A stretch of DNA of 64,000 nt, from assembly GCF_001458395.1 (NCBI RefSeq), contig NZ_CYSR01000030.1:62001-126000 (forward strand). The letters run 5' to 3'. Origin of the DNA: Leisingera aquaemixtae. GTDB taxonomy: Bacteria > Pseudomonadota > Alphaproteobacteria > Rhodobacterales > Rhodobacteraceae. How positions within the stretch are numbered: the stretch's first letter is position 1; each line of letters starts with the position of its first letter. The notes under the pieces were generated by a model. That model saw only the letters and a list, made by a program, of their open reading frames with translations, was not told the origin of the DNA and did not search any database. The translations under genes and the position numbers were made by a program. Shown here one piece after another: positions 1-64,000 of the stretch.

Positions 1-656
1 AACCGCGAGGCCGGATTGCCCTTCAGCTCGCGGTCGTCCTCCGCTGCGTCGCGCACCAGCAGCCATTGCGCCAGCGCCTCGCGGGCGGCCGGCGACAGCG
101 GCACCATGCGTTCCTTGCCGCCTTTGCCCAGGATCAACAGCATCCGCGGGTCGCCGCGGGCGGCGGAGACCGGCAGCGAGACCAGTTCTGTCACCCGCAT
201 GCCGGTGGCATAAAGCAGCTCCATCAGGCAGGTATTGCGCAGCCGGTCGGCCTCGCTGCGGCCGGTCTGGCGGGCGGCGTCCAGCAGGCGGTCGACCTCG
301 ATCACCTCCAGCGTTTTCGGCAGCCTTTTTTCGCGCCCCGGACCGCGGATCTGGATGGCGGGGTTGTCCTGCCGCCAGCCTTCCTCAAAGGCGAAACGGT
401 AGATCTGCTTGACCGCCGACAGCCGCCGCGCCCGGGTGGAGCGGGCCAGGCCTTGCGCGTCGCAACTGATCAGATAGGCCTCGATATCGTCCTGGGAGGC
501 GGTGCTGAAATCCAGCGAGCGGTGCTCCAGCCAGCCGGTCAGGTCCTTGAGATCGCGGCCATAGGCCAGGAGCGTGTTCTGCGAGGCGCCGGTCTCTGCG
601 GCCTGGGCATCGAGAAAAGTGGAAATCCATTGGAAATTCGCAGCGGGGGCAGGCAT
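1..656 (-). CDS. xerD: Tyrosine recombinase XerD (C-terminus cut by window edge)
   Basis: Site-specific tyrosine recombinase, expected to act with XerC at dif to resolve chromosome dimers. About 218 residues are present: the N-terminal SAM-like core-binding domain (QNTLLAYGRDLKDLTGWL, residues 20-40) and the start of the catalytic domain with the first catalytic Arg in ATGMRVTELVSL and the Lys in the GKGGKER beta-hairpin. The HxxR and nucleophilic Tyr motifs lie beyond base 1. The ATG at 656 sits one base after the stop of the upstream exported-protein gene, so the two are probably co-transcribed. XerD rather than XerC is inferred from overall resemblance; other Xer-type integrases are less likely. 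Confidence 0.85.
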   Translation of the reverse strand, partial: MPAPAANFQWISTFLDAQAAETGASQNTLLAYGRDLKDLTGWLEHRSLDFSTASQDDIEAYLISCDAQGLARSTRARRLSAVKQIYRFAFEEGWRQDNPAIQIRGPGREKRLPKTLEVIEVDRLLDAARQTGRSEADRLRNTCLMELLYATGMRVTELVSLPVSAARGDPRMLLILGKGGKERMVPLSPAAREALAQWLLVRDAAEDDRELKGNPASR

Positions 657-657
657 G

Positions 658-2175
658 TCACTGCCGCTCCAGCAGCATCAGCTGGAGCGAGGCGCGCCGG
701 GCGGTGTCCTCCAGCCCGACAGCGCGGAAAGCGGCCAGCGCTGCAGTCAGATCGCCCAGGTTGCCGTCGGAGCCTTGCGCAAACAGCACCATGCTGCGCA
801 GGATCGCCTCGCCTAGCTGCCCGTTGTCCAAGAGCTGCCGGATCCTGTCCGGAACCGGCGGTTCAGCGGCAAACCCCAGCGCGATGGCTTCGGCCAGCGG
901 CGACGGGGCCGGGGCATCGCCGGGGCGTCCGCGGGCGAGGGCTGCCAGGAACTGTTCCAAGGCACCCGCCGCAGGGGCGTCATCCGCGGCAAGCTCATAA
1001 AGCGGCGACAGCAGGCGGATGCGCCAGGCCAGCGCCTCTTCCGCGCCGGTCAGCTCTGCCCGGGCCAGCGGTTCCGCAAAGAGGTCGGCGAAGACGGTTT
1101 CGGTGCCCGCCTGCTGCATCGCCTCCCAGGCGCGGGGCAGGGAGGCGGCCAGCGCGCCAGCGTCGCCGGAATTCAGATCGTGCTCCAGCTTCTGCACCGC
1201 GGCCACCCGGTCCCATATGCCGCCCGACGCGGCCGGTTTGCGGTCGCTGAACAGGCCAAGGTACTGGTTGGGGTTCAGCGCACCGCCGCGGGCCAGCCGC
1301 TCTGCCGCCTCCAGCTGCGCCTTCCAGCCGGCAATGTCGCGCAGGTCCGCCGCGGCAAAGGCCGGCGGCAGCGGCGCCGTGGGCATCGGCTCGCCAATGG
1401 TTTCGAACAGGCGGAACGCCAGCGGGTCCGGCTGCGCGGGGTGGCTCAGCGGCGGCGCCATCTCGAACAGGTCGGGGTTCAGGAACCGATCCAGCAGGTC
1501 CATCCGCTCCTTTGGCAGCAGCTCCAGCGCGTGGGCGGTCTCCAGCATCAGCGCCGCGGTCGGCCAGTCGCCGCGCCGCGCGGCGCAGAAGATCCTGGCG
1601 TCATAGCTGTCCGCCAGATGCGGCGCGGCGGCAAGCGCCTTGCAGGAGCCATCCTCGCTGCCGGTCAGCAGCGTGGCGTTGAACCAGCGGGCAAAGCGCT
1701 CCTTGCTGGCGGCGGGGCCTGCGTGCTCCGCCAGCGCCTGCGACGGGTCCGCAGCCCCCAGCGCCAGCAGCCGGTCCAGCCGGGCCAGCAGAATCCGGTC
1801 GCTGGACTCGGCGGGCGGGCGGCTTTCGGACAGCAGCAGCGTGAACAGCAGCGCCTGCATTGCCGCGCTGCCGCGCACCGGCACGGTTTCGATCATCTGG
1901 GCGATGTCATCCGCACTGCTGCCACGCCACATGTCCGGCGGCAGCCCGGTGGCCGCGGCCGGCACCAGCCCGACGGGCGGCTTAAGTGCCTCCAGCGGGG
2001 TGACAGACACCGGCGGCACCGTGGCAGTGCCCGAGACCGGCGGCTCCAGCAGCACGGTGCCGGGCAGCCCGCTGCGCGGCAGCGGCTGGTTCAGCCAGTC
2101 GATCGCTGCCAGGGGCTCATTGGCGAGGGCACTGCCTGCCATCATAACCCCTGCGGCAGCCGCTTTAATCCGCAT
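658..2175 (-). CDS. Exported protein of unknown function upstream of xerD
   Basis: A 505-residue protein that I do not recognise as a named family. The N-terminus (MRIKAAAAGVMMAGSALA, then NEP) is a typical short Sec signal peptide with an AxA-type cleavage site, so the product is probably periplasmic or secreted. The rest is Ala/Leu/Glu-rich and looks mostly alpha-helical, suggestive of a repeat-type helical fold, with no catalytic motif that I can see. Its start overlaps the upstream small membrane-protein gene by 11 bases, and its stop is one base before xerD, so the three genes look like one operon. The function remains open. Confidence 0.75.
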   Translation of the reverse strand: MRIKAAAAGVMMAGSALANEPLAAIDWLNQPLPRSGLPGTVLLEPPVSGTATVPPVSVTPLEALKPPVGLVPAAATGLPPDMWRGSSADDIAQMIETVPVRGSAAMQALLFTLLLSESRPPAESSDRILLARLDRLLALGAADPSQALAEHAGPAASKERFARWFNATLLTGSEDGSCKALAAAPHLADSYDARIFCAARRGDWPTAALMLETAHALELLPKERMDLLDRFLNPDLFEMAPPLSHPAQPDPLAFRLFETIGEPMPTAPLPPAFAAADLRDIAGWKAQLEAAERLARGGALNPNQYLGLFSDRKPAASGGIWDRVAAVQKLEHDLNSGDAGALAASLPRAWEAMQQAGTETVFADLFAEPLARAELTGAEEALAWRIRLLSPLYELAADDAPAAGALEQFLAALARGRPGDAPAPSPLAEAIALGFAAEPPVPDRIRQLLDNGQLGEAILRSMVLFAQGSDGNLGDLTAALAAFRAVGLEDTARRASLQLMLLERQ

Positions 2176-2314
2176 TCAGCACCACCGGCTTGCGCACTTC
2201 GGTGCTGGGCGCGCGGAAATCGGCGCCGAACCACGGCCCGACATAGGCGTAGCCGACCAGCCCGATCCCGGCGAGAAGTACCAAATAGACCAGATACTTA
2301 ATCAATCGCCCCAT
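2165..2314 (-). CDS. Small single-pass membrane protein (49 aa)
   Basis: Begins MGRLIKYLVYLVLLAG: a positively charged start followed by one hydrophobic helix (about residues 6-24), then a short polar tail ending PVVLNAD. It overlaps the downstream exported-protein gene by 11 bases in another frame, which suggests translational coupling. A longer in-frame extension upstream would run antisense into aroK and lacks support, so the ATG at 2314 is chosen. It lies back to back with aroK, 81 bases away. Function unknown. Confidence 0.7.
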   Translation of the reverse strand: MGRLIKYLVYLVLLAGIGLVGYAYVGPWFGADFRAPSTEVRKPVVLNAD

Positions 2315-2395
2315 AACGTGTCCAATGCCTGTTTCCTGCTCTTTTGACCAAGTTATATATTCCCTTTTGCGCAAGATCACGTCATTCACTGAAGA

Positions 2396-2986
2396 ATGAG
2401 CGAAAAAGAGCAAATCAGCGGCCAGAAGGCAGCAGGCCCGGCGCCTGGGAAACTGAAGAAAACCATCGTGATGGTGGGGATGATGGGAGCCGGCAAAACC
2501 GCTGTGGGGCGGGCGCTGGCGGCCCGGCTGAATGTGCCCTTTCTGGACAGCGACCATGAAATCGAGGCCGCTGCCAACATGACCATCCCGGAGATCTTTG
2601 CCCGCGACGGTGAGCCGTTTTTCCGCCAGAAGGAGCGTCAGGTGATCGCCCGCCTGCTGGAGGAGGAGCGCGGCGTGCTGTCGACGGGCGGCGGCGCCTT
2701 CCTGGCGCAGGAAAACCGCGAAGTGATCACCGCCAAGGGGGTCTCTGTCTGGCTGGATGCCGGCCTTGATGTGCTGTGGAACCGGGTCCGCCACCGCGAC
2801 ACCCGGCCGCTGCTGCGCACCGCCGATCCCTATGCGACGCTCAGGGGCCTGTACGAGCAGCGGGTGCCGCTTTATGCCAAGGCCGACCTGACCGTTGCCT
2901 CCGACGGCCAGGCCGCGATCGAAACCATGGTTGACCGCGTGCTCGACGCCTTGAAGGCACGCCCCGACGTACTGGAGTGGAAATGA
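2396..2986 (+). CDS. aroK: Shikimate kinase
   Basis: Phosphorylates shikimate with ATP in the chorismate pathway (cytoplasm). The 196-residue protein has the P-loop GMMGAGKTAVG (about residues 28-38), the shikimate-binding DSDHEIE segment, the central STGGGAF motif and the lid RPLL segment, as in AroK/AroL. The N-terminus carries about 20 extra polar residues (MSEKEQISGQKAAGPAPG) before the fold starts. The stop overlaps the ATG of aroB (ATGATGA), so the pair is translationally coupled. Confidence 0.95.
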   Translation: MSEKEQISGQKAAGPAPGKLKKTIVMVGMMGAGKTAVGRALAARLNVPFLDSDHEIEAAANMTIPEIFARDGEPFFRQKERQVIARLLEEERGVLSTGGGAFLAQENREVITAKGVSVWLDAGLDVLWNRVRHRDTRPLLRTADPYATLRGLYEQRVPLYAKADLTVASDGQAAIETMVDRVLDALKARPDVLEWK

Positions 2987-4092
2987 TGGAACGCACGGTT
3001 CACGTGCCCCTGGGCGAACGCGCCTATGACGTGGTGATCGGGCCCGGGCTGCTGGCGCAGGCGGGCGAGCGGATCAAGCCGCTGCTGAAGCGGCCGCAGG
3101 TGGCGGTGCTGACCGACGAGACCGTGGCGGAGAAGCATCTGGACGCCTTGCGTGCCGGGCTGGCGGCTGCCGGGATTGAAATGACTGCGCTGGCGCTGCC
3201 GCCGGGCGAGGCGACCAAGGGCTGGCCGCAATTCACCCGGTCGGTGGAGTGGCTCCTGGAGCAGAAGGTGGAGCGGGGCGACGTGGTTGTCGCCTTTGGC
3301 GGCGGGGTGATCGGCGACCTGGCGGGGTTCGCGGCCGCCGTGCTGCGCCGCGGGGTGCGCTTCGTGCAGATCCCGACCTCGCTGCTGGCGCAGGTCGACA
3401 GCTCGGTCGGCGGCAAAACCGGCATCAACGCACCGCAGGGCAAGAACCTGATCGGCGCCTTCCATCAGCCCTCGCTGGTGCTGGCCGACACTTCGGTGCT
3501 GGAGACGCTGCAGCCGCGCGATTTCCTGTCCGGCTATGGCGAGGTTGTGAAGTACGGCCTGCTGGGCGATGCCGCTTTCTTTGCCTGGCTGGAGGACAAC
3601 GGCCCGGCCCTGGCTGCCGGCGATGCGGCTGCGCGGGTCGAGGCGGTGGCGCGCTCGGTGCAGATGAAAGCGGATATCGTGGTGCGCGACGAGACCGAGC
3701 AGGGCGACCGGGCGCTGCTGAACCTCGGCCATACCTTCTGTCACGCGCTGGAGGCGGCGACCGGGTATTCGGACCGGCTGCTGCACGGCGAGGGGGTGGC
3801 CATCGGCTGCGCGCTGGCGTTTGAGCTGTCGGCGAAGCTGGGCCTGTGTTCGCAGGAGGACCCGAGCCGGGTGCGGGCGCATCTGAAGGCGATGGGGATG
3901 AAGACCGATCTGGCGGATATCCCCGGCGAGCTGCCGGGTGCCGAGGCGCTGCTGGAGCTGATGGGCCAGGACAAGAAGGTGGTCGCGGGCCAGCTGCGGT
4001 TCATCCTGGCGCGCGGCATCGGTGAGGCCTTTGTGACCGGAGATGTGCCGCCGGACCAAGTGCTGTCGGTTCTGCGCAGCGCCGGAGCCTGA
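2983..4092 (+). CDS. aroB: 3-dehydroquinate synthase
   Basis: Converts DAHP to 3-dehydroquinate; NAD+ and metal dependent, cytoplasmic. It shows GGGVIGDLAGFAA (NAD-binding loop), PTSLLAQVDSSVGGKTGIN, the active-site E-VKYGLL region and LNLGHTFCHALE with a metal-ligand His, all diagnostic of AroB. The start is taken at the ATG at 2983, which overlaps the aroK stop (369 aa); a GTG at 2977 would add two residues. It is followed by a strong terminator, so aroK-aroB forms a compact two-gene operon. Confidence 0.95.
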   Translation: MMERTVHVPLGERAYDVVIGPGLLAQAGERIKPLLKRPQVAVLTDETVAEKHLDALRAGLAAAGIEMTALALPPGEATKGWPQFTRSVEWLLEQKVERGDVVVAFGGGVIGDLAGFAAAVLRRGVRFVQIPTSLLAQVDSSVGGKTGINAPQGKNLIGAFHQPSLVLADTSVLETLQPRDFLSGYGEVVKYGLLGDAAFFAWLEDNGPALAAGDAAARVEAVARSVQMKADIVVRDETEQGDRALLNLGHTFCHALEAATGYSDRLLHGEGVAIGCALAFELSAKLGLCSQEDPSRVRAHLKAMGMKTDLADIPGELPGAEALLELMGQDKKVVAGQLRFILARGIGEAFVTGDVPPDQVLSVLRSAGA

Positions 4093-4128
4093 CCGGCGGT
4101 GTGGGCCCGCTGAGACAGAATACGCAAT

Positions 4129-4160
4129 CAGGGCAGCCGTTGCGGCTGCCCTGTTTTTTT
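4129..4160 (+). terminator. Rho-independent terminator after aroB
   Basis: An 11-bp inverted repeat (CAGGGCAGCCG / CGGCTGCCCTG) with a 3-base loop is followed by seven T residues. It lies between the convergent ends of aroB and the chemoreceptor gene and has a T tract only on the plus strand. Confidence 0.9.
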
Positions 4161-4183
4161 AGCGCCAGCGGCGGCGGCCCGTC

Positions 4184-6391
4184 TCAGGCCGCGGCGCTGC
4201 CGGGGTCATAGCCGCTCTGATCGTCGTCAAAGTCGATAGCCCTGTGCGGCGCGGCCCCGTTTGACGGGCGGGGGAGCGCATCCAGCGGCCCGGACGCCTG
4301 CGGCACGGTGAACTGGGTGACAAGCTCCCGCAGTTCCTGTGCCTGCTCGGACAAGGAGGTGGTGGCGGCGGTGGTCTGCTCGGCCATGGCGGCATTCTGC
4401 TGCGCCATCACTTCCAGTTCTCCGACGGCAGTGTTGACGTCGCCCATCTGCACCGACTGCTCCTTGATATTGCCGGCGATTTCAACGACCAGGTTGGAAA
4501 TCTCCCCGACCTGCTCGTTCACGCTGGACATTGCCTGGCCGGCCTGATCGACAAGCGCGGCGCCGTTCTTGACCTGCTCGGAGCTGCGCGCGGTCAGCTC
4601 GTCGATCTGCTGCACCGCGTCGGCACAGCGCTGCGCCAGCATGCGCACCTCGCTGGCGACCACCGCAAAGCCGCGGCCCGCTTCGCCGGCCCGCGCCGCC
4701 TCGACCCCTGCATTCAGCGCCAGCAGGTTGGTCTGGAAGGCGATATCCTGGATCACTTTGGTGATCTGCGAGATTTCCTGCGAGGATTCCTGCAGCTTGT
4801 CCATCGCCACAATGGTGTTCTTCACCACCTGGTCGCAGGATGCAACGCCGCTTTGGGCGCTGTCGGCCAGCCGTTCGGCACGGTCTGCGTTTTCCGCTGA
4901 ATGCTGCACGCTGGCGGTCAGCTCGCGCATCGCATGGGTGGTTTTCTCCAGCGTCGCCGATTCCGCCTCGGTGCGGTGCGCCAAATCCATCGACGCTTCG
5001 GCAATCGACTTGGTGCTTTCGTCGACGCTGCTGGTCAGTTCGCCGATGGAAGAGACCGCTTCGCTCAGCGCTTTCAGAGAGTCATTGAAGTCCATCCGAA
5101 TCGATTTGAACTCGACGGGGAAGAATTCCTGGATCGGATTGTCCAGCCGCTTGTTCTGGAGGTCCAGCAGGGCGGCTCCGATGCGGCGGGCAACCGACAG
5201 GATTTCCTCGCGGCGCTCTTCTTCGGCCCGGGTTTCTTCTTCCTGCTTCTTCTGGGTCACGGTGCGCAGCTCGACAACATTGCGCGCGACGGCACCGATC
5301 TCGTCCCGGCGGCTGGCACCGGTAACTTCGGCATTGGCGTCGCCGTTGGCAAGTTTCTTCAGGGCACTGTTCAGCACCGACAACCCTTTGGTCATATCGC
5401 GCGCAATGACAAGGCTCAGCGCGAGAACGAGAGCTAGCAGCACGACGGCGAAAATAGCCATCTCGGTCAGCAGGAGCTTGTTCTGCGCATCGTAAGCGGC
5501 CATGTCTTCTTCGAGGTGCTGGATTAGAATGGACTCCTTGCCCCGCAGCACCTTGAGCATGTCAGTTGCCGCTGAAAACCAGGTTTCCGCGTCCAAGTTG
5601 GACAGATCGCCCCCGGTCAAGACTGCCTGCCGGATCTCCTCAAATCTTTTCATTTCGGGTGTTGATTCCAGAGCGGCCACGGCGTTGCGGTCTTCGACTG
5701 TTGCAAAGTCGAGGAAACGCTCCAAACGTTCCTTGAAACGTTCGTGTGTGGCGACGAAAACTTGGAAATCTGCAGGGGTCCAGCCGTTTGCGAAACCGAC
5801 GGCGCCGGCAGCCCGTTCCAACCCGGCAGCGTCTTTAGCCCGCAAGTACAGAGACAGAGCAACAGCTTCCTGGGAGATTCGGGGATCATCAATCTTTTGT
5901 GCAACGGAAAGCCCGGCCTGGATCAATGCTGTGTTCAAGTTGGTATAAAATTCCACTGCCGTGCGCACCGGCACGGAACGGTTGGCTATCTGCTGGCGGA
6001 CTTCCTTTTTGCGGGCCAGCTCGGTTTGGACGACGCGGAATGACTGCAGGGCTTCACCGCTCAGCCCGTCGCGATCGACCACCGCCAGCCGGGAGAGAAA
6101 GTCGGCCGTTGCCTCGTCATTCTGCTGCCGGATCTTGACCAGCGCTTCTGGCATTACAGTGGTTTCCCCGCCGAGGTAGCCGGCGCTCATCCCGCGTTCG
6201 ACCTGCAGTAAGTGCACCAAGGTGCTGGTGCTTTCCAGCAGTTCTCCGGCCAGCACAGTGTTCACCTGCGCCCGCTGATACAGCTCTAACAACTTGTTGC
6301 CCATGAACCAGAGGCTGAGAAGCAGCGGCGCCGCCAACAGCATGGTGATCTTCACCTTTATCGACAGGTGCTGGAGAAAACGCATACCCAT
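4184..6391 (-). CDS. Methyl-accepting chemotaxis protein with NIT-type sensor domain
   Basis: A 735-residue transmembrane chemoreceptor. TM1 lies at about residues 14-32. A periplasmic region at 40-300 contains [15 protein letters not shown], a signature resembling nitrate/nitrite-sensing (NIT) domains. TM2 is at about 306-331, followed by HAMP (332-385) and the coiled-coil signalling domain with the hairpin tip [21 protein letters not shown] (about 550-570) and [12 protein letters not shown]. There is no obvious CheR/CheB-binding C-terminal pentapeptide; the tail is Ala/Asp-rich. The start at 6391 follows AAGGG by about 10 bases; an ATG two codons later is the alternative. No che genes are nearby, so it is an orphan receptor. 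Nitrate or nitrite as ligand is inference. Confidence 0.9.
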
Positions 6392-6755
6392 AACTTGAAC
6401 CCTTGTTGCACATGTATCGCTTTGGTTGTGCCCACCATGCAGGACCTCCCTTAATATTCGGCTACTTTGAGGGCAGGGCAGGATACGCGGCAAAGCCGCC
6501 GGGAACCGGCACCGGCAGCCGCAGGCGGCCGGGCGGTGCGCGCAGATTAGGGAATTGGATTCATTAGGAAAAGTATGGAAGCCGGCAGGCCGCAGGCGCA
6601 TTCTGCGGCCGCGGTGAAGAGAGGGGCAGGCCGTTCACCGGAAGAAAAACGCCCCTGCGCAAATCGTTAAATCGTCGAAAAGCACGGTGATAATTCGAAA
6701 AGCCCCCAAGGCTCGGGGCCTGGGGGCTTTGCTGTTGGGTTCTGCTGACGCGCGT
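6392..6755. other. Intergenic region between ssb and the chemoreceptor gene
   Basis: A 364-base gap. Its right part holds the ssb terminator (6699-6730). The left part (about 6400-6690) should contain the minus-strand promoter and 5' leader of the chemoreceptor, but I see no convincing sigma-70 pair there. The reading frame of the receptor stays open upstream of 6391, yet it lacks a good ribosome-binding site and is Pro/Arg/Cys-rich, so I do not treat it as coding. Confidence 0.6.
6699..6730 (-). terminator. Rho-independent terminator after ssb
   Basis: A 10-bp inverted repeat (AAAGCCCCCA / TGGGGGCTTT) flanks a GC-rich loop. On the minus strand it is followed by TTTTCGAATT, placing it 26 bases past the ssb stop. 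Confidence 0.85.
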
Positions 6756-7286
6756 TTAGAAGGGGATTTCGTCGTCGTCGATATTGTGGGAGGCGCCGCC
6801 GCCGTAGCCGCCGCCACTGCCGCCGCCGCTGCCGCCGCCTTGGGACCCGCTGTCATAGCCGCCACCGTAGCCGCCGCCCTGGCCGCCGCCGCCATAGCTG
6901 CCACCGCCTTGGCCGCCGCCGCCGCCGCCTTCGCCGCGGCCGTCAAGCATGGTCAGGGTGGAGCCGAAGCCTTGCAGCACGATCTCGGTCGAGTAGCGGT
7001 CCTGGCCGCTCTGGTCCTGCCACTTGCGGGTCTGCAGCTGGCCTTCGACATAGACCTTGGAGCCCTTGCGCAGATACTGCTCGCATACCCGCACCAGGCC
7101 CTCGCTGAAGACCGCGACGGAGTGCCATTCGGTCTTTTCGCGGCGCTCGCCGGTGTTGCGGTCCTTCCAGGTTTCCGAAGTGGCAATGCGCAGGTTGCAG
7201 ACCTTGCCGCCGTTCTGGAAGCTGCGCACCTCGGGGTCGCGGCCCAGGTTGCCGATAAGCATGACTTTATTGAGTGAGCCGGCCAT
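6756..7286 (-). CDS. ssb: Single-stranded DNA-binding protein
   Basis: Binds ssDNA in replication, repair and recombination. Of 176 residues, 1-115 form the OB fold ([40 protein letters not shown]). Then comes a linker of about 50 residues that is almost entirely Gly with Ser/Tyr/Gln, and the acidic partner-binding tip DDDEIPF. The start at 7286 follows AAGGACG. The GCC/GGC-rich DNA at 6790-6950 is simply the Gly linker. It is divergent from the lytic transglycosylase gene across 232 bases. Confidence 0.97.
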
Positions 7287-7518
7287 AGGGTTCCGTCCTT
7301 TAGTTTCTGATCGTCTTGTCCAGCAGCGGCAGGGCTCGAATCCGGCCCCGCTGCGTTCCGGCGACAGTATAGCCCCATGACCAGGGTGAAAAGCAGGCAT
7401 CTGTGGATGCTTTCGGCAGCACGGCGGCCGGATTTACGGCGGTTTGCGCCGGTGTTGCTTTAATTTTGTTTCGCATTGGGTATATTGCGCGCAGTGGGAC
7501 AGTATCAGGACAGCGGAA

Positions 7519-8103
7519 ATGCGCAAAGCCGTTGCGGGGTTGGTGATCGCGGTTGTCGGGGCAGGGCAGCCAGTGGCGGCCGATGTTCTTAGCACGAAAA
7601 ACCGGCGGGACCTGTTCGCTGCCCATACCCGTGTGCTGGATGGCCGCGCGGCGGCGCAGTACAAGAACTCCGCCCGGTTGCAGCCGCAGACCTATGGGAT
7701 CCCCTCTGCCGCGGGCACGCTGCCGTATAGCGGCAAGTACCGCGGGCAGTATCTGGACATGGCGCGCGATGCCGCGCGCCAGCATGGCGTGCCCGAAGAC
7801 CTGTTCCTGCGCCTGGTTCAGCAGGAGAGCAACTGGAACCCGAATGCCAAATCGCACAAGGGGGCGCTGGGGCTGGCGCAGCTGATGCCTGCCACGGCGC
7901 GGGCGCTGGGGGTCAACCCGGCGGTGCCGAAGCAGAACCTGGACGGCGGCGCCCGCTACCTGGCGCGGCAGTTTCGCAAGTTCGGCTCCTGGCGGCTGGC
8001 GCTGGCGGCCTATAACGCCGGGCCGGACGCGGTGGTGAAACACGGCGGCGTGCCGCCTTACAAGGAAACCCAGAACTATGTGAAGAAGATCTGGGGCAGC
8101 TAA
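7519..8103 (+). CDS. Exported lytic transglycosylase (SLT domain)
   Basis: A 194-residue periplasmic murein-cleaving enzyme. Signal peptide [21 protein letters not shown] is followed by about 65 residues of linker and then a Slt70-type catalytic domain: [21 protein letters not shown] (catalytic Glu in QQES), [11 protein letters not shown] and the AAYNAGP motif. The start at 7519 follows AGGACAGCGGAA and gives a proper signal peptide; an upstream ATG at 7444 would spoil it. No neighbouring secretion system is visible, so a housekeeping or septal role is as likely as a specialised one. Confidence 0.9.
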
Positions 8104-8175
8104 GACTGCCGGCGCGGCCGCACGGGCGCGGCCTGGATGATCTCTGCCCGCGGGTTAATCTGTGGATAACTATTC

Positions 8176-8191
8176 TTAATGCCCCGTTAAC
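8176..8191 (+). promoter_or_regulatory. Consensus CtrA-binding box (TTAA-N7-TTAAC)
   Basis: TTAATGCCCCGTTAAC matches the full CtrA consensus TTAA-N7-TTAA exactly. It lies 69 bases before the start codon of the next gene. Additional TTAA half-sites occur at 8155 and 8217. CtrA itself is encoded in this window at 33.2 kb. Binding is inferred from the motif only. Confidence 0.6.
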
Positions 8192-8259
8192 TCCAACGGG
8201 ACGTCATGCATTTGCCTTAATTTTTCGTGAATCTGACGCCAAGTTCAGGAGGGAATGCA

Positions 8260-8634
8260 TTGTATATCAACGGCTTCGACGACCGCATTGACCGGGTTGA
8301 CTGGCAGCCGAGCGCTGTGCCCACGCGCAAAGTGGTCGACAGCGTTCTGGGCAGCCGGCAGCCGCGGCAGCCGCGCAGCGCCGTCCTGAGCCTGGCTGGC
8401 GCGGTGACGGGGCTTGTGATCGGCGTGGGTCTTAAGGGCATGGTGCTGCCCGGTTCACCCTGGGGGCCGGGCACCGGGCTGGCGGGCGCGATCGGCGGCA
8501 GCCTGGCGCTGGCCGGACTGGCAGCGTCGGTGCCGGGCGCCCTGTTTGCTGCCGTCAAGGGGCAGCAGGCACCGCGGCTTATGCAATTTGCCTCAATGAA
8601 CCTGCTGATGATCATGATGGTTCTCTGGAGCTGA
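8260..8634 (+). CDS. Small membrane protein, probable CtrA target
   Basis: A 124-residue protein of unknown function. Residues 1-45 are hydrophilic (YINGFDDRIDRVDWQPS). The rest has three hydrophobic Gly/Ala/Leu segments (about 48-65, 70-90 and 105-124), so it is an inner-membrane protein. The start is the TTG at 8260: a near-perfect AGGAGGG lies at 8247-8253 with 6 bases spacing. The in-frame GTG at 8227 has no such site. A consensus CtrA box lies upstream and a strong terminator follows, so this is a single-gene unit. I do not recognise the family. Confidence 0.72.
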   Translation: MYINGFDDRIDRVDWQPSAVPTRKVVDSVLGSRQPRQPRSAVLSLAGAVTGLVIGVGLKGMVLPGSPWGPGTGLAGAIGGSLALAGLAASVPGALFAAVKGQQAPRLMQFASMNLLMIMMVLWS

Positions 8635-8671
8635 CCGTAACGTCCCCTGCGGGCGTGGGAGAGTGCTGTGG

Positions 8672-8713
8672 AACCCCATGCGCCGCCGCCGCCGCGCCGC
8701 GCATGGGGTTTTG
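8672..8713 (+). terminator. Rho-independent terminator after the membrane-protein gene
   Basis: The 10-bp inverted repeat AACCCCATGC / GCATGGGGTT encloses a GCC-rich loop and runs into TTTTGCTTT. Its position argues against starting the following sulfotransferase gene at the in-frame GTG at 8668. Confidence 0.85.
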
Positions 8714-8799
8714 CTTTGCCTGGCGCGCGCGGTGTGTTTACCGCATCTTCACGGCGCTTCGCTATGGTTCTCGGCACCAGCGAAAACCGTGGAGCGAGG

Positions 8800-10254
8800 A
8801 TGAACCAGCCCTTGATGCATAACACTTCCGCGCAGCACGGCGCCGGCGCTCTGGAGACTGCCAGTGAACTGGCCAAGGCTGGGAAATACGGCAAAGCACT
8901 GCAGCTGCTTTTGGTCTTGCTGCGGCAGGATCCGTCGAATGTCCGGGTGCTGGACCTCACGGCCACCTGCTACCTGGAAATCGGGGACAGCCAGACCGCC
9001 GTGCGGCTGCTTGAACTGCTTGCGGACAGCAATCCGGCTCTGCCGCAGGCCTGGGGCAAACTTGCGGCCGTCCGGGCCACCAGCGGCGACAAGGCCGGGG
9101 CCGTGCAGGCGTTTGAGCAGGCTCTCAGCCTGGCTCCGGGCGACGTGGGGCTGCTTGCGGCCCGGAACCGGCTGGAACCCTTCGCCAGCGATAGCAGCGC
9201 AGCCGCCCGGCTGCGGGCGGCGGTGCAGAACACCGGCGCCTCTCAGCGCGACCGGATCCTGTCGCATTTCGCACTGGGCGTGATTGAGGACCGGGCCGGC
9301 GCCCCGGCAACCGCGTTTGACCACTATGCCCAGGCCAACGCCTTGACGGAAACCGGCTATGATCACGCCTTCCAGGACGCGCGGCTGCACGCGCAACTGG
9401 CGGCGGACTGGACCGGTGCCGCCTGCGGCGAGGCTGCTGACGCGCCCCGTATGCTGTTTGTGACCGGTCTGCCGCGCAGCGGCACCACGCTGCTGGAAAC
9501 CTGCCTGACGCGGCACTCGCAAATCGACAGCATCGGCGAGAGCGAGGCGCTGTCCAAAACCGCGGCCGCGGTGCGCCGCTATGCAGCCGGGCGGTATGGC
9601 GATACCGGCTGGTGGAACTGGCTGGGGCGGCTAAGCGGTGAAGAATTGGAGCAGTTCCGCACGCTGTTTCTGCACAACGCCTTTCCCATGGGCAGACTGG
9701 ATGCTGCGGTTGTGGTCGACAAGATGCCGCTCAATTGTTTTGAAATGGGGCTGGCGCACTTCCTGCTCCCCAACGCCAGGTTCCTGTTCTTGTCGCGCCA
9801 CCCTCTGGACGCCGGGCTGTCGATTTTCACCATGAACTTCGGGGCTGGCCACAGGTATTCCTCCCGGCTGGAGTGGATCGGCCATATGACCCGCTGCGTG
9901 TACGGTTCACTTCTCGACTACCAGGCAAAGCTGGGAGAGACGCTGCGGGTGCAATCCTTCGAGGCGCTGGTGACCGGGCCCGAAGCGCAGATCCGGTCCG
10001 TCCTGCAGCATGCAGGCCTGGAGTGGGAGGAGGACTGCCTCTCCCCGGAACAGAACACACGCGCCGTGCGGACGGCCTCGCTGATGCAGGTGCGCGACAG
10101 CATCAATACCGCGGGGCTGGAAAAATGGCGGCGGTATGAAGCGCAGCTGGAGCCGCTCAAGGAGGCCCTGGGCGGGCAGGCGTGGATTGACCAGTGGCAG
10201 CAATGGGACCGGAATGCCGCCAAAACCGGCAGGCTGGTTCCGGACGCCGCCTGA
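8800..10254 (+). CDS. TPR-repeat sulfotransferase family protein
   Basis: A 484-residue protein. The first about 200 residues are TPR-like helices (ASELAKAGKYGKALQLL; AGAVQAFEQALSLAPGD). The second half is a PAPS-dependent sulfotransferase domain beginning FVTGLPRSGTTLLET, the 5'-phosphosulfate-binding loop (about 221-233), with LFLSRHPLDAGLS as the 3'-phosphate-binding segment. The start at 8800 follows GGAGCGAGG and lies beyond the preceding terminator. Related TPR-sulfotransferases are common in marine alphaproteobacteria, but the acceptor is unknown. No PAPS synthesis genes are adjacent. Confidence 0.85.
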   Translation: MNQPLMHNTSAQHGAGALETASELAKAGKYGKALQLLLVLLRQDPSNVRVLDLTATCYLEIGDSQTAVRLLELLADSNPALPQAWGKLAAVRATSGDKAGAVQAFEQALSLAPGDVGLLAARNRLEPFASDSSAAARLRAAVQNTGASQRDRILSHFALGVIEDRAGAPATAFDHYAQANALTETGYDHAFQDARLHAQLAADWTGAACGEAADAPRMLFVTGLPRSGTTLLETCLTRHSQIDSIGESEALSKTAAAVRRYAAGRYGDTGWWNWLGRLSGEELEQFRTLFLHNAFPMGRLDAAVVVDKMPLNCFEMGLAHFLLPNARFLFLSRHPLDAGLSIFTMNFGAGHRYSSRLEWIGHMTRCVYGSLLDYQAKLGETLRVQSFEALVTGPEAQIRSVLQHAGLEWEEDCLSPEQNTRAVRTASLMQVRDSINTAGLEKWRRYEAQLEPLKEALGGQAWIDQWQQWDRNAAKTGRLVPDAA

Positions 10255-10298
10255 ACGCGGCTCTGCCGGGGACCGGGTTGCGGTCTGCCGCAACAGAA

Positions 10299-10330
10299 AG
10301 CGCCGCCGCCTGAGCCCAGGCCGCGGCGCT
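10299..10330 (-). terminator. Hairpin between convergent genes, probable terminator
   Basis: AGCGCCGC / GCGGCGCT flanks a GC-rich loop 30 bases past the ATPase stop (minus) and 45 past the sulfotransferase stop (plus). On the minus strand it is followed by TTTCTGTTG, a weak T tract. It may serve both genes. Confidence 0.5.
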
Positions 10331-10359
10331 GTTATATGCACGGCACTTGCCGCCGGAGT

Positions 10360-12450
10360 TTACTCCGCAGCGACCTTGATCACCGGTTTCATCCGTTCCA
10401 GCACCTCGTCGCTCAGGTGGCACTTGACCTGATGGCCGCCGCCCAGCTGGCGCACCGGCGGCACCTCGCGCTCGCACAAACCGCCCGGCACCTCGGACTT
10501 CCAGCGGCAGCGGGTCTGGAACGGGCAGCCCGGCGGCGGGTTCATGGCCGAGGGGATATCGCCCTCCAGCACGATGTGCTCCTTCACGACCGAGGTGTCG
10601 GCAATCGGCACCGCCGACAGCAAGGCCTCGGTGTAGGGGTGGTAGGGCGGCGCAAAGACCTGATCGGTGGTGCCCAGCTCCACCACATGGCCCAGATACA
10701 TCACCATCACCCGGTCCGACAGGTAGCGCACGATTGACAGGTCGTGCGAGATGAACAGAAGTGTGGTCTTTTCCTTGCGCTGGATCTCCATCAACAGGTC
10801 GGTGACGGCAGCCTGCACCGACACGTCCAGCGCCGAGACGGGTTCGTCCGCCACCACGATGCGGGCGCCGCCGGCAAAGGCACGGGCGATGCCGACGCGC
10901 TGCTTCTGGCCGCCGGACAGCTGCCGCGGCATCCGGTCGGCAAAGGCGCGCGGCAGCTTCACCAGGTCCAGAAGCTCCAGCATCCTGCGGCGCCGTTCGG
11001 CCTCGGACCCGCCGACACCGAAAATCTCCAGCGCCCGCATGATCTGGCGGCCGACGGTCATCGACGGGTTCAGCGTGTCGAACGGGTTCTGGAACACCAT
11101 CTGCACGTCGGAGATCGTCTTGGTGTCGCGCTCCTCGATCGGGATCTGCTCGATGTTGCGGTTGTCCAGCAGGATCTGGCCCTCGGTTGCGGTTTCCAGC
11201 CCCATCAGAACCTTGGCAAAGGTGGATTTGCCGCATCCGGATTCGCCGACGATAGCGAGGGTTTCGGATTCGCGCGCCTCGAAGCTCAGCGTCTCGTTGG
11301 CCTTCACCACCTTCTTTTCGCCGCCGCCGAACAGCGCATTGGCGGCAACCTCATAATATTTCTTGAGGTTCTCCATCTTCAGGATCACCTTGCCGGGTGG
11401 CATCTTCTCTTTCTGATCCGCTAGGGTCAGCGGCGCGTTCCAGTCAATTTCCTCGAACCGCAGACAGCGGGTTTCATGCCGGTCGTTTCCATGCACCGGC
11501 GCCATCGGGATCACCCGGTCCGCGTCGCAGCGGCCCTCCTCGAAATAGTCGCAGCGGGGGCCGAAGTTGCAGCCGGGCGGGCGCTCGTGGGGCAGGGGGA
11601 AGTTGCCCGGGATCGCCACCAGGGGGCGCGCATTCTTGTCGGCGCCGGGCAGCGGGATCGAGCGGAACAGCGCCTGGGTGTAGGGGTGCTGCATCTCGTC
11701 GAAGACATCGTGGATCGAGCCGCGCTCCACCGCCTCGCCGGAATACATCACGCAGATACGGTCGCAGGTCTCCAGCACCAGGCCGAGGTTGTGGCTGATG
11801 AACAGCATCGAGGTGCCGTATTTCTTGCCCAGGTCCTTGACCAGCTCGACCACCGCGGCCTCCACCGTCACGTCCAGCGCGGTGGTGGGCTCATCCAGGA
11901 TCAGCAGCGAGGGTTTCGACATCAGCGCCATTGCAATCACGATGCGCTGCTGCTGGCCGCCCGACAGCTGGTGGGGGAAGGAATTCAGAATCCGCTCCGG
12001 GTCGGGCAGGCGCACGTCTGTGACCACCTCAAGGGCGCGCTGATAGGCTTCCTTTTCGCTGACGCCCTCGTGGATCACGGGCACTTCCATCAGCTGTTTG
12101 CCGATCCTCATCGCCGGGTTGAGCGAGGCCATCGGCTCCTGATAGATCATCGCGATCTCGTTGCCGCGGATGCCGCGCAGCTCCTCGGCGCTCATCTCGC
12201 TCAGATCGCGGCCCTTGAACTTGATGGTGCCGCCGACAATGCGGCCGTTCTTGCCCAGGTCCTGCATCACCCCCAGCGCCACAGTGGATTTGCCGCAGCC
12301 GCTTTCGCCGACCAGGCCCACGGCCTCGCCCGGCTGCACCGCCACGGAGAAGTCCATCACCGCGGGGATTTCGCGCAGCCGGGTGAAAAAGGAGATCGAC
12401 AGCTTGTCAATTTCCAGGATCGGGCCGTTATAGTCTGCCATTTTGGTCAT
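10360..12450 (-). CDS. Peptide-type ABC transporter, fused double ATPase
   Basis: A single 696-residue polypeptide carrying both nucleotide-binding domains of an oligopeptide/dipeptide-class importer, equivalent to DppD plus DppF. Each half has Walker A GESGCGKST, a signature (LSGGQQQR then LSGGQKQR), Walker B (LLILDEPT; IVVADEPVS) and the C-terminal Cys-containing extension typical of Opp/Dpp ATPases (PPGCNFGPRC; PPGCPFQTRC). The start at 12450 follows AGGGAGA. It is the last gene of the operon binding protein - permease - permease - ATPase. Substrate class (peptide, opine, other) cannot be read from sequence. Confidence 0.93.
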   Translation of the reverse strand: MTKMADYNGPILEIDKLSISFFTRLREIPAVMDFSVAVQPGEAVGLVGESGCGKSTVALGVMQDLGKNGRIVGGTIKFKGRDLSEMSAEELRGIRGNEIAMIYQEPMASLNPAMRIGKQLMEVPVIHEGVSEKEAYQRALEVVTDVRLPDPERILNSFPHQLSGGQQQRIVIAMALMSKPSLLILDEPTTALDVTVEAAVVELVKDLGKKYGTSMLFISHNLGLVLETCDRICVMYSGEAVERGSIHDVFDEMQHPYTQALFRSIPLPGADKNARPLVAIPGNFPLPHERPPGCNFGPRCDYFEEGRCDADRVIPMAPVHGNDRHETRCLRFEEIDWNAPLTLADQKEKMPPGKVILKMENLKKYYEVAANALFGGGEKKVVKANETLSFEARESETLAIVGESGCGKSTFAKVLMGLETATEGQILLDNRNIEQIPIEERDTKTISDVQMVFQNPFDTLNPSMTVGRQIMRALEIFGVGGSEAERRRRMLELLDLVKLPRAFADRMPRQLSGGQKQRVGIARAFAGGARIVVADEPVSALDVSVQAAVTDLLMEIQRKEKTTLLFISHDLSIVRYLSDRVMVMYLGHVVELGTTDQVFAPPYHPYTEALLSAVPIADTSVVKEHIVLEGDIPSAMNPPPGCPFQTRCRWKSEVPGGLCEREVPPVRQLGGGHQVKCHLSDEVLERMKPVIKVAAE

Positions 12451-12490
12451 GTTTTCGTCTCCCTGTTGAGGCTGGAAGGAACCGGATCCC

Positions 12491-12541
12491 TTTCTTCTGG
12501 CCTCAAATATCCCGGGGGACCGGGGGCTGGCCCCCGGTCCC
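12491..12541 (-). repeat. Composite intergenic repeat, copy 1 (hairpin plus conserved tail)
   Basis: On the minus strand an 11-bp perfect stem with loop CCAG (12516-12541) is followed by GGGATATTTGAGGCCAGAAG and two more A residues. The same order, hairpin then GGGATATTT-N3-GCCAGAAGAA, occurs at 39936-39986. This copy fills the gap between the second permease and the ATPase gene. Confidence 0.7.
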
Positions 12542-12552
12542 GCCGGTTCGGA

Positions 12553-13767
12553 TCAGTCTTTCAGGCTCTCTTCGCGCAGGCCGTCGGCCAGCAGGTTCAA
12601 CCCCAGAACCAGCGTCAGGAGCGCGAAGGCGGGCGGCAGGGCCGGGTGCAGGTAGATCGACAACAGCTTGCGCCCGTCATTGATGGTCGAGCCCCAGTCC
12701 GGGCTTTCCGGCGGCAGGCCAAGGCCGAAGAAGCCCAAGGTGCCCAGGAGGATGGTGGTATAGCCGATGCGCAGGCAGAAATCGACGATCAGCGGCCCGC
12801 GGGCGTTGGGCAGGATCTCCCACAGCATGATGTACCAGGGGCCTTCGCCGCGGGTCTGGGCGGCAGCCACATAGTCGCGGGTCTTGATGTCCAGGGTCAG
12901 GCCGCGGACGATGCGGAACACCGTGGGCGAGTTGACGAAGACCACCGACACGAACACCACGAGGATACCGCCGGGGATGTCGAACATATCCATCGCCCGG
13001 GGCAGGCCCCAGATGGCATATTCCGGCGTGTTGATCAGGTAGCCGCCATTGGAGACCAGCTGCAGGTAGAACCAGATGATGGTTCCCAGAACAACCGGCA
13101 GCAGCCAGTTCCGCAGCTTGGGGCGGGTGTAATAGCGCGAATTCAGCAGCACCCCGACAAAGATGATCGGGAAGATGAACAGAACGATCGCCATATAGTT
13201 CGGCACGCCGGTGGCCACGATCTCGGGCGTCACCAGCAGGTAGAACAGCAGGATCACCGGGAACGCCAGGATCAGGTTCGCCGCAAAGGACAGGAACGTG
13301 TCCAGCTTGCCGCCGTAATAGCCCGCGGGCAGGCCCAGGGTGATGCCGACCATAAAGGCAAAAACCGCGGCCATCGGGGCGATCTTGATGACTTCCCAGG
13401 CGCCTTTCACCAGGCGGCTGAAGACGTCGCGGGCCAGGTTGTCGCCACCCAGCAGATAGTACGGGTATTCGCCTTCGCCGGCGCCGGGCACCGGGGTGCC
13501 GGGCAGCTTGTTCTTCATGCCCGAGACCTGGGACAGCGGGTCGTGGGTGACGATCATGTCCATGGCGCCGTAGATGCCGGTGAACACCCAGAACATCACC
13601 AGCGCAAAGCCGATCATGCCGATGGGGCTGTCAAACAGCTTGCCGTACAGGCCCAGCCGCCGCTTGAAGCCGATCGAGAGGGCAAACAGGATCACCATCG
13701 AAATCCAGACCGGCGACAGCTGGTAGATGATCCGCAGGGCGATTTCAAAAAAACCAAGGGGTTCCAT
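12553..13767 (-). CDS. Peptide-type ABC transporter permease (DppC/OppC-like)
   Basis: A 404-residue inner-membrane permease with an N-terminal TM pair (WISMVILFALSIGF; GMIGFALVMFWVFTGIYG) and a BPD_transp_1 core. The ATPase-coupling EAA loop reads DYVAAAQTRGEGPWYIMLWEILPNARGPLIV. The GGDNLARDVFSRLVKG motif before the core is characteristic of DppC-type subunits. At about 400 residues it is roughly 100 longer than DppC because of extra segments around residues 170-260, as seen in a subset of alphaproteobacterial homologues. It starts 15 bases downstream of the partner permease. Confidence 0.92.
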   Translation of the reverse strand: MEPLGFFEIALRIIYQLSPVWISMVILFALSIGFKRRLGLYGKLFDSPIGMIGFALVMFWVFTGIYGAMDMIVTHDPLSQVSGMKNKLPGTPVPGAGEGEYPYYLLGGDNLARDVFSRLVKGAWEVIKIAPMAAVFAFMVGITLGLPAGYYGGKLDTFLSFAANLILAFPVILLFYLLVTPEIVATGVPNYMAIVLFIFPIIFVGVLLNSRYYTRPKLRNWLLPVVLGTIIWFYLQLVSNGGYLINTPEYAIWGLPRAMDMFDIPGGILVVFVSVVFVNSPTVFRIVRGLTLDIKTRDYVAAAQTRGEGPWYIMLWEILPNARGPLIVDFCLRIGYTTILLGTLGFFGLGLPPESPDWGSTINDGRKLLSIYLHPALPPAFALLTLVLGLNLLADGLREESLKD

Positions 13768-13782
13768 GCTCAGCTGCCTTCC

Positions 13783-14835
13783 TCAAGAGATCCGGATACG
13801 CGGGTTCAGGTACACATAGCCGATGTCGGAAATCAGCTGAGTGACCAGCACCACGACAACTGAGACCACGGAGACGGCCAGCAGCAGTTCGATGTCGTTG
13901 TTGCCCGCCGCTTCCACCAGGACCCAGCCGAAGCCCTTGTAGTTGAACAGGGTCTCGACGATCACCACGCCGTTCAGCAGCCAGGGGAACTGCAGCATGA
14001 TGACGGTGAAGGGGGCAATCAGGGCGTTCCTCAGCGCATGCTTCAGAACGATGTTGTGAAAGCTCACCCCCTTGAGGCGCGCGGTGCGGATATATTGCGC
14101 GGTCATCACCTCGGTCATCGAGGCGCGGGTCATCCGGGCGATGTATCCCATGCCGTAGAGCGCAATGGTCAGCACCGGCAGGAAGAAGTTCTCGAAATTC
14201 GGGTTGTCCATCGCCGAGGTGGCGGTGCCCTTGAACCATTTCAGCCCGACTGTGGAGGAGGTGAACACAGCGATGAAGATCACGCCGGAGACATATTCCG
14301 GCGTCGCCGTGGTCAGGATCGACGCGGTGGACAGCGTGCGGTCAGTGGCCGTGCCCTCGCGCATCCCGGCCAGAACGCCGATCAGCAGCGCCGAGGGCAC
14401 CATCAGCATCAGCACCCAGAACATCAGCAGCCCGGTGTTGCCGAGACGTTCGGAGATAATGTCGGAGACTTCATCCTTGAACCGTGTGGAATAGCCCCAG
14501 TCGCCCTGCAGAATGCCGCAGAAGGTTGGCGCTTCGGCGGCCTGTTCGGCACTGGCGGTGCCGGTGATGCAGCGGCCGGTCACGCCTTTTTCGGTTTCCC
14601 GGGTCCAGCCCGGCAGCACGCCGAGCCACTGGCCGTACTTCGAGACCATGGAGCCGCCATAGCCGTTGGCGTCCAGCCAGCTGGCCACAGCTTCGTCCGA
14701 CATCCGGAAATTGCCCTGGGTCTTGGCGAGTTTTTCGAGGTTCGGGTAGAGGTTCGTCAGGAAAAACACGATGAACGTCAGGCACAAGGCCGTCAGCAGC
14801 ATCACGCCCGAGCGTCGGAGAATGAAAAGTCCCAT
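13783..14835 (-). CDS. Peptide-type ABC transporter permease (DppB/OppB-like)
   Basis: A 350-residue inner-membrane permease. TM1 MLLTALCLTFIVFFLTNL is followed by a periplasmic region containing two Cys (GRCITGT, TFCGILQGDWGYS) and then five TM helices. The EAA coupling loop is YIRTARLKGVSFHNIVLKHALRNALIA. The ILQGDWGYS motif marks DppB-type subunits. It pairs with the DppC-like gene that follows. Confidence 0.92.
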   Translation of the reverse strand: MGLFILRRSGVMLLTALCLTFIVFFLTNLYPNLEKLAKTQGNFRMSDEAVASWLDANGYGGSMVSKYGQWLGVLPGWTRETEKGVTGRCITGTASAEQAAEAPTFCGILQGDWGYSTRFKDEVSDIISERLGNTGLLMFWVLMLMVPSALLIGVLAGMREGTATDRTLSTASILTTATPEYVSGVIFIAVFTSSTVGLKWFKGTATSAMDNPNFENFFLPVLTIALYGMGYIARMTRASMTEVMTAQYIRTARLKGVSFHNIVLKHALRNALIAPFTVIMLQFPWLLNGVVIVETLFNYKGFGWVLVEAAGNNDIELLLAVSVVSVVVVLVTQLISDIGYVYLNPRIRIS

Positions 14836-14905
14836 GGGGTCCCCTGTCAGTCTGGCGGATCGGACCCGGTTGCAGGCGCGGGTCTCTTATCGTCTTAGCT
14901 GGAGC

Positions 14906-14929
14906 GCACCGCCCCGGGCGGGGCGGTGC
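14906..14929 (-). other. Stable intercistronic hairpin after the binding-protein gene
   Basis: The perfect 10-bp stem GCACCGCCCC / GGGGCGGTGC with a 4-base loop, no T tract, sits 28 bases past the binding-protein stop and before the first permease. Such stems usually protect the 3' end of binding-protein mRNA and lower downstream expression; that role is inference here. Confidence 0.55.
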
Positions 14930-14957
14930 AGGAGGCCGGAGCGGTCCGGGGCGCCTG

Positions 14958-16622
14958 TCAGGCGGCCCAGCCCCACTTGTAGTGGTGATGCTCAAACGCG
15001 ATGTGCATGTCGGCACCGGCGACGCCTTCACGCAGATGGCGGTACAGCGAGCGCCAGTAGGGCTGGATGGTGACGCCTTCTTCCTGGATCAGCATCTCGC
15101 CCTTCTTGGCGATCTCGCGGCGCTTGTCGGCGTCGGCGATGGACAGCGCTTCGGTCAGCAGCGCGTCGAACTCGGGGTTGGACCAGCCGAATTCGTTCCA
15201 TGCCTCACCCGATTTATAGGCCAGCGCCCAGATCTGGACACCCAGCGGACGGTGGTTCCAGTTGGTGGAACTGAACGGATACTTCACCCAGTCGTTCCAG
15301 AAGGTCGAGCCCGGCAGAACCGTCCGCTTCACCTTGAACCCGGCATCGCGCATCTGCGCGGCCACCGCGTCGGTGGTGTTGCGGCGCCAGTCGTCGTCGA
15401 TGGACAGCAGCTCGTGCTCAAAGTCCATCATGCCGGCCTCTTCCATCAGCGCGCGGGCGGCTTCGGGATCGGCCTGCAGCGGCGGCAGTTCCGCGTATTC
15501 CGGGTGAATCGGGCCGACATGGTGGTTTTCGGCCGGCTCGCCGCGGCCGCCATAGCCCAGCTCCAGGCAGACAGCGTTGTCCACAGCCATCTGGATGGCC
15601 TTGCGGACGCGTTTGTCGGCGTAGGGTTTCTTGCCGTCGATTTCCGCCAGCTGGTTCGGGCGGATCACCAGGGTTGCCATGGTGACAACCTCGGATTTCT
15701 GATAGCCAAGGCCGTCCAGAACGTCGATGAATTCGCCCACGGATTCATGCAGCATATCGACTTCGTCGGATTCCAGCGCCGCCATCCACGACGACGGGTC
15801 GGTGCCGAAGTCGATGTATTCGATGCGGTCCAGGGCGGGCTTGCCAAAGACGGACTCGCCCCACCAGGCGTGATCGGCGTTGCGTTCCAGCGTGGCCTTC
15901 ACACCCACTTCCAGCTCGGTCAGCAGGTACGGGCCGGTGCCCACGTTGGAGAGGAAGTCGTCGTTCTGGTAGCTGGAGTGCACGACGGCCGCCGGATAGT
16001 CGGACATGCCGGCAATCAGCGAGATGTCCGAGGACGGCAGGTTCAGCCTCACGGTATGGCCGTCGATCACTTCGATGCCGCCCTCCACGGCCTTGCCGGA
16101 GGCCTCGTCGATCAGGGTGCCGAAACGGCCGGCCATGGAGTTGCCCTCAACCGACTTGTCGCACCAGCCTTCGATGTTGCGGGCCACGTCCTCGGCGGTG
16201 AAGTCGTCGCCGTTGTTCCACTTGACGCCCTGACGGACATTCAGCGTGTAAACGGTGGCGTCTTCGTTGATTTCCCAGCTTTCCAGCAGCATCGGGCTGA
16301 ACGAGCCGTCGTTGTTGTACTCAACCAGGTATTCCAGGGTGCCGCGGGTCTGGTTGCCCATTTCCGACCAGTCATATGTGCGCGGGTCCTTCAGCGGGCG
16401 CACGCTCATCTGCACGCGCAGGGTGCCGCCGTCCTGCATGCCCTCGGCGGCCTTGGCCGGCGCCGTCATGCCGATCATGCCATAGGCTGCGGTTGCGGTG
16501 ACCCCCAGCGCGGTTGCGCGGGTCAGGAATTCGCGGCGGTCGAGCTTGCCTTCGAACACTTCCTTGGCATGCATTTTGGCGGCCCAATGCACCGGTGCTC
16601 CGTTGATGGTGTCTTTGGTCAT
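14958..16622 (-). CDS. Peptide-type ABC transporter substrate-binding protein, Tat-exported
   Basis: A 554-residue family-5 periplasmic binding protein. The N-terminus has a Tat signal: DRREFLTRA at residues 28-36, a hydrophobic Ala/Gly/Thr/Met stretch and a probable cleavage after APAKA (about 58). Family motifs include [42 protein letters not shown] and the C-terminal [19 protein letters not shown]. It is the first gene of the transporter operon; AGGGAGA precedes the ATG. Tat export suggests the protein folds, or takes up a cofactor or ligand, before export. Confidence 0.92.
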
Positions 16623-16925
16623 CTAGGTCTCCCTGTTGTAGCGTTTGATCTTAATTATCTTGCGAAACGCCTATCGGCTCAGCGGCTTGCTGAGCGCCTT
16701 GTGAAGCGCGTTTTGGATTAAAGTTTCCCCATAGCTGTATTCGGGCAGAGATATGCTCTTTCGTCAATGCACTGTTTCGCCGTTTCACCGCATAAATACG
16801 ACATTTGCGGCGTCGTTTTCATGGATGGGAAAGGCATGCGGCGGCATACTGTTCAAAACTGCCCAGTACGGGGGCGGATTTCAGCGTCAAGCGCCAAAGA
16901 TGCAAGAATCTGCTGGCGAATCAAC
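16623..16925. other. Upstream region of the peptide transporter operon
   Basis: A 303-base gap between the AraC-family gene and the binding-protein gene, both on the minus strand. It holds the ribosome-binding site and presumably the promoter of the transporter operon, plus an inverted repeat at 16677-16695. I see no gene in it. Confidence 0.6.
16677..16695. promoter_or_regulatory. Inverted repeat upstream of the transporter operon
   Basis: GCTCAGC, five bases, GCTGAGC: a perfect 7-bp inverted repeat about 55-73 bases upstream of the binding-protein start. It could be an operator or a leader hairpin; sequence alone does not decide. Confidence 0.35.
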
Positions 16926-17738
16926 CTATTGGGATTTCGTGCGTGCCGTTTTGCGCAGGGCGCTGGGGGGCTGGCCGGTGTGCTGGGTGATGAACCTGGT
17001 GAAATAGGCGGCGCTGCCGAAGCCCAGCTGGCTGGCGATATCGCGGATGGGCAGGTCAGAGGCGATCAGCAGGCTGCGGGCGGAATGCAGCTGACGCTCG
17101 GTCAGCAGCGCGGCGGCGGTCTTGCCGGTTTCGGCCTTGCAGACCCGGGTCAGGTGTGTCGGTGTCACCTTCAGCGCCGCGGCATGGTCCGCCATGGTCG
17201 CCTGCCGGTCCTGCAGCCCGGCCACCCGCTGGCAATAGGCCAGGCACAGGCGCTGCGCCGCCGTCTGCCGAGCGGCCCGGCCGCCGGGGTCCGACTGGCG
17301 GCGCGGGGAAATGGCGGCCAATTCGCAATGCGCCTGCACGGCGCGGCGCCAGAACGGCGCCTGGGCCGACTGCTCGCGGCTGATCGCCTCGAACATGCCC
17401 GTCAGCCGGGTTTGCTCCTGCAGGCAGGTGACGCGCTTATGGCAGGACGATGCGGGAAAGGGCGGCAGCAGCGGGCCGGTCACTGTCAGCACGTGACCCA
17501 GGCATTGGCGGGAGAATTCGGCGGACCACAACGTGCCGGCCGGGATGAAGATGGCGCTGTGCGGTCCGAACCCGCGCTGCCCGCCATTGAGGCACATGCG
17601 GCCCTGTCCGCGGGTGATCCAGATCAGCAGGTGGTCGCTGCGGCTGTGCGACAGGGCGGTTTGCCAGGCGCCGTCCGGGCTCAGGCTGGACAACGGGGCG
17701 GCATGAATGTCCGCGGAGAAGTCTGGATCAAATGGCAT
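16926..17738 (-). CDS. AraC-family transcriptional regulator
   Basis: A 270-residue regulator. The N-terminal half (about 1-140) is a cupin-like sensor domain (HLLIWITRGQGRMCLNGGQ; FIPAGTLWSAEF). The C-terminal AraC/XylS double HTH runs from about 170 to 265, with LKVTPTHLTRVCKAETGKTAAALL and the second-helix signature ARSLLIASDLPIRDIASQLGFGSAAYFTRFI. It lies immediately upstream of, and in the same direction as, the peptide transporter, so it may control that operon; this is inference from position. Confidence 0.9.
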   Translation of the reverse strand: MPFDPDFSADIHAAPLSSLSPDGAWQTALSHSRSDHLLIWITRGQGRMCLNGGQRGFGPHSAIFIPAGTLWSAEFSRQCLGHVLTVTGPLLPPFPASSCHKRVTCLQEQTRLTGMFEAISREQSAQAPFWRRAVQAHCELAAISPRRQSDPGGRAARQTAAQRLCLAYCQRVAGLQDRQATMADHAAALKVTPTHLTRVCKAETGKTAAALLTERQLHSARSLLIASDLPIRDIASQLGFGSAAYFTRFITQHTGQPPSALRKTARTKSQ

Positions 17739-17864
17739 CTGTTGCCTTGGGCATAAAAAAGATTTGCCGCAACAGGCCAGAAAACGCTGATTCTGGCAAG
17801 TTTCCGCCGAGTGAAGCGGAAATTGATTTGGGTTTTACTGAACCGCCGCGTCGGCGGCGCCCGG

Positions 17865-18725
17865 TTAGGGGAGTGCCACCTGGTGCCAGTCCTTCATCCG
17901 GGCGCGGAACCAGCTGCGCTGGCGCTTGGCAAACCGACGGGTGGCGATGGCGGCGCGCTCTTCGGCTTCTGCCAGCGTAAGCTGGCCCCGGGCATAGCCC
18001 ATCAGCTCCGGCACGCCGATCGCCTTGCAGGAGGGCAGGGCGGGGTCGTAGCGGTCCTGCATCGCCTCAATCTCCGCCATTGCGCCCTGATCCAGCATCA
18101 GGCCGAACCGTTTGCGGATGCGGGCCTCCAGCCAGTCCTTACCGGAGTTCAGCACCATTGCTGTGCAGCGGGACAGCGGCAGCGCCGGGGCAGGGGTGTC
18201 GTCCTGCCAGCTGGCCAGCGGCCGCCCGGTGGCCTTCAGCACCTCCCAGGCGCGCTGCACCCGGGCACGGTTCTGCAGGTCGATGCGGCTGGCGGTTTTG
18301 GGGTCCAGCTCTGCCCGCAGCACCTCCAGCGGCAGGGCGTCGCCTTCTGCCCGCACTGCGGCCGGCGTGGGCGGGATGTCGGCCATGCCTTCGGTCAGGG
18401 CGGTAAAGTACAGGCCGGTGCCGCCGACGATAATCGGCCGCTCCGGCCCGTCCAGCAGCGGCAGCACCTCGCGCAGCCAATGGCCGGCGGAATATTCGGC
18501 GTCATAGGCCACATGGCCATACAGCGCGTGCGGCGCCCGAGCCTCCTCCTCAGCCGAGGGGCGGGCGGTGATCACCCGCCAGCAGTCATAGACCTGGCTG
18601 GCGTCGGCGTTGACGATAACACCGCCCTGGCGCGCGGCAATTTCCAGCGCCAGCGCGGATTTCCCGGAGGCGGTGGGGCCTGCAATCAGCACAGGCAAAT
18701 CCGGGTCGGTGTCGGGCAGGGTCAT
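17865..18725 (-). CDS. miaA: tRNA dimethylallyltransferase
   Basis: Adds the dimethylallyl group to A37 of tRNAs reading UNN codons. The 286-residue form starts at the ATG at 18725: [17 protein letters not shown] gives the P-loop. Further motifs are [20 protein letters not shown] (substrate-binding Asp), [31 protein letters not shown] and KRQRSWFR. An in-frame extension to 18836 would run almost to the pyrH start and lacks family similarity. It is divergent from pyrH. Confidence 0.93.
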
Positions 18726-18853
18726 GCGGGTGCGGTCCGTTTCCAAGGCCGGTTCCGCAATTCTCGGCGGAAACCGCGCTGCGCGGATTGAAACCGGCAG
18801 CGAATTACTCCATTTTGCGCGCAAATTAACCCTCACATCTTCTGGAGCGCAAC

Positions 18854-19603
18854 ATGCCTCAACCGCAAGACAAGCCGGATCTGGATCCGGCCGCCGCCTA
18901 TAAACGCGTCATGCTGAAAATTTCCGGCGAGGCATTGATGGGCGACCAGGGGTTCGGCCTGCACCCGCCGACCGTGCAGCGCATCGCCCGCGAGGTGAAA
19001 TCGGTGCGCGACATGGGGGTCGAGATCTGCATGGTGATCGGCGGCGGCAACATCTTCCGCGGGCTGTCCGGTTCGGCCCAGGGGATGGAGCGCACCACCG
19101 CCGACTACATGGGGATGCTGGCCACGGTGATGAACGCGCTGGCGATGCAGTCGGCGCTGGAGGGCATGGGCGTCTTCACCCGGGTGATCTCGGCGATCCG
19201 CATGGATGAGGTGGCGGAACCCTATATCCGCCGCCGCGCCGTGCGCCACCTGGAGAAGAAACGGGTCTGCATCTTTGCGGCCGGCACCGGCAACCCCTAT
19301 TTCACCACCGACACCGCCGCGACCCTGCGCGCCAACGAGATGGCCTGCGAGGCGATCTTCATGGGCAAGAACGGCGTCGACGGCGTCTATGACAAGGACC
19401 CCAAGGTGCACCCCGATGCGGTGCGGTATGATGAAATCAGCTATGATGATGTCTTTGCCAAGCGGCTGAAGGTGATGGATGCCTCCGCCATTGCCCTGGC
19501 GCGCGACAACAACCTGCCGCTGATCGTGTTCCCGCTGGATGAGCCGGGCGGCTTCCGCGGTATCCTGTCGGGCAAGGGGACCTACACCAAGGTCCAGGGC
19601 TAA
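18854..19603 (+). CDS. pyrH: Uridylate (UMP) kinase
   Basis: Phosphorylates UMP to UDP; a hexameric amino-acid-kinase-family enzyme. The 249 residues include [42 protein letters not shown] and [15 protein letters not shown], all PyrH hallmarks. The start at 18854 is preceded by GGAG at 9 bases. A strong terminator follows, so pyrH is partly insulated from frr although gene order is conserved. Confidence 0.97.
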
Positions 19604-19629
19604 ACGCCCGCAGCCTTGATGAAATCCGG

Positions 19630-19661
19630 ACGCGGGCCAGCGATTTGGCCCGCGTTTTTTA
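19630..19661 (+). terminator. Rho-independent terminator after pyrH
   Basis: ACGCGGGCCA, six-base loop, TGGCCCGCGT followed by TTTTTT. The remaining 240 bases before frr hold no gene that I can support. Confidence 0.9.
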
Positions 19662-19901
19662 TCCTGCCGCCAGTAACGCTCTGCGCCCAGGCCCCAGCAG
19701 GCCGCATTCTGCCCGCGCGCCGCCGCAGCAATCGCAGGAAAAACGCGGCGGGCGGGCTATTTGGAGGGATGCGGGAGCAGGCGCCGGGGCTCCGCTTTGG
19801 GCGGGAAGTTGCGGCAAATCCTCCCCATGATCGCTATACATCAGCCTTCCAATGGCTTATGAGCCAAGTGAAGACCGCCTCAGATAAGGGGAGAGAGCAG
19901 C

Positions 19902-20465
19902 ATGTCTGATGAATTTGAACTGGATACCGACGATCTGAAACGCCGCATGGATGGCGCCATGGCCAATCTGCGCACCGAATTTGCCTCCCTGCGCACCGGC
20001 CGGGCCTCGGCCTCGATGCTGGAGCCGGTGATGGTGGATGCCTATGGCGCGATGACGCCGATCAACCAGGTCGGCACCGTCAACGTGCCGGAGCCGCGCA
20101 TGGTTACCATCAACGTCTGGGACAAGGGCCTGGTCGGCAAGGTGGAGAAGGCGATCCGCGAATCCGGCCTGGGCATCAACCCGCAGCTCAACGGCACCAT
20201 CATCATGCTGCCAATCCCGGAGCTGAACGAGGAACGCCGCCGCGAGCTGACCAAGGTGGCCGGCCAGTACGCCGAGCACGCCCGCGTGTCGATCCGCAAC
20301 GTCCGCCGCGACGGCATGGACCAGATCAAGAAGGCCAAGACCGACGGCATGTCGGAAGACGATCAGAAGTTCTGGGAAGCCGAGGTGCAGGAGCTGACCG
20401 ACAAGATGATCAAGCATGTGGACGAGGCGCTTGAGACCAAGCAAGCCGAGATCATGCAGGTCTGA
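19902..20465 (+). CDS. frr: Ribosome recycling factor
   Basis: With EF-G, splits post-termination ribosomes. Of 187 residues, the N-terminal three-helix bundle arm ([26 protein letters not shown]) is joined to the beta-rich domain containing [28 protein letters not shown], and the bundle closes with [28 protein letters not shown] precedes the ATG. It is the first gene of the envelope-biogenesis cluster, 9 bases before uppS. Confidence 0.97.
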
Positions 20466-20474
20466 CGACGCATT

Positions 20475-21229
<755 letters not shown>

Positions 21230-21233
<4 letters not shown>

Positions 21234-22006
21234 GCGCTGACAGGGGCCGCTGGGCCGACCTTCTGCCGCGGGTTCTGTCGGCCATCGTGATGGTCCTGGC
21301 GGGCGGCTATGCCGTCTGGGCCGGCGGGCTGGTGTTTGATGCGGCGATCGCGCTGTGCTGCGGCGGCATGATCTGGGAACTGGTGCGGATGCTGGCGCCG
21401 GACCGCGGCGGCCTTGCGCTGCAGCTTGGCGCGGTTTCTGCCGTGGCGGTTCTGCTGGCGTCCCTCTTGCCGGTGATCTGGGTGGTGCCCTTGCTGGCGG
21501 CGCCGGTTGCGGCCGGGTTCAGTCAGTTCGATCGCAACCGCCATTATTTCTCCGGCTGCGCGATCTGGGTGCTGTTTGCCGGCTTCGGCTTTATCTGGCT
21601 GCGCGGCCAGATGGGGATCGAATGGATGCTGTGGCTCATTGGCATCGTGGTGGCGACCGATGTGGCGGGCTACTTCGCGGGCAAGGCGATTGGCGGGCCC
21701 AAGTTCTGGCCGCGGGTCAGCCCCAAGAAAACCTGGAGCGGCACCGCCGCCGGCTGGCTGGCCGCTGCGCTGGTGGGGGCGGTGTTTGCCGCGCAAGAGG
21801 GTCTGGGCTTTGGCATCGTGGTGCTGTCGGTGCTGCTGTCGATGGCCAGCCAGGCTGGCGATGTCGCGGAAAGCGCGCTGAAGCGGAAGATGGGCGTCAA
21901 GGATTCCAGCGCGCTGATTCCGGGCCACGGCGGGCTGTTCGACCGGTTCGACGGGATGCTGGGCGCTGCGGCCATGTTCCTGGCCGTGACCGCCATCTGG
22001 GGATAA
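21230..22006 (+). CDS. cdsA: Phosphatidate cytidylyltransferase
   Basis: Makes CDP-diacylglycerol for all phospholipids, including the phosphatidylserine used by Psd encoded at 45 kb. The 258-residue polytopic protein ends with the CdsA signature: VGAVFAAQ, SMASQAGDVAESALKRKMGVKDSSALIPGHGGLFDRFDGML. The start overlaps the uppS stop by ATGA; longer in-frame starts lie inside uppS and are not needed. Confidence 0.94.
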
Positions 22007-22022
22007 CCAGGCAGGAAATATT

Positions 22023-23195
22023 ATGCGGAAAGTCTCGATTTTCGGCGCTACCGGGTCGATTGGGCAGAACACCATCGACCTGATCCGGCGCGCGCCGGGT
22101 GCCTATGACGTGGTGGCCCTGACCGGCGGCGCAAATATCGCGCGGCTGGCGGAAGATGCCATTGCGCTGCAGGCGGATGTGGCCGTCACCGCCTATGACG
22201 ACCGCCTGCCGGATCTGCGGGCGGCGCTGGCAGGCTCCGGCGTGGAGGCGGCCGCCGGGCAGGCGGCCCTGATCGAGGCAGCGGCGCGCCCGGCGGACTG
22301 GATCATGTCGGCCATCGTCGGCGCGGCCGGTCTGGCGCCGGGGCTGGAGGCGCTGAAACACGGCACCACCCTGGCGCTGGCCAACAAGGAATCGCTGGTT
22401 TGCGCGGGCCGGCTGCTGCTGGAGACGGCCGAGAAGCACGGCGCCCGGCTGCTGCCGGTGGACAGCGAGCATTCGGCGGTGTTTCAGGGCCTCGTCGGAG
22501 AAGACATCGAAGCCGTCGAACGGATCGTCATCACCGCCTCCGGCGGCGCGTTCCGCGATTGGCCGCTGGAGGATCTGCCCAAGGCGACCCTGGCGCAGGC
22601 GTCCTCGCATCCCAACTGGGACATGGGGCAGCGGATTACCATCGACAGCGCGTCGATGTTCAATAAGGCGCTGGAAGTCATTGAAACCCGGGAATACTTT
22701 GGCGTCCGCCCGGACCAGATCGAGGTGCTGGTGCATCCCGAATCCCTGGTTCATGCGCTGGTCGGCTTCAACGACGGGGCGCTGATGGCGCATCTGGGGG
22801 CCGCCGACATGCGGCACGCCATCGGCTATGCGCTGCATTGGCCGGACCGCCAGCACTTGCCGGTGGAGCGGCTGGACCTCGCCCGCATCGGCCAGCTGAA
22901 TTTCCGCGCCCCGGACCCCGCCCGCTATCCGGCGCTGCGGCTGGCCTACGAGGTGATGGAGCGCGGCGGCATGATGGGCGCCGCCTTCAATGCCGCCAAG
23001 GAACAGGCGCTGGACGCGTTCATCGCAGGCCGCATCCGTTTCACCGGCATGGCGGCAGTAACCGAAGCCGTGCTGGAGCGTTTCGCGGCAGAGAGCAGCC
23101 TGATTGATGCTGCAATGACACTTGATAACGTGACCCGGGTTGACCATCTCGCACGGCAAGAGGCTGCCAGGGCCGTAGAAAAACAAATAGGGTAG
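22023..23195 (+). CDS. dxr: 1-deoxy-D-xylulose 5-phosphate reductoisomerase
   Basis: Second step of the MEP isoprenoid pathway (NADPH dependent). The 390 residues include the nucleotide-binding start KVSIFGATGSIGQNTIDL, LANKESLVCAG, LPVDSEHSAVFQ (metal ligands), TASGGAFRD, HPNWDMGQRITIDSASMFNKALEVIE and the VLVHPESLVHALV segment. AGGAA precedes the ATG. It supplies precursors used by UppS and MiaA. Confidence 0.96.
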   Translation: MRKVSIFGATGSIGQNTIDLIRRAPGAYDVVALTGGANIARLAEDAIALQADVAVTAYDDRLPDLRAALAGSGVEAAAGQAALIEAAARPADWIMSAIVGAAGLAPGLEALKHGTTLALANKESLVCAGRLLLETAEKHGARLLPVDSEHSAVFQGLVGEDIEAVERIVITASGGAFRDWPLEDLPKATLAQASSHPNWDMGQRITIDSASMFNKALEVIETREYFGVRPDQIEVLVHPESLVHALVGFNDGALMAHLGAADMRHAIGYALHWPDRQHLPVERLDLARIGQLNFRAPDPARYPALRLAYEVMERGGMMGAAFNAAKEQALDAFIAGRIRFTGMAAVTEAVLERFAAESSLIDAAMTLDNVTRVDHLARQEAARAVEKQIG

Positions 23196-23199
23196 ATCT

Positions 23200-24549
23200 T
23201 TGGACATTTTGGCTTTTGTCCCGCAGTTTGGCGGTTTTCTTTATACGATCGCCAGCTTTGTCGTCGCGCTGTCGGTGATTGTGGCTGTGCATGAGTACGG
23301 CCACTACATCGTCGGCCGCTGGTCGGGCATTCACGCAGAAGTGTTCTCCCTCGGGTTCGGCCCGGTGCTTTGGAGCCGGGTGGACAGGCACGGCACCCGC
23401 TGGCAGATCGCGGCGCTGCCTTTTGGCGGCTATGTGAAGTTTCTGGGCGATGCCGATGCGGCCTCTGGCAAGGATGCCGAGGCGATGCAGGCGGCCGCCG
23501 AGGACCCGGCGGCGCTGCGCCGGACCATGCATGGTGCGCCCCTGTGGGCCCGCTCGGCAACGGTTGCGGCCGGCCCTTTGTTCAACTTCGTGATGTCGGC
23601 CATCATCTTTGCCGCCGTGGCGATGTCGCAGGGGGTGATGCGCGATCCGCTGACCGTCGGGGACATGGCGCCGCTGGCCGGTGTTGAAAACGGTCTGCAG
23701 CAGGGGGATGAGCTGATCTCCGCAGGCGGCCTGCCGGTGCCGAGCTATCTGGACACCGAAGCCTGGGAAGATTTCCGCACGGCACTGCCGCAGCAGCAAC
23801 CGCTGGACTATCAGGTGCGCCGCGACGGCGCGGAGCTCAGCGTCAGCGGCCCGTATCTGTACCCCCCGTATGTGCGCGGCGTGGTGCCGCGCAGCGCGGC
23901 TTCGGATGCCGGGCTGCAGCCGGATGACCTGATCGTCTCGGTGGACGGCACATCGCTGGTGTCTTTTGATCAGCTGAAGGAGCTTGTCGAAGCGGCGGAC
24001 GGCAAGGTGCTGGTGCTGGATGTGCTGCGCGACGGCGAAACGGTCGAGATGGCCCTGGCGCCGCGGCGCACGGATGAGCCGCTGCCCGACGGCGGTTTTG
24101 CCACCCGCTGGCGGATCGGCATTATTGGCGGGCTGGCGTTTGAGCCGGCCACCGACAAGGCCGGGCTGGGCGAGTCGCTGGCGGCGGGCGCTTACCAGGT
24201 CTGGGCCGTGGTCGGCACGTCCCTGTCGGGTCTGAAGCACATGATCACCGGCGCCATCAGCACCTGCAACCTGTCCGGGCCGATCGGCATTGCCGAAACC
24301 TCGGGCGCGATGGCCAGCCAGGGCGCGGAAAGCTTCATCCGCTTCATTGCGGTGCTGTCCACCGCGGTGGGGCTGTTGAACCTGTTCCCGGTGCCGGCGC
24401 TGGATGGCGGCCACCTGATGTTTTACGCCTATGAGGCCGTGGCGGGCCGTCCGCCCAGCGACCGGGCGGTGCGGGTGCTGATGTCGCTTGGCATTGCCAT
24501 CGTGCTGTCGCTGATGGTGTTCGCGCTTGGCAACGACCTGTTCTGCTGA
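23200..24549 (+). CDS. rseP: Site-2 intramembrane metalloprotease (RseP/MmpA type)
   Basis: A 449-residue membrane protease that cleaves substrates within the bilayer (anti-sigma factors or polarity proteins). It has HEYGH at residues 31-35 in the first TM helix, a PDZ region with the second PDZ around 215-280 (RSAASDAGLQPDDLIVSVDG), and the second zinc motif in LFPVPALDGGHLMFYAYEA. The only reasonable start is the TTG at 23200, with AGGG upstream, four bases after the dxr stop. Confidence 0.93.
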   Translation: MDILAFVPQFGGFLYTIASFVVALSVIVAVHEYGHYIVGRWSGIHAEVFSLGFGPVLWSRVDRHGTRWQIAALPFGGYVKFLGDADAASGKDAEAMQAAAEDPAALRRTMHGAPLWARSATVAAGPLFNFVMSAIIFAAVAMSQGVMRDPLTVGDMAPLAGVENGLQQGDELISAGGLPVPSYLDTEAWEDFRTALPQQQPLDYQVRRDGAELSVSGPYLYPPYVRGVVPRSAASDAGLQPDDLIVSVDGTSLVSFDQLKELVEAADGKVLVLDVLRDGETVEMALAPRRTDEPLPDGGFATRWRIGIIGGLAFEPATDKAGLGESLAAGAYQVWAVVGTSLSGLKHMITGAISTCNLSGPIGIAETSGAMASQGAESFIRFIAVLSTAVGLLNLFPVPALDGGHLMFYAYEAVAGRPPSDRAVRVLMSLGIAIVLSLMVFALGNDLFC

Positions 24550-24688
24550 GCGGGCAGGCAGCAGCGCCAAGGGGCGGCCACAGTGCCGCCCAACTGCCGC
24601 CACATTCCCCCGTTAACGATTTATCAATCCGCGCAGGCTGCGACAGCGCTGCCGCGCGGAGACGCAAACGTAAACTGGGGGATGACCG

Positions 24689-24814
24689 ATGCAGACACTC
24701 TCGCACTCTTACCGCGGCCTTGGCCTGCTGATGCGGCTGAACTGGGACCGGGCGCTGACCGGATTTGCCATCGTTGGCGCGCTGACCGCAGGCACCTGGC
24801 TCGCCACGTTGTGA
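24689..24814 (+). CDS. Small membrane peptide (41 aa)
   Basis: ATG at 24689, preceded by GGGGGA, opens MQTLSHSYRGLGLLMRLNWD followed by a hydrophobic segment (about residues 24-41, LTGFAIVGALTAGTWLATL). A perfect 11-bp hairpin follows 6 bases past the stop. The strong ribosome-binding site, positive-inside topology and following stem support a real gene between rseP and bamA. A longer frame over the same bases is Ala/Arg/Pro-rich and looks spurious. Function unknown. Confidence 0.65.
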   Translation: MQTLSHSYRGLGLLMRLNWDRALTGFAIVGALTAGTWLATL

Positions 24815-24820
24815 TTCCCG

Positions 24821-24851
24821 CAACCGGCGCGCAAGCCCGCCGCGCCGGTTG
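24821..24851 (+). terminator. Hairpin after the 41-aa gene (no T tract)
   Basis: Perfect 11-bp inverted repeat CAACCGGCGCG / CGCGCCGGTTG with a 9-base loop. No T run follows, so it may be an mRNA-stabilising stem or an imperfect terminator before bamA. Confidence 0.5.
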
Positions 24852-24942
24852 CCGCCAGAATGCGCCCCGATAGTTTTGACAAGCGCTTTCAAACCCGGTA
24901 CGCACTTGCCAAAGCTGCTATAATAATCGGGTTGTAAAAAAG

Positions 24943-27345
24943 ATGGTTTGGGGGAAAGTTACAGGCAAGTCCTGTGGTGAGCGTAAGTCGGGCATCAATA
25001 TCTTGTACCGGAAAGTTTCTGCCATTTCTCTGGCAGTTGCGCTGGGTTACGCCCTGGCGCCGCTGCCGGCGGAGGCGCAAAGCTACCGCTTCAATTCGGT
25101 GCAGGTGGAGGGCAATCAGCGGATTCAGACCTCCACTGTTGTCGCCTATACCGGCATCGAGCGCGGCCAGACGGTCAGCGCAGGCGAGCTGAACGATGCT
25201 TACCAGCGCATTCTTGACAGTGGCGTATTTGAAACAGTGGAAATCGTGCCGCGCGGCAGCACGCTGGTGATCAAGGTCACCGAGTTCCCGACCATCAACC
25301 AGATCAGTTTCGAGGGCAACCGCCGCCTCAAGGACGACGCGCTGAGCGACATCATCGAGTCCGCACCGCGCCGGGTGTTCAGCCCCTCGCAGGCAGAGCG
25401 CGATGCGGCGCTGATTGCCGAAGCCTACAGCGTGCAGGGCCGTCTGGCCTCCCGCGTGACCCCGCGCATCATCCGCCGCAGCAATAACCGCGTCGACCTG
25501 GTGTTCGAGATTTCCGAAGGCGAAACCATCGAGGTGGAGCGCGTGTCGTTCACCGGCAACCGGGTCTATTCCGACCGCCGACTGCGGCGGATTCTGGAAA
25601 CCAAGCAGGCCGGTCTGCTGCGCACCTTCATCCGCTCTGACACCCTGATCGAAGACCGTCTGGAATTCGACAAGCAGGTTCTGCGTGATTTCTACCTGTC
25701 GCGCGGCTATGTGGATTTCCGCGTCAACAGCGCCAACGCCGAAGTCACGCAGGAGCGTGACGCGGTGTTCCTGGTGGTGGATGTGACCGAGGGCCAGCAG
25801 TTCCGCTTCGGCAACATCACGGTGACCAGCGAAATGCCGGAAGCCGACGCCGACCTGTTCCAGTCCACCCTGAAAATCCGTCCCGGTGTGGTCTATTCGC
25901 CGACCCTGGTCGAAAACGCGATCGACCGGATGGAAGGTCTGGCCGTCCGCAACGAGATCGACTTTCTGCGGGTCGAACCGCGGGTTACCCGCAACGAACG
26001 GAACCTGACCCTGGATATCGAATTCGTGCTGACCCGCGGGCCGCGGGTCTTCGTTGAGCGGATCGACATCGAAGGCAACACCACCACGCTCGACCGGGTG
26101 GTCCGCCAGCAGTTCCGGTCTGTCGAAGGCGACCCGTTCAACCCGCGCTCGATCCGCAACAGCGCCGAGCGGATCCGGGCTCTGGGCTACTTTGCCAATG
26201 CCGATGTCGAGACCCGCGAGGGCAGCTCTTCGGATCAGGTCATTGTCGACGTGGACGTCGAGGAACAGCCGACCGGTTCGCTGAACCTCGGCGGCGCCTA
26301 CTCGGTTACCGATGGTTTCGGGGTCAGCGTCGGTCTGACCGAAAACAACTTCCTGGGCCGCGGACAGCGGCTGTCGTTCAATATCGCGACGGCGACGGAA
26401 TCGGACTCCTACGTCCTGGGCTTCACCGAACCCTATCTGCTGGGGCGGGAGCTGAAGTTCGACCTGGACCTGGGGCTGAACGAAACCGATTCCAGCTTCT
26501 CGGAGTACAAGACCAAACGCGTCTTCTTCCGCCCGGCGCTGACCTTCAACACGGGCGAGGATTCGTCGCTGCAGGTCCGCTACACCTGGGACTCGGACGA
26601 GATGCTGTTCGATGATGATGACACCAACCAGAATCTGGCTGGCCCGGTCATCCGTAGCGAAATCGCGCAGGGCGAACAGACTGCCAGCGCTTTCGGGGTC
26701 ACCTACCGCTATGACAGCCGTCTGACCGGCCTTGACCCCAATGCAGGCTTCCTGGTCGAAATCGGTGCCGACTACGCCGGGCTTGGCGGCGACTCTGAGT
26801 ATATCAAGGCGACCACCAAGCTTGTCGCGCAGCGCCGGATCTGGAATGAGGAAGTCACGATCCGCGCAACCCTTGAAGCAGGGGCGTTCCAATGGGAAGG
26901 CGGCGGCAACAGCCGCACGATTGACCGTTTCGTTCTGACCCCCTCTGTGATGCGGGGCTTTGAACCTGGCGGTATCGGGCCGCGGGATCAGACTGACGGA
27001 AACCCGAATGGGGGAAATTATAATGATTTCCTCGGCGGCAACTATTATGCGGTGGCGCGCTTCGATGCGGAGTTCCCGCTGGGCCTGCCGGAAGAACTGG
27101 GTCTGCGCGGCGGCCTGTTCTATGACGTCGGCGGCCTTTGGGGGCTGCAGAATGTCAACACGGCAGGGCTGAACTCCGGAAACGGAATCGTGGGACGTGA
27201 CAGGTCCTTCCGTCACGTAGTCGGCTTCTCGCTCTTGTGGACCACCGGCTTTGGCCCGCTGCGGTTCAACTTCTCCAAAGCCCTCAAGAAAGAGGACTTT
27301 GACGAGGAGCAGGCCTTCGACCTGACCCTGCAGGCGAGGTTCTGA
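24943..27345 (+). CDS. bamA: Outer-membrane protein assembly factor BamA
   Basis: Omp85 protein that inserts beta-barrels into the outer membrane. It has 800 residues: a somewhat long signal region (cleavage after PAEA, about residue 45), five POTRA domains (to about 420; FNSVQVEGNQRIQTSTV and FVERIDIEGNTTTLDRVVRQQF are POTRA starts) and a 16-strand barrel with the conserved VMRGFEPGGIGPRD lid-lock region and the C-terminal strand ending LTLQARF. An internal TTG at 25003 would give a shorter signal peptide. Confidence 0.95.
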   Translation: MVWGKVTGKSCGERKSGINILYRKVSAISLAVALGYALAPLPAEAQSYRFNSVQVEGNQRIQTSTVVAYTGIERGQTVSAGELNDAYQRILDSGVFETVEIVPRGSTLVIKVTEFPTINQISFEGNRRLKDDALSDIIESAPRRVFSPSQAERDAALIAEAYSVQGRLASRVTPRIIRRSNNRVDLVFEISEGETIEVERVSFTGNRVYSDRRLRRILETKQAGLLRTFIRSDTLIEDRLEFDKQVLRDFYLSRGYVDFRVNSANAEVTQERDAVFLVVDVTEGQQFRFGNITVTSEMPEADADLFQSTLKIRPGVVYSPTLVENAIDRMEGLAVRNEIDFLRVEPRVTRNERNLTLDIEFVLTRGPRVFVERIDIEGNTTTLDRVVRQQFRSVEGDPFNPRSIRNSAERIRALGYFANADVETREGSSSDQVIVDVDVEEQPTGSLNLGGAYSVTDGFGVSVGLTENNFLGRGQRLSFNIATATESDSYVLGFTEPYLLGRELKFDLDLGLNETDSSFSEYKTKRVFFRPALTFNTGEDSSLQVRYTWDSDEMLFDDDDTNQNLAGPVIRSEIAQGEQTASAFGVTYRYDSRLTGLDPNAGFLVEIGADYAGLGGDSEYIKATTKLVAQRRIWNEEVTIRATLEAGAFQWEGGGNSRTIDRFVLTPSVMRGFEPGGIGPRDQTDGNPNGGNYNDFLGGNYYAVARFDAEFPLGLPEELGLRGGLFYDVGGLWGLQNVNTAGLNSGNGIVGRDRSFRHVVGFSLLWTTGFGPLRFNFSKALKKEDFDEEQAFDLTLQARF

Positions 27346-27349
27346 TCTG

Positions 27350-27964
27350 GTGCGGCAGCAGGCTCCCGGCGGTTGGGCAGCGCGCGGTTTTGCCGTGGCG
27401 CTGGCCTGTTTCGGGGCTGCTCCCGCTATTGCGCAGGACACCGCGCAGCCGGCGCCGGGACAGGGGCGCGGTTACCAGTTGGGGCTGCCGCAAAGCGGCA
27501 TCCTCACCATTCAGCCTGAGCGGCTGTTCTCCGAAAGCGCCTTTGGCCAGCGGGTTGAGCGGGAGATGGAGGCGGAAGGCGCGGTGCTGACCGCCGAAAA
27601 CCGCCGGATTGAGGCCGAACTGCGCCGCGAGGAACTGGAGCTGACGGAGCGCCGCAGCGGGATGGAGCCGCAGGCGTTCCGCGCGCTGGCCGATGCCTTT
27701 GATCAGAAAGTGCAGGACACCCGCCGCCGTCAGGAGCAGAAACTGCGCGAAATCACGCAGATGGGCGAAGAGGCCCGGCGCGAGTTCATCAGCGCCTCGC
27801 TGCCGGTGCTGCAGCAGATCCTGCGAGAGACCGGGGCCGGCGCAATTCTCGATCACGCCTCGGTGTTCCTGAGCGCGGATGCCGCCGACATCACCAGCCT
27901 GGCAATCGCCCGGGTCGATGCGGTGCTGGGGGATGGTGCGGCGCAAGAGGATGGCGATCGCTGA
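27350..27964 (+). CDS. skp: OmpH/Skp-family periplasmic chaperone
   Basis: A 204-residue holdase for outer-membrane proteins. The signal peptide ends ...ACFGAAPAIAQD. The body starts with the family's ILTIQPERLFSESAFGQRVEREME and is followed by a long charged coiled coil (EAELRREELELTERRSGM...QDTRRRQEQKLREI). The start is GTG at 27350, 5 bases after the bamA stop, with GAGG upstream. Its position directly after bamA matches the usual gene order. Confidence 0.9.
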   Translation: MRQQAPGGWAARGFAVALACFGAAPAIAQDTAQPAPGQGRGYQLGLPQSGILTIQPERLFSESAFGQRVEREMEAEGAVLTAENRRIEAELRREELELTERRSGMEPQAFRALADAFDQKVQDTRRRQEQKLREITQMGEEARREFISASLPVLQQILRETGAGAILDHASVFLSADAADITSLAIARVDAVLGDGAAQEDGDR

Positions 27965-28039
27965 GCCGGCGAACTTGCCCAAACGCCGCCTGCTTGCTAG
28001 GGACGGCGCAGCACATTTGAAGAATATGGGAAACCAAGC

Positions 28040-28507
28040 ATGATCACCGAGCTGCAAAGCGCTGACATTCACCTGATCCAGCGGATCCTGCCGCACCGTT
28101 ACCCGTTCCTGCTGGTCGACAAGGTGGTCGATATCGACAGCTACAAATCGGCCCGCGGCATCAAGAATGTCACCATGAACGAGCCGCACTTCCAGGGCCA
28201 TTTCCCGGGCACGCCGATCATGCCGGGCGTCACCATCGTCGAGGCGATGGCGCAGACTGCGGGCGTCATGCTGGGGGTTGGCATGGATATGGTCGACACC
28301 AATCTGCTGATCTATTTCATGAACATCGACAAGTGCAAATTCCGCCGCAAGGTGGTGCCGGGCGATGTGCTGGAAATGCATGTGGAGACCCTGCGCGGCA
28401 AGCCGGGCGGCAAGATCTTCAAGTTCTCCGGCCGTGCCACCGTCGATGGCGAAGTGGCGGCCGAGGCCGAATTCTCGGCGATGGTCGACGTGCAGAAGGA
28501 CGGATAA
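28040..28507 (+). CDS. fabZ: 3-hydroxyacyl-ACP dehydratase
   Basis: Dehydrates beta-hydroxyacyl-ACP in fatty acid synthesis. The 155-residue hotdog protein has [13 protein letters not shown] and [20 protein letters not shown] (catalytic His; active-site Glu in VEAMAQ). It lies upstream of lpxA; FabZ and LpxA share the 3-hydroxyacyl-ACP pool, consistent with coupling of phospholipid and lipid A synthesis. Confidence 0.96.
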
Positions 28508-28509
28508 GC

Positions 28510-29295
28510 ATGAGCCGGATTCACCCCAGTGCCGTGATCGAACAGGGCGCCAAACTTGGAGAGGACTGCGAGATCGGCCCGTTCTGCGTGGTTGGCCCCG
28601 ATGTGGTTCTGGGGGACCGGGTTGTTCTGAAGTCCCATGTTGTCGTCACCGGCGACACCGAGATCGGGGACGAGACGGTGGTCTTCCCCTTTGCCGTGCT
28701 GGGCGAAATCCCGCAGGACCTGAAGTTCAAGGGCGAGAAGTGCAAGACCGTGATCGGCAAGCGCAACCGCTTCCGCGAGCATGTGACGGTGAATGCCGGC
28801 ACCGAGGGCGGCGGCGGCGTGACCCGCATCGGCGACGACGGCCTGTTCATGGCGGGCTGCCACATTGCCCATGACGCCCAGGTCGGCGACCGGGTGATCG
28901 TGGTGAACTCTGCCGCGGTGGCGGGTCATTGCGTGCTGGAGGACGATGTGATCATCGGCGGCCTGTCCGGCATTCACCAGTGGGTGCGGATCGGCAAGGG
29001 CGCGATCATCGGCGCCGTCACCATGGTGACAAACGACGTGATTCCCTATGGCCTGGTGCAGGCTCAGCGCGGTGAACTGGACGGGCTGAACCTGGTCGGC
29101 CTCAAACGCCGCGGCGTCGCCCGCAGCGATATCACTGCCCTGCGCGCGGCTTTCCAGATGCTGGCCCAGGGCGAAGGCACCTTTCAGGAGCGCGCAAAGA
29201 GGTTGGGTGAGGAAACCGAGAGCGCTTACGTGCAGGAAATCGTTGCCTTCATCACCGGTGACAGCGACCGCTCCTTCCTGACCCCGGGAGGCTGA
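28510..29295 (+). CDS. lpxA: UDP-N-acetylglucosamine O-acyltransferase
   Basis: First step of lipid A synthesis. The 261 residues form a left-handed hexapeptide helix (IHPSAVIEQGAKLGEDCEIGPFCVVGP...). The catalytic His lies in AGCHIAHDAQVGD, and the C-terminal helical domain includes RRGVARSDITALRAAFQML. The start at 28510 is 2 bases after the fabZ stop; longer in-frame starts lie inside fabZ. Confidence 0.96.
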   Translation: MSRIHPSAVIEQGAKLGEDCEIGPFCVVGPDVVLGDRVVLKSHVVVTGDTEIGDETVVFPFAVLGEIPQDLKFKGEKCKTVIGKRNRFREHVTVNAGTEGGGGVTRIGDDGLFMAGCHIAHDAQVGDRVIVVNSAAVAGHCVLEDDVIIGGLSGIHQWVRIGKGAIIGAVTMVTNDVIPYGLVQAQRGELDGLNLVGLKRRGVARSDITALRAAFQMLAQGEGTFQERAKRLGEETESAYVQEIVAFITGDSDRSFLTPGG

Positions 29296-29299
29296 TGCC

Positions 29300-30088
29300 A
29301 TGCTGGCTTTGATTGCAGGCACCGGCGGCTTGCCGGGCGAAGTGGCGGCGCGGGTTCCGGGCCGTCCGCTGATCTGTGCGATGGCAGGGTCGGAACCGGA
29401 TTCGGTCGATCCTGAGATTACCTTCCGGTTCGAACAGCTGGGGTCTTTTCTTGAACGGCTCAAGGCTGCGGAGGTCACCGAAATCTGCATGGCAGGCGCG
29501 GTGCAGCGCCCGAATATCGACCCTTCTGCAATTGATGCGGCCACCCTGCCGCTGGTACCGGTGCTGCAACGGGCGCTGGCCTCTGGCGATGATAGCGCCT
29601 TGCGGGCGATCATCGGGATTTTCGAGCAGGCAGGCTTTGCCGTGCGGGCCGCGCATGAAGTGGCACCCGATCTGCTGATGGCGGCTGGTGTGCCGACAAA
29701 GGTTCAGCCGGGCGAACTGGACAAGGCAGATGCGGACCGCGGCGCGCAGATCGTGGCCGCAATGTCCGCCGCTGACATCGGCCAGTCCTGCGCCGTGCGC
29801 AAGCGGCAGGCGATCGCGGTGGAGAATGTCTTTGGCACCGACTGGATGCTGGCCGCGCTGGCGCAGCGCCCGGACGGCCAGGGCGGGCTGCTGTTCAAGG
29901 CGCCCAAGCCCGCGCAGGACCGGCGGGCCGATCTGCCAACCATCGGCGTCGAAACCGTGGAAGCTGCCGCCAGGGCGGGCCTTTCCGGCATCGTGCTGGA
30001 GGCGGGCGGCGTCATCGTGCTGGATCAGGATGCGGTGATTGCGGCCTGCGACCGGCTGGGCCTGTACCTGTGGTTGCGTGAGGCATGA
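29300..30088 (+). CDS. lpxI: UDP-2,3-diacylglucosamine diphosphatase LpxI
   Basis: Hydrolyses UDP-2,3-diacylglucosamine to lipid X plus UMP, replacing LpxH in alphaproteobacteria. The 262 residues start with MLALIAGTGGLPGEVA and contain DIGQSCAVRKRQAIAVENVFGTD and a C-terminal GIVLEAGGVIVLD segment, typical of the DUF1009/LpxI family. Its stop overlaps the lpxB start (ATGA). Confidence 0.93.
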   Translation: MLALIAGTGGLPGEVAARVPGRPLICAMAGSEPDSVDPEITFRFEQLGSFLERLKAAEVTEICMAGAVQRPNIDPSAIDAATLPLVPVLQRALASGDDSALRAIIGIFEQAGFAVRAAHEVAPDLLMAAGVPTKVQPGELDKADADRGAQIVAAMSAADIGQSCAVRKRQAIAVENVFGTDWMLAALAQRPDGQGGLLFKAPKPAQDRRADLPTIGVETVEAAARAGLSGIVLEAGGVIVLDQDAVIAACDRLGLYLWLREA

Positions 30089-31251
30089 GCCTGCGGGTGT
30101 TCATCCTGGCCGGGGAGCCTTCGGGCGACCGGCTGGGCGGGGCGTTGATGGCGGGGCTGAAAAGGCTGGCGCCTGGCGTCAGCTTCGACGGCATCGGCGG
30201 GGCGCTGATGGCGGAGCAGGGGCTGGTCTCGCGCTTTGCGATGGACGAGCTGTCGGTGATGGGGCTGGCAGAGGTTCTGCCCAAATACCGTCACCTGAAA
30301 CGCCGGATCCGGGAAACCGCGGAGGCCGTCCTTGAGACAAAGCCGGATGTTCTGATCACAATCGACAGCCCGGACTTCAGCTTGCGCGTCGCGCGGCTGG
30401 TCAAGGAGCAAAGCAGCATCCGCACGGTCCACTATGTGGCACCCTCGGTCTGGGCCTGGCGGCCCAAGCGGGCCGGGAAGATGGCGGAAGTGATCGACCA
30501 TGTGCTGGCGCTGTTGCCGTTTGAGCCGCCTTACATGGAAGCCGCAGGCATGGCCTGCGATTTCGTTGGCCACCCGGTGGTTGCCGAACCGCAGGCCACC
30601 GGTGCGGAGATCGCTGCATTCCGGGAAGAATTCGATCTGGGCGAGTCGCCCTTTGTGCTGGCGCTGCCCGGCTCGCGGCGGTCCGAAGTCGCGCGGCTGG
30701 CGCCGGATTTCGGCGGCGCGCTGCACCGCTTCACGGCGCAGCACCCTGATTTCCGGATCGTCGTGCCCGCCGCAGCACCGGTGGCCGGGCTGGTGCGCGA
30801 TGCCGTGCAAAGCTGGCCAAAGGGAACGGTTCTCGTCGATCCGAACGAATTTGACACCGCCACAGCCAAAGCCCACAAGCGCGCCGCCTTTGCCGCGGCG
30901 GACCTGGCTCTGGCGGCTTCCGGAACGGTCTCGCTGGAGCTGGCCGCCGTCCGCACCCCGATGGTGATCGCCTATAAGTTCCAGTGGCTGACCTGGCAGA
31001 TCATGAAGCGCATGGCGCTGATCGACACGGTGACGCTGGTCAACCTGGTGAGCGAGACCCGGGTGGTGCCGGAATGCCTGGGGCCGGACTGCACGCCGGA
31101 GAACATTGCGGCCCGGCTGAACGCGCTGGCGGCAGACCCGGGCGCGCAGCTGGAAGCAATGGAACTGACCATGCAGCGCCTGGGCCAAGGCGGCGAGGCC
31201 CCCGGGCTGCGGGCCGCGCAGGCTGTTCTGGACCGCTTACCCAAGAACTGA
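30085..31251 (+). CDS. lpxB: Lipid-A-disaccharide synthase
   Basis: GT19 glycosyltransferase joining lipid X and UDP-diacylglucosamine. The 388 residues include RVFILAGEPSGDRLGG, TIDSPDFSLRVA, HYVAPSVWAWRPKRAGKM, ALPGSRRSEVARL and AASGTVSLELAAVRTPMVIAYK, all LpxB landmarks. Last gene of the envelope cluster, followed by a terminator. Confidence 0.96.
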   Translation: MSLRVFILAGEPSGDRLGGALMAGLKRLAPGVSFDGIGGALMAEQGLVSRFAMDELSVMGLAEVLPKYRHLKRRIRETAEAVLETKPDVLITIDSPDFSLRVARLVKEQSSIRTVHYVAPSVWAWRPKRAGKMAEVIDHVLALLPFEPPYMEAAGMACDFVGHPVVAEPQATGAEIAAFREEFDLGESPFVLALPGSRRSEVARLAPDFGGALHRFTAQHPDFRIVVPAAAPVAGLVRDAVQSWPKGTVLVDPNEFDTATAKAHKRAAFAAADLALAASGTVSLELAAVRTPMVIAYKFQWLTWQIMKRMALIDTVTLVNLVSETRVVPECLGPDCTPENIAARLNALAADPGAQLEAMELTMQRLGQGGEAPGLRAAQAVLDRLPKN

Positions 31252-31254
31252 GGC

Positions 31255-31294
31255 AAAAGCGCGCCGGATGCAGAGCCTCCGGCGCGCGGCTTTT
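31255..31294 (+). terminator. Rho-independent terminator after lpxB
   Basis: AAAAGC-GCGCCGGA pairs with TCCGGCGC-(GCG)-GCTTTT. It starts 4 bases past the lpxB stop. The other about 230 bases before the mnmA end show no gene. Confidence 0.8.
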
Positions 31295-31526
31295 GGTGGC
31301 GCGGGCGCTGGCGCCCCCGCGCGGAGCTTGCCGCGCCGGTCCAGCAGAACTCTTACGGTCAGGCAGAAAAGTGGCGTTGGATCTTATTTTCCTGAGAAGC
31401 CCCTAAGGGCAGGTCTGCCCTCAGGCGCCTATCCGATTATGGCTTGAAGCTGCCGCGTCAAGGGCAAGCCGCGTGTGCCGCGCGGAGGCTGCGCCTCCCT
31501 TCACCCGGAGTTGCGGGCGTGGCGGC

Positions 31527-32672
31527 TCAGTAACCGCGCCAGATCCAGCCGCCGCCGAAGATGCGGCTGCCCTCGCTGGCGTAGAACACGCAGGCCTGGC
31601 CGGGGGAGATGCCTTCTTCGGGGGTCAGCAGTTCCACCTCGGCAGTTGTGTCCGTCAGCGGCCGGATGATCGCCTCCCGCGGGGGGCGGGTGGAGCGGAC
31701 CTTGACCTTCAGGTGCCATTCGTCCCGGCTGGTGAAGGGCTCATCACCCAGCCAGTTGATTTCGCGCACCGGGATGGTGCGGGTGGCCAGCAGCTCCTTG
31801 GGGCCGACCACCACCTGTTTCTTGTCCACGTCGAGCTTCACCACATAAAGCGGCTCGGACAGCCCGCCGATGCCAAGGCCGCGGCGCTGGCCGATGGTGT
31901 AGTGGATGACGCCCTCGTGGCTGCCCAGAACCCTTCCGTCGGAATGCACGATCTCTCCCGGCTCTGCAGCACCCGGGCGCAGTTTCTCGATCACCGAGGC
32001 ATAGTTGCCATCCGGCACAAAGCAGATGTCCTGGCTGTCGGGCTTGTCCGCCACCGCCAGCCCGTACTGCGCCGCCATCTCGCGCGTTGCGTCCTTGGAT
32101 GGCAGGTGCCCGAGCGGAAAGCGCAGGTAATCCAGCTGCTCCGGTGTGGTGGAGAACAGGAAATAGCTCTGATCGCGGTTGGCATCCTCGGCGCTGTGCA
32201 GCTCCGGCCCGTTCGGACCCATCTTGCGCTGGATGTAATGGCCGGTGGCCATGCAGTCGGCCTCCAGATCCTTGGCGGTTTCCAACAGGTCCTTGAACTT
32301 CACCCGCTCGTTGCAGCGGATGCAGGGCACCGGGGTCGCGCCCGCCAGATAGCTGTCGGCGAACTCGTCAATCACCGCATCCTTAAAAATGTTCTCATAA
32401 TCCAGCACGTAATGCGGGAAGCCGCGCTCCTCGGCGACCCGGCGCGCATCGTGGATATCGATTCCTGCGCAGCAGGCACCCTTCTTGGCCAGCGCCGCTC
32501 CGTGGTCATAAAGCTGCAGCGTCACGCCGACCACATCATAGCCCTGATCGGCCAGATATGCCGCCACAACAGAGCTGTCGACGCCGCCGGACATGGCCAC
32601 TACCACCCGGGTCTCCGAGGGCGGTTTGGCAAAGCCGAGCGAGTTCAAGGTGGTGTTGTGGTCCAGCGCCAT
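31527..32672 (-). CDS. mnmA: tRNA-specific 2-thiouridylase
   Basis: Thiolates U34 of Lys, Glu and Gln tRNAs. The 381 residues contain the PP-loop [25 protein letters not shown] (catalytic Cys) and [11 protein letters not shown] (second catalytic Cys), with C-terminal beta-barrel domains ([32 protein letters not shown]). AGGAG precedes the ATG at 32672. It is divergent from sciP. Confidence 0.96.
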
Positions 32673-32820
32673 GGGGCAGCTCCTGAAGGCAAGGGGGCAG
32701 GCGCCGCAGAATATAGGAAAATCCTAACGACTCTCAAGGGGTGTGGTTCACGGCCCGTTAAGCCTGATCGGAAATTCTTTTGCCAGACCAAAACGAAAAA
32801 GATCTTCAAAGGGAAGACGG

Positions 32821-33108
32821 ATGTTTTTGAAGAAAGTCGACGGCCCGCGGGCAGTCACCCTGCCGGACGGAACCATCATGACCCGGGCGGATTTGCCGCC
32901 GGAAACGACCAAGCGCTGGGTCGCCTCGCGCAAGGCTGCGGTTGTGCGCGGCGTGCTCTACGGTCTGCTGCCGCAGACGGAGGCGATGCGCCGCTACGGG
33001 CTGAGCGAGGAGGAGTTCCGCAGCTGGGTTGCCGCCGTGGCCGACCACGGAGAAGAAGCGCTGAAAACAACACGGTTGAAGAAATTCCGCAATCCGGACG
33101 CAAAATAG
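32821..33108 (+). CDS. sciP: SciP-type CtrA inhibitor (DUF1153)
   Basis: A 95-residue helical DNA-associated protein. FLKKVDGPRAVTLPDGTIMTRADLPP at the N-terminus and RWVASRKAAVVRGVLYGLL plus AMRRYGLSEEEFRSW (HTH-like) are the DUF1153 signature. In Caulobacter this family member (SciP) binds CtrA and blocks its activation of target promoters. It sits 117 bases upstream of ctrA on the same strand. AGGGAAG precedes the ATG at 32821; earlier in-frame codons lack similarity. Confidence 0.9.
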   Translation: MFLKKVDGPRAVTLPDGTIMTRADLPPETTKRWVASRKAAVVRGVLYGLLPQTEAMRRYGLSEEEFRSWVAAVADHGEEALKTTRLKKFRNPDAK

Positions 33109-33138
33109 CTGGGGCCGCCCTTGAGTTGAATTCGTAAA

Positions 33139-33186
33139 TTAACCATCATGGTAACGGGCCATTAACTTTTTTCCACCAAGGTTAAC
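33139..33186 (+). promoter_or_regulatory. Cluster of CtrA-type half-sites upstream of ctrA
   Basis: TTAACCAT at 33139, ATTAAC at 33161 and GTTAAC at 33181 are three TTAA-containing half-sites within 48 bases, ending 39 bases before the ctrA start. Spacing is not the consensus N7, so they are candidate half-sites for autoregulation only. Confidence 0.45.
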
Positions 33187-33225
33187 GAGACCTGAGGGAA
33201 ACAGTGTACAGGCGGAGAATATAAT

Positions 33226-33945
33226 ATGCGCATTCTTTTGGTTGAGGATGATCCGACCACGGCAAAAAGCATCGAACTGATGCTGACCCACGCCAATCTG
33301 AACGTCTATTCGACGGATCTGGGCGAGGAGGGGATCGATCTGGCCAAGCTCTATGATTACGACCTGATCCTGCTGGATCTGGGGCTGCCCGATATGAACG
33401 GCCATGAGGTACTGCGCCAGCTGCGCATGTCCCGCATCGAAACGCCCATTCTGATTTTGTCCGGTGCGGATGATACCGACAACAAAATCAAGGGGTTCGG
33501 CTTCGGCGCGGACGACTATCTGACCAAGCCGTTCCACCGCGAGGAATTGGTGGCGAGGATCCATGCGATCATCCGCCGGTCCAAGGGGCACTCGCAGTCG
33601 ATCATCAAGACCGGCAAGATCTCGGTCAACCTGGATGCCAAAACGGTCGAGGCCGATGGCAAGGCGGTGCATCTGACCGGCAAGGAATACCAGATGCTGG
33701 AGCTGCTTTCCTTGCGCAAGGGCACCACGCTGACCAAGGAAATGTTCCTCAACCATCTCTATGGCGGCATGGATGAGCCGGAACTGAAAATCATCGACGT
33801 TTTCATCTGCAAGTTGCGCAAGAAACTTAGCAACGCGACCGGCGGCGAAAACTATATCGAAACCGTCTGGGGCCGTGGCTATGTGCTGCGCGATCCGCAG
33901 GAGGATCAAATGCCCGGCGGCCATCGGATGGCTGTCGGCGCTTGA
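33226..33945 (+). CDS. ctrA: Cell-cycle response regulator CtrA
   Basis: An OmpR/PhoB-type response regulator, 239 residues. The receiver domain has EDD at 7-9, the phospho-acceptor Asp51 in [13 protein letters not shown] and Lys in [13 protein letters not shown]. The winged-helix domain contains [51 protein letters not shown], which is near-invariant in CtrA. The variable tail after GRGYVLRDP ([15 protein letters not shown]) is longer and more polar than in Caulobacter. In Rhodobacterales CtrA is non-essential and controls motility and gene-transfer-type functions. AGGCGGAG precedes the ATG. Confidence 0.97.
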
Positions 33946-33994
33946 AAGAATGAAAATCCGGACGGCACATAAACCTGTGCCCCCGGTTGTAAAG

Positions 33995-34018
33995 GCCTGC
34001 CGTTTGGCGGGCTTTTTT
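33995..34018 (+). terminator. Rho-independent terminator after ctrA
   Basis: GCCTGCC, loop GTTT, GGCGGGC (one G-T pair), then six T residues. Confidence 0.85.
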
Positions 34019-34090
34019 CATGTCTGCCGGCAGCGCGGGCTGCTCTGACAGAGGCGCTGGACGCGGCGCGCGCGGAGCCTTATCACCTGA

Positions 34091-38454
<4,364 letters not shown>

Positions 38455-38602
38455 GTCGCGCCCCTGCGCGTGTTCTCCGTGGATGTTCCAGTCTGTTCGC
38501 AAATGTTCTCAAAAAGTTCTTTACAGGTGCCGGTAAAAATGAGAACAAAGAGGCAACAAAACTGCCAAAGAGCGAAAAGACAGACTGGAGGAGGCCCGAG
38601 CC

Positions 38603-38725
38603 ATGATTGCACAGATCAAAACCACGATTCACAACGCCCATTCCACCTTGCTGCAGGACGCCATCGGCGCGGCCTCGCTGATGGTGATGCTGGTGGCAGC
38701 GCTGCATCTGCCGGGCCTGCTCTGA
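38603..38725 (+). CDS. Small membrane peptide (40 aa) after recG
   Basis: ATG at 38603 with GGAGGAGG eight bases upstream opens MIAQIKTTIHNAHSTLLQDA, then one hydrophobic helix (about residues 20-40, IGAASLMVMLVAALHLPGLL). The very strong ribosome-binding site and clean topology support translation although the gene is short. It resembles the 41-aa peptide at 24.7 kb in size and layout (short polar N-terminus, C-terminal TM helix) but not in sequence. Function unknown. Confidence 0.65.
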   Translation: MIAQIKTTIHNAHSTLLQDAIGAASLMVMLVAALHLPGLL

Positions 38726-38880
38726 CCTGCTCCTCCCATTCCTGAATGCCTCTGCTGTGCCGGGCCGGCCCTTTCCTGTCCCGGACTGCTTAAGGGATCA
38801 ACCGCCTGTTCCGATCCCCGAATGGATTGCCTCAAGATCCACCCTGGCCCGCCCGGGTCCCGCACAGCAGAGCATGACTG

Positions 38881-38916
38881 CCGCCGCCATCCTGCCCGGA
38901 TGCGCGGCGGTTTTTT
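38881..38916 (+). terminator. Strong rho-independent terminator, plus strand
   Basis: CCGCCGC-CATCC, loop TGCCC, GGATG-C-GCGGCGG followed by TTTTTT: a 12-bp stem with one bulge. It lies 155 bases past the 40-aa peptide stop; no other gene lies between 38726 and 38880, so the transcript has a long 3' UTR or ends in a small RNA. Confidence 0.88.
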
Positions 38917-39016
38917 GTTTGGAGGGCGGGTGCAAAACCAAATTCCACCTCGCATTGCTGCGAGGGCGGCCGCGGGGTTTGCTGTCTGTGGCCGTCAGTG
39001 GCGCAGGGTGCCGCCG

Positions 39017-39469
39017 TCAGGCGCATTGCTCCTTGGCGGCGGTCTGCATCGCTTCCAGGGTGGCGTCCAGCGCCAGCATGATGGAGGCGTGGCGGTTCTT
39101 GAACTCGCGCGCGGGCTGCAGCACTTCCAGCCCGTCAAAGGGGGGCTGCGGCACCGGGCCGTCCTGGGTCAGCATCGCCTTCAGCTGGTCGCGGGCAGTT
39201 TCCACTTCGGCCAGCGAGCGGCCGATCACATTGGCGCCGGCCACAGCCGCCGCGGCCTGTCCCAGCGCGCAAGCCTTCACGTCCTGGCCGAAATCCGTGA
39301 TCCGCCCGTCCTCGACGCGGATGTCGACGGTGACGGTGGAGCCGCAAAGCGGGGAGCGTTTCTTGACCGTGGCATCCGGCGAGTCCAGCCGTCCAAGATG
39401 CGGAATATCCGCCGCCAGCGCCAGAATGCGCGTAGAATACAGCTTGATCAGATCGGATTCGCCAGACAT
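39017..39469 (-). CDS. Iron-sulfur cluster assembly scaffold protein (IscU/NifU-like)
   Basis: A 150-residue protein with the NifU-N fold: DLIKLYSTRILALAADIPHLGRL, SPLCGSTVTVDIRVEDGRI (first Cys), KACALGQAAAAV (second Cys) and a late AKEQCA ending. The three Cys correspond roughly to IscU cluster ligands, but the sequence is of the divergent alphaproteobacterial type often annotated only as scaffold protein. It is divergent from hisI, and no isc or suf genes are adjacent. Confidence 0.82.
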   Translation of the reverse strand: MSGESDLIKLYSTRILALAADIPHLGRLDSPDATVKKRSPLCGSTVTVDIRVEDGRITDFGQDVKACALGQAAAAVAGANVIGRSLAEVETARDQLKAMLTQDGPVPQPPFDGLEVLQPAREFKNRHASIMLALDATLEAMQTAAKEQCA

Positions 39470-39546
39470 CGCTTTCCCGGGCTTTCCCTGCTTGGTGGTT
39501 CCCCATACATAAGGAGCCGAACAGCAGATGCAAAAGGTTTTTGCCC

Positions 39547-39918
39547 ATGTCTATTGCCGCGTCCTTTGATCCCGCCAGCCTGGTTTACAACGACGCGGGC
39601 CTGATCCCCTGCATTGCGCAGGACGAGGCCTCGGGCGAGGTGCTGATGATGGCCTGGATGAACGCGGACGCGGTGGCGCGCACGCTGGAAACCCGCCGGG
39701 TCACCTATTGGTCGCGCTCGCGCCAGGCGTTCTGGATCAAAGGCGAGACGTCGGGCCACGTGCAGGAACTGGTGGATCTGCGCGTCGATTGCGACCGGGA
39801 TTGCCTGCTGGCCCTGGTGCGCCAGACCGGCGCGGCCTGCCACACCAACCGCCGGACCTGTTTTTACACCGCGCTGCGGGAAGGCGGCGAGGTCGAGCTG
39901 ATGGCACCGATGGGCTAA
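39547..39918 (+). CDS. hisI: Phosphoribosyl-AMP cyclohydrolase
   Basis: Third step of histidine synthesis. The 123-residue monofunctional HisI (no HisE fusion) has GEVLMMAWMNADAVARTLET, VTYWSRSRQAFWIKGETSGH, the metal-binding DCDRDCLL and GAACHTNRRTCFY motifs. The ATG at 39547 follows AAAGG; an in-frame TTG at 39541 would add two residues. It converges with gluQRS. Confidence 0.95.
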   Translation: MSIAASFDPASLVYNDAGLIPCIAQDEASGEVLMMAWMNADAVARTLETRRVTYWSRSRQAFWIKGETSGHVQELVDLRVDCDRDCLLALVRQTGAACHTNRRTCFYTALREGGEVELMAPMG

Positions 39919-39935
39919 GCGGCGGCTAAGCGGGG

Positions 39936-39986
39936 GCGGCCCTGCCGGGCCGCGCCTCCGGCGGGGATATTTTCAGCCAGAAGAAG
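39936..39986 (+). repeat. Composite intergenic repeat, copy 2 (hairpin plus conserved tail)
   Basis: GCGGCCC, loop TGCC, GGGCCGC (39936-39953), then a short GC spacer and GGGATATTTTCAGCCAGAAG followed by AAG. The layout matches the copy at 12491-12541. The right part of this copy encodes the last residues (PASSG) and stop codon of gluQRS on the minus strand. The hairpin may also terminate hisI and gluQRS. Confidence 0.7.
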
Positions 39987-40833
39987 CGGGGAGGCCCACC
40001 ATTTCGCGGATGTCCTGCGGGGTGGCGCCCTCGGCGCGGTACTTTGCAATCGCGCGGGCGTCGTCGCGTTTGGCGAGGCGCTTGCCCTGTGCGTCGCGGA
40101 TCAGGCGGTGGTGGTGATAGACGGGGGTGGGCAGACCCAGCAGGCTTTGCAGCAGCACGTGGATTTGGGTGGCGTCAAACAGGTCGGCACCGCGCACAGC
40201 ATGGGTGATGCCCTGGTCCGCGTCATCCGCCACCACCGACAGGTGGTAGGAACTGCCCATATTGCGGCGCACCAGAATGATGTCGCCAACCATTGAGATC
40301 AGTTGCTCAGGGTCCAGCTGATGGGTGCCTTCAAACGCCGCCCCGGTCTCGGTGAAGCTTCGCAGCTCAGCGGTCTGGACGGCCTTTCCCATGTTCAGCC
40401 GGATCACGTCGCGGTCCGTGGCCCCGGCAGGCAGGCGGGCTCGGCAGGTGCCCGGATAGATGCGCCCGTCGGGGCCGAACTGCGGCACGCCTTCCTGTGG
40501 CGCGCCCGCCGCGGCCTCGATATCGGCGCGGTTGCAGCGGCAAGGGTAGGTGAGTCCCAGGGCGGTCAGCCGGTCCAGCGCGGCGCGGTAGCGGGGCAGC
40601 CGCTCGGACTGGCGCATCACCGGCTGCGGCCAAGTAAGGCCCAGCCAATGCAGGTCGTCATAGATCTGCGCCTCCCAGGCGGTGCGGGAGCGGGACTGGT
40701 CGATATCTTCGATGCGCAGCAAACACCGGCCGCCCGCAGCCACGGCCATGTCATGCGCCAGCAGCGCGGAATAGGCGTGGCCCAGGTGCAGCGGTCCGGT
40801 TGGCGAAGGCGCAAAGCGGGTGGTGAATGTCAC
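39973..40833 (-). CDS. gluQRS: Glutamyl-Q tRNA(Asp) synthetase
   Basis: Attaches glutamate to queuosine in tRNA(Asp). The 286 residues resemble a truncated GluRS without the anticodon-binding domain: TRFAPSPTGPLHLGHAYSAL (HIGH), LRIEDIDQSRSR, a zinc-binding CRCNR, YHLSVVADDADQGITHAVRG and KRLAKRD (KMSKS equivalent). The start is a GTG that overlaps the stop of the upstream methyltransferase (GTGA). The stop lies inside an intergenic repeat. Confidence 0.93.
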   Translation of the reverse strand: MTFTTRFAPSPTGPLHLGHAYSALLAHDMAVAAGGRCLLRIEDIDQSRSRTAWEAQIYDDLHWLGLTWPQPVMRQSERLPRYRAALDRLTALGLTYPCRCNRADIEAAAGAPQEGVPQFGPDGRIYPGTCRARLPAGATDRDVIRLNMGKAVQTAELRSFTETGAAFEGTHQLDPEQLISMVGDIILVRRNMGSSYHLSVVADDADQGITHAVRGADLFDATQIHVLLQSLLGLPTPVYHHHRLIRDAQGKRLAKRDDARAIAKYRAEGATPQDIREMVGLPASSG

Positions 40834-41444
40834 GCTTTCTCAATCACATAGACAGTCGACTTCAGGTTTATTCCCGGCAGGTGGTCGCCGTATTCCTTGA
40901 ATAGCAGCCGTGCCGCCGAACAGTCCAGCCAGTCATTCAGCTTGCCGGTATAGGCGCGGTCCTCCAGCGCATGGTCGTTGAAGGAGAAGGCAAACAGCCC
41001 GCCGCGGTCCAGCCCCCGCATGATCACGTCGAAGGTGGCAGGCGGCGCCGCGCCCTTGCTCAGCAGGCCGCAGCCGGCAATGGCGCGGTAGCTGCCCGGT
41101 TTCACCGGCGTCTTGTCCGCAATGTCCAGTTGCGTCAGCTGCCGGTAGACGCCTTTGGCACGGGCCTGCTCCAGCATTTCCGGCGATGGCTCCAGCCCGT
41201 CGACCACGTTGTATCCGGCCGCGCGCAGCGCCAGGCCGCAGAGGCCGGTGCCGCAGCCGAAGTCGAGGACCGGCGCGTCCGGGTCCGGCAGGTATTTCCA
41301 CAGCGCCGCGGCAATCCGCCCTGGCGTTGCATAACCGTTTTCCGCGATTTCCGCATCATAGGAAGCGGCCCACCTGTCATAGTGGTCGCGGGTCGCCTCC
41401 GGGCTCTCAAGCCCGTAGGACTTATCGAGAAATTTGTCGTTCAT
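40830..41444 (-). CDS. Class I SAM-dependent methyltransferase
   Basis: A 204-residue Rossmann methyltransferase: motif I PVLDFGCGTGLCGLALRAAG (about 58-77), motif II around GLEPSPEML and a later FDVIMRGLDRGGLFAFSF. Upstream YDRWAASYDAEI is common in TPR-methyltransferase/UbiE-like small-molecule or protein methylases. Overlap with gluQRS and proximity to trmFO put it among tRNA-modification genes, but a tRNA substrate is not demonstrated. Confidence 0.82.
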   Translation of the reverse strand: MNDKFLDKSYGLESPEATRDHYDRWAASYDAEIAENGYATPGRIAAALWKYLPDPDAPVLDFGCGTGLCGLALRAAGYNVVDGLEPSPEMLEQARAKGVYRQLTQLDIADKTPVKPGSYRAIAGCGLLSKGAAPPATFDVIMRGLDRGGLFAFSFNDHALEDRAYTGKLNDWLDCSAARLLFKEYGDHLPGINLKSTVYVIEKA

Positions 41445-41477
41445 GCATCAAGTCTAGACCCGCGCTTTGCGCAGCGT

Positions 41478-42833
41478 CTAGGAAAAGTTGCTGAGCCACG
41501 CCTGCCAGGCTGCCTTGGCGCGGTCGGTGTAAGCCTTGTAGCGGTCTTTCCGGCCGCGGCGGCCGCCTTTGAGGCCGTCCACCGGGCGGAACAGGCCGAA
41601 GTTCACGTTCATCGGCTGAAACGTCTTGGCCTCGGCGCCGCCGGTGATGTGGTGGATCAGCGCGCCCATGGCGCTGTCCTGCGGCACCTCCGGCAGCTCC
41701 TGGCCGAGGATTTCCGCCGCCGCCAGCCGTCCTGCCAAAAGGCCCATCGCGGCGCTTTCCACATAGCCCTCCACCCCGGTGATCTGGCCGGCAAAACGGA
41801 TGTTGGGTTTCCGCTTCAGCCGCATCTGCGCGTCCAGCAGGGTGGGGGAGTTGATGAAAGTGTTGCGGTGGATGCCGCCGAGGCGGGCAAAACTGGCGTT
41901 CTCCAGCCCCGGTATCATCCGGAACACCTCGGTCTGGGCGCCGTATTTCATCTTGGTCTGGAAGCCGACGATGTTGAACAGCGTTCCCAGCGCGTTGTCG
42001 CGACGCAGCTGCACCACGGCGTGGGCCTTGACGTCCGGCTGATGCGGGTTGGTCAGCCCCACCGGCTTCATCGGCCCGTGGCGCAGGGTCTCGCGGCCGC
42101 GTTCCGCCATCACCTCGATCGGCAGGCAGCCGTCGAAATAGCCCGCGGTCTCACCTTCGTGGAACTCGGTTTTGTCAGCTGACAATAATGCGTCGATAAA
42201 GGCCTCGTACTGGTCCTTGTCCATCGGGCAGTTGAGGTAGGCGGTGCGTTCTTCCTCGGTCTCGCCCTTGTCATAGCGCGACTGCATCCAGGCCTGCGAC
42301 ATGTCGATGCTTTCCGCATAGACAATCGGTGCGATGGCATCGAAGAAGGCCAGCGCCTCTGCTCCGGTTTCGGCTTGGATGGCCTTGCCCAGTTCCGGCG
42401 AGGTCAGCGGGCCGGTGGCAAAGATCCAGTGGCCGTCTGCCGGCAGTTCGGTGATTTCTTCATAAGAAACAGTGACATTCGGGTGCGCCTTCAGCCTGGC
42501 GGTCACGGTTTCGGCAAAAGGCTCGCGGTCCACGGCCAGGGCGCCGCCGGCGGGCAGGCGGTGCTCGTCTGCGGTGGTCATGATCAGGCCGTTTGCCTGG
42601 CGCATTTCCCAGTGCAGGAGGCCCACGGCGTTCTGCTCGTCATCGTCTGAGCGGAAGGAGTTGGAGCATACCATCTCGCCCAGGTTGCCGGTCTGGTGGG
42701 CGAAGGTTTCCACCTTGGGGCGCATTTCGTGGATCACCACCTGAACGCCCATGTTTGCCGCCTGCCAGGCCGCTTCCGAGCCGGCCATGCCGCCGCCCAC
42801 GATGTGCAATGTCTGTGCCGAATGATCTGTCAT
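41478..42833 (-). CDS. trmFO: Folate-dependent tRNA (uracil-54-C5)-methyltransferase, FADH2-oxidising
   Basis: Makes ribothymidine-54 using methylene-tetrahydrofolate and FAD. The 451 residues include [17 protein letters not shown] (FAD), [10 protein letters not shown], catalytic-type Cys in [40 protein letters not shown] and [20 protein letters not shown]. The start at 42833 gives the family N-terminus; in-frame extension upstream is Pro/Arg-rich and not credible. Confidence 0.95.
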
Positions 42834-43187
42834 GCCCGCCACATAGGGCAGGGGACGGGCCTGTGCAACCGGCTTGGGCGCAGGGGCTGCGGCAGAGCCG
42901 CCGCTAACAGCGCACTTGCGCCGTCCGGGTGTCAGCTTGTACGGGCGGGGCGGGGTAAATTTGGGGCCGCCGCCGCGGGAATGATCGACCGGTGAGAGAG
43001 AACCGGCTGGAGGGACCCTTCCGCAGCAGCAGCCCAAATTGTGCAGGCCAGTGACTGTGCGCCGACCTTGCCCAATCTTTGCCATCTTTCCGCCCGAATT
43101 GAAAGGCAGTTAGCTGGCGTCTTGAGGAAACAATAGGTTTCGATTGGTAAACAAAGCCTAAAGTTCTCCGAAAATTTTCAGATAAAC
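42834..43187. other. Intergenic region upstream of trmFO
   Basis: A 354-base gap between the enoyl-CoA hydratase stop and the trmFO start (both minus). The half nearer the hydratase is AT-rich and includes a perfect 10-bp palindrome GAAAATTTTC (43170-43179). The other half is GC-rich. No gene, clear terminator or convincing promoter can be supported. Confidence 0.55.
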
Positions 43188-43973
43188 TTACTCCTGCCAG
43201 TCCGGCGCGCGTTTTTCGATGAAGGCGGCCATGCCTTCGATGGTGTCGCGGTACATCAGGTTCTCGACGATCACCCCGCTGGTATAGGCATAGGCCTGGT
43301 CCAGCGGCATCTGCAGCTGCTCGTAAAACGCCTGCTTGCCGATCTTGACCGCCGCCCCCAGTTTCGCGGCGATGGTTTCGGCCAGCTTGGCGGTTTCCGC
43401 CTCCAGCTGATCCAGCGGCACGGCGCGGTTGGCCAAGCCCAGCTCCACCGCGCGAGCGGCGTCGATGAACTCCCCCGTGGTCAGCAGCTCAAACGCCTGC
43501 TTGCGCGGGATGTTGCGCGACAGCGCCACCATCGGGGTGGAGCAGAACAGGCCGATGTTCACCCCGTTGACGCCGAACCTGGTGCCTTCCGCCGCCACTG
43601 CCAGATCGCAGGAGGCGACCAGCTGGCAGCCCGCCGCGGTGGCGATGCCGTGGACCTGGGCGATCACCGGCTGGGGCAGCGATTGCAGCCCCGTCATCAC
43701 GCTGGTGCAGCGGGCGAACAGATCCCGGAAAAAAGCCTTGCCACCATCCTCGGCGCTGCGCCCGGCCGTCATCTGCTTGATGTCATGTCCCGCGCAGAAC
43801 CCTTTGCCGGCGCCCGACAGAATCACCACTTTGATGCTGCTGTCTTCGCGCAGGGCATCTATCTGGTCCTGCAGGGCCGCCAGCATCTCGTCCGACAGCG
43901 CATTCAGCTTTTCCGGTGTGTTCAGGGTCAGCCGGGCGATATTCCCCGTGTCGCAACGTTCCAGAATTGCCAT
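43188..43973 (-). CDS. Enoyl-CoA hydratase/isomerase family protein
   Basis: A 261-residue crotonase-fold enzyme: RLTLNTPEKLNALSDEM, SGAGKGFCAGHDIKQM (oxyanion-hole segment), HGIATAAGCQLVASCDLAVA and the C-terminal AYAYTSGVIVENLMYRDTIEGMAAFIEKR. The second oxyanion segment has AAGCQL. Where catalytic Glu residues would be in canonical hydratases the sequence is not clearly conserved, as in the ECHDC3-like subgroup, so the reaction is uncertain. GGGAGGAGAG precedes the start. Confidence 0.88.
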   Translation of the reverse strand: MAILERCDTGNIARLTLNTPEKLNALSDEMLAALQDQIDALREDSSIKVVILSGAGKGFCAGHDIKQMTAGRSAEDGGKAFFRDLFARCTSVMTGLQSLPQPVIAQVHGIATAAGCQLVASCDLAVAAEGTRFGVNGVNIGLFCSTPMVALSRNIPRKQAFELLTTGEFIDAARAVELGLANRAVPLDQLEAETAKLAETIAAKLGAAVKIGKQAFYEQLQMPLDQAYAYTSGVIVENLMYRDTIEGMAAFIEKRAPDWQE

Positions 43974-44031
43974 CTTGCTCTCCTCCCAAGGGTTGCGCCA
44001 ACTCTAGTCAGCGCGAAGGGAAAGGAAAAGC

Positions 44032-44454
44032 ATGGCACTGGCATTTGATGTCGCAGGTCTGACGGATTACCTGCATGAGATCTTTCCGCAGGTGAAGGAC
44101 GACTTTGCCATTGATGCAATGGATGAGCACGGCCTGCGGATGCGCCTGCTGACCGCGGAGCGGCACCTGCGGCCCGGCGGCACCGTGTCGGGGCCGTCGA
44201 TGTTTGCGCTGGCCGATTGCGCGATCTATGCGCTGATCCTGTCGCGGCTGGGGCGCGAGGCGCTGGCGGTGACCACCAACTGCGCGCTGGATTTCATGCG
44301 CAAGCCGGCCGCCGGGGCGGATGTGATTGCCGAGGCGCGGCTGTTGAAGCTGGGCCGGGTCCTGGCGGTGGCGGATGTGCTGATGTATTCCGAAGGCATG
44401 GCCGAGCCGGTCGCCCGCGCCTCCATGACCTATTCGATCCCGCCCAAGCGCTAA
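44032..44454 (+). CDS. PaaI-family acyl-CoA thioesterase
   Basis: A 140-residue hotdog protein with RHLRPGGTVSGPSMFALADCAIYALIL (active-site region), TTNCALDFMRKPAAGADVIAEARLLKLG and a C-terminal strand. AGGGAAAGG precedes the ATG. Divergent from the enoyl-CoA hydratase gene by 58 bases, suggesting shared acyl-CoA metabolism. Its stop codon overlaps that of psd on the other strand. Substrate unknown. Confidence 0.85.
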   Translation: MALAFDVAGLTDYLHEIFPQVKDDFAIDAMDEHGLRMRLLTAERHLRPGGTVSGPSMFALADCAIYALILSRLGREALAVTTNCALDFMRKPAAGADVIAEARLLKLGRVLAVADVLMYSEGMAEPVARASMTYSIPPKR

Positions 44455-45341
44455 AGCGCGGTGGCCAGCGGCTGGCCGACCTTGACCAGGGTTTCCCGTC
44501 CTTTGGCGCTGTTGGCCGTCAGGTCTTCGGCAAACCGGATCCTGCCGGGCTCAAACACCACCACCACGGTGGAGCCGCCGAACTTGAAATAGCCCTTTTC
44601 GTCCATCTTCTGCACCGCGCCTGTCGTGCGGGTGTTGACGATGGCGCCGACGCCAAAGGCGCCGACCTCGACAAAGCAGTAGCTGCCGAAGTTTTTGGTC
44701 TCGACCAGGGTCCAGCTGCGCTTGTTCTCGCCAAACACATCCGGCCCGGCCCCCAGCGCAATCGGGTTCACCGAATGCAGCGCGCCGGGAATGTCCTGCG
44801 CCGCTGTGATGCGCCCCGCGGCGGGGAAGTGGTAGCGGTGATAATCCGCCGGGCACAGCCGCACAATCGCCAGCGCGCCGCCGGTGAAACGCTCGGCAAT
44901 GCCCGGCAGCATGGTGCGGACCGACATCGGATGGCCCTTGACCGGGACAAAGACGTCTTCGGCCAGTTCCGGGAACACCAGCACGCGCCCGTCCGCGGGG
45001 GAGACGATGTCCGCCGGATCATCGCTGAAGGGACGGGCTTCGGGTTTCAGGTGGCGCACGAAGAAGTCGTTGAAACAGCCGTAGCTGTCCGCAGGCGCCG
45101 TGGCCTCCGACATGTCGATCGACAGATCCTCGACAACCTTGGCAATCTTCCCCCTGGAAAACCGCGAGTCGAACCAGGCGCCCATCAGCCGGCTGATAAG
45201 GGCAGAGCGGAACAGCAGTTTTTCCACCGGCCTGGCGCTGGCGGTCTGATAGGCCCAGCGGATCCATTTCTCGCCCAGCACAACCTCTTCGAAGGTCTCG
45301 CCGGTCTCGCGGTCAACAACAAGGATGGGGTCGCGCTGCAT
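44451..45341 (-). CDS. psd: Phosphatidylserine decarboxylase proenzyme
   Basis: Forms phosphatidylethanolamine at the inner membrane; self-cleaves to an alpha chain with an N-terminal pyruvoyl group. The 296 residues contain FNDFFVRHLKPEARPF, IVSPADGRV, CPADYHRYHFPAAG and the FGGST autocleavage site (Ser257). This is the full-length bacterial type (about 300 aa), not the short archaeal/rhizobial form. The start at 45341 gives a normal N-terminus. Confidence 0.94.
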   Translation of the reverse strand: MQRDPILVVDRETGETFEEVVLGEKWIRWAYQTASARPVEKLLFRSALISRLMGAWFDSRFSRGKIAKVVEDLSIDMSEATAPADSYGCFNDFFVRHLKPEARPFSDDPADIVSPADGRVLVFPELAEDVFVPVKGHPMSVRTMLPGIAERFTGGALAIVRLCPADYHRYHFPAAGRITAAQDIPGALHSVNPIALGAGPDVFGENKRSWTLVETKNFGSYCFVEVGAFGVGAIVNTRTTGAVQKMDEKGYFKFGGSTVVVVFEPGRIRFAEDLTANSAKGRETLVKVGQPLATAL

Positions 45342-45490
45342 TTGGCCTGCCACTTGTGAGTAAGGTCCTGCCGCGCCTAGCAAAGACTGGCAGTCAGGCC
45401 AAGGGGGATTGGCGCGCAACGTTAGGGCCGGGGCCGTCCAGCCCGGAAGGCGGGCGCGGGGCGCCCGGGCAAGAGTGGTACTCAATCCAA

Positions 45491-45513
45491 GAAAAAGGGG
45501 GCCGCAGCCCCCT
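45491..45513 (-). terminator. Rho-independent terminator after speE
   Basis: AGGGGGC, loop CGCA, GCCCCCT read on either strand; on the minus strand the stem is followed by TTTTT. It lies about 12 bases past the speE stop. Confidence 0.85.
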
Positions 45514-45525
45514 CATGCCTCCCGC

Positions 45526-46385
<860 letters not shown>

Positions 46386-46389
<4 letters not shown>

Positions 46390-46892
46390 GCCGCCACCTC
46401 TTTGGCGATCAGCTCCTCCCCGCGCAGCAGTTCGCGCACTTCCACCATGTCGGTGTTGAACGCCTCTTTCAGCACGCCGACGGCTTTCCACGGCTCGGCG
46501 TCGCCGCACATGAACACGTCAAACGCGCCATAGCCGATTTCCGGCCAAGTGTGGACGGAGATGTGGCTTTCCGCCAGCACGGCCACGCCGGACACGCCCT
46601 GCGGCGAGAACTTGTGGGTGTGGATGTGCAGCAGGGTGGCGCCGCAGACCTCAACACATTTGCGGAAGGCGTTCTGGATGCGCTCTTCGCAGTCCAGGCC
46701 GGTGCCCTTCATCACTTCGATGATCAGATGCGTGCCGGCGAACACCTTGCCATCCTTGCGGATGAAATGGTCTTCGCGGTCGGACTCAACAACAGCATCA
46801 AGATTCGCGGCAGTTACACCGCGGGCGGTATCTTCCTCATGGGCGCCTGTCTCCAGACCGATCCCCAGTTGGAAGAGGTTGGCGTCTTTCAT
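46386..46892 (-). CDS. speD: S-adenosylmethionine decarboxylase proenzyme
   Basis: Makes decarboxylated SAM for SpeE; pyruvoyl-dependent. The 168 residues show AGTHLIIEVMKGTGLDCEERI and the self-cleavage site in LAESHISVHTWPEIG (Glu108/Ser109), followed by YGAFDVFMCGDAEPWKA. About 45 N-terminal residues precede the usual class-1b core. AAGGGGAG precedes the ATG at 46892. First gene of a speD-speE operon. Confidence 0.95.
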
Positions 46893-47084
46893 GGCGCTCC
46901 CCTTCGTTCCAGCAGATGACAATCCAGACGGCCCTTAGCGCCCCCCCGGATAAGGGTCCGGGGTTGGGATCGGTGCCGAAAGTGAGGGGGCATGTAGGAC
47001 CCATGAAAGATTCGTTCAACCTTAAATTTCCGCATAGCTGGTAACGCATGGGCGGGCGGCTCTGCCGGGCGGGGGCGGGCGGAC

Positions 47085-47111
47085 AAAAAAAGGCCGGGGC
47101 GAACCCCGGCC
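47085..47111 (-). terminator. Rho-independent terminator after the DUF1127 gene
   Basis: GGCCGGGG, loop CGAA, CCCCGGCC; on the minus strand the stem runs into seven T residues. Confidence 0.92.
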
Positions 47112-47137
47112 GTCAGGTTGTTCTTTTGCCCAGGGGA

Positions 47138-47371
47138 TCATGGGCGCCAGAACGGAAGAGTTGCTTGATAATGAGCGTCGGCACGGGACACGCCGATGTC
47201 CTTCAGCTGCGCGTCGCTCAGGTGTTTCAGCTGGCACCGGGTTCGGTGGCGCAGGCTCCATTTGGTGACCAGCACGGCAAACAGGACAGCCCACTGCGCC
47301 AGCACCGGCAGGGCCGGGCGGCTGTTCAGAAAGGACATATTCGATTGTGCCATTTGCGTGTGCTGTGCCAT
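47138..47371 (-). CDS. DUF1127 domain-containing small protein
   Basis: A 77-residue protein. The C-terminal half (about 38-77) is a DUF1127 domain: SLRHRTRCQLKHLSDAQLKDIGVSR and the conserved end PFWR. The N-terminus has a hydrophobic stretch (LPVLAQWAVLFAVLVT), so membrane association is possible. DUF1127 proteins in alphaproteobacteria have been tied to RNA turnover, stress and nutrient metabolism. It is divergent from a MocR regulator and has its own terminator. AAGGAAG lies upstream of the start. Confidence 0.88.
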   Translation of the reverse strand: MAQHTQMAQSNMSFLNSRPALPVLAQWAVLFAVLVTKWSLRHRTRCQLKHLSDAQLKDIGVSRADAHYQATLPFWRP

Positions 47372-47394
47372 GGGAGGCTTCCTTCGTATTGTGT

Positions 47395-47434
47395 TGATAC
47401 AATCCTGTTGATTTGTCGTGATGTTCTGATACAA
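47395..47434. promoter_or_regulatory. Direct repeats TGATACAA, candidate MocR operator
   Basis: TGATACAA occurs at 47395-47402 and 47427-47434, 32 bases apart (about three helical turns), in the 96 bases between the divergent DUF1127 and MocR genes. Related TATTGTCC and GTACAATT elements follow at 47446 and 47472. MocR-type regulators typically bind direct repeats near their own gene. Confidence 0.5.
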
Positions 47435-47467
47435 AGGGGTAAGCGTATTGTCCAAGGATGGATTGTA

Positions 47468-48871
47468 ATGGGTACAATTTGGCCGCAGAACCTGGCAGGG
47501 GCCAAGGGGCCGAAGTACAAAATGGTGGCCGACACAATCCGATCAGCCGTGGAAACCGGCGGCTTGAAAACAGGTACAAAGTTACCTCCGGTGCGCGATC
47601 TCGCGTATCAGTTGAGCATTACGCCCGGCACCGTGGCCCGCGCCTACAGCATTCTGACCGATGAGGGCGTGCTGGAGGCCGAGGTGGGGCGCGGCACCTT
47701 TGTAGCCGAAAAGAAGAAACCGGTGCCGGATGACGTATGGTCGCGGCAGCTGCATCTGGCCGAGGCGCGCGATCCCGGCCATGTCAGCCTGTTCAGCCCG
47801 CGGATTGCCGACATGGGGCAGGTGGCCGCGGTGCGCGAGGCGCTGCACAAGGTGGCCGAGGGCGACGCCCGGAAATTCCTGAATTACCCGACCCGCGACG
47901 CCTATCTGCCGGTGCGCCAGGCCGCCGCCGCCTGGGTGGGGCAATCGCCGGTCGGCACCGTGACCGAAAATGACATCGTACTGACACACGGCGGCCAGAA
48001 CGGGCTGATGGTGGTGCTGCAAGCCATCCTGGAGGGGCCTCAGCCGGTGATCATGGTCGAGGACCTGACCTATGCGGGCTTCCGCCGCGCCTCAGAGCTG
48101 CTGAGGGCCCAGGTGGTCGAGGTGGCGATGGACGAACACGGCATCCGCCCGGATTCGATGGAGCTGGCGATCCGCAAGACCGGCGCCACCGTCCTGTGCA
48201 CCAGCCCCGAAGTGCACAATCCCACCGGGCTTTACACACCTTTGGAGCGGCGCAAGGAAATCGTCCGGATCGCCCGCCGCCACGGCGTTCAGATCGTCGA
48301 GGACGACTGCTACCGCCTGGGCGAGGCGCGGGCGCCGGGCTACCGGGCGCTGGCGCCGGAACTGGCCTGGCATGTGTCCTCGATCTCCAAGATCCTGACG
48401 CCTGCCTTGCGCGTCGGCTTTGCGCTGGCGCCGGAGGGGCGGGCCGCCGATCTGCGGCGGGTGGCGGAATACGGTTATTTCGGGCTGGCGCAGCCGCTGG
48501 CCGATCTGGTCCGCATCCTGCTGACCGATCCCCGGCTGCCCGGGCTGGTGGACAAGGTGCGCGCCGAGATGGCCCGCTATGTGCGGGTGGCAGTCAATGC
48601 ACTGGGCGGCTTTGACCTGACCTGGAACCCGGATGTGCCGTTCCTGTGGCTGCGGCTGCCCTCGGGCTGGCGGGCGGCGGCCTTTACCCGCGCGGCAGAG
48701 GCCAACGGGGTGCAGGTCCGGTCGGCGGATGAATTTGCCCTGCGCGACGGCCGCGCCCCGCACGCGGTGCGCATCGCCGTCAATGCCCACGTGCCGCTGA
48801 AGCGCTTCGAGGAGGCGATGCTGCGCCTGCGTGCCCTGCTGGACAACCCGCCGGAGCAGATCAGCGTCTGA
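47468..48871 (+). CDS. MocR/GntR-type aminotransferase-like transcriptional regulator
   Basis: A 467-residue PLP-type regulator. The N-terminal GntR winged helix (about 10-80) has GTKLPPVRDLAYQLSITPGTVARAYSILTDEGVLEAEVGRGTFV. The fold-type I aminotransferase domain (about 100-460) includes TSPEVHNPTGLYTP, EDDCYR and the PLP-lysine segment SSISKILTPALRVGFALAP. The family senses PLP or amino-acid adducts, for example PdxR, GabR or TauR. Ligand and targets are unknown; the only divergent neighbour is the DUF1127 gene. The ATG at 47468 is chosen because an open frame further upstream crosses the DUF1127 gene. Confidence 0.9.
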   Translation: MGTIWPQNLAGAKGPKYKMVADTIRSAVETGGLKTGTKLPPVRDLAYQLSITPGTVARAYSILTDEGVLEAEVGRGTFVAEKKKPVPDDVWSRQLHLAEARDPGHVSLFSPRIADMGQVAAVREALHKVAEGDARKFLNYPTRDAYLPVRQAAAAWVGQSPVGTVTENDIVLTHGGQNGLMVVLQAILEGPQPVIMVEDLTYAGFRRASELLRAQVVEVAMDEHGIRPDSMELAIRKTGATVLCTSPEVHNPTGLYTPLERRKEIVRIARRHGVQIVEDDCYRLGEARAPGYRALAPELAWHVSSISKILTPALRVGFALAPEGRAADLRRVAEYGYFGLAQPLADLVRILLTDPRLPGLVDKVRAEMARYVRVAVNALGGFDLTWNPDVPFLWLRLPSGWRAAAFTRAAEANGVQVRSADEFALRDGRAPHAVRIAVNAHVPLKRFEEAMLRLRALLDNPPEQISV

Positions 48872-48941
48872 ATATATGGGGTAATATAATACCTATTTTG
48901 TAACGCTTTGTTTGGCAACGATTTATTCTTGATTGCCCCTG

Positions 48942-48970
48942 TTGACGCAGCATTGCGATCCCCGTAAACC
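48942..48970 (+). promoter_or_regulatory. Putative sigma-70 promoter of rplM-rpsI
   Basis: TTGACG, 17 bases, TAAACC. The -35 match is good and the -10 is weak but typical of GC-rich alphaproteobacterial ribosomal-protein promoters. It ends 66 bases before the rplM start. Confidence 0.4.
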
Positions 48971-49036
48971 CCCTCCATCGCATTCAGGCGGGACCGTTTT
49001 GGATTCTGCCTTCACGACAAACAGGATTGACCTGCC

Positions 49037-49495
49037 ATGAAAACCTTCTCTGCTACTCCGGCAGATATCGAGAAGAAGTGGATCCTGATCGACGCCGAGG
49101 GCGTTGTTCTGGGCCGTCTTGCCTCGATCGTTGCCATGCGCCTGCGTGGCAAGCACAAAGCCTCGTTCACCCCGCATATGGATATGGGCGACAACGTCAT
49201 CATCATCAACGCCGACAAGGTGCAGATGACCGGCAAAAAGCGTGACGAAAAATTCTACTGGCACACCGGCCACCCGGGCGGCATCAAGTCGCGCACCAAA
49301 CAGGAAATCCTGGAAGGTGCACACCCGGAGCGCGTCGTGTTCCAGGCCGTCAAGCGCATGCTGCCGGGCAACCGCCTGGCGCGCCAGCAGATGACCAACC
49401 TGCGTATCTATGCCGGTGCCGAGCACCCGCACGAAGCCCAGGCCCCCGAAGTTCTGGATGTCAAATCCATGAACAAGAAAAACACCCGGAGCTGA
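49037..49495 (+). CDS. rplM: 50S ribosomal protein L13
   Basis: The 152-residue L13 includes [56 protein letters not shown], the [14 protein letters not shown] segment and [20 protein letters not shown]. The C-terminal tail [11 protein letters not shown] is about 10 residues longer than in E. coli. It is followed 5 bases later by rpsI, the usual pair. Confidence 0.98.
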
Positions 49496-49500
49496 TATCG

Positions 49501-49986
49501 ATGGCTGATCAGATCAACACTCTCGAAGAGCTCGCAGCTGCAACCGGTGTGGAAGCAGTGGCTGAGGAAACCATCGCGCGTGAGCCGGTTCGTGACGAAC
49601 TGGGCCGCGCCTATGCCACCGGCAAGCGTAAAGACGCTGTTGCCCGCGTCTGGATCAAGCCGGGCTCCGGCAAGGTCGAGGTGAATGGCAAGGAAATCAA
49701 CAAGTACTTCGCCCGTCCGGTGCTGCAGATGATCCTGCGCCAGCCGTTCCAGGTTGCCGGCGTCGAAGGCGAGTTTGACGTTTACGCCACCGTCAAGGGC
49801 GGCGGCCTGTCCGGTCAGGCCGGTGCGGTCAAGCACGGCATTTCCAAAGCACTGCAGCTTTACGATCCCGCCCTGCGCGGCGCGCTGAAAGCAGCAGGCT
49901 TCCTGACCCGCGACAGCCGCGTTGTGGAACGGAAGAAATACGGCAAGGCCAAAGCCCGCCGTTCGTTCCAGTTCTCGAAGCGTTAA
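49501..49986 (+). CDS. rpsI: 30S ribosomal protein S9
   Basis: The 161-residue S9 has [29 protein letters not shown], the [19 protein letters not shown] loop and the basic C-terminus [18 protein letters not shown] that reaches the P-site tRNA. About 32 acidic N-terminal residues ([18 protein letters not shown]...) precede the core and are absent from E. coli S9 (130 aa), as in many alphaproteobacteria. A strong terminator follows. Confidence 0.98.
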
Positions 49987-50009
49987 TTCGGAACATATCC
50001 AATTCGAAG

Positions 50010-50037
50010 GGGTCCGCCGCTGGCGGGCCCTTTTTTT
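50010..50037 (+). terminator. Rho-independent terminator after rpsI
   Basis: GGGTCCGCC, loop GCT, GGCGGGCCC (one G-T pair), then seven T residues. Confidence 0.92.
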
Positions 50038-50151
50038 GTGCCTGTTTTTTGAACCTGCCCGCTTTTGCCGAAATCTTTCAGGGTTCTTTTAGGAAGATTT
50101 TCTAATTTGTTTCCTGAATCGAGCGACCAGCAAGCGAAGGCAGGACAGATA

Positions 50152-50775
50152 ATGGTAACACCGGAGAACCCCAAGACTGCTCCGATCGGCAACGGGCAGC
50201 TGGACATCGGCCGCCTCACTCATGGCTACGAGGATCTGGACATCCAGGAGCAGGGCGGCGGGGCCAATGTGTCCATTGGCGCGTTCTGCAGCATCGGTAG
50301 GGGGATGCGGATCCTGCTGGATGCCTCGCCCATGCTGGACCGGATCACCGCCTTTCCCTTTGGCGAGGTTTTCAGCGAAGAACTGGGCGGCGCCGGGGTG
50401 CACGTGCCGCGGCAGAACGGCGGCGATGTTGTCATCGGCAACGACGTCTGGATCGGTGCCAATGCCACCGTGCTGGCCGGTGTGACCATCGGAAATGGCG
50501 CTGTCATCGGCCCAAACGCCACTGTCGCCAGCGATGTCGGCGCCTATGAGGTCTGGGCGGGCAACCCGGCCCAGCGGGTGCGCAAGCGGTTTGACGACGC
50601 GGTCTGCGAAAAACTGCAGGAGCTGCGCTGGTGGGATCTGCCGCTGCCGCTGATCCGGGAAATGGCACCGCTGCTGTCGGCGCAGCCGACGGTTGAACTG
50701 CTCGAAGGCCTGCAGGGCATCGTTGCCGATCTGGTGACCTTCACCGACCAAGGCGCGGACGAAAGCGCGGCCTGA
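50152..50775 (+). CDS. Hexapeptide-repeat acetyltransferase (CatB/XAT-like)
   Basis: A 207-residue left-handed beta-helix acyltransferase. It carries NVSIGAFCSIGRGMRILL, an acceptor loop including MLDRITAFPFGEVF, the coil core DVVIGNDVWIGANATVLAGVTIGNGAVIGPNATV, then VWAGNPAQRVRKRF and a helical tail (LRWWDLPLPLI), the order seen in Vat/CatB-type xenobiotic acetyltransferases. The ATG at 50152 with AGGACA upstream is preferred over the TTG at 50065. Substrate unknown; drug resistance should not be assumed. Confidence 0.85.
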   Translation: MVTPENPKTAPIGNGQLDIGRLTHGYEDLDIQEQGGGANVSIGAFCSIGRGMRILLDASPMLDRITAFPFGEVFSEELGGAGVHVPRQNGGDVVIGNDVWIGANATVLAGVTIGNGAVIGPNATVASDVGAYEVWAGNPAQRVRKRFDDAVCEKLQELRWWDLPLPLIREMAPLLSAQPTVELLEGLQGIVADLVTFTDQGADESAA

Positions 50776-50909
50776 GGCCGGGCAGGGCTTTGCCCGCGGC
50801 AAACCGGCTTGATGTGCGGCCCGGGACCGGTCAGGTCCCAGGGCCGTTAACTTTTTGGCAGAACTGGCGTAACATGGGCTGACTGCTTCCTGTTGGGAGG
50901 ACAGCTGCC

Positions 50910-51278
50910 ATGCCGCAAACCATCTATGAGAAATACGGCGGGTTCAGCGCCATCAGCCGCGTCGTGATGACATTTTACGAGATGGCGCTCGAGTCCGATC
51001 AGATCGGCGACTACTTCGCCGACGTCGACATGGCGCGGCTGATTGACCATCAGACCAAGTTCATCTCCTCGCTCCTGGGCGGGCCAGCCTCCTTCAGCGA
51101 CGAGCGGCTGGAGGCGGTGCACAGGGCGCTTGGCATCACCCATGAGGATTTCGACGAAATGGCGGCCCTGCTCAAGGAGGCACTGGAGCAGCACGGTCTG
51201 TCCGAACCGGATGTGCGCACCACGCTGACCGCGATCGAGGCCAAGCGAAACATCATCGTCACCAGGAACGCGGCATGA
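50910..51278 (+). CDS. Group I truncated hemoglobin
   Basis: A 122-residue 2-on-2 globin. It has IYEKYGGFSAISRVVMTFYEMAL (helix A/B with Tyr23 at the B10 position), a distal region around DHQTKFISSLLGGP and the proximal heme-ligand His71 in EAVHRALGITHEDFDEM, matching trHb group I. The length is typical for the family. The stop overlaps the start of the adenylyl-cyclase gene (ATGA), so the two proteins should be made together. O2, NO or CO binding is expected from the family; a sensory role is inferred from the pairing. Confidence 0.9.
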   Translation: MPQTIYEKYGGFSAISRVVMTFYEMALESDQIGDYFADVDMARLIDHQTKFISSLLGGPASFSDERLEAVHRALGITHEDFDEMAALLKEALEQHGLSEPDVRTTLTAIEAKRNIIVTRNAA

Positions 51279-52333
51279 GCATTGCCGCCATCAATGAGCA
51301 GCTGCTGCGCGCGATTGGCGTCGGGGTGGCGGTGGTGCGGGCCTCTGACCTTGGGTTTGTCTTTCACAATCAGCCCTTTGCGGAATGGTTCGGCACGCCG
51401 GGCGAGGGCGCGGCGCTGACCGATGCCATCGACGGGCTGGACCGCGAGGATCTGGGCCCGCTGTGCGAGGAGGGGCTGCGCTATTCGGCGGAGCTGAAGA
51501 TCAAGCGCAAGCGGCGCACGCTGGTCTTTGCCATCAACATCTCGCAGGCCAGCCATCTGGACGAGGCGCTCCTGGTGGTGGAATGCCAGAACATCACCCG
51601 CATCCGCGAACTGGAAAGCATGATCGACAGCTATTCCGCCATGGTTGAGCGCAACACCCGCGAACTGGAGCGCGAGAAGGAGCGGGTGGAGCGGCTGTTG
51701 CTGAACCTGATGCCGCGGCAGGTATATGAGGAGTTCAAAACCTTTGGCGTCGTCACCCCGCAGCTCTATCCCAAGGTCTCGGTGGTGATGCTGGATTTTG
51801 TGAATTTCACCGATTTCGCCTCCCGCACCGATCCGACGGTCACGCTGGGAGAGCTGAACGACATCTTCACCGCCTTCGACCGCATCGTCGAGCAATACGG
51901 CTGCGAGCGGATCAAGACCATTGGCGACGCGTATCTGGCGGTGGCCGGGATGCCGGAACCGATGCCCGAACACGCCACCGCCGTGGCCCATTGCGCCACC
52001 CGCTTCCTGCGTTATCTGGAGCGGCGCAATCAAAGCCACCAGCACAAATGGCAGGCGCGGATCGGGCTGGGCACCGGCTCCGCCGTGGGTTCGGTGGTGG
52101 GGATCCAGAAATACGTCTACGACGTGTTCGGCCCCGCGGTGAACCTGGCGTCCCGCCTGCAAGTCTTTGCCAATGCGATGAAAATCGTCGCCCCCGAAGA
52201 GATGAAGGCCGCGCTGTCGGAAGAATTCCGCGTCACCGACATCGGCCCCGAAGACATCAAGGGCATCGGCGAGGTCCATCTGATCAATGTCGGTGACGAG
52301 CTGAGCGCGCCGCAGCCCGCCAGCCGGTACTAA
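51275..52333 (+). CDS. PAS-domain class III adenylyl cyclase
   Basis: A 352-residue soluble protein. A PAS-like domain (about 8-108) is joined by a coiled coil (about 108-142, RELESMIDSYSAMVERNTRE...) to a class III cyclase domain (about 160-345). Catalytic residues are all present: metal Asp174 (MLDFVNFT) and Asp218 (KTIGDAY), purine-specifying Lys214 and Asp283 (YDVFG), transition-state Asn290 and Arg294 (VNLASR). Lys/Asp at the purine positions predict ATP, hence cAMP. No TM segment. It overlaps the globin gene by four bases and converges with a TetR gene 9 bases away. Confidence 0.92.
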   Translation: MSIAAINEQLLRAIGVGVAVVRASDLGFVFHNQPFAEWFGTPGEGAALTDAIDGLDREDLGPLCEEGLRYSAELKIKRKRRTLVFAINISQASHLDEALLVVECQNITRIRELESMIDSYSAMVERNTRELEREKERVERLLLNLMPRQVYEEFKTFGVVTPQLYPKVSVVMLDFVNFTDFASRTDPTVTLGELNDIFTAFDRIVEQYGCERIKTIGDAYLAVAGMPEPMPEHATAVAHCATRFLRYLERRNQSHQHKWQARIGLGTGSAVGSVVGIQKYVYDVFGPAVNLASRLQVFANAMKIVAPEEMKAALSEEFRVTDIGPEDIKGIGEVHLINVGDELSAPQPASRY

Positions 52334-52342
52334 CTGTCCGTT

Positions 52343-52960
52343 CTAGCTGTCCGGCTCTATCAGACCCAGCCCGCGTAAATAGATGCCAATGCCGCTTTCC
52401 AGCAGATCCTCGGGCGGAAACGGAGAGGTGGCGCCGGGAGAGTTGCGGGCATAAAGCTCCACCACCCCGTGGCTCATCGCCAGCACATGCGCCGAGAACA
52501 TCGAGGCCGGCGGGCGTTTGTGTTCGGGGATGTGCTGGCTCAGGTCCGCCGCGGCGCGTTCCAGGATCTGCCGCGCGCGGGCGGCGGCATCGGCCAGCTC
52601 CGGCGTGCGGTTCACCGACACGCCGCTTTCGAACATGGCGATGTAATGGCCCGGATGCTTGCGCGCAAAGGCCAGATAGGCCCGGCCAGTCGCCTCGAAC
52701 GCGGCCAGCGCCGAGGGCTGGTACTTGTCATAGGCGTGCTGCATCAGGTCGGCAAACATGATGTAGCCCTGGCGCGCGGCCTCGGCGATCAGGTCTTCGC
52801 GCCCTTCGAAATGGCGATAAACCGCGGCCGGGGTGACACCCGCCGTTTTGGCGGCCTCCGACAGGCTGAAACCGGTCGGGCCCTTGGCCTCGATCAGCTG
52901 CAGGGCGGCTTCGACCAGCGCCTGGCGCAGGTTGCCGTGATGATAACCGCGTTTAGGCAT
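52343..52960 (-). CDS. TetR-family transcriptional regulator
   Basis: A 205-residue regulator. [51 protein letters not shown] (about 10-57), preceded by the common [10 protein letters not shown] start. The C-terminal ligand domain is helical (TetR_C_33-like WHG-type in appearance). The ATG at 52960 lies eight bases inside the end of ppk2, so it is likely translated from the ppk2 transcript. Targets unknown. Confidence 0.9.
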
Positions 52961-53822
52961 CCCAGATGTCCGGGCCTCCGCAAATTTCCGTGTCCAGGGC
53001 GCCGATGGCCTTGGCGTCCTTGTTGTCATAGTCAATGCCGCTCAGCACCGCGCGGATCGCCGCCAGCCGCGCCCGCCGCTTGCCGTCGGAGCGCACGATG
53101 GTCCAGGGAGCCTCGGGGCAATGGCTGCGCGCCAGGGTCTCGGAGATCGCGTCCGTGTAGGCGTCCCATTTCTCCAGCCCCTTGACGTCGATCGGGCTCA
53201 GCTTCCACTGCTTCAGAGGGTCGGATTCCCGCTTCAGGAACCGGCGCAGCTGTTCCGCCCGGCCGACGTTGAGCCAGAACTTGAACAGCTTGACGCCGTC
53301 CTCCACCAGCGCCTGCTCAAACCCCTTCACCTGGTGAAAGAACCGCTCGCGCTGGTCATCGGTGCAAAAACCGAACACCTTTTCCACCACGCCGCGGTTG
53401 TACCAGCTGCGGTCGAAGAACACGATCTCGCCGCCCGACGGCAGATGCTGGATGTAGCGCTGAAAGTACCACTGGCTCTGCTCTTCTTCGCTGGGTTTGG
53501 ACAGCGCCACAACCCGGGCGCCGCGCGGGTTCAGGTTTTCGCGGAAGCGTTTGATGGTGCCGCCCTTGCCGGCGGCATCGCGGCCCTCCAGCACAATGGC
53601 GATGCGCGCGCCGCTAGCCTTGACCCAGGCCTGCAGCTTGACCAGTTCGACCTGCAGCGCCTCCAGCTCCGTCTCGTAGGTCTTGCGCGCCATCCGCTCC
53701 CGGTGCGGATAGCTGGGGGTGATGATTTCGTCCTTGTCAGCGGTCTGGATCGCCTTGCGGATCTCCTCCGGCGCGCCGGTCTGGTAGTAGCGGCTGATGG
53801 CCCCGTCAAATGGCAGCGTCAT
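52953..53822 (-). CDS. ppk2: Polyphosphate kinase 2
   Basis: Transfers phosphate between polyphosphate and nucleoside diphosphates. The 289-residue single-domain (class I) PPK2 has Walker [18 protein letters not shown], the lid [31 protein letters not shown] (Walker B DRSWYNR) and [20 protein letters not shown]. The start is the ATG at 53822 with AGAAGGG upstream; a TTG two codons earlier is possible. Class I enzymes of marine bacteria can use polyP to make GTP or ATP; direction is not readable from sequence. Confidence 0.94.
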
Positions 53823-53883
53823 ATGCAAAACCCTTCTGTCCCCAACACCTTATATGGGGATGCAGTATGGAATGTGAATCGCA

Positions 53884-54837
53884 TTAACGCAAATCTGCCC
53901 GGGCGGCAGCGCGCTGCACCGCGGCGGCAACTTCATCGGTTGCCACGTGGTGCGGCATGTGGCCGATCCCCTCCAGCAGCGTCAGGGCGGCACTGGGAAC
54001 ATCCTGCACCAGCTGGCGCGCGTGGATATTGGGGCTGACGGTGTCATCCGCAGTGCCGTGGACGATTTCGACCGGGACCCCGATCCGGCTGTAAAGCGGT
54101 GCCAGCGCCTTCACCTCAGACAGCAGGTTGGCGCGCTGCCGGGCATTGGCCCGCAGCGAGTTGCGCCGCAGCGTCAGCCCGATGCCGAAATGCTCAGCAT
54201 AGCCTTCCGGCACCGGCTGGGGCGCAAACACCGCGTCCAGCGTGTCCATGACGGTGGCGCGGGACACAAACGCGGTGAGGGCCGGGACCGCGAGGGCGCT
54301 GCCGATCCGCGACGACGTCACCTTGTAAAACGTGTCCAGCGGCGTGTCCCACGGGTGCGACACACCTGCAACGGACACCAGCGCCGCCAGCGCCTCCGGG
54401 TGGTCGACCGCCCAGGCCAGCGCCACCGCACCGCCGTAGCTTTGACCCAGCACCACAGGCTGCTGCGCGCCCAACTGCGCCGCGGCCTGGCGCAGCAGGT
54501 CCGCCTGCTGCCGGATCGTTGCGCCGCTGCTGTTCAGGCGGTCGGAATAGCCCAGGCCCGGGCGGTCGAACACCAGGATGCGGAAATCCCTGGCCAGCGC
54601 CGGCGCCAGCCGGAAGGTCATGTCCCGGGTATTGCCGCTGGAGCCGTGGATCAGCACCAGGTCCGGCGCGCTGCCCTTGGGCTGGCCCATCTCCACCACA
54701 TGCACCCGGTGGCGCCCGACCACCAGCACCTGACCCTGCGGCGGGTGGCTGGCCTCGGCGGCGGCCTCGCGCCGTCCGGCCTGCCAGGCCGTCAGCGCGG
54801 CGCCGGTTGCAACAGCGAGGCTCAGATAAACCAGCAT
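53884..54837 (-). CDS. Alpha/beta hydrolase, membrane-anchored
   Basis: A 317-residue hydrolase. An N-terminal hydrophobic segment (LVYLSLAVATGAALTAW) acts as anchor or signal. The fold begins at LVLIHGSSGNTRDMTFRLAP (oxyanion region). The nucleophile Ser is in LGQSYGGAVALA, the acid is probably Asp in HGTADDTVSP and the His in EGIGHMPHHV. The ATG at 54837 lies one base after the metA stop; an ATG at 54864 inside metA is the alternative and adds nine residues including Arg. Neither has a strong ribosome-binding site, suggesting coupling to metA. Substrate unknown. Confidence 0.85.
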   Translation of the reverse strand: MLVYLSLAVATGAALTAWQAGRREAAAEASHPPQGQVLVVGRHRVHVVEMGQPKGSAPDLVLIHGSSGNTRDMTFRLAPALARDFRILVFDRPGLGYSDRLNSSGATIRQQADLLRQAAAQLGAQQPVVLGQSYGGAVALAWAVDHPEALAALVSVAGVSHPWDTPLDTFYKVTSSRIGSALAVPALTAFVSRATVMDTLDAVFAPQPVPEGYAEHFGIGLTLRRNSLRANARQRANLLSEVKALAPLYSRIGVPVEIVHGTADDTVSPNIHARQLVQDVPSAALTLLEGIGHMPHHVATDEVAAAVQRAAARADLR

Positions 54838-54838
54838 C

Positions 54839-55756
54839 CTACCGGCCGATCTGATCCAGCTCATATGGCGTGGTCTGGTAGATCTCATTGATCCAGTTGC
54901 CATACAGAAGATGCGCGTGGCTGCGCCAGCGGTTCTGCGGCTGCTGGCTGGGATCATCGTTCGGATAGTAGTTGTCCGGCACGTTGATCGGGGTGCCATT
55001 GGCCACGTCGCGGTCGTATTCCTGCTTCAGCGTATCACTATCGTATTCGAAATGGTTGAAGATATAGAGCGCGCGGTGCGCCTTGTCCTCCACCAGGCAG
55101 GGGCCGACCTGATCGCTGCCCAACAGGGTGCGCAGCCCCGGGGCCGCGTCAATCTCATCCTGTTTCATCTCGGTCCAACGGCTGACCGGGATCACGAAAT
55201 CATCCGAAAACCCGCGCAGGTACGGCGAGGCCGGCGCCAGGTTCCGGTGCCGGAAGCATCCGAACGCCTTGTGGTCCAGCATGTGCTTTCTGACGCCATG
55301 GAAATGGTTGATCATCGCCATGCCGCCCCAGCAGACGCCAAAGGTCGAATGCACGTTGGTCTGGGTCCACTCGAACACCTCCTGCATCTCGTCCCAATAG
55401 GTGACTTCCGGAAACTCCAGATGCTCGATCGGGGCGCCGGTGATGATCAGCCCGTCAAACTTCTCGTGCTTCACGTCCTGGAAGGAGTGATAGAACTCCT
55501 CCATATGCTCAGCCGCGGTGTTCTTGGTCTGATGCTCGGTCATCCGGATCAGGCTCAGCTCGATCTGCAGCGGCGTGGCGCCGATCAGCCGGGCAAACTG
55601 GTTCTCGGTCTGGATCTTCTTGGGCATCAGGTTCAACAGCCCGATGCGAAGCGCCCGGATATCCTGCCGTGCTGCCTGATCCGGCGACATGACCATCACG
55701 CCTTCGTTCGTCAGAACGTCATAGGCGGGGAGGTCTGCTGGGATCTTGATGGGCAT
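54839..55756 (-). CDS. metA: Homoserine O-acyltransferase MetA (acetyl type predicted)
   Basis: Acylates homoserine at the start of methionine synthesis. The 305 residues include [33 protein letters not shown], the nucleophile Cys in [14 protein letters not shown] and the His/Glu dyad in [21 protein letters not shown]. Position 111 is Glu (GAPIEHLEF). In this family Glu111 goes with acetyl-CoA and Gly111 with succinyl-CoA, so this enzyme is predicted to make O-acetylhomoserine despite the MetA fold. AGGACA precedes the ATG. It lies 59 bases after a P-loop protein gene. Confidence 0.94.
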
Positions 55757-55815
55757 GTCACTGTCCTGATTTGCGGAAGGGTGTACGATATAGCGGAAGT
55801 TGAGAAATAGGCGGC

Positions 55816-56679
55816 TTAGCTGCGGGCCTCAAGGGCGGAGGCGATCAAATCCACGAAACCGGCCTCATCCTTGACGGCTGAGATCTGGTCGGCGGTGACA
55901 GTGATACCCCAATTGTCCGCCATCGCCTGATAGCGCGGCTGGCGGTGCGCCAGCGCCTGGGCGTAGGTCCAGCGGATAAAGGCATCGGGGTCCACATCGC
56001 CCTCAGCTATGCCATTTTCCTTGAGATACTCTTGCCAGACACGGTCCAGGAACTCCGGCTGATAGGACATCGGCTTGGGGGCGCGGTCGAACCGGCGCAC
56101 CAATTCCTCGGTGTGGGCGTCGGTGCCCTTGATCCAGACCATCAGCGTGTGCTTGCTGAGTTCGGACATGATCTGGTCGTGGGGATCGTCCACATCCACC
56201 CATTCGCAGATCGACCCGCCGGTATCGCAGATGAAGTTCGGATAGCCATAAAGCTGCTGCGCACGGTCTTCGAAATACTCGGTGTCCAGCAGCGCGCGGA
56301 TCTCGGCGACGCGGAACTGCTCTTGACGCCGCTTGTATTCCGCGATCGGCAGCCCGCCCTTGGCCACATCGCCCGGCTTGCCCAGATAGGCCGCGACCGG
56401 TGTCAGGTTTTCAAAGGTGATGTTGGAGCCGATAAAGATCGAATCCGACAGCAGCAGCTCCCGCAGGAACGGCACTTTCATGGCCTCGGCCTTGGCGTTG
56501 TCGGCGATGTATTCGCCCATGTAGCGGGTGCCGATGCGGTAATCGACGGAGTAATGGAACCAGCTGCCGGCCCCGCGCAGGACGTTGCTGACATAAGTTT
56601 TGCCAAGCCCGGACATGCCAAAGAACAGCACCCGTTTGTTCGGCGCCTCGCGCCAGTCCTGTGCGGAAGAGTAGAGCAT
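55816..56679 (-). CDS. P-loop ATPase-like protein upstream of metA
   Basis: A 287-residue cytoplasmic protein of unknown function. [17 protein letters not shown] near the N-terminus (about 20-36) is a Walker A motif. The next segment, [20 protein letters not shown], recalls the substrate region of small-molecule kinases. [10 protein letters not shown] (about 150-160) may contain a catalytic or metal-binding feature. [19 protein letters not shown] resembles the later beta-strand and base-binding region of nucleotide kinases. No Walker B can be named with certainty. It lies 59 bases upstream of metA on the same strand, so a role linked to methionine or another metabolite is possible but unproven. 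Confidence 0.75.
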
Positions 56680-56734
56680 TAGATAAGTAGTCCCTGAAGG
56701 TTTCAGGCCTTGCTAATCCTCTGCGCGGGCTGGG

Positions 56735-57649
56735 TCAATTCCGTGCGCGCTTGCGCCGCAACCGGGGCATGCCGTTCAGGATCAGCAGCCCCGCCGCCAG
56801 CAGGGCAAAACCGGCATAGGCCTGCGGTTTCAGCGCTTCACCCAGCACCGCAGCGCCCAGCACGATGGCGACCGGCGGGATGATCAGCGTGACCAGCATC
56901 AGGTTGCCGCTGCCCGCCAGCCCCAGCACCCGGTAATAGAGCAGATAGGCCCCGGAAGTGGCGATCAGCGAGAAATAGGCGATGGACATCCAGGTGTCCG
57001 TTTCCAGCGCCAGCGCCGGAGGCCCGTCAATCAGCAGCGCAGCCGGTGCCAGGCACAGGGTTGACCCCGTGAGCATTCCCGCCGCCGCCACCTGCGGCGG
57101 CAGGCCGGACAGATGCAGCCGTGCCCAGGCACTGGCAAACGCATAGGACACCGTGCCCGCCAGAACCGCCAGCTGCGCCGTGCTGCGGATGTCAAAGGCG
57201 GCAAATTGCTCCAGCCCGATGGCCGTGGCCACGCCCAGGAAGCCAAGGGTGACCCCCAGCGCCTTGCGCGCCGTCAGCCGCTCATCGGCAAAGACCAGGG
57301 CCGCCACGATCACCCCGAACACGGCCGTCGCCGCATTCAAAATCGAGGTGAGGCCGGTTTCGATATGCAGCTGCCCCCACGCCATCAGCCCGAAGGGAAT
57401 CACGTTATTGAGCAGCCCCATCACCAGGAACGCCGCCCAGACCCGCGGCGCCTTTGGCACCGGCAGCCGCATCAGCAGCACAACGGCCCACAGCAGCAGC
57501 GCCGCCCAACCGCAGCGGTGCAGCACCAGGGTGGCAACGGGGATTTCATCGAGGGCGATGCGGATCGACAGGAACGATCCGCCCCAGACCGCGCCGAGCA
57601 GGATCAGCTCGGCCCAGGCGCGGGGGGATATGGTCTTTTGCGGGCTCAT
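56735..57649 (-). CDS. DMT-superfamily transporter (EamA)
   Basis: A 304-residue protein with ten predicted TM helices in two EamA repeats (ILLGAVWGGSFLSIRIALDEIPVATLVLHRCGWAALLL; AVLAGTVSYAFASAWARLHLSG). It ends in a basic tail RKRARN. GAGG precedes the ATG. Family members export amino acids or other metabolites. It sits 55 bases upstream of the P-loop protein and metA genes, so metabolite efflux connected to them is conceivable; the substrate cannot be inferred. Confidence 0.9.
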   Translation of the reverse strand: MSPQKTISPRAWAELILLGAVWGGSFLSIRIALDEIPVATLVLHRCGWAALLLWAVVLLMRLPVPKAPRVWAAFLVMGLLNNVIPFGLMAWGQLHIETGLTSILNAATAVFGVIVAALVFADERLTARKALGVTLGFLGVATAIGLEQFAAFDIRSTAQLAVLAGTVSYAFASAWARLHLSGLPPQVAAAGMLTGSTLCLAPAALLIDGPPALALETDTWMSIAYFSLIATSGAYLLYYRVLGLAGSGNLMLVTLIIPPVAIVLGAAVLGEALKPQAYAGFALLAAGLLILNGMPRLRRKRARN

Positions 57650-57700
57650 GCACCTCAGCTAGCGCGCGGGCGGACGCCAAGCGACCCGTTTCTTGCGGCA

Positions 57701-57730
57701 AAAGAAAACCCCGCCCTGAAAGGGCGGGGT
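57701..57730 (-). terminator. Rho-independent terminator after the FadL-type porin gene
   Basis: ACCCCGCCCT, loop GAA, AGGGCGGGGT; on the minus strand it is followed by TTTTCTTT. Confidence 0.9.
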
Positions 57731-57768
57731 GTAAGCTGTCTCTGTTCAGGCGGAAGCCTGCCAGCGGA

Positions 57769-58893
57769 TCAGAAGTTGTAGCCGACCTTCAGGCCAAAGC
57801 TGACAGCATCGTTGTCCTGAAAGTTGGTGACCGGGTTGCCGCTGGGAGAAGCGACCGCGTCGCCCAGCTGGGTATAGCGGATGCCGGCAGAAATGGTCAT
57901 GTTGTCCTGCTTATAGCGCACGCCAAGCCGGATCGCCTCATACCCGTGGGTCGGCGCCAGCGGCGACACCAGATCGTCGCCGTCCACATCCGCATAGATA
58001 AACGCCAGCGACCCGGACCAGTTCTCGTTGAAGCTGCGGCCGATCCCCAGCGTGTAGGTAAAGGAATCGTCCAGGTCGATCAGGTCGACAGAGCGGCCGG
58101 CCAGGGTGCTCAGGCCCGGTACCACCAAATCCGTCACGCTGTGTTCAGCCCAGCGCACACCGCCAAACAGCAGCGTGTCCTTGGCGATGCCGGTCTGGAA
58201 GTCCAGGTTCACCGACTGCGGCGTCTTGGTCTGGGTCGAGGTGCTGGCGGTGGCCCCGGTTGCGAAGGTTTCGTTCAGATTGAAATCATGCTCGATTTCA
58301 GAGCTGTAGGTCAGCGCCGCGCGCAGGGCGATCTCGGGGATCTCATAGGCAACGCCAGCCACCCAGCCAAAAGCGCCTTCCTTGTTCACCTTCACGTTGT
58401 AGACGCCGCCGATCGAGGTGTAAGCGCCGCCCTGCAGATTGATTTCGCCATCAATCTCCTGATAGCGGATACCGCCATGAACGCTGAAACGCTCATTGAA
58501 CTTGTAGCGCAAGAGGGCGGTGATCGCATTGGAGTCCGCCTGCGCGGTGGTCCCGCCCAGCAGCAAAGAGCCGGTGGTCGGGTAGTTCACGTCCACACCC
58601 CAGGGCTGATCGAAGATCAGGGCGAAGGACAGCTGTTCGTTAAGGTCCCGCTTGTAGCCCGCGCCGAACATGTTGAAGCGTTCGCCGACATCGCCGGTGG
58701 CAGAGCCGAGCGGGTTCAGGGTTGTCCGGTCATTGCCCGACAGGTCCACGGATGTGGTCGCGAAGGAGAATTCGGCGTAGTTGCCTTCTTCAAAGATAAT
58801 CCCGATCGGCTGGCCGGTGCGGTCAAGGCCGCTGGCCATGGCAGGCCCGGACACCAGCGCCAGAGCGGCGGTTGTTGCAAGATAGCGTTTCAT
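57769..58893 (-). CDS. OmpP1/FadL-family outer-membrane transport protein
   Basis: A 374-residue outer-membrane beta-barrel. The signal peptide MKRYLATTAALALVSGPAMA is followed by SGLDRTGQPIGIIFEEGNYAEFSF, the FadL-type N-terminal hatch region. Alternating amphipathic strands run throughout, and the last strand ends in F (SFGLKVGYNF), as for BAM substrates. It imports hydrophobic compounds such as fatty acids in its family. GGGAGG precedes the ATG at 58893. It has its own terminator. Confidence 0.92.
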   Translation of the reverse strand: MKRYLATTAALALVSGPAMASGLDRTGQPIGIIFEEGNYAEFSFATTSVDLSGNDRTTLNPLGSATGDVGERFNMFGAGYKRDLNEQLSFALIFDQPWGVDVNYPTTGSLLLGGTTAQADSNAITALLRYKFNERFSVHGGIRYQEIDGEINLQGGAYTSIGGVYNVKVNKEGAFGWVAGVAYEIPEIALRAALTYSSEIEHDFNLNETFATGATASTSTQTKTPQSVNLDFQTGIAKDTLLFGGVRWAEHSVTDLVVPGLSTLAGRSVDLIDLDDSFTYTLGIGRSFNENWSGSLAFIYADVDGDDLVSPLAPTHGYEAIRLGVRYKQDNMTISAGIRYTQLGDAVASPSGNPVTNFQDNDAVSFGLKVGYNF

Positions 58894-58996
58894 TGTTCCT
58901 CCCTTGGTAGCGGCCTGTGCGGACCGCTTTACGCGAAGGTAATAGGGCAGAAATCCGCAGATCAACCGTAACCAAGCGGCAACTAGCGTGAAACCT

Positions 58997-59881
58997 TCAG
59001 TTGCGGGCGGACCTGACGGGATTTCCGGCAACAATGTTGAGGTAATTCGCGATGCAGATGATGGCCGCGCCGCTCAGCACCCAGGCATCCAGCGCCTCGC
59101 CGTAAATCACCATGCCCAGGATCGCGATGGCGGGCAGCCGGGCGAAATCGATGGGCACCACGACGCTGGCGGGGGCCAGCGACAGGGCGGTGGTCAGGCA
59201 GAAATGCGCGGTGAGCCCGGCAATGCCGATCAGCACCAGCCAGGGCAGGGTGGAGGAATCCGGCAGCGCCATGTCGCCGTCCCATCCGGCTGCCAGCAGA
59301 CCCATCACAAGTTGCATCGCCGTCAGCCACAACAGGATCGAGGCGGTCGTCTCGTGCCGGGTCAGCCGTTTGGTCAGGATCGCGGTCAGCGCAAAGAAGA
59401 TCGCGCAGCCGGCCGCCGCGGCGAGGCCCAGGTTCACGGTGTCCGGACTGGGGCGGGCAACAATCAGGATGCCGGCAAAGCCCAGGCCCGCCGCCAGCAT
59501 CCGCCGCCGGGTCAGGGTCTCGCCCAGCAACAGCGGCGACAGGATGATGACCCAGAGCGGTGAGGTGAACTCCAGCGCGAACACCTGCGCCAGCGGCACC
59601 AGCGTCACCGCCAGGAACCACAGGTTCTGGCCGGTGAAATGGACCGTGTTGCGCAGGAGATGCACGCCCAGCCGATCCCGCCGCACCTGTTGCCAGCGCC
59701 CGGTGGCCGTCAGCACCGCGGCCACGATCAGCAGCCCGACCATGCTGCGGTAGGTCATGATCTCGAAGGTGTCCAGCGTCAGCCCGGCCTCGCGGCCCGC
59801 GATGGCCATGGCGGAGAAGGAGACGATGGCGCCAATCATCCACAGGGCGGCCAGTCCCGCGCGCGCCTCACCCTCTGCCAT
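58997..59881 (-). CDS. DMT-superfamily transporter (EamA), second
   Basis: A 294-residue ten-TM protein with two EamA repeats (AALWMIGAIVSFSAMAIAGREAGL; CAIFFALTAILTKRLTRHETTA) and FTGQNLWFLAVTLVPLAQVFALEFTSPLWV, a motif frequent in this family. The start at 59881 follows GGGGGAGGAA. It is not closely similar to the EamA protein at 56.7 kb. Substrate unknown. Confidence 0.9.
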   Translation of the reverse strand: MAEGEARAGLAALWMIGAIVSFSAMAIAGREAGLTLDTFEIMTYRSMVGLLIVAAVLTATGRWQQVRRDRLGVHLLRNTVHFTGQNLWFLAVTLVPLAQVFALEFTSPLWVIILSPLLLGETLTRRRMLAAGLGFAGILIVARPSPDTVNLGLAAAAGCAIFFALTAILTKRLTRHETTASILLWLTAMQLVMGLLAAGWDGDMALPDSSTLPWLVLIGIAGLTAHFCLTTALSLAPASVVVPIDFARLPAIAILGMVIYGEALDAWVLSGAAIICIANYLNIVAGNPVRSARN

Positions 59882-59944
59882 TGCGGTTCCTCCCCCGTTG
59901 CTGCTGGCGGGAACAGACAAGGATACCGGCCGGGGGTCAAGGAC

Positions 59945-59981
59945 AAGAAAGGCCCGGCTGCTGCAGGCGCGCAGCCGGGCC
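59945..59981 (-). terminator. Rho-independent terminator after the double-sulfotransferase gene
   Basis: GGCCCGGCTGC, nine-base loop, GCAGCCGGGCC, followed on the minus strand by TTTCTTG. Confidence 0.8.
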
Positions 59982-60024
59982 GGGCATCAGGTTCAGAAGT
60001 GCCGGGCTGGCGAAGCCCCGGAGA

Positions 60025-61542
60025 TCAAGCCGCTGCGCTGCGCTGCGCAGCGCCGTCCAGGGTGCGGCCCGCGCTGAGATAGGCGTTTGCCTGAGCTACC
60101 GGGTCAAAGTTCAGCCGGCCCAGCAGCGTCCGGATTTCGGCGGTCAGCGCCTCCGTCACCTCGGACTGATTGCGGGTGGCGTTCTTTTTCTCCGGCAGCA
60201 CCGGTGCGCCGTGGTGGCCCAGGGCCTCCAGAAGCCTGGCGGCACCGTCCGGCTTGGTGGCCTCCTCCAGCCGCGCCTCGACAAAGTTGATCCTGCCGCC
60301 GTACTTGATCAGATAGTAGGCGTAGCGGGCTTCCATCTCCAGCGCGTACCAGATGGCCCAGCCAATCTGCCCCATCTGCCGGAACACGGACGGGTTCACG
60401 ATCACGTTGCGGTAGCTCATGTCCAGGTACCACTGCCAGGGGATGGTGATATTCTGGAAATCGTTGCGGCCGACGTAGCTGGCGCACTGCTTGGCCAGGT
60501 CGCGGCGCAGGATGATGACAGTTGTGCGGCTGCAGATGCTGCTGTCGGCGAGGGCCTCGATCAGCCCGCATTTGCCCAGGATATGATTGGATTCCGCATA
60601 AGGCGCCTGCAGCGAAGCAAGCTTGTTGCGCCAGAAGTCCCGCGTCACCCCGTCCATGCCCAGGGTGTTGAACCTGCGCATGTGACTGAATTCCGGCATG
60701 GCCGTGCCGAAATCCTCGACCCCCAGGGGTTCGTGCACAGAACGGATCTGCAGGTTGTCACCTAGGAATTGCGCAAGCCAAGCTGTTCCGGTCCGCCCGG
60801 CGGACAGGGTGAAGATAAAGTCGTTTTTGCCGGCCTGCTCCGGCTTGGCCATTGCCGGCACAGTGCTAGGGCGTTTGTAACCGAACTTGCGGATTTCAGT
60901 TGCGCATTGCTCTGCCACGATATCTGCCGCCCCGGGGTGCCGGGTATTCAGAGTGTCCGGATCGGCGCCGCTGCGCGGACGGAAGGCGCCCTTGGCGCGC
61001 AGGCCGGAGAACCGCTCCCACAGCCCGTCAATGCCCAGTGCCGCTATATCTTCCTCAAGATGTTCGTAGCGCAGATAAACATTCAGCGCATCCGGCCCTT
61101 CCAGCGGGGTGATGCGGCTGTTCTCTGTCAGCATGGTTTTGAAATTGCGCACGAATTTTCCGAACGGAATGCCGGCAGCGTCCGCCTTTTCCCAGTAGTA
61201 GCGGGAAATGATGGCATCATAAGGATCCCGCCATATGGTGACCTTGGTATAGCTGTCCCAGATCTCCTGCGGGATGATGGCTTTAGCCTGGGCCGCCGGG
61301 ATGTGGTTATAGAAGGTCTCAGCGGTCTCAGTGCCGTCCGGCCAGACCTGCCGCCGATGGTTCTGCTGGCCGCGATAGCCCAAATCTGCACGGGTTGTCT
61401 CATCGTTCGGAGAAATCGGGGTTATGACACTGGTTTCGTCGCAGAAGCTGGACAGGGCGATTTCAATAGACGTGCCGCCGACCTTCTTGGTCTTGATGAA
61501 GATAAGTTTCAGCGGGTGGCAAATGATCGTTGGGTTCTCCAA
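60025..61542 (-). CDS. Tandem sulfotransferase-fold protein
   Basis: A 505-residue protein with two sulfotransferase-type P-loop units. Unit 1 (about 1-225): IFIKTKKVGGTSIEIAL is a 5'-phosphosulfate loop and TIWRDPYDAIISRYYW a 3'-phosphate segment. Unit 2 (about 240-500): IFTLSAGRTGTAWLAQFLGD is a second 5' loop and TTVIILRRDLAKQCASYVGRND a second 3' segment. Unit 1 resembles the Sulfotransfer_2 type seen in glycan-modifying enzymes. The start is TTG at 61542, with no better codon nearby. Acceptors unknown; no glycan cluster adjoins it. The second unit could be catalytically degenerate. Confidence 0.85.
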   Translation of the reverse strand: MENPTIICHPLKLIFIKTKKVGGTSIEIALSSFCDETSVITPISPNDETTRADLGYRGQQNHRRQVWPDGTETAETFYNHIPAAQAKAIIPQEIWDSYTKVTIWRDPYDAIISRYYWEKADAAGIPFGKFVRNFKTMLTENSRITPLEGPDALNVYLRYEHLEEDIAALGIDGLWERFSGLRAKGAFRPRSGADPDTLNTRHPGAADIVAEQCATEIRKFGYKRPSTVPAMAKPEQAGKNDFIFTLSAGRTGTAWLAQFLGDNLQIRSVHEPLGVEDFGTAMPEFSHMRRFNTLGMDGVTRDFWRNKLASLQAPYAESNHILGKCGLIEALADSSICSRTTVIILRRDLAKQCASYVGRNDFQNITIPWQWYLDMSYRNVIVNPSVFRQMGQIGWAIWYALEMEARYAYYLIKYGGRINFVEARLEEATKPDGAARLLEALGHHGAPVLPEKKNATRNQSEVTEALTAEIRTLLGRLNFDPVAQANAYLSAGRTLDGAAQRSAAA

Positions 61543-61603
61543 ACCAGTGGTGTTTGGGGAACTATTCCATTAACAGCTGACGGATTGGTTAACCGGAGCT
61601 GGC

Positions 61604-61633
61604 AAAAAGAAACCCCGGCCGCTGGGCCGGGGT
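61604..61633 (-). terminator. Rho-independent terminator after guaA
   Basis: ACCCCGGCC, loop GCTG, GGCCGGGGT; on the minus strand it is followed by TTCTTTTTG. Confidence 0.88.
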
Positions 61634-61646
61634 CTCGAAGACTGGA

Positions 61647-63209
61647 TCATTCCCACTCGATGGTGCCCGGAGGCTTCGAGGTGATGTCATAGGTGCAGCG
61701 GTTGATGCCCTTCACCTCGTTGATGATCCGGGTGGCGGTTTCGCCCAGGAACTCGTGGGTGAACGGGTAGTAATCCGCGGTCATGCCGTCCACCGAGGTC
61801 ACCGCGCGCAGCGCGCAGGCATAGTCGTAGGTGCGGCCGTCGCCCATCACGCCGACGGTGCGCACCGGCAGGATCGCGACAAACGCCTGCCAGATCTCGT
61901 CATAGAGGCCGTGCTTGCGGATCTGGTCGATATAGACCGCATCCGCCTCACGCAGGATGTCCAGCTTTTCGCGGGTGATCTCGCCCGGGCAGCGGATCGC
62001 CAGGCCCGGTCCCGGGAAGGGGTGGCGGCCGATGAAGCTCGCGGGCAGGCCCAGCTCATGGCCCAGGGCGCGCACCTCGTCCTTGAACAGCTCGCGCAGC
62101 GGTTCCACCAGCTTGAGGCCCATTTTCTCCGGCAGGCCGCCCACGTTGTGGTGCGACTTGATGGTGACAGACGGCCCGCCCGAGAAGGAGACTGATTCAA
62201 TCACATCCGGATAAAGCGTGCCCTGCGCCAGAAACTCGGCGCCCTCGATGGTGTCGGCGTGTTTCTGGAACACGTCGATAAACAGCTTGCCGATGATCTT
62301 GCGCTTGGTTTCCGGGTCCGACTGGCCGTCCAGCTCGCCCAGGAACAGCTCGCTTTCGTCGGCGTGGATCAGCTGGATGTTGTAGTTGTCGCGGAACATC
62401 TTCACGACTTCTTGCGCCTCGTTCTTGCGCAGAAGGCCATGGTCGACAAAGACGCAGGTCAGCTGGTCGCCGATCGCCTCGTGGATCAGCACCGCCGCCA
62501 CCGAGGAATCGACGCCGCCGGACAGGCCGCAGATCACCTTCTTGTCGCCGACCTGCTCGCGGATCTGGCGGATCGCTTCGTCCTTGTAGGCGCCCATGGT
62601 CCAGTCGCCGGTGAAGCCGGCAATTTTGACGAAGTTCTCATACAGCGTCTTGCCGTTCGGGGTGTGGTGCACCTCGGGGTGGAACTGCACCGCAAAGAAA
62701 TTGCGCTCCAGATCGGCGGTGATCGCAAAGGGCGCGTTGGGCGAGGTGCCATAGACCTCAAAGCCCGGCGCGATTTTGGAGACATGGTCGCCGTGGCTCA
62801 TCCAGACCTGCTCGCGCTCCTCCAGGAACCAGCCGTTCAGCAGCGGGATGCGCTCCTGGCTCGGGGTCACGTAGGCGCGGCCGAATTCGGCGGTGCCGTG
62901 GCCGCTGACCACCTGGCCGCCGAGCTGGTGCATCATCACCTGCTGGCCATAGCAGATGCCCAGGATCGGCACGCCATAGTCGAAAATCTCCTGCGGCACA
63001 CGCGGCGACCCCTCGCGGGTCACGCTGTCCGGTCCGCCCGAGAAGATCACCGCCTTGGGCGCCAGCTCGCGCACAAAGTCCATGGTGACATTCTGATAGG
63101 GGTGGATTTCGCAATAGACGTTCAGCTCGCGCAGGCGGCGCGCAATCAGCTGCGTGACCTGGCTGCCAAAGTCGATGATGAGAAGGCGGTCATGGGATGT
63201 CTCTGTCAT
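61647..63209 (-). CDS. guaA: GMP synthase (glutamine-hydrolysing)
   Basis: Converts XMP to GMP. The 520 residues comprise a class I glutamine amidotransferase domain ([17 protein letters not shown]; nucleophile Cys in ILGICYGQQ; His/Glu in FHPEVHHT), an ATP-PPase domain ([16 protein letters not shown]) and the dimerisation domain ending [18 protein letters not shown]. All three catalytic centres are intact. Followed by a terminator and divergent from the mttB-like gene. Confidence 0.97.
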
Positions 63210-63452
63210 GCACGCGCCATAGGGCAGGAACGCATTTTCCGCAAGGGGGTTTGGTGCTTGGCCCGCGTTCGGCCCGGTTTTTCAAGGCGGTGCGCCCTGT
63301 AACCCGCGCAAGTTTTGCCAAACTCCGCTGCCGCGGTGGAAAATGCCCCGCCAATGTCGCTTTTCAACTTGAATGGCCGCAATCCTGCGGCGCGGGGCGG
63401 CGCGGTGGCTATAATACCCTTCGCAATGAAATGCCTGTGGTGAGGATAAACC

Positions 63453-64000
63453 ATGACAGAAGCAGCCCCGCGCCGTCGTGCCCGCGGTTCCGGCGGCGGC
63501 GCCGCCCGCCGCGCCGAACGCACCAGTGTCAAGATCGAGACCGCAAAGTACATCGAGCGCAATATCCCGAACTTCGAAGTCCTGAACGACGAAGCGCTGG
63601 AGATCATCGAGTACAACGCGGAAACCATCCTGGAAGAGGTCGGCGTCAACTTCGTTGACAACCCGGCGGCGCTGGAGCGCTGGCGCGCGGCGGGCGCGGA
63701 TGTGCAGGGCGAGCGTGTGCGCATTCCCCGCGGCCTGGCCCGCAAGCTGTGCGAAACCGCGCCTGCGGAGTTCACCCAGCATGCCCGCAACCCCGAGAAA
63801 TCGGTGGTCATCGGCGGCCGCAACATGGTGCTGGCGCCGGTCTACGGCCCGCCGTTCGTGCGCGACGCCAATGGCGGCCGCCGCTATGCGACCATGGACG
63901 ACTTCAACAAGTTCGTGAAGCTGGCCTATATGTCCAAGTGGCTGCACCACTCCGGCGGCACCGTGTGCGAGCCCACCGACATCCCGGTGAACAAGCGCCA
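63453..64000 (+). CDS. Trimethylamine methyltransferase (MttB) family protein, 3' part beyond window
   Basis: The frame is open to the window edge (182 residues). A basic, Gly-rich N-terminus (PRRRARGSGGGAARRAERTSVK) precedes the family core: EALEIIEYNAETILEEVGVNF, RVRIPRGLARKLCETAPAEF, IGGRNMVLAPVYGPPFVRD and YATMDDFNKFVKLAYMSKWLHHSGGTVCEPTD. This matches the MttB superfamily of corrinoid-dependent methyltransferases. In roseobacters these are mostly non-pyrrolysine members acting on quaternary amines. The pyrrolysine region is outside the window. AGGATAAACC precedes the ATG; about 240 bases separate it from guaA. Confidence 0.88.
   Translation, partial: MTEAAPRRRARGSGGGAARRAERTSVKIETAKYIERNIPNFEVLNDEALEIIEYNAETILEEVGVNFVDNPAALERWRAAGADVQGERVRIPRGLARKLCETAPAEFTQHARNPEKSVVIGGRNMVLAPVYGPPFVRDANGGRRYATMDDFNKFVKLAYMSKWLHHSGGTVCEPTDIPVNKR

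Follow-up and report, generated by a model that had tools for sequence, protein, structure and literature searches.

For many truncated hemoglobins (trHbs), the physiological role has yet to be settled. As described in the reports cited here, globin-coupled sensors consist of a 3/3 sensor globin joined to an output domain (PMC7082302, PMC12805357), within a family that also includes single-domain members (PMC7082302), and HemAC-Lm of Leishmania is an O2-sensing soluble adenylate cyclase (PMC12755159). Proteins of the H-NOX type regulate partner kinases or diguanylate cyclases, the corresponding genes usually being adjacent (PMC8738867), and fusions of trHb domains to a protein kinase or to nitrate reductase have been noted as well (PMC7082302).

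The window analyzed in this study, a stretch of 64,000 nucleotides from Leisingera aquaemixtae, harbors a gene for a group I trHb followed by a gene for a PAS-coiled coil-class III adenylyl cyclase. This pair resembles soluble guanylate cyclase (sGC) in the PAS-coiled coil-class III catalytic order, in an HNOBA-like linker, and in having a heme protein as its presumed input, but differs from it in that the presumed heme input is a separately encoded trHb, with no H-NOX on the cyclase chain, and in that residues K214 and D283 of the cyclase predict ATP rather than GTP as the substrate of what is presumably a homodimer. With globin-coupled sensors and HemAC-Lm, the pair is proposed to share the regulation of a signalling enzyme by a globin; the globin is, however, a 2/2 group I trHb provided in trans by one of two open reading frames (ORFs), and represents neither a one-chain fusion nor the 3/3 sensor lineage. 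Stand-alone H-NOX proteins and their partners provide a parallel in that a separate small heme protein is encoded beside a signalling enzyme, whereas the heme fold of the pair is that of Bac_globin and the partner is a predicted adenylyl cyclase. Finally, the fold, B10 Tyr, E11 Gln, and F8 His are shared with group I trHbs such as HbN, cyanobacterial GlbN, and Chlamydomonas THB1, from which the cyclase-linked globins differ in forming a deep clade of their own, with E10 His, a [TS]49-[KR]50 motif, and the cyclase partner; in THB1, THB2, and THB4, E10 is a Lys that serves as the sixth ligand (PMC7082302). Because no title or abstract opening listed in searches of the literature, which covered few subscription papers, described a trHb-cyclase gene pair or operon, the combination is taken to be a form of heme-coupled cyclase that is new as far as these searches reach, its parts being of known kinds.

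Layout and predicted products of the gene pair

The trHb and cyclase genes had been described in a first-pass annotation as overlapping by four bases, and this overlap is directly legible in the sequence (Table 1). Upstream of the pair, at positions 50065 to 50775, lies a gene for a hexapeptide-repeat acetyltransferase which resembles the Vat/CatB acetyltransferase group, although its scores do not reach the curated thresholds of the 25 NCBIfam models listed.

Table 1. Features of the trHb-cyclase locus (positions within the window)
Feature	Position	Strand	Basis
Group I truncated hemoglobin (trHb) gene, 122 aa	50910..51278	+	Pfam, PDB sequence match, AlphaFold2 model
PAS-coiled coil-class III adenylyl cyclase gene, 352 aa (predicted)	51275..52333	+	Pfam, predicted model
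ATGA start-stop overlap (4 bases) of trHb and cyclase genes	51275..51278	+	Read from sequence
GGGAGGA, ribosome-binding-like site, 8 bases 5' of globin ATG (putative)	50895..50901	+	Direct reading; inference
Globin E-helix signature D46-H47-Q48-T49-K50-F51 (E10 His, E11 Gln)	51045..51062	+	HbN alignment
Proximal (F8) His71 codon of globin	51120..51122	+	Invariant; role via HbN alignment
PAS domain of cyclase, residues about 10-106	51302..51592	+	Predicted secondary structure
Signalling helix/coiled coil, HNOBA-like, cyclase residues 108-145	51596..51709	+	Predicted structure, HNOBA in relatives
Class III catalytic domain, cyclase residues 162-334	51758..52276	+	Pfam; catalytic-residue alignment

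The globin matches Pfam Bac_globin (PF01152; E = 4.7e-18, above the cut-off) and has no HNOB match in Pfam, so that its gene represents a heme-protein gene outside the H-NOX family. Its closest solved structures are group I trHbs, HbN being first by both sequence and predicted fold, and Mycobacterium HbN is the top PDB fold match of the AlphaFold2 model (pLDDT 89.6; TM 0.88 by Foldseek). Alignment to HbN places Tyr23, His47, Gln48, and His71 at helix positions B10, E10, E11, and F8, respectively, and H71, Y23, and Q48 are invariant among the 105 linked globins. Based on the alignment and model, the HbN-related 2/2 fold, the F8 His, and the polar B10/E11 pocket assign the protein to the group I trHbs, and it would be expected to bind heme and a gaseous ligand. 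These pocket residues also weigh against a sensor role, as B10 Tyr and E11 Gln would suit a NO dioxygenase or O2-binding role too, and co-expression alone could therefore explain the operon. According to this alternative, which we consider unlikely, the globin is an enzyme (a NO dioxygenase or redox scavenger) that is co-expressed with the cyclase under the same stress without direct contact, a role in keeping with the invariance of B10 Tyr, E11 Gln, and F8 His and with the closest structure being that of HbN, for which high NO dioxygenase activity is reported (PMC7082302).

The downstream gene product matches Pfam Guanylate_cyc (PF00211; E = 2.9e-41, above the cut-off), and sub-cut-off matches to PAS_8 (residues 8 to 59) and HNOBA (residues 99 to 152), the latter being the domain which joins H-NOX to the catalytic part in sGC, were also obtained. 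Among 17 divergent relatives, HNOBA was detected in 14 (best E value, 2.7e-5) and PAS_8 in 6 at E <= 0.01. The predicted model (mean pLDDT 80.6) presents a PAS-like strand-helix order across residues 16 to 106, approximately, then a long helix (residues 108 to 145) and the catalytic fold. An N-terminal H-NOX was not apparent, as neither the window protein nor the 17 relatives returned an HNOB match in Pfam and the chain starts at the PAS domain.

The residues on which the first-pass annotation had based its expectation of an active adenylyl cyclase are in place when aligned with mammalian adenylyl cyclase, with D174 and D218 corresponding to the metal sites, K214 and D283 to the adenine-specificity sites, and N290 and R294 to the remaining catalytic sites. 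No variation is seen at D218 or D283 across 104 paired cyclases, whose other sites are also largely kept: D174 is retained in 102, and N290 and R294 are each retained in 98 (being altered in two, six, and six sequences, respectively), while the K214 position is occupied by Lys in 98 and by Arg in 6. The metal Asp pair, the Lys/Asp pair, and the Asn/Arg pair thus identify the protein, at the level of alignment, as a class III adenylyl cyclase, which probably forms a homodimer and probably produces cAMP. A separate observation concerns genome G862, which contains two globin-cyclase pairs (L162 and L183), with D174 replaced by Ser in one cyclase and D218 replaced by Gln in the other; both appear damaged and are perhaps pseudo-cyclases. 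The window cyclase shares its catalytic domain and preceding helix with the mycobacterial class III cyclase Rv1625c/Cya, which is membrane-anchored and is not known to have a globin partner.

Among the Foldseek matches listed from the PDB (50 of 1431), bacterial and mammalian cyclase domains were accompanied by sGC subunits, and it was the latter that aligned across the PAS, helix, and catalytic domain (362 to 397 columns). VIA-align was applied to Foldseek's own matches (the 50 rows listed, such that the absence of a family from this set excludes nothing), and here sGC chains covered the model from residues 1-4 to residues 341-344, with a whole-chain rmsd of about 11 to 23 A (about 11 to 24 A over both comparisons), which is high because domain angles differ; as a comparison of models, the match denotes a common order of folds and not a common mechanism. 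Owing to this end-to-end alignment, the cyclase appears to resemble an sGC from which the H-NOX is missing and whose front is overlapped by a globin gene. The first-pass annotation had likened the pair to a split globin-coupled sensor, a comparison that calls for refinement in that the likeness is to an sGC accompanied by a separate trHb more than to a divided fusion of sensor globin and cyclase.

The PAS domain of the cyclase deserves separate consideration, since Cys104, which is kept in 89 of the 104 paired cyclases, means that this domain may sense something itself. In a further alternative, which we regard as improbable, the globin acts as a buffer or protector that keeps NO or O2 from, or brings it to, a PAS-cyclase engaged in sensing something else, and the PAS fold could indeed hold another ligand. 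Across the 104 paired cyclases, however, no PAS His or Cys is conserved in more than 90% of sequences as a candidate metal ligand, and a freely diffusing scavenger would, in our judgement, require no strict linkage to a partner. Heme held by the cyclase PAS was also considered as a possibility, and the same lack of a His or Cys above 90% conservation, with Cys104 at 89/104, argues against it.

Conservation and distribution of the pair

Conservation of the gene neighborhood had been set beforehand as a test of the first-pass reading, and the pair was found far beyond the genus, i.e., in Rhodobacterales, Hyphomicrobiales, and Sphingomonadales. In a scan of GTDB contigs with the cyclase alignment, the best 80 of 151 relatives possess, without exception (80/80), a trHb gene directly upstream on the same strand, globin and cyclase being specified by separate ORFs in every locus. 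The spacing between the two genes is -4 in 70 of these loci, +4 in 6, +3 in 2, -11 in 1, and +7 in 1. Named records among these loci include Leisingera, Ruegeria, Tritonibacter, Roseibium, Stappia, Hoeflea, and Nitratireductor, which by organism name belong to the Rhodobacterales and Hyphomicrobiales.

Broader genome samples returned the same association. In a family sample of 198 genomes from 198 genera, the cyclase was present in 15, the trHb in the same 15, and neither in the remaining 183, with all 16 cyclase copies adjoining a globin gene (G862 holds two). Within a class sample of 385 alphaproteobacterial genomes, 17 cyclases were identified at E <= 1e-50 and a trHb gene adjoins each of them (17/17); G027, in which the frames of both globin and cyclase are broken, is counted among these pairs, and 4 of the 17 cyclase stretches contain at least one stop. 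Fisher's test yielded p values of about 8e-23 (family sample) and 1e-27 (class sample), figures that treat genomes as independent, which is not quite true, and that in the class sample count globins of at least 120 bits (a threshold chosen after the scores were known) plus the G027 fragment. A phylum sample of 398 genomes produced 11 matches, 3 of which are full-length, alphaproteobacterial, and paired; the other 8 (4 from the same class and 4 from other classes) start at or beyond model position 97, and no globin was found in the stretch examined. Among 72,556 plasmid records, a single match was obtained at E <= 1e-60, namely, pLA3 of Novosphingobium pentaromativorans (Sphingomonadales), on which the pair is present and on which RefSeq names the genes singly as group 1 truncated hemoglobin and adenylate/guanylate cyclase domain-containing protein. 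Pairing holds down to 41% cyclase identity, and no unpaired full-length cyclase was encountered among the matches examined in the GTDB, class, family, phylum, and plasmid sets. As conservation extends well past the genus and none of the full-length cyclase matches examined stands alone, the part of the split-sensor comparison that implied a functional unit is supported; a direct signalling link between globin and cyclase would be a further step. A globin with 68% identity to that of the window (P0097) is assigned in its record to a gammaproteobacterium, Microbulbifer sp. S227A, which may reflect transfer or a mislabelled or mixed assembly.

The genes surrounding the pair are far less constant. 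Within 4-kb flanks of the 80 GTDB loci, the neighbors seen in the window recur to various extents (metA in 59, tetR and PPK2 in 56, the hydrolase in 49, rplM and rpsI in 24, the GntR gene in 19, and the hexapeptide gene in 10), and 18 of the 80 loci contain none of these eight neighbors yet retain the pair. A conserved third gene was sought and rejected, the next commonest families in 24 selected distant loci being present in only 9, 8, and 7 of them; in these loci a crude choice of ORFs failed to include the cyclase in 4 cases and the globin in 5, and most neighbors are without annotation. The distance matrices of globin and cyclase are strongly correlated (r = 0.90 for 104 pairs; maximum of 300 shuffles, 0.21), and partial correlations with a neighbor gene controlled for, in 54 to 55 loci, amount to 0.64 (PPK2), 0.83 (metA), and 0.68 (tetR). 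These 104 pairs were derived from 139 pairs by de-duplication on cyclase sequence, and the 105 linked globins comprise these plus the second G862 copy; the sequences are related and hence non-independent. Together, the distribution of neighbors and the distance correlation indicate that the globin and cyclase genes travel and diverge together, and that the conserved unit is the pair rather than the surrounding region.

This pattern bears on two of the alternatives. Common ancestry, or block transfer of a chance operon without functional meaning, would be compatible with a patchy distribution (15 of the 198 family genera) and with the single plasmid copy, which render transfer as a block plausible; however, the pair is retained at 41% cyclase identity while the flanks turn over, and the inferred spacing ranges from -11 to +134 bases over 139 loci (some representing one place counted twice), and we consider this explanation very improbable. 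As regards an enzymatic globin, the two NAD(P)/FAD-dependent oxidoreductase genes located just upstream of the pair on pLA3 are what such an enzyme might need. Against this, no third gene is common to the sampled clades, in which most neighbors are without annotation, and a reductase is therefore not a constant companion; moreover, 80/80 adjacency and co-occurrence of 15/15 versus 0/183 exceed, in our judgement, what is usual for co-expression. On pLA3, the pair is directly followed by a gene for an ATP-binding protein (possibly a sensor kinase) and then by one for a response regulator.

Upstream stretches of 160 bases, 81 in number, were also inspected for motifs: neither TTGAT-N4-ATCAA nor TGTGA-N6-TCACA has an exact match in any of them, and TTG-N8-CAA has one match in each of 3, results which say little on regulation.

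Cyclase-linked and unlinked globins

A tree was constructed from 61 trHb rows, comprising 47 linked globins, 7 free-standing unlinked globins, and 7 domains from CheA-like proteins, the second globin copy of G093 being absent from it. All 47 linked rows, together with the unlinked globins of genomes G039 and G310, fall on one side of a branch with 100/100 support, long branches being flagged, that of G310 among them. In the class sample, G039 and G310 are the two genomes that carry a globin of this clade (at least 120 bits) without a cyclase at E <= 1e-50, and G093 carries a second, unpaired copy at 105.8 bits.

The E-helix motif D-H-Q-[TS]-[KR]-F is present in all 105 linked globins. H47 and Q48 are also present in the three unlinked clade members, in which positions 49-50 are instead AQ, IE, and AI and F12 differs, such that [TS]49-[KR]50 is found in 105/105 linked globins and in 0/3 of the unlinked clade members. 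A further 11 group I-like trHbs from the class sample (5 free-standing and 6 from CheA-like proteins) have Lys, Met, or Arg at the position of H47. It would, therefore, appear that H47 is a heme-pocket feature of the clade, and that positions 49-50 are a feature of the partnership, a reading drawn from related sequences and three losses only. For a purely enzymatic globin, the E10 His, as opposed to the Lys, Met, or Arg of the other 11 trHbs, and the manner in which [TS]49-[KR]50 tracks linkage are not readily accommodated.

The surroundings of the three unlinked genes differ. The G039 globin (L137, 22-1410; same place, L181) adjoins a Rieske-type oxygenase gene and the second copy of G093 (L180, 2855-3520) adjoins a dienelactone-hydrolase-like gene, both neighbors being named by eye from the translation. 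In G310 (L182, 3626-4437), the globin gene overlaps by 4 bases an ORF encoding a 146-aa PAS/coiled-coil-like product with no cyclase domain. This ORF was considered as a sign of globin-PAS communication and set aside, and is not used as evidence because its homology to the cyclase PAS is weak (PAS_8, E = 0.08; hhalign probability 1.3%, E = 0.04).

Group I-like trHb domains also occur within six CheA-like histidine kinases of the class sample. Three have the order Hpt - trHb - H-kinase_dim - HATPase - CheW (L143, 967-3357; L145, 1033-3351; L150, 1-2361), two show Hpt - trHb - H-kinase_dim before being ended by the contig edge (L146, 2-1471; L147, 1057-2427), and one (L149, 1-2976) contains a pair of trHb domains along with kinase, CheW, and receiver domains. 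The seven trHb domains of this type group together in the same tree (94/96), and none of the paper titles listed in a literature search concerned such proteins. These proteins provide a precedent for a trHb as a signalling input.

Proposed mechanism and implications

The side-by-side occurrence of these overlapping genes across many alphaproteobacteria suggests that the trHb is a detachable gas sensor of the cyclase. It is proposed, and we hold it to be the probable explanation, that the trHb represents a dedicated heme-sensor subunit acting in trans, and that the output comes from the PAS-coiled coil-cyclase, which is probably homodimeric and probably forms cAMP. The initiating event would be a change at the heme, i.e., binding of O2, NO, or CO or a change in redox state, and may displace the E10 His47 from the iron. 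The signal would then pass, via contact between the globin and the PAS domain or helix, to the coiled coil, which would relay it to the catalytic domains of the dimer, much as a signal from H-NOX is relayed in sGC, raising or lowering their activity. A more specific version, in which the trHb of a split heme-sensing cyclase docks on the PAS/helix through the E-helix face bearing [TS]49-[KR]50 and is switched by binding of the E10 His to the iron, seems to us evenly poised between right and wrong. Counted against a sensor function are the cyclase's own PAS domain, the altered catalytic residues in some pairs, the three clade globins without a cyclase, and the eight partial cyclase matches which share only the helix-catalytic part and showed no globin in the stretch examined.

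Domain matches in the genome from which the window derives comprise nine cNMP-binding, one H-NOX, eleven class III cyclase, and two trHb matches, and the nine cNMP-binding matches could represent readers of the predicted cAMP signal. If the split-cyclase reading is correct, the trHb would be a genuine receptor subunit in signal transduction, serving an sGC-like adenylyl cyclase, and the pair would constitute an alphaproteobacterial route from gas to cAMP which is distinct from both globin-coupled sensors and H-NOX. The constant partnership with a cyclic-nucleotide enzyme makes a sensor role for a trHb directly testable with two purified proteins, and, if true, the proposal would mean that a heme protein with an unrelated fold, acting in trans, is able to drive a core of the sGC type.
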